DNA from: Sedimentisphaerales bacterium
GTDB lineage: Bacteria; Planctomycetota; Phycisphaerae; Sedimentisphaerales; SG8-4
Assembly: GCA_016928975.1 (NCBI GenBank)
Contig: JAFGJR010000209.1
Span: 1 to 10,933, forward strand
Direction of reading: 5' to 3'
DNA: 10,933 nt
The translations under genes were made by a program, and so were the position numbers. The first letter of the stretch is position 1. Each line of letters starts with the position of its first letter. The notes under the pieces were generated by a model. The model was not told the DNA's origin and did not search any database. It saw only the letters and a program-made list of their open reading frames with translations. This document shows, one piece after another, positions 1 to 10,933 of this stretch.

Positions 1-96
1 AGCCTCTATCACAGCGGTCTGTGGAGTACGTACTGGAAAGCCGAGCGAGCAGCCGCGTGAGATTGCCAGGATTCCTCCTCGCACACCGCGCCCGGG

Positions 97-110
97 GCAA
101 AGGGCTTTGC
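97..110. repeat. Short inverted repeat upstream of TA promoter
   Basis: GCAAAG-GG-CTTTGC forms a perfect 6-bp palindrome with a 2-bp centre. It ends 2 bp before the -35 box of the promoter at 113-141. Type II toxin-antitoxin operons are usually autorepressed at such sites, so an operator is a reasonable inference. It could also be a weak stem-loop of an upstream transcript, but no T-run follows. Confidence 0.35.
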
Positions 111-112
111 GT

Positions 113-141
113 TTGACTCGCCGGGTTCTGGAGGGTAGTAT
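113..141 (+). promoter_or_regulatory. Sigma70-type promoter of the first TA-like operon
   Basis: The -35 box TTGACT (113-118) is separated by exactly 17 bp from the -10 box TAGTAT (136-141). A transcript would start near 148, only about 9 nt before the ATG at 157, so the first gene would be nearly leaderless. Only a weak GAGAAG stretch precedes the ATG. Confidence 0.6.
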
Positions 142-156
142 GTGGACTGAGAAGTT

Positions 157-468
157 ATGGACGTACTCGTTCAGATAAAGCGGTTGGTTGTCTGCCGGCG
201 GGTCCTTTTTACCGAGAAGGCAGAGATCGAAATGGTGAGGGATGCGCTGACGCCGGAATTGGTGTACGAGGCGATCCTTAATGCGCCGGCGATCTTCAAG
301 GTGCTTCGTTCCCGCAATCCGAAAGGGAGACGGAGCGAGAGGCTCTATGTCATCAAGGGATTGACCTTTGACGGCATGGACATCTACACGAAAGGCAAAA
401 TACTTAAGAGGGAGGGAGTTGAGATTTTTTATGTCCTCATCTCATCGAAAAAGAGCACAGATATCTGA
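157..468 (+). CDS. DUF4258-like putative toxin of a TA pair
   Basis: This 103-residue basic protein is probably the toxin of a type II toxin-antitoxin pair. The second half, with YVIKGLTFDGMDIYTKGKI (64-82) and a C-terminal FYVLISSKKS, resembles small DUF4258 proteins of MqsR/RelE-like size. These are usually found next to a YgiT-type zinc-finger protein, which is what follows here with a 38-bp overlap. No catalytic residues can be assigned with certainty; the Lys/Arg-rich tail would suit RNA binding. The operon has its own promoter at 113-141 and a possible operator at 97-110. Family assignment is from remembered sequence patterns plus context; RNase activity is inferred, not seen. Confidence 0.7.
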   Translation: MDVLVQIKRLVVCRRVLFTEKAEIEMVRDALTPELVYEAILNAPAIFKVLRSRNPKGRRSERLYVIKGLTFDGMDIYTKGKILKREGVEIFYVLISSKKSTDI

Positions 469-667
469 GGCTTTGCCGTGCCCGGAGTGCGGCGAGGTTC
501 AGATGGTTCGCGTTGTGGAAGACGTCCAGCTCACAGACGGACTGACGGTCCGAAAGCTCGCGCATTACAGATGCCGCTCTTGTGGCTCGCGTTTCTTTGA
601 CGACGACGCCATACATGCCATTCAGGCGGTACGTGTGCCACGCCGTTCACCGGCCGCGACCTGCTGA
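431..667 (+). CDS. YgiT-type zinc-finger protein, putative antitoxin
   Basis: This 78-residue protein has two CxxC knuckles, CPEC at 17-20 and CRSC at 48-51, that would bind one zinc ion. The layout matches the N-terminal zinc domain of MqsA/YgiT antitoxins. The helix-turn-helix DNA-binding domain of full MqsA is absent, so it is a zinc-finger-only type. I chose the ATG at 431 because a purine-rich GGGAGGGAGTTGAG stretch precedes it and homology starts soon after; an in-frame ATG at 368 would lie deep inside the upstream gene. The 38-bp overlap with the DUF4258-like gene implies translational coupling. Its likely role is to neutralise that protein; this is inferred from the family pairing. 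Confidence 0.7.
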   Translation: MSSSHRKRAQISEALPCPECGEVQMVRVVEDVQLTDGLTVRKLAHYRCRSCGSRFFDDDAIHAIQAVRVPRRSPAATC

Positions 668-709
668 TTGCAGTACGCGTCTCGCGCTTCGGACTTCCGC
701 CGTAGGTGG

Positions 710-1390
710 CTACATGTCGGGCACGACTTCTATGGAGAGCTCGCCGGTGGGTTTGATTTTGAAGACGTAGATGAGTCCCTCCTGGAGCTTGCGGTAGACG
801 GCGTTGCCGTAGATGGCCTTGATGCCGTGCTCTTTGAGCTTGTCGAGATTGTTGGCGAGGTCCCAGATCTCGGTCCAGAAGAGCCGCTGTTGCTGGATGG
901 GCAGTGCCTGGAGCAAACCACCGTAGCGCTTGGGCTCGGTGCCGGGCTCCTCGATGGGGAAGCCATCCTGCGGGGCGGTCTTTTCGCCGTAGATGCGTCG
1001 CCACAGGTACAGCGCCCGGGCCCGGCCGTCCATGACCATCTTATCGCCGAACGTGACAATCAGGGCGTCGAAATGGATGACGTCGCCCTCGATCGTGTAC
1101 TCCTTCTGGAGGATTCGCCTGGTCTTGTCGTCACGGGCGGTCTCGACGAACCGGATCGTGGTCATCAGCCGGCCGTCCTCGTTGCGCTGCGAGATCACCT
1201 TAGCGTAGCCGATCTGGTCCTCGTCGGTCAAGTTGCCGATGGCCTGCTTGAGCTGCTTGTTTTCGTTGAGCAACTCGTGGATCGTCACGGCGCCGTGGTA
1301 GAGTCCGCGACCCATGTACGCAGCCCCCGCCACCAGCAAGGCGGTCACGCCAAGAGCCAGGAATCCGGTTTTTCTGCGAAGGTACGCCAT
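710..1390 (-). CDS. Unrecognised single-pass membrane protein
   Basis: I do not recognise this 226-residue protein. Residues 1-7 are basic (MAYLRRK) and are followed by one hydrophobic segment at about 9-27, so the protein is probably anchored in the membrane with the rest outside the cytoplasm. A short coiled-coil-like stretch (IHELLNENKQLKQAI, 37-51) follows. The remainder looks like a mixed alpha/beta globular domain ending in YVFKIKPTGELSIEVVPD. I prefer the start at 1390, with AGGGA just upstream, over an in-frame ATG at 1417 that has no ribosome site. The gene converges on the zinc-finger gene with a 42-bp gap and no visible terminator. The reading frame and composition look real, but the function is unknown. 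Confidence 0.65.
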   Translation of the reverse strand: MAYLRRKTGFLALGVTALLVAGAAYMGRGLYHGAVTIHELLNENKQLKQAIGNLTDEDQIGYAKVISQRNEDGRLMTTIRFVETARDDKTRRILQKEYTIEGDVIHFDALIVTFGDKMVMDGRARALYLWRRIYGEKTAPQDGFPIEEPGTEPKRYGGLLQALPIQQQRLFWTEIWDLANNLDKLKEHGIKAIYGNAVYRKLQEGLIYVFKIKPTGELSIEVVPDM

Positions 1391-1541
1391 GTGTCCCTGC
1401 CAGCCTTCTATTGCCATAGTACGGGCCGCCGCCCTCGGTTGTTTTCATCGGCTCACCGAATCGAGTTTCTCCAAAGTTTCGCCATTGCCCATTGCATTGC
1501 CGGTCGGGGGTCTGTATTCTATGCTCAAACACAGGTGTCAA

Positions 1542-1597
1542 GTAGCACGGGCATCCTGCCCGTGACCGTGAATTCATGGGCGAGACGCCCATGCTAC
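1542..1597. repeat. REP-like inverted hairpin pair (BIME-like)
   Basis: GTAG (1542-1545) is followed by a perfect 8-bp hairpin CACGGGCA-TCC-TGCCCGTG (1546-1564). After 10 bp comes the mirror-image unit: hairpin CATGGGCG-AGA-CGCCCATG (1575-1593), then CTAC (1594-1597). The two units are inverted relative to each other and match at about 18 of 23 positions. A GTAG tetranucleotide at the foot of a hairpin, in inverted pairs, is the known architecture of REP/BIME elements mobilised by RAYT (TnpA-REP) Y1 transposases. No RAYT gene is in this window. The element sits between divergently transcribed genes. Confidence 0.65.
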
Positions 1598-1622
1598 GGT
1601 GTCGATTGAAGGATGACTGTCT

Positions 1623-2417
1623 ATGATCAGGGAATGGTCCATCGCTGCACGAGTCACCGTACTGGCTAGTGTGTTAGCCCTGTCGGGTTGTTACGAGTCT
1701 GAGCTGTCACCGAAGATCACAGGTGAGGAGTCCCGCGTCACGTTGCCCCCCGGGCAGATGCCGCCGGCGCAGCATCTGCTCATGGGCAGATCGGTCCAGG
1801 GGCGGGCCATCATGGTCCAGGTCCTCGGTCAGGGCGGCGACACGACGTTCATCATGGGCACCATCCATGGCGACGAGCCCGCCGGACAGGTTCTGGTCGA
1901 GCAATTATCGGAGCATCTGCGGACAAATCCACGCCTGCTGGACGGCCGGCGGGTCGTCTTGCTGCCCGTTGCGAACCCCGATGGGCTGGCAGCGAAGACC
2001 CGGGAGAACATACGCGGCGTTGACCTCAACCGCAACTTCGAGACCACAAACCGCGTGAACAACGAGACGAATGGCCGTTCCGCTCTGACCGAGCCGGAAG
2101 CCCAGGCGTTGCAGAAGGTCATTAAGGACTTCGGTCCGAGTCGGATCGTGAGTATCCATCAGCCGTTGACATGCATCGACTATGATGGGCCGGCCGGCGC
2201 TCTGGCCACTCGCATGGCCCAGTATTGCGATCTGCCCATCAAGAAGCTGGGCGCCAAGCCAGGCTCACTCGGCACCTTCACCGGCGAGGAACTCAAGATC
2301 GCGACGATCACCCTCGAGTTGCCGGCGGCCGCGAAGAACATGACGGCTGCGGCCTTGTGGGAGCAGTACGGTAGAAGCCTCCTGGCGGCCGTCACGTATC
2401 CGGAACATCCCTTGTAG
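1623..2417 (+). CDS. M14-family zinc carboxypeptidase/amidase lipoprotein (MpaA-like)
   Basis: This 264-residue protein is probably a zinc-dependent peptidase acting on peptidoglycan peptides, like MpaA-type murein peptide amidases of family M14. A lipoprotein signal peptide is visible: a hydrophobic segment at 11-21 and lipobox LSGC with Cys23, so the enzyme should be lipid-anchored outside the inner membrane. Zinc ligands fit H82-G-D-E85 (in GTIHGDE) and H179 (SIHQP). N136-R137-N138 fits the substrate-binding NRN/Arg motif, and E232 in TLELP fits the catalytic glutamate. All expected M14 motifs are in order, so it looks active. The start is supported by AGGA 9 nt upstream. Exact substrate is not readable from the sequence. 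Confidence 0.85.
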   Translation: MIREWSIAARVTVLASVLALSGCYESELSPKITGEESRVTLPPGQMPPAQHLLMGRSVQGRAIMVQVLGQGGDTTFIMGTIHGDEPAGQVLVEQLSEHLRTNPRLLDGRRVVLLPVANPDGLAAKTRENIRGVDLNRNFETTNRVNNETNGRSALTEPEAQALQKVIKDFGPSRIVSIHQPLTCIDYDGPAGALATRMAQYCDLPIKKLGAKPGSLGTFTGEELKIATITLELPAAAKNMTAAALWEQYGRSLLAAVTYPEHPL

Positions 2418-2509
2418 CCCGCCCCCGTCCGCCGTGCACATCAGATGATCGGCCACGGCGAGGACCGGGACCCCGCACAAACAGACTCCGCGCCGGCTGT
2501 ACGTAGTAT

Positions 2510-2540
2510 TATAATGGCTGTAGAGTTCTTGAACGATTCA
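2510..2540 (+). promoter_or_regulatory. uvrB -10 box and leader palindromes
   Basis: A perfect TATAAT lies at 2510-2515, 41 bp before the uvrB ATG; no good -35 is found at the usual distance. Just after the expected start site are two overlapping palindromes, GTTC-TT-GAAC (2525-2534) and TGAA-CGA-TTCA (2530-2540). uvrB is an SOS gene in many bacteria, so these could be a LexA operator. The LexA motif of this lineage is not known to me, and the order is reversed relative to the GAAC-N4-GTTC box of Gram-positives. Confidence 0.4.
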
Positions 2541-2556
2541 TCTGAGCGTCGAAAGC

Positions 2557-4596
2557 ATGGGCATATACAGGCTGAACGATCAGTACAAGCCGGCGGGCGA
2601 CCAGCCGCAGGCCATTGAGCGGCTCGCGACGGGTCTGCGCAACGGGGAGAGATTTCAGACGTTGATGGGCGTGACCGGTAGCGGCAAGACCTTCACGATG
2701 GCCAATGTGATCGCGCAGTTCGACAAACCCGTCCTGCTGATCTCGCACAACAAGACCCTGGCGGCCCAGCTTTACGAGGAGTTCCGGGAGCTCTTCCCGG
2801 AAAACGCTGTCGAGTACTTCGTCAGCTATTACGACTACTACCAGCCGGAAGCATACATCCCACAGCGCGACATCTACATCGAGAAAGACGCCTCCCGCAA
2901 TGCGGATCTGGATCGATTGAGGTTGTCGACGACGACGAGCCTGTCCACCCGCCGGGACTGTATCGTGGTGGCGTCCGTCTCCTGCATCTTCGGCCTCGGC
3001 TCGCCGGAGGACTACAAGGCCAGCGTTGTCGCGGTCCGCACAGGCGAGACCTACGACCGCAATACGCTGCTCGGCCGCCTGGCCGACATCCAGTACACCC
3101 GCAACGACATCGACTTCCAGCGGGGCACCTTCCGCGTCCGCGGGGATGTGGTCGAGCTGCATCCGTCGTACGAGTCCTTCGCCGTCCGGATCGAGTTCTT
3201 CGGTGATCAGATCGAGCAGATCAACTACATCAATCCGGTGTCCAGCGAGATCCTCGCCGTCGAGAACCAGGTATTCATCTACCCAGCCCAGCACTATGTG
3301 ATGCCGGCCGAGAGGATCGGCTCAGCGGTCGAGGGCATCAGGACCGAGCTCGAATGGCGTCTCCAGCAACTCCGCACCGAGGGCAAGCTGCTCGAAGCTC
3401 AGCGCTTGCAGGCGCGGACGATGTACGACATCGAGATGATCCAGGAAGTCGGCTATTGCAGCGGAATCGAGAACTACTCGCGTCACCTGGCAGGCCTGCC
3501 GGCAGGCGCACGACCGTACACCCTTTTGGACTACTTTCCGAAGGATTTCATCCTGCTGATCGACGAGTCCCATGTGACGCTGCCGCAGTTGCGGGCAATG
3601 TGGGCCGGCGACAGGAGTCGCAAGGAGGTCCTGGTGGAGCACGGGTTCCGCCTGCCCAGCGCACTGGACAACCGGCCTCTGCGGTTCGAGGAGTTCTGCG
3701 AGAGCTGGAACCAGGTGATCTTCGTCTCCGCGACGCCCGGGCCGTATGAGATGGCTAAGTGTGGCAACGAGGTTGTAGAGCAGATCATCCGCCCGACCGG
3801 CCTGCTCGATCCCGACATCTTTGTCTCTCCGGCGGAGAATCAGGTCCAGCACCTGCTCGGCGAGATCGAAAAGCGGGTCCAGGCCAACGAGCGTACACTC
3901 GTGACGACCCTGACCAAGCGAATGGCCGAGCATCTGGCGGACTATGTGACCAAACGGGGTTTTCGCTGCCAGTACCTGCACAGCGAGATCGACACGCTCG
4001 AACGAATCGAGATTCTTCGTAACCTCCGCGAGGGCAATTTCGACGTGCTGGTCGGCGTAAACCTGCTGCGCGAGGGGCTTGACCTGCCCGAGGTGTCCTG
4101 CGTCGCGATCCTCGATGCCGACAAGGAAGGCTTCCTGCGAAGCCAGACCTCGCTGATTCAAACGATCGGGCGCACGGCCCGAAACATCAACGCCACGGTC
4201 TTTCTATACGCCGACCGTGTGACCGAATCCATGCAGAAAGCCATTGACGAAACCGATCGGCGCCGTACAATGCAACTGGCGTACAATCAAGAGCACAACA
4301 TCACGCCGGAGACGATACGGAAAGAAATCCGCAAGAGCCTCACCGAGCAGATCAAGGCGCAGCGTGTGGCCCGCGAGGCGGTTCGCCTCGGCGACTCCGA
4401 GTACGACAAGGTGGAGATGGCTGCCCAGATCGAACGGGAGATGTTCGAGGCCGCCGAAGCCCTCGATTTCGAGCGGGCGGCGGGTCTGCGCGACCAGTTG
4501 CGTGAGTTGAAGGAGTTGCCCGAGCTAATCGTGAGCAGCAGGACAAAGAGAGATGTTGCCAGAAGAACGCGAGGAAGGCGCAGAGCCACGTCCTGA
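2557..4596 (+). CDS. uvrB: UvrABC excinuclease subunit B
   Basis: This 679-residue protein is the damage-verifying helicase-like subunit of nucleotide excision repair. It is loaded by UvrA and recruits UvrC for dual incision. All hallmark motifs are present. The Walker A motif GVTGSGKT is at 38-45. The aromatic beta-hairpin that probes damage ([12 protein letters not shown]) is at 91-102. The DESH Walker B box is at 336-339, motif [11 protein letters not shown] at 391-398, and motif [11 protein letters not shown] at 535-543. The UVR domain that contacts UvrC covers about 621-656. Length matches the family. A short basic Arg-rich tail (663-679) follows the UVR domain. The start at 2557 gives the family's N-terminus ([11 protein letters not shown]); the ribosome site is weak. 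The 213-bp gap before nadC suggests separate transcription. Confidence 0.97.
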
Positions 4597-4779
4597 CCGC
4601 TGCCGACAGCCGGGCGGCGGGGAGGCACAGGTCTTTCGGCGACACGACCCGTTCTTACAGCGGACAGACTCTCATGCGGATGTCCACGGCTGGATCCCCC
4701 CGGGTCGATACACCTCCGCGTTTGAGCCCTGCGGAGCAGGGAGAGGACCTCGACCGGCGGCAGGAAGGTGGGCGGAACG

Positions 4780-4785
4780 TATATT
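4780..4785 (+). promoter_or_regulatory. Candidate -10 box for nadC-birA
   Basis: TATATT lies 24 bp before the nadC start, the only AT-rich hexamer in the 213-bp uvrB-nadC gap, but no convincing -35 box precedes it. A small hairpin CCCTGC-GGA-GCAGGG (4727-4741) upstream has no T-tract, so no terminator is called. Confidence 0.25.
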
Positions 4786-4809
4786 TGCGCGGTTCTTGGG
4801 GCTATCTGA

Positions 4810-5682
4810 ATGAGAAAGCTGGATATCAGGAGAATACGACCGCTGATTCGCATGGCGATGGAAGAGGACCTGGGCCGCGGCGATGTGACATCGGACCTGT
4901 TGTTTCGGGATGGTGCGCGGGCCAAGGCCGTGGTGGTGACGCGCGAGGAGATCGTCGTGGCGGGGTTGCCCGTGGTGGAGGAGATTCTGCGTCAGTACGA
5001 TGAGCGGTTGAAGATGACCCCCTACTGCGAGGATGGGCAATCGGCCCATGTGGGGAGCAAGCTGGCGGCCATCGAGGGACCTCTGCGGTCCATGCTCAGC
5101 GTGGAACGCGTGATGCTGAACTTCCTACAGCGGCTCAGCGGCATCGCGACGACGACCAGCCGATACGTCCGGGCGGTCAAGGGGACGAGAGCCAGGATCT
5201 ACGATACGCGAAAGACCCTCCCCGGCTGGCGGCTCCTCGAGAAGTACGCAGTCCGCTGCGGCGGTGGATACAACCACCGGCTCGGTCTCTATGACGGTGT
5301 GCTCATCAAGGATAACCATCTGGCCGAGTTGGGCAAGGATTTCTCCGCCAGACTACGCGAGGTCGTCAAGGAGGCCAGGAACGTCAAGGGGATCAGATTC
5401 GTCGCCGTCGAGGTGGATCACGTGGACGACCAGTTGAACCACGTGCTGAAGATCCCGGGTATCGATATCGTCCTGCTGGACAACATGGGCCAATGGCAGC
5501 TCAAGCACGCGGTGGAGATGCGCGACAAAATGTGCGGCAGGCGGGGCAAACCCCTGCTGGAAGCCTCCGGCAACATCACGCTGAACAACGTCTCCGAGAT
5601 CGCCCAGTGCGGCGTGGACCGGATCGCGGTGGGCGCCATCACACATTCCGCTGCCGCTGTGGACATCGGGCTCGACAGATAG
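4810..5682 (+). CDS. nadC: Nicotinate-nucleotide pyrophosphorylase (carboxylating)
   Basis: This 290-residue enzyme (quinolinate phosphoribosyltransferase, EC 2.4.2.19) joins quinolinate to PRPP, releasing CO2 and pyrophosphate. The product is nicotinate mononucleotide, for NAD synthesis. Family signatures run in order: EEDLGRGDVTS (18-28), FLQRLSGIAT (105-114), DTRKT (132-136), CGGGYNHR (150-157), IKDNH (166-170), LLDNM (222-226) and EASGNI (251-256). C-terminal VGAITHSA closes the phosphate-binding barrel end. Arg and Lys residues expected to bind quinolinate (R134, K135, R157, K167) are present. The start at 4810 is needed to keep the N-terminal helix; the ribosome site is weak. birA follows after 7 bp, so the two cofactor genes are probably one operon. 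nadA and nadB are not in the window. Confidence 0.96.
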   Translation: MRKLDIRRIRPLIRMAMEEDLGRGDVTSDLLFRDGARAKAVVVTREEIVVAGLPVVEEILRQYDERLKMTPYCEDGQSAHVGSKLAAIEGPLRSMLSVERVMLNFLQRLSGIATTTSRYVRAVKGTRARIYDTRKTLPGWRLLEKYAVRCGGGYNHRLGLYDGVLIKDNHLAELGKDFSARLREVVKEARNVKGIRFVAVEVDHVDDQLNHVLKIPGIDIVLLDNMGQWQLKHAVEMRDKMCGRRGKPLLEASGNITLNNVSEIAQCGVDRIAVGAITHSAAAVDIGLDR

Positions 5683-5689
5683 GCCACCA

Positions 5690-6538
5690 ATGCCAATCAA
5701 TGACCGGCTGGATCCGGACCTCATACTGGCCAACTTGAGGACCAAGCGGGTCGGGAGAGAGGTGCTCGTCTATGAGCAGACAGCGAGCACCAATGACATC
5801 CTCGTCGAGTACGCGAGAAACTCACGCCATGATGGACTCGTGGTCTTTGCCGAAGAGCAGACGGCCGGTCGCGGCCGCAGCGGAGCCAGATGGCACAGCA
5901 ACGCGGGTCACAGCCTGTTGTTCTCCATCCTGCTAACGGATTGCGAAATCGGCGGCGAGCTGCTCTCGCTCACGTGCGCCGTCGCGGTGACCGAGGCGAT
6001 CGGCCAGGTGGGACCCCACTACGCCGCGATCAAGTGGCCCAACGACATCCTGCTCGCCGGCCGAAAGGTCGCCGGCATCCTCATTGAAAATCAAGGATCA
6101 AAGATCAAAAATCAAAAATGTCATTGCAGGGAGGCCGGAGAGACCTGCAGCCTAAAGCGTACAGCCTCCAGCCTGTTCGTCGTCGGTATCGGCATCAACT
6201 GCCATCAGACACAGGACGACTTCCCGCCTGAGTTACGAGAGATCGCAACGAGCCTTGACCTGGTCGCCGGCACGCGATGCCGTCGCGTGACTGTCGCTCG
6301 ACGAGTGCTCACGTCACTGGATCACTGGCTCAACGTAGCCGAGCGAGACAGCCACCGAGTGACAGAAACCTGGAGCCGCCTGAGCATGCAGTTGAATCAA
6401 CGTGTCACCCTCTCCTGCAACCGTCGCCGCTTCACCGGCAACTGCATCGGCGTCGACCCGGAGAAGGGTCTGATCCTCCAGCTCGACCGCGGCGGCGTCC
6501 GAATGTTCGACGCCGCCCACACCCACATCGTCAAGTGA
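5690..6538 (+). CDS. birA: Biotin--[acetyl-CoA-carboxylase] ligase, no HTH domain
   Basis: This 282-residue enzyme (EC 6.3.4.15) activates biotin with ATP and attaches it to the carrier protein of biotin carboxylases. Visible motifs are TASTND (26-31), the biotinyl-AMP loop AGRGRSGARWHSN (60-72), IKWPNDIL (109-116), VAGILIE (121-127) and VVGIGIN (163-169). The C-terminal SH3-like domain has GLILQLDRGG. There is no N-terminal helix-turn-helix domain, so it is a group I ligase and not a repressor. Between GILIE and FVVGIGIN sits an extra stretch of about 29 residues encoded by 6089-6175, largely two heptanucleotide tandem repeats. The family normally has a loop of only a few residues there, so it should tolerate the insert. 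The gene ends 8 bp from the convergent TA operon, and its 3' end is duplicated at 7162-7298. Confidence 0.93.
   Translation: MPINDRLDPDLILANLRTKRVGREVLVYEQTASTNDILVEYARNSRHDGLVVFAEEQTAGRGRSGARWHSNAGHSLLFSILLTDCEIGGELLSLTCAVAVTEAIGQVGPHYAAIKWPNDILLAGRKVAGILIENQGSKIKNQKCHCREAGETCSLKRTASSLFVVGIGINCHQTQDDFPPELREIATSLDLVAGTRCRRVTVARRVLTSLDHWLNVAERDSHRVTETWSRLSMQLNQRVTLSCNRRRFTGNCIGVDPEKGLILQLDRGGVRMFDAAHTHIVK
6090..6117. repeat. Heptanucleotide tandem repeat inside birA (ATCAARR x4)
   Basis: Four head-to-tail 7-mers: ATCAAGG, ATCAAAG, ATCAAAA and ATCAAAA, followed by ATG. They are strongly A-rich in a GC-rich gene and lie at a loop where the BirA family has no such sequence. Seven is not a multiple of three, so gain or loss of one unit would shift the birA frame. 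Confidence 0.85.
6144..6175. repeat. Second heptanucleotide tandem repeat inside birA (CCTNNAG x4)
   Basis: Units are CCTGCAG, CCTAAAG, CGTACAG and CCTCCAG, followed by a partial CCTG. The sequence is unrelated to the array at 6090-6117, but has the same 7-bp period and lies in the same insertion of birA. Heptanucleotide short tandem repeats (STRR) are an established repeat class in filamentous cyanobacteria; this resembles them in form only. Confidence 0.75.
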
Positions 6539-6546
6539 CCGGCTGT

Positions 6547-6822
6547 CTACGCCGACGCGCGAAGCTTCTCCTGCAACCAGAGGTTAATTAGAGTCTCGGT
6601 GGATACGCCCTGTTGGCGCGCCTGCCTGCGCACCTGTCGCAGCAGATCCTTCGCTACCGGACAATACACCTTGCTTGAGGACAAGTCAACCTCCACTTCG
6701 ACCGGTTCCATGTCCTCTTCATAGTCCGCGGTACTGTGAGTATCCCAGAAATCCGATAGCTCCTCAAGCGTCTCGAAACTCTCCGGCAGGACATCTTTGC
6801 GTGCTGGCTCTCTATCTTGCAT
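6547..6822 (-). CDS. BrnA/CopG-family antitoxin
   Basis: This 91-residue protein looks like the antitoxin of a BrnT/BrnA-type module. Residues 17-40 carry the acidic FWDTHSTADYEEDMEP segment typical of the CopG_antitoxin family (PF12441), which wraps the toxin. Residues about 44-88 (VEVDLSSSKVYCPVAKDLL..., GVSTETLINLWLQEKL) fit a ribbon-helix-helix DNA-binding domain. The start at 6822 overlaps the toxin gene by 11 bp and has AAGGAG 10 nt upstream, so the two are translationally coupled. The antitoxin should both bind the toxin and repress the operon promoter near 7136-7164. Toxin-first order is usual for brnTA. Confidence 0.85.
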   Translation of the reverse strand: MQDREPARKDVLPESFETLEELSDFWDTHSTADYEEDMEPVEVEVDLSSSKVYCPVAKDLLRQVRRQARQQGVSTETLINLWLQEKLRASA

Positions 6823-7093
6823 AGCCTTTTCGCTCCTTGTCGTCCATATCCCGCGAACTCAATATCAGCGCCTCATTGGTCATCTTGTGGATGAAGAAGA
6901 CGACCAGATAGCGACCTGCACTTGTTTGCCCCAAAGCGCGATAGACATCTTCGCCGCGATAGCGCCCTCTGTTCATTCGCTTGATTCTTGGCTGCCTACG
7001 GAAGACTTGTTCCACTTCATCGGGAACCACTCCGTGCTTGGTCTCAAGCTTCTCGACGATTTCCTCCAGCCAGATCAAGCCTGCCATCCTCAT
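6812..7093 (-). CDS. BrnT-family (DUF497) toxin
   Basis: This 93-residue protein is a probable ribonuclease toxin with the BrnT/RelE-like fold. Evidence: the N-terminal helix with EIVEKLETKHGV (11-22, the KHGV motif), EVEQVF (26-31), a RYRGEDVYRALGQT strand region (44-57), the hydrophobic strand RYLVVFFIH (61-69), and a C-terminal SSRDM...ERKGYAR. The last is in the position of the conserved arginine/acidic catalytic motif of the family. The start at 7093 is preceded by GAGGA at 7 nt; an ATG two codons later (7087) is an alternative. It is first in its operon and overlaps the antitoxin by 11 bp. Catalytic residues are inferred from the family, not tested. Confidence 0.87.
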   Translation of the reverse strand: MRMAGLIWLEEIVEKLETKHGVVPDEVEQVFRRQPRIKRMNRGRYRGEDVYRALGQTSAGRYLVVFFIHKMTNEALILSSRDMDDKERKGYAR

Positions 7094-7135
7094 CAGTCAT
7101 TCCTCGACATCCGAATTGTCCTTTCTTACCGTTGC

Positions 7136-7164
7136 ATAATAGCATGCGCCGCCCGATCCGTCAA
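7136..7164 (-). promoter_or_regulatory. Sigma70-type promoter of the BrnTA-like operon
   Basis: On the minus strand the -35 TTGACG (7164-7159) and the -10 TATTAT (7141-7136) are 17 bp apart. The transcript would start near 7129, giving a leader of about 35 nt to the toxin ATG. The -35 box lies at the boundary of the birA-like fragment that starts at 7162. Confidence 0.6.
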
Positions 7165-7298
7165 CCGATCACCGTCCTCTCTGATAGCAGGGCTCTGCGA
7201 GCAACTGCATCAGCGTGGACCCCGAGAAGGGTCTGATCCTCCAACTCGACCGCGGCGGCATCCGAATGCTCGACGCCGCACACGCGACCATCGCCAAG
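7162..7298 (+). pseudogene. birA: Fragment of a birA 3' end (frameshifted remnant)
   Basis: Positions 7201-7298 align without gaps to 6438-6535 of birA at 86 of 98 bases by eye (about 88%). They encode NCISVDPEKGLILQLDRGG and beyond, the BirA C-terminal domain. The stretch 7162-7200 encodes QPITVLSDSRALR, which matches QRVTLSCNRRRFT of birA in length and position but has diverged strongly. One base is missing between 7200 and 7201, shifting the frame, and the stop codon of birA is not present at the end. It is therefore a dead tail of a birA allele, not a gene. The BrnTA-like operon lies between it and the intact birA. Confidence 0.85.
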
Positions 7299-7332
7299 AC
7301 ACAAGCAGTTCGAATGGGCTCGTTGTTCGCCT

Positions 7333-7426
7333 GTAGAGACGCAAGATTTTGCGTCTCCAACGTAGTCGCATTTCCTACGCCCTGGGTAACGCCGTACACG
7401 CGAGACGCAAAATCTTGTGTCTCTAC
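7333..7426. repeat. REP-like inverted hairpin pair (second BIME-like element)
   Basis: GTAG (7333-7336) precedes hairpin AGACGCAA-GATT-TTGCGTCT (7337-7356). The mirrored unit AGACGCAA-AATC-TTGTGTCT (7403-7422, one G-T wobble) is followed by CTAC (7423-7426). The centre holds a further small hairpin, CGTAG (7361-7365) with CTACG (7375-7379). The outer units are near-identical inverted copies. The GTAG foot plus hairpin is the same plan as at 1542-1597, but the stem sequence is unrelated, so two REP-like families are present. Confidence 0.65.
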
Positions 7427-7434
7427 AATGATCA

Positions 7435-7484
7435 GGGGGCTTCGCCCCCCGGCCGGTGACTGGCCTCGCTCCGCGGGCCGTCAC
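7435..7484. terminator. Two stem-loops after the FGE-fold gene
   Basis: Downstream of the FGE-fold gene stop (minus strand) comes a 9-bp stem with one bulged base: GTGAC and GGCC at 7456-7465 pair with GGCC and GTCAC at 7476-7484. Then comes GGGGGC-TTC-GCCCCC (7435-7449). Position suits transcript termination or 3' end protection, but no U-tract follows either stem, so intrinsic termination is uncertain. Confidence 0.3.
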
Positions 7485-7497
7485 TCCGCCAACTCTG

Positions 7498-10143
7498 TTA
7501 AGGGTAGGACGGCGTTGTCCTCGCGAGGCGAAGCCCCAGGTAGTCGCGCCGGTAGCCGGGCGTGCCCCCGCCGCGATTCGCGGACCGGCAGAGCCCGGCG
7601 CTGCCGCTCCACCTGCCGCCCCGGAGGACCCGGAGATCGCCCGAACGGGGGCCAAGCGGGTCCACGACCACACCACTGCCATAGTCCCCATACCAGTCCG
7701 CACACCATTCCCAGACATTGCCATGCATGTCATAGAGGCCAAAGGCATTCGCTGCCTTCTGCCCCACTGGATGCGTTGTTGAGCTGCTATTTGACCCATA
7801 CCATGCCCATTGACCAAGGCTGGAATCGTTGTCACCAAAACAGTAGGCACCCACGGCCCCCGCCCGACAGGCATACTCCCACTCGGCCTCCGTCAACAAG
7901 CGGTACGTCCCTCTCGGAACATACTCCATATCACACAGCATGGTCAGGAATGCCTGGCAATCCTCCCAACTCACCTCCTCCACAGGGGCATCCGCGCCAG
8001 CGCCCCCGAAAAATGATGGGTTGCTGCCCATCACCTGCCGCCACTGGCCCTGCGTCACCTCGTACTTGCCACAATAGAAGGCTCTGGTCAGCGTCACTTG
8101 GTGCTGCGTCTCGTCGCTGTCACGGCCGCCTTCGCTCGACGGGCTGCCCATGGTGAAGCTCCCAGTGGGGACCAAGCACAACGCGATCCCCGTCTGACGT
8201 GTTCTGACCTCCAAGGGCAGGCCAAGGTCCTCCACCGCTTGAGCCTGACGCGCCTGGGCCTCCTCACTGGCCGAAGCAAGACCCGTCAGAGGAGCGTATT
8301 GAGCATCGGCAACCTCCACCAGGTCAGGGGGCAGAGGCTGGCTCCCAGGTGTCGGCGGCGTGGCCCTCGCGAGGCGAAGCCCCCCGGCATACCCGCGAGA
8401 GCTGGGTATGCCCGCGCTGCGAATCGCGGACCGGCATTCGCTGGCGATATTGTGCCAGCCACCGCCCCGAGAGACCCGGTAATCGCCCCGGGGGCCAAGC
8501 GGGTCCACGACCACACCACTGCCATAGTCCCCATACCAGTCCGCACACCATTCCCAGACATTGCCATGCATGTCGTAGAGGCCCCAGGCATTGCAGAGCT
8601 TCTGACCCACTGCGTGCGTTGTATCGCCGCTGTTCCTGTCATACCAGGCAATTCGGTCAAGGGTGACATCCTCGCCTGTGATGTTCGTTAGCGAGCCGTT
8701 GTACAGGGGCGTCTGCGTCCCCGCCCGACATGCATACTCCCACTCGGCCTCCGTCAGCAAGCGGTACGTCCCTTCCGGAACACCCTCCATCTCACACACC
8801 CTGGTCAGGAATGCTTGGCAGTTGTCCCAACTCACCTGCTCCACAGGGGCATCCTGGCCGGCGGTCCTGAACCACGACGGGTTGGTCGTCATCACCTGCT
8901 GCCACTGCCTCTGTGTAACCTCATACTTGGCGCAGTAGAACGGCCTGCTCAATGTCACCTGATGCTGCGTCTCGTTGCTATAACGCCCGCTTTCACTCAG
9001 CGGGCTCCCCATGGTGAAGCTCCCGGCAGGGACCAGGCGCAACACGATCCCGGTCTGGCGGGTCTTGACCTCCAAAGGCAGGCCAAGGCTCTCCACCGCT
9101 TGAGCCTGACGCGTCTGGGCCTCCTCACTGCCCGAAGCAAGACCCGTCAGAGGAGCGTATTGAGCATCGGCAACCTCCATCAGGTCAGCGGGCAGAGGCT
9201 GGCTCCCGGGTGGCGGTGGCGTGGCCCTCGCGAGGCGAAGGCCCAAGCTGGTGAAGCAGACGCCGGGCGAGCTTGACTCGCGATTCGCGGACCGGCAGCG
9301 TCTGGCGAAGCCGCTCCAACCGCCGCCCCGGTGGACCCGGCTAGCGCCCCCAAACGGGTCCACGACCGCACTTCCATAAGCCCCATACCTGTCCTCACAC
9401 CATTCCCAAACATTGCCATGCATGTCATAGAGGCCAAAGGCATTCGCTGCCTTCTGCCCCACTGGATGCGTTGTCCCGCCGCTATTCGACACAGACCATG
9501 CCCATTGGCCAAGGCCGGAATCGCTGTCACCACAACAAAACGCACCCACGGTGCCCGCTCGACATGCGTATTCCCACTCGGCCTCCGTCAACAAACGGTA
9601 CGTCCCTTCCGGAACACCCTCCATCTGACACAGCATGGTCACGAATGCCTGGCAACCGTTCCAAGTCGCCTGCTCTACAGGGGCATCCTGACCGGCGCCA
9701 GGGAAACATGATGGGTTGCTGCCCATCACCTGCTGCCACTGCCCCTGCGTCACCTCGTACTTGCCGCAGTAGAAGGCCTGGCTCACTGTCACCTGACGCT
9801 GCGTCTCGTCGCTGTCGCGGCCGCCTTCGCTCGGCGGGCTCCCCATGGTGAAGCTCCCGGCAGGGACCAGGCGCAACGCGATCCCCGTCTGCCGTGTCCT
9901 GACCTCCAAAGGCAGGCCGAGGTCCTCCACCGCTTGAGCCTGACGCGCCTGGGCCTCCGCACTGCCCCAAGCAAGACCCGCCAGAGGAGCGTATTGGGCA
10001 TCGGCAACCTCCACCAAATCATCAGGCAGAGACAACTCCTCCGATACCGGAGAAGGTGTGCCTGCCTGGCCAGATGCCAAGCTGGCGAATAGGAGTATCA
10101 GACGAACAGGGAATGGCACGGTCAGTACGCGATTCGACATCAT
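7498..10143 (-). CDS. Exported protein with three tandem FGE-sulfatase (SUMF1/C-lectin fold) domains
   Basis: This protein of about 881 residues starts at 10143, where AAGGAGG lies 7 nt upstream; an in-frame ATG at 10221 lacks such a site. Residues 1-27 form a Sec signal peptide (RLILLFASLASGQA). Three units follow, about 39-313, 314-600 and 601-881, joined by Pro-rich linkers (TPPPPGSQPLP). Each has GSFTMGSP, KYEVTQ, YRLLTEAEWEYACRAG, GLYDMHGNVWEWC, RGGxW, CRSAxR and GLRLAR, typical of FGE-sulfatase domain PF03781. Each RGG-to-GLRLAR stretch keeps one conserved Cys (CRSA) where true formylglycine-generating enzymes have a Cys pair. Sulfatase activation is therefore unlikely, and no sulfatase gene is nearby. 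A binding or surface role is more plausible. The final stretch of each unit is hypervariable. No neighbour suggests a partner. Confidence 0.9.
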   Translation of the reverse strand: MMSNRVLTVPFPVRLILLFASLASGQAGTPSPVSEELSLPDDLVEVADAQYAPLAGLAWGSAEAQARQAQAVEDLGLPLEVRTRQTGIALRLVPAGSFTMGSPPSEGGRDSDETQRQVTVSQAFYCGKYEVTQGQWQQVMGSNPSCFPGAGQDAPVEQATWNGCQAFVTMLCQMEGVPEGTYRLLTEAEWEYACRAGTVGAFCCGDSDSGLGQWAWSVSNSGGTTHPVGQKAANAFGLYDMHGNVWEWCEDRYGAYGSAVVDPFGGASRVHRGGGWSGFARRCRSANRESSSPGVCFTSLGLRLARATPPPPGSQPLPADLMEVADAQYAPLTGLASGSEEAQTRQAQAVESLGLPLEVKTRQTGIVLRLVPAGSFTMGSPLSESGRYSNETQHQVTLSRPFYCAKYEVTQRQWQQVMTTNPSWFRTAGQDAPVEQVSWDNCQAFLTRVCEMEGVPEGTYRLLTEAEWEYACRAGTQTPLYNGSLTNITGEDVTLDRIAWYDRNSGDTTHAVGQKLCNAWGLYDMHGNVWEWCADWYGDYGSGVVVDPLGPRGDYRVSRGGGWHNIASECRSAIRSAGIPSSRGYAGGLRLARATPPTPGSQPLPPDLVEVADAQYAPLTGLASASEEAQARQAQAVEDLGLPLEVRTRQTGIALCLVPTGSFTMGSPSSEGGRDSDETQHQVTLTRAFYCGKYEVTQGQWRQVMGSNPSFFGGAGADAPVEEVSWEDCQAFLTMLCDMEYVPRGTYRLLTEAEWEYACRAGAVGAYCFGDNDSSLGQWAWYGSNSSSTTHPVGQKAANAFGLYDMHGNVWEWCADWYGDYGSGVVVDPLGPRSGDLRVLRGGRWSGSAGLCRSANRGGGTPGYRRDYLGLRLARTTPSYP
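7501..10029 (-). repeat. Intragenic tandem triplication (units of about 0.83-0.86 kb)
   Basis: Units on the minus strand: 10029-9205, 9204-8344 and 8343-7501. Similarity is visible in DNA, not only protein: 8273-8346 and 9134-9207 match at 72 of 74 bases. Within each unit, 114 bp near the end (9226-9339, 8365-8478, 7519-7632) alternate invariant codons with very variable ones. The repeats suggest recent duplication or ongoing gene conversion. Confidence 0.85.
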
Positions 10144-10199
10144 GGCCTTGCCTCCTTCAGAAACCGTGGTTTGCTTGCTGTGTGCGAGCAGACAAGCGC

Positions 10200-10228
10200 A
10201 TTGTACGAACAGACTGTCCAAAACGCAA
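10200..10228 (-). promoter_or_regulatory. Promoter of the FGE-fold gene
   Basis: On the minus strand, TTGCGT (10228-10223) and TACAAT (10205-10200) are 17 bp apart. The start site would be near 10193, giving a leader of about 50 nt with AAGGAGG before the ATG at 10143. The -10 box is good (5 of 6); the -35 is weak (3 of 6). Confidence 0.45.
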
Positions 10229-10275
10229 GCAGAAAACAGGCGGAGTGCGGTCGCGGGATCTTTGTGATTTCTTGC

Positions 10276-10304
10276 TTGACAACCAAACCGCTGGTTTGTA
10301 GGAT
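10276..10304 (+). promoter_or_regulatory. Strong sigma70-type promoter with palindrome in its spacer
   Basis: A perfect -35 TTGACA (10276-10281) and a -10 TAGGAT (10299-10304) are 17 bp apart. The spacer contains CAAACC-GCT-GGTTTG (10284-10298), a 15-bp perfect inverted repeat, placed where a repressor or a MerR-type regulator would bind. It fires rightward, away from the FGE-fold gene, toward the 13-mer repeat array. No recognised gene is downstream. Confidence 0.6.
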
Positions 10305-10433
10305 AGTGACAGAACTTGTTCGCGGTGGTGGCAACTGCATATCCGGTGACACCGAGCCGATGGCACGTCGTAGATTCGGGGGCCGGTCACGACCGGTGAA
10401 GCGCGCGTCCCCCACCATAGGAGGACTCAGGCC

Positions 10434-10649
10434 GTGTCGTGCATACAAACCCAATTTCGAACGCCGTCCTGCCGCCCAGAGCGGCCGGATGATGAGGTTG
10501 CCCAAACAGACCCAATCGGCCGGATGTGCCGCGAGGGTCACAGAGCCCGGAATGCGAAACAAAGCCAATCGCGAGGATCGACCAGGGGCGTCGACAAGCG
10601 CCAGAATGCAAAACAAAGCCAATGTACGCCGGCGGACGGGCGGCCGTGA
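10434..10649 (+). CDS. Possible small ORF through the repeat array
   Basis: A GTG start at 10434 has AGGAGG at 10419-10424 with 9 nt spacing, 130 bp after the promoter at 10276-10304. The 71-residue product is Arg/Gln-rich and of low complexity, and contains NAKQSQ twice where the 13-mer repeat is translated. I see no domain. It may be spurious, since the 13-mer repeats are more likely DNA or RNA elements. The promoter and ribosome site are the only reasons to list it. Confidence 0.2.
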   Translation: MSCIQTQFRTPSCRPERPDDEVAQTDPIGRMCREGHRARNAKQSQSRGSTRGVDKRQNAKQSQCTPADGRP

Positions 10650-10827
10650 CGGGCCGATTCGGCGAAACAAAGCCAATCGCGACGGGGGCCGTCACCAGCT
10701 AACTGCTGCTGGGAAAGGAGGTTATGAGAGTAGGGGCGGACGCCGCGCCTGTGAGAAACAAAGCCAATTTGCCCTGCCGGACAGGCGGCGGGCATAGCCC
10801 ACCCTGCGAACGCGAAACAAGACGCCT
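10443..10827. repeat. Interspersed 13-mer repeat array (AAACAAAGCCAAT)
   Basis: Four perfect copies lie at 10557-10569, 10611-10623, 10665-10677 and 10756-10768. Degenerate copies are at 10445-10455, 10504-10516 and 10815-10823. The first three perfect copies are exactly 54 bp apart, and the preceding degenerate copy is 53 bp away. Sequences between copies are GC-rich and not alike. All copies point the same way, usually preceded by GCGA or GAG. In translation the motif reads NKAN or KQSQ. Apart from the small ORF at 10434-10649, I see no gene in 10305-10933. Confidence 0.8.
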
Positions 10828-10933
10828 GCGTCAAAAGTTGGTTTCGTGCGGGTCGCGCCAGGGCTGCGGTGCGTGAAATAAGATGAGGAAAGAGCGGAAC
10901 TACCCAGGGGCGGCCGTCGGCGACGCGTCGGGA

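Follow-up and report, generated by a model that had tools for sequence, protein, structure and literature searches.

The spread of chromosomal toxin-antitoxin (TA) pairs without a recognizable mobile element is an old question. According to the excerpts of the literature cited here, some restriction-modification systems can insert with long target duplications of variable length, on the order of 100 bp (PMC3874152, citing Nobusato 2000 and Furuta 2010), and prophage e14 left a duplicated gene end of 165 bp at Escherichia coli icd that shows 12 exchanges, with residues changed conservatively at 2 positions (PMC11148124). Also, homology-facilitated illegitimate recombination was proposed for displaced 3′ ends of Vibrio cholerae T6SS effector genes (PMC5361080), direct repeats beside one mycoplasma TA are mentioned as recombination scars (PMC8562856), and direct repeats, the majority shorter than 30 bp, were reported on both sides of 10 to 18% of the small variable segments of three other species (PMC2884548). 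No description of gene-end brackets around TA pairs was found in the literature searched, which lay mostly outside subscription journals.

In the window (the whole stretch analyzed, 10,933 nucleotides from a Sedimentisphaerales bacterium), the gene order is uvrB, nadC, birA, a minus-strand toxin-antitoxin pair and then the birA end once more, over 98 bp (Table 1). Based on the comparisons reported here, a BrnTA-type pair probably entered at the birA 3′ end by recombination with DNA that carried the birA end of another lineage.

Results

A toxin-antitoxin pair between two birA ends

The birA product scores 141.6 bits against TIGR00121 (cut-off 83.1), and the two tail copies reach a local score of 136, whereas none of 200 shuffles scores above 26 (E = 5.9e-30, window compared with itself). 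An earlier reading made from the letters (the sequence-only reading) had placed the end of an intact birA at 6538, a repeat of its last 98 bp at 7201-7298 and a TA pair between both tails. This arrangement is borne out, since 86 of the 98 positions are identical without gaps and both proteins of the interval exceed their Pfam cut-offs; the remnant also lacks a stop where birA has TGA, as had been stated. However, the same reading continued the remnant as diverged birA coding sequence back to 7162, with a lost base, and there similarity is undetectable. The segment 7131-7200 gives a best local score of 20 with the matching stretch of the window birA and of 72 relatives, under the 95% point of shuffles (24). 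When 7141-7300 was compared by blastn with 80 relatives' loci, 26 matched, 25 of the matches beginning at query base 61 or 63 (7201 and 7203) and only that of L049 at base 58. Moreover, QPITVLSDSR-like text is absent from all 120 BirA ends compared, window BirA included. On the basis of these three comparisons, birA homology of 7162-7200 is rejected.

Table 1. Features of the window and genes whose ends are repeated around TA loci of the same order.
Locus	Feature	Position	Strand	Basis or repeat
Window	birA, biotin protein ligase, intact, 282 aa	5690..6538	+	PF03099 and TIGR00121 above cut-off
Window	Proximal tail copy, final 98 bp of birA ahead of the stop	6438..6535	+	86/98 identical to 7201-7298
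Window	BrnA/CopG-type antitoxin, 91 aa	6547..6822	-	PF12441 39.7 bits (cut-off 28), ORF
Window	BrnT-type toxin, 93 aa	6812..7093	-	PF04365 40.4 bits (cut-off 34.5)
Window	Junction to remnant and presumed TA promoter region; birA similarity undetectable	7094..7200	.	Promoter presumed only
Window	Distal tail copy (remnant), apparently a different birA allele, stop lost	7201..7298	+	86/98 match, site-state test
L177, L200	DHQ synthase II			3′ end repeat
L194	ETF-QO			3′ end repeat
L197	SNF2 helicase			3′ end repeat
L180	MnmE/TrmE-type GTPase			3′ end repeat
L165	YhcH/DUF386			3′ end repeat
L209	AccD-type			3′ end repeat
L223	Class II D/K/N tRNA synthetase			3′ end repeat
L262, L265	PurH			3′ end repeat
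L283	TyrS/TrpS-type			3′ end repeat
L128	C5-epimerase C-terminus, barely over cut-off			3′ end repeat
L136, L140	No Pfam family			3′ end repeat
L154	DHH protein			5′ end repeat
L199	ABC ATPase			5′ end repeat

Four further features of the window were noted. Inside birA, positions 6086-6178 hold an insert of repeated ATCAAA-type text through which the frame stays open, and a similar yet different repeated text occupies this position in the birA of relative L010. Two near-palindromic GAGACGCAAGATTTTGCGTCTC-type units, 44 bp apart, lie just past the remnant (7332-7427). They are followed on the minus strand (7498-10221) by a single frame of 907 aa with three tandem FGE-sulfatase domains, 79 to 85% identical in DNA. 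A second possible TA pair is located at 157-667, where a YgiT-type zinc-finger protein is preceded by a protein of 103 aa that matches no Pfam family.

In TA pairs of the BrnT/BrnA type, a ribonuclease toxin is neutralized by the antitoxin, and the toxin gene usually comes first. The putative window pair is convergent with birA, the antitoxin stop being 8 bp from the birA stop. It resembles the BrnT/BrnA type II systems in that both proteins lie over Pfam cut-offs (PF04365 for BrnT, PF12441 for CopG_antitoxin), the genes overlap (by 11 bp) and the toxin gene is upstream of the antitoxin gene. It is unlike them in its antitoxin, which reaches 27.5 bits with the NCBIfam BrnA equivalog NF047399, below the cut-off of 60. 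Also, no NCBIfam family matched the toxin.

Matches to the window antitoxin were found at 10 places in 7 of the 15 relatives' genomes. The closest homologue of the pair outside birA is an 82% identical pair at the 5′ end of an ABC-ATPase gene in G005 (L081), and G002 has an antitoxin at 79% without a toxin match (L083). Three of the 10 loci are bracketed, L081 by copies of the ABC-ATPase gene 5′ end with its upstream region (106 bp, 86%), L090 by ETF-QO ends (154 bp, 98%) and L089 by DHQ synthase II ends (85 bp, 74%). The antitoxin partner in L089 is probably not BrnT, because the PF04365 search described below did not list this locus.

As the sequence-only reading had said, an integrase is absent, within the nine window ORFs scanned. 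This bears on the explanation that such loci are remains or satellites of integrase-driven elements, which would attach at the 3′ ends of genes and supply a substitute for the tail. The duplicated icd end left by e14, as excerpted from its report, has the same look. Nonetheless, in addition to the missing integrase, the intervals between repeats are mostly 0.6-0.8 kb and give room for little beyond the TA, at least ten different target genes would demand many integrases, searches of plasmid and phage collections gave no match to the window TA interval, and viral contigs yielded no confirmed relative of the window antitoxin. This origin is considered improbable. For the collections searched, a plasmid or phage carrier is rejected.

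The distal birA end and the alleles of relatives

The nearest matches of the window NadC come from Planctomycetota MAGs, which in many cases are labeled Phycisphaerae or Sedimentisphaerales (85% to L001). By means of nadC, 80 loci of relatives were located, and 72 of these include birA with its end. Relatives with a full second birA at this place, which according to the sequence-only reading would make the remnant a decayed paralogue, were looked for; the count is 0 of 72 loci, with short downstream DNA in a few (30 bp in L006), and a decayed birA paralogue is rejected on these grounds. Beyond 7300, the window DNA has no match in the relatives except three matches of 65-68 bp in L047, and second-end matches of 13-19 letters in L013, L062, L065, L073 and L077 were taken as chance.

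In L010 the same birA-antitoxin junction as in the window is present with a truncated toxin, and 894 of 1,238 aligned columns (44 gaps) are identical over gene, junction and TA; no second birA end follows, which is counted against recombination at the gene end. In L035 there is a second birA end (89 bp, 85%), and part of a minus-strand downstream gene (weak Ig-like match) is doubled with it in tandem (5873-9275). This last case would favor a tandem duplication from inside birA into the downstream TA, with later loss of the second TA copy. For the window, however, such an origin is highly improbable, given the allelic differences between the birA copies and the lack of any second TA copy when the window is compared with itself.

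At 8 of the 12 sites where the tail copies differ, the remnant base is present among the birA genes of 12 relatives, whereas random changes at matched codon positions give a mean of 2.7 sites (P = 0.0006). The remaining 4 changes are in none of the 12 relatives, as expected for a decaying remnant. Compared with relative L007, the intact tail is identical at 91 of 98 positions and the remnant at 81 of 98, so that either tail may have been the resident one. By its site states, the remnant appears to derive from another birA allele rather than from a fresh duplication of the window birA. The sequence-only reading had come to the same view; the conclusion stands, but the evidence offered for it (QPITVLSDSRALR) does not. 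Between the window copies there are 5 synonymous and 9 non-synonymous differences, counts that fit drift as well as an allele, so that the two are separated in this case by the site-state test only.

Differences between repeat copies pooled over loci

The question of alleles or drift was also addressed with 16 coding cases: the window, L035 and 14 TA loci. Three of them (window, L035, L128) were trimmed at the stop by hand. Pooled, they show 88 synonymous and 72 non-synonymous differences (pS 0.27, pN 0.063). An omega of 0.55, the value assumed for a remnant that drifts freely beside a constrained gene, is rejected by these counts (P = 5e-8), and against an omega of 0.3 the synonymous excess is marginal (P = 0.065). 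Taken singly, L136, L262, L177, L209, L128 and L035 give P < 0.05 against omega 0.55, uncorrected over 16 tests, and the window together with nine other cases shows no single significance. Moreover, between the purH remnants of L262 and L265, 12 of 55 bases but 1 of 18 residues are different, that of L265 having been lengthened by 5 bases to its stop for the comparison. In this comparison of two genomes, neither purH end stood out as the imported one. The pooled synonymous excess and the purH pattern suggest that many of the ends were probably functional until shortly before becoming remnants.

These differences are relevant to a strict long target duplication, in which a transposition-like insertion copies the recipient's own target of ~100 bp and the copies differ by later drift. 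Anatomy and length agree with the restriction-modification insertions reported in the excerpt of PMC3874152, and several pairs are nearly identical, namely L153 (98.2%, a repeat not assigned to a gene end), L194 (98.1%), L197 (97.6%) and L165 (96.4%). In L194, the 3 differences are all non-synonymous, which fits a fresh duplication. However, the synonymous excess in the six loci listed above, the states that the birA remnant has in common with relatives and the purH remnants, with so many base changes and one residue change, speak against it, and strict target duplication is held to be unlikely.

Recurrence of brackets around toxin-antitoxin loci

The sequence-only reading had suggested looking for TA modules that sit at the ends of other genes between tail copies. 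A locus was called bracketed when the match lay between the two copies of a direct repeat (length 40 bp or more, E <= 1e-3) whose separation was below 1.5 kb. The BrnT set came from a PF04365 search of 159 genomes of the window organism's order and includes all 78 places, with L199 and L200 added by hand. In this set, 16 of 80 loci are bracketed (14 of 78 without the two additions). One of the 14, L194, is the L090 of the antitoxin search and had already been found bracketed there, and L191 and L193 correspond to L085 and L086 of that search, which are not bracketed. Control positions in the same stretches are bracketed in 156 of 7,010 cases, and with one random position per BrnT locus the number bracketed averages 1.6 and never exceeds 6 (2,000 draws). 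The 64 of 80 BrnT loci without a bracket are counted against recombination at the gene end.

Brackets also occur around other TA families, in 6 of 30 RelE and 4 of 30 HicA loci, whereas the non-TA controls show them in 1 of 30 (GNAT) and 0 of 30 (glyoxalase), the best 30 loci being used for each family and the ages of the controls not being matched to those of the TA. The search is thus positive, with 24 of 138 TA loci bracketed (BrnT 14/78, RelE 6/30, HicA 4/30) against 1 of 60 non-TA loci (Fisher P = 0.0008), although bracketed loci are not all independent and the genomes are mostly metagenome-assembled. Flanks were 1.5 kb for RelE, HicA, GNAT and glyoxalase and about 6 kb for BrnT; with flanks cut to 1.5 kb, 17 of 72 BrnT loci are bracketed. 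At least 600 bp are available on both sides in 24 RelE, 28 HicA, 27 GNAT and 72 of 80 BrnT loci. Since L136 is on a contig of 5.06 Mb, misjoined short contigs are no explanation for its bracket. In a phylum-wide BrnT sample, 5 of the 30 loci returned are bracketed, with gaps of 464, 584, 877, 962 and 1360 bp, so at most two of them resemble the pattern of the order.

Target genes, repeat ends and inserts

The bracket repeats at TA loci of the order measure 43-291 bp, compared with 98 bp in the window. Among 26 bracketed loci (two by hand), the repeat is a gene 3′ end in 14 and a 5′ end in 2 (Table 1). The other 10 are repeats without an assigned gene end, and this is counted against recombination at the gene end. 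By BLAST, 13 of 14 3′-end cases (window included) stop at -7 to +3 of the stop codon and L283 stops at -22; in L128 and L035 the similarity continues past the stop codon. That most 3′-end repeats stop at the stop codon is a further argument against strict target duplication.

The gap between repeats is 460-1001 bp in the 16 brackets of the BrnT set and 596-771 bp in 14 of them, and in L136 and L194 the presumed antitoxin stop abuts the repeat. The insert is therefore little more than the TA. At the purH end, L262 and L265 have related HicA genes and a further small gene, both loci being bracketed by purH ends.

A different arrangement is seen at an ETF-QO end in L336 (G005:C169, 2019-4121, minus strand), where a glycoside hydrolase family 2 frame runs into the last part of ETF-QO (PF05187), followed by ETF-QO-like downstream DNA and then by an ankyrin-type gene. 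Judged from these frames, L336 would be a gene-end joint with non-TA DNA. The cargo is not always a TA (L035 at birA, L336 at ETF-QO), which is counted against recombination at the gene end.

Empty sites at ETF-QO and a hot spot at DHQ synthase II

The ETF-QO gene was found in 14 of the 15 genomes, and three of them have two copies of its end. These copies enclose BrnT in G001, whereas in G011 and G012 they enclose a HEPN/nucleotidyltransferase pair (PF05168 and PF01909 matches in the G012 insert). The three distal flanks each match the post-stop flank of one of the 11 insert-free genomes, with scores of 157 (G016), 134 (G008) and 141 (G009), the 99% point of the null being at most 30. On the TA side, the DNA after the intact ETF-QO stop has no match in the 11 insert-free genomes (scores at most 16), and terminator-like DNA was seen by eye after ETF-QO. 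Relatives without the insert thus show the empty site, and the distal copy stands in native flanking DNA.

G011 and G012 have the insert and the intact ETF-QO end in common (insert identical at 831 of 925 positions), whereas their distal flanks are unrelated and each matches another relative (391/441 and 394/442). This places a recombination joint within the gene end. For a joint in the gene end with unrelated distal flanks, entry of a circle gives the same product as one homologous and one illegitimate joint.

DHQ synthase II was also found in 14 of the 15 genomes, and its 3′ end is a hot spot, different small TA or TA-like genes standing directly after the gene in 5 of the 14. Genes of this kind follow it in G001, G005, G006 and G016; the small gene of G003 resembles, by eye, that of G005. 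Remnants were found in G005 and G006 alone, and neither has an empty-site flank that matches, which is counted against recombination at the gene end.

Discussion

The same anatomy occurs around BrnT, RelE, HicA and HEPN/nucleotidyltransferase pairs at many Planctomycetota gene ends. Brackets that recur around unrelated TA pairs suggest that these enter the chromosome by gene-end recombination without an enzyme of their own, and recombination is ranked above both strict target duplication and ends made by an integrase. In the proposed sequence, the gene end of another lineage would arrive together with the TA and recombine into the resident gene end. A circle would do this by a single crossover, a linear fragment by means of a homologous joint on one side and an illegitimate joint on the other. 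The joint in the gene end would be made by RecA-type homologous recombination, and no integrase or transposase would be needed. As a result, one end copy would complete birA, with the TA operon (about 0.55 kb plus promoter) directly after the stop, and the second, allelic end would stay beyond the TA as a non-coding remnant. Retention of the inserts may be explained by TA addiction.

A more far-reaching possibility, which we regard as rather doubtful, is that the TA pairs in Planctomycetota are minimal cassettes whose sole mobility device is a borrowed host gene end. In this case, recombination between the two ends would free a circle with one end and the TA, which would re-enter the same gene of another cell by single crossover, and addiction would penalize loss.

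With regard to the old question of TA spread, the scar is common to several unrelated TA families and consists of a gene end present twice, often as two alleles; this names the joint and predicts empty sites. For a phylum that is mostly uncultured, it also points to where accessory DNA enters, namely at the 3′ ends of such conserved genes as ETF-QO, DHQ synthase II and purH.

Finally, the brackets can be compared with the described systems, as far as the excerpts cited cover them. In V. cholerae (PMC5361080) there are, as may be the case here, one homologous and one non-homologous joint and an old 3′ end pushed downstream, but there a related module displaces the toxin gene's own end, whereas here the end of an unrelated housekeeping gene is doubled around the TA. 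As with e14 at icd (PMC11148124), an incoming end would replace the gene end, with mostly silent differences, and the old end would lie beyond the insert; e14, however, is a prophage with an integrase, and here there is a TA only, with no integrase in the ORFs scanned. The restriction-modification insertions (PMC3874152) are also a selfish two-gene unit without a transposase between variable direct duplications of ~100 bp. They differ from the present loci, which involve several TA families, often at the stop codons of conserved genes, in Planctomycetota, and whose pooled copies look allelic. Direct repeats of ~100 bp are found here as in those insertions, and copies identical at insertion would fit a few cases such as L194, but neither the pooled loci nor the birA remnant; an empty site is seen at ETF-QO, while DHQ synthase II gives no flank match. 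This comparison suggests that the gene-end brackets are a variant of insertion with long target duplication, set apart by its TA cargo and by the allelic look of its pooled copies.
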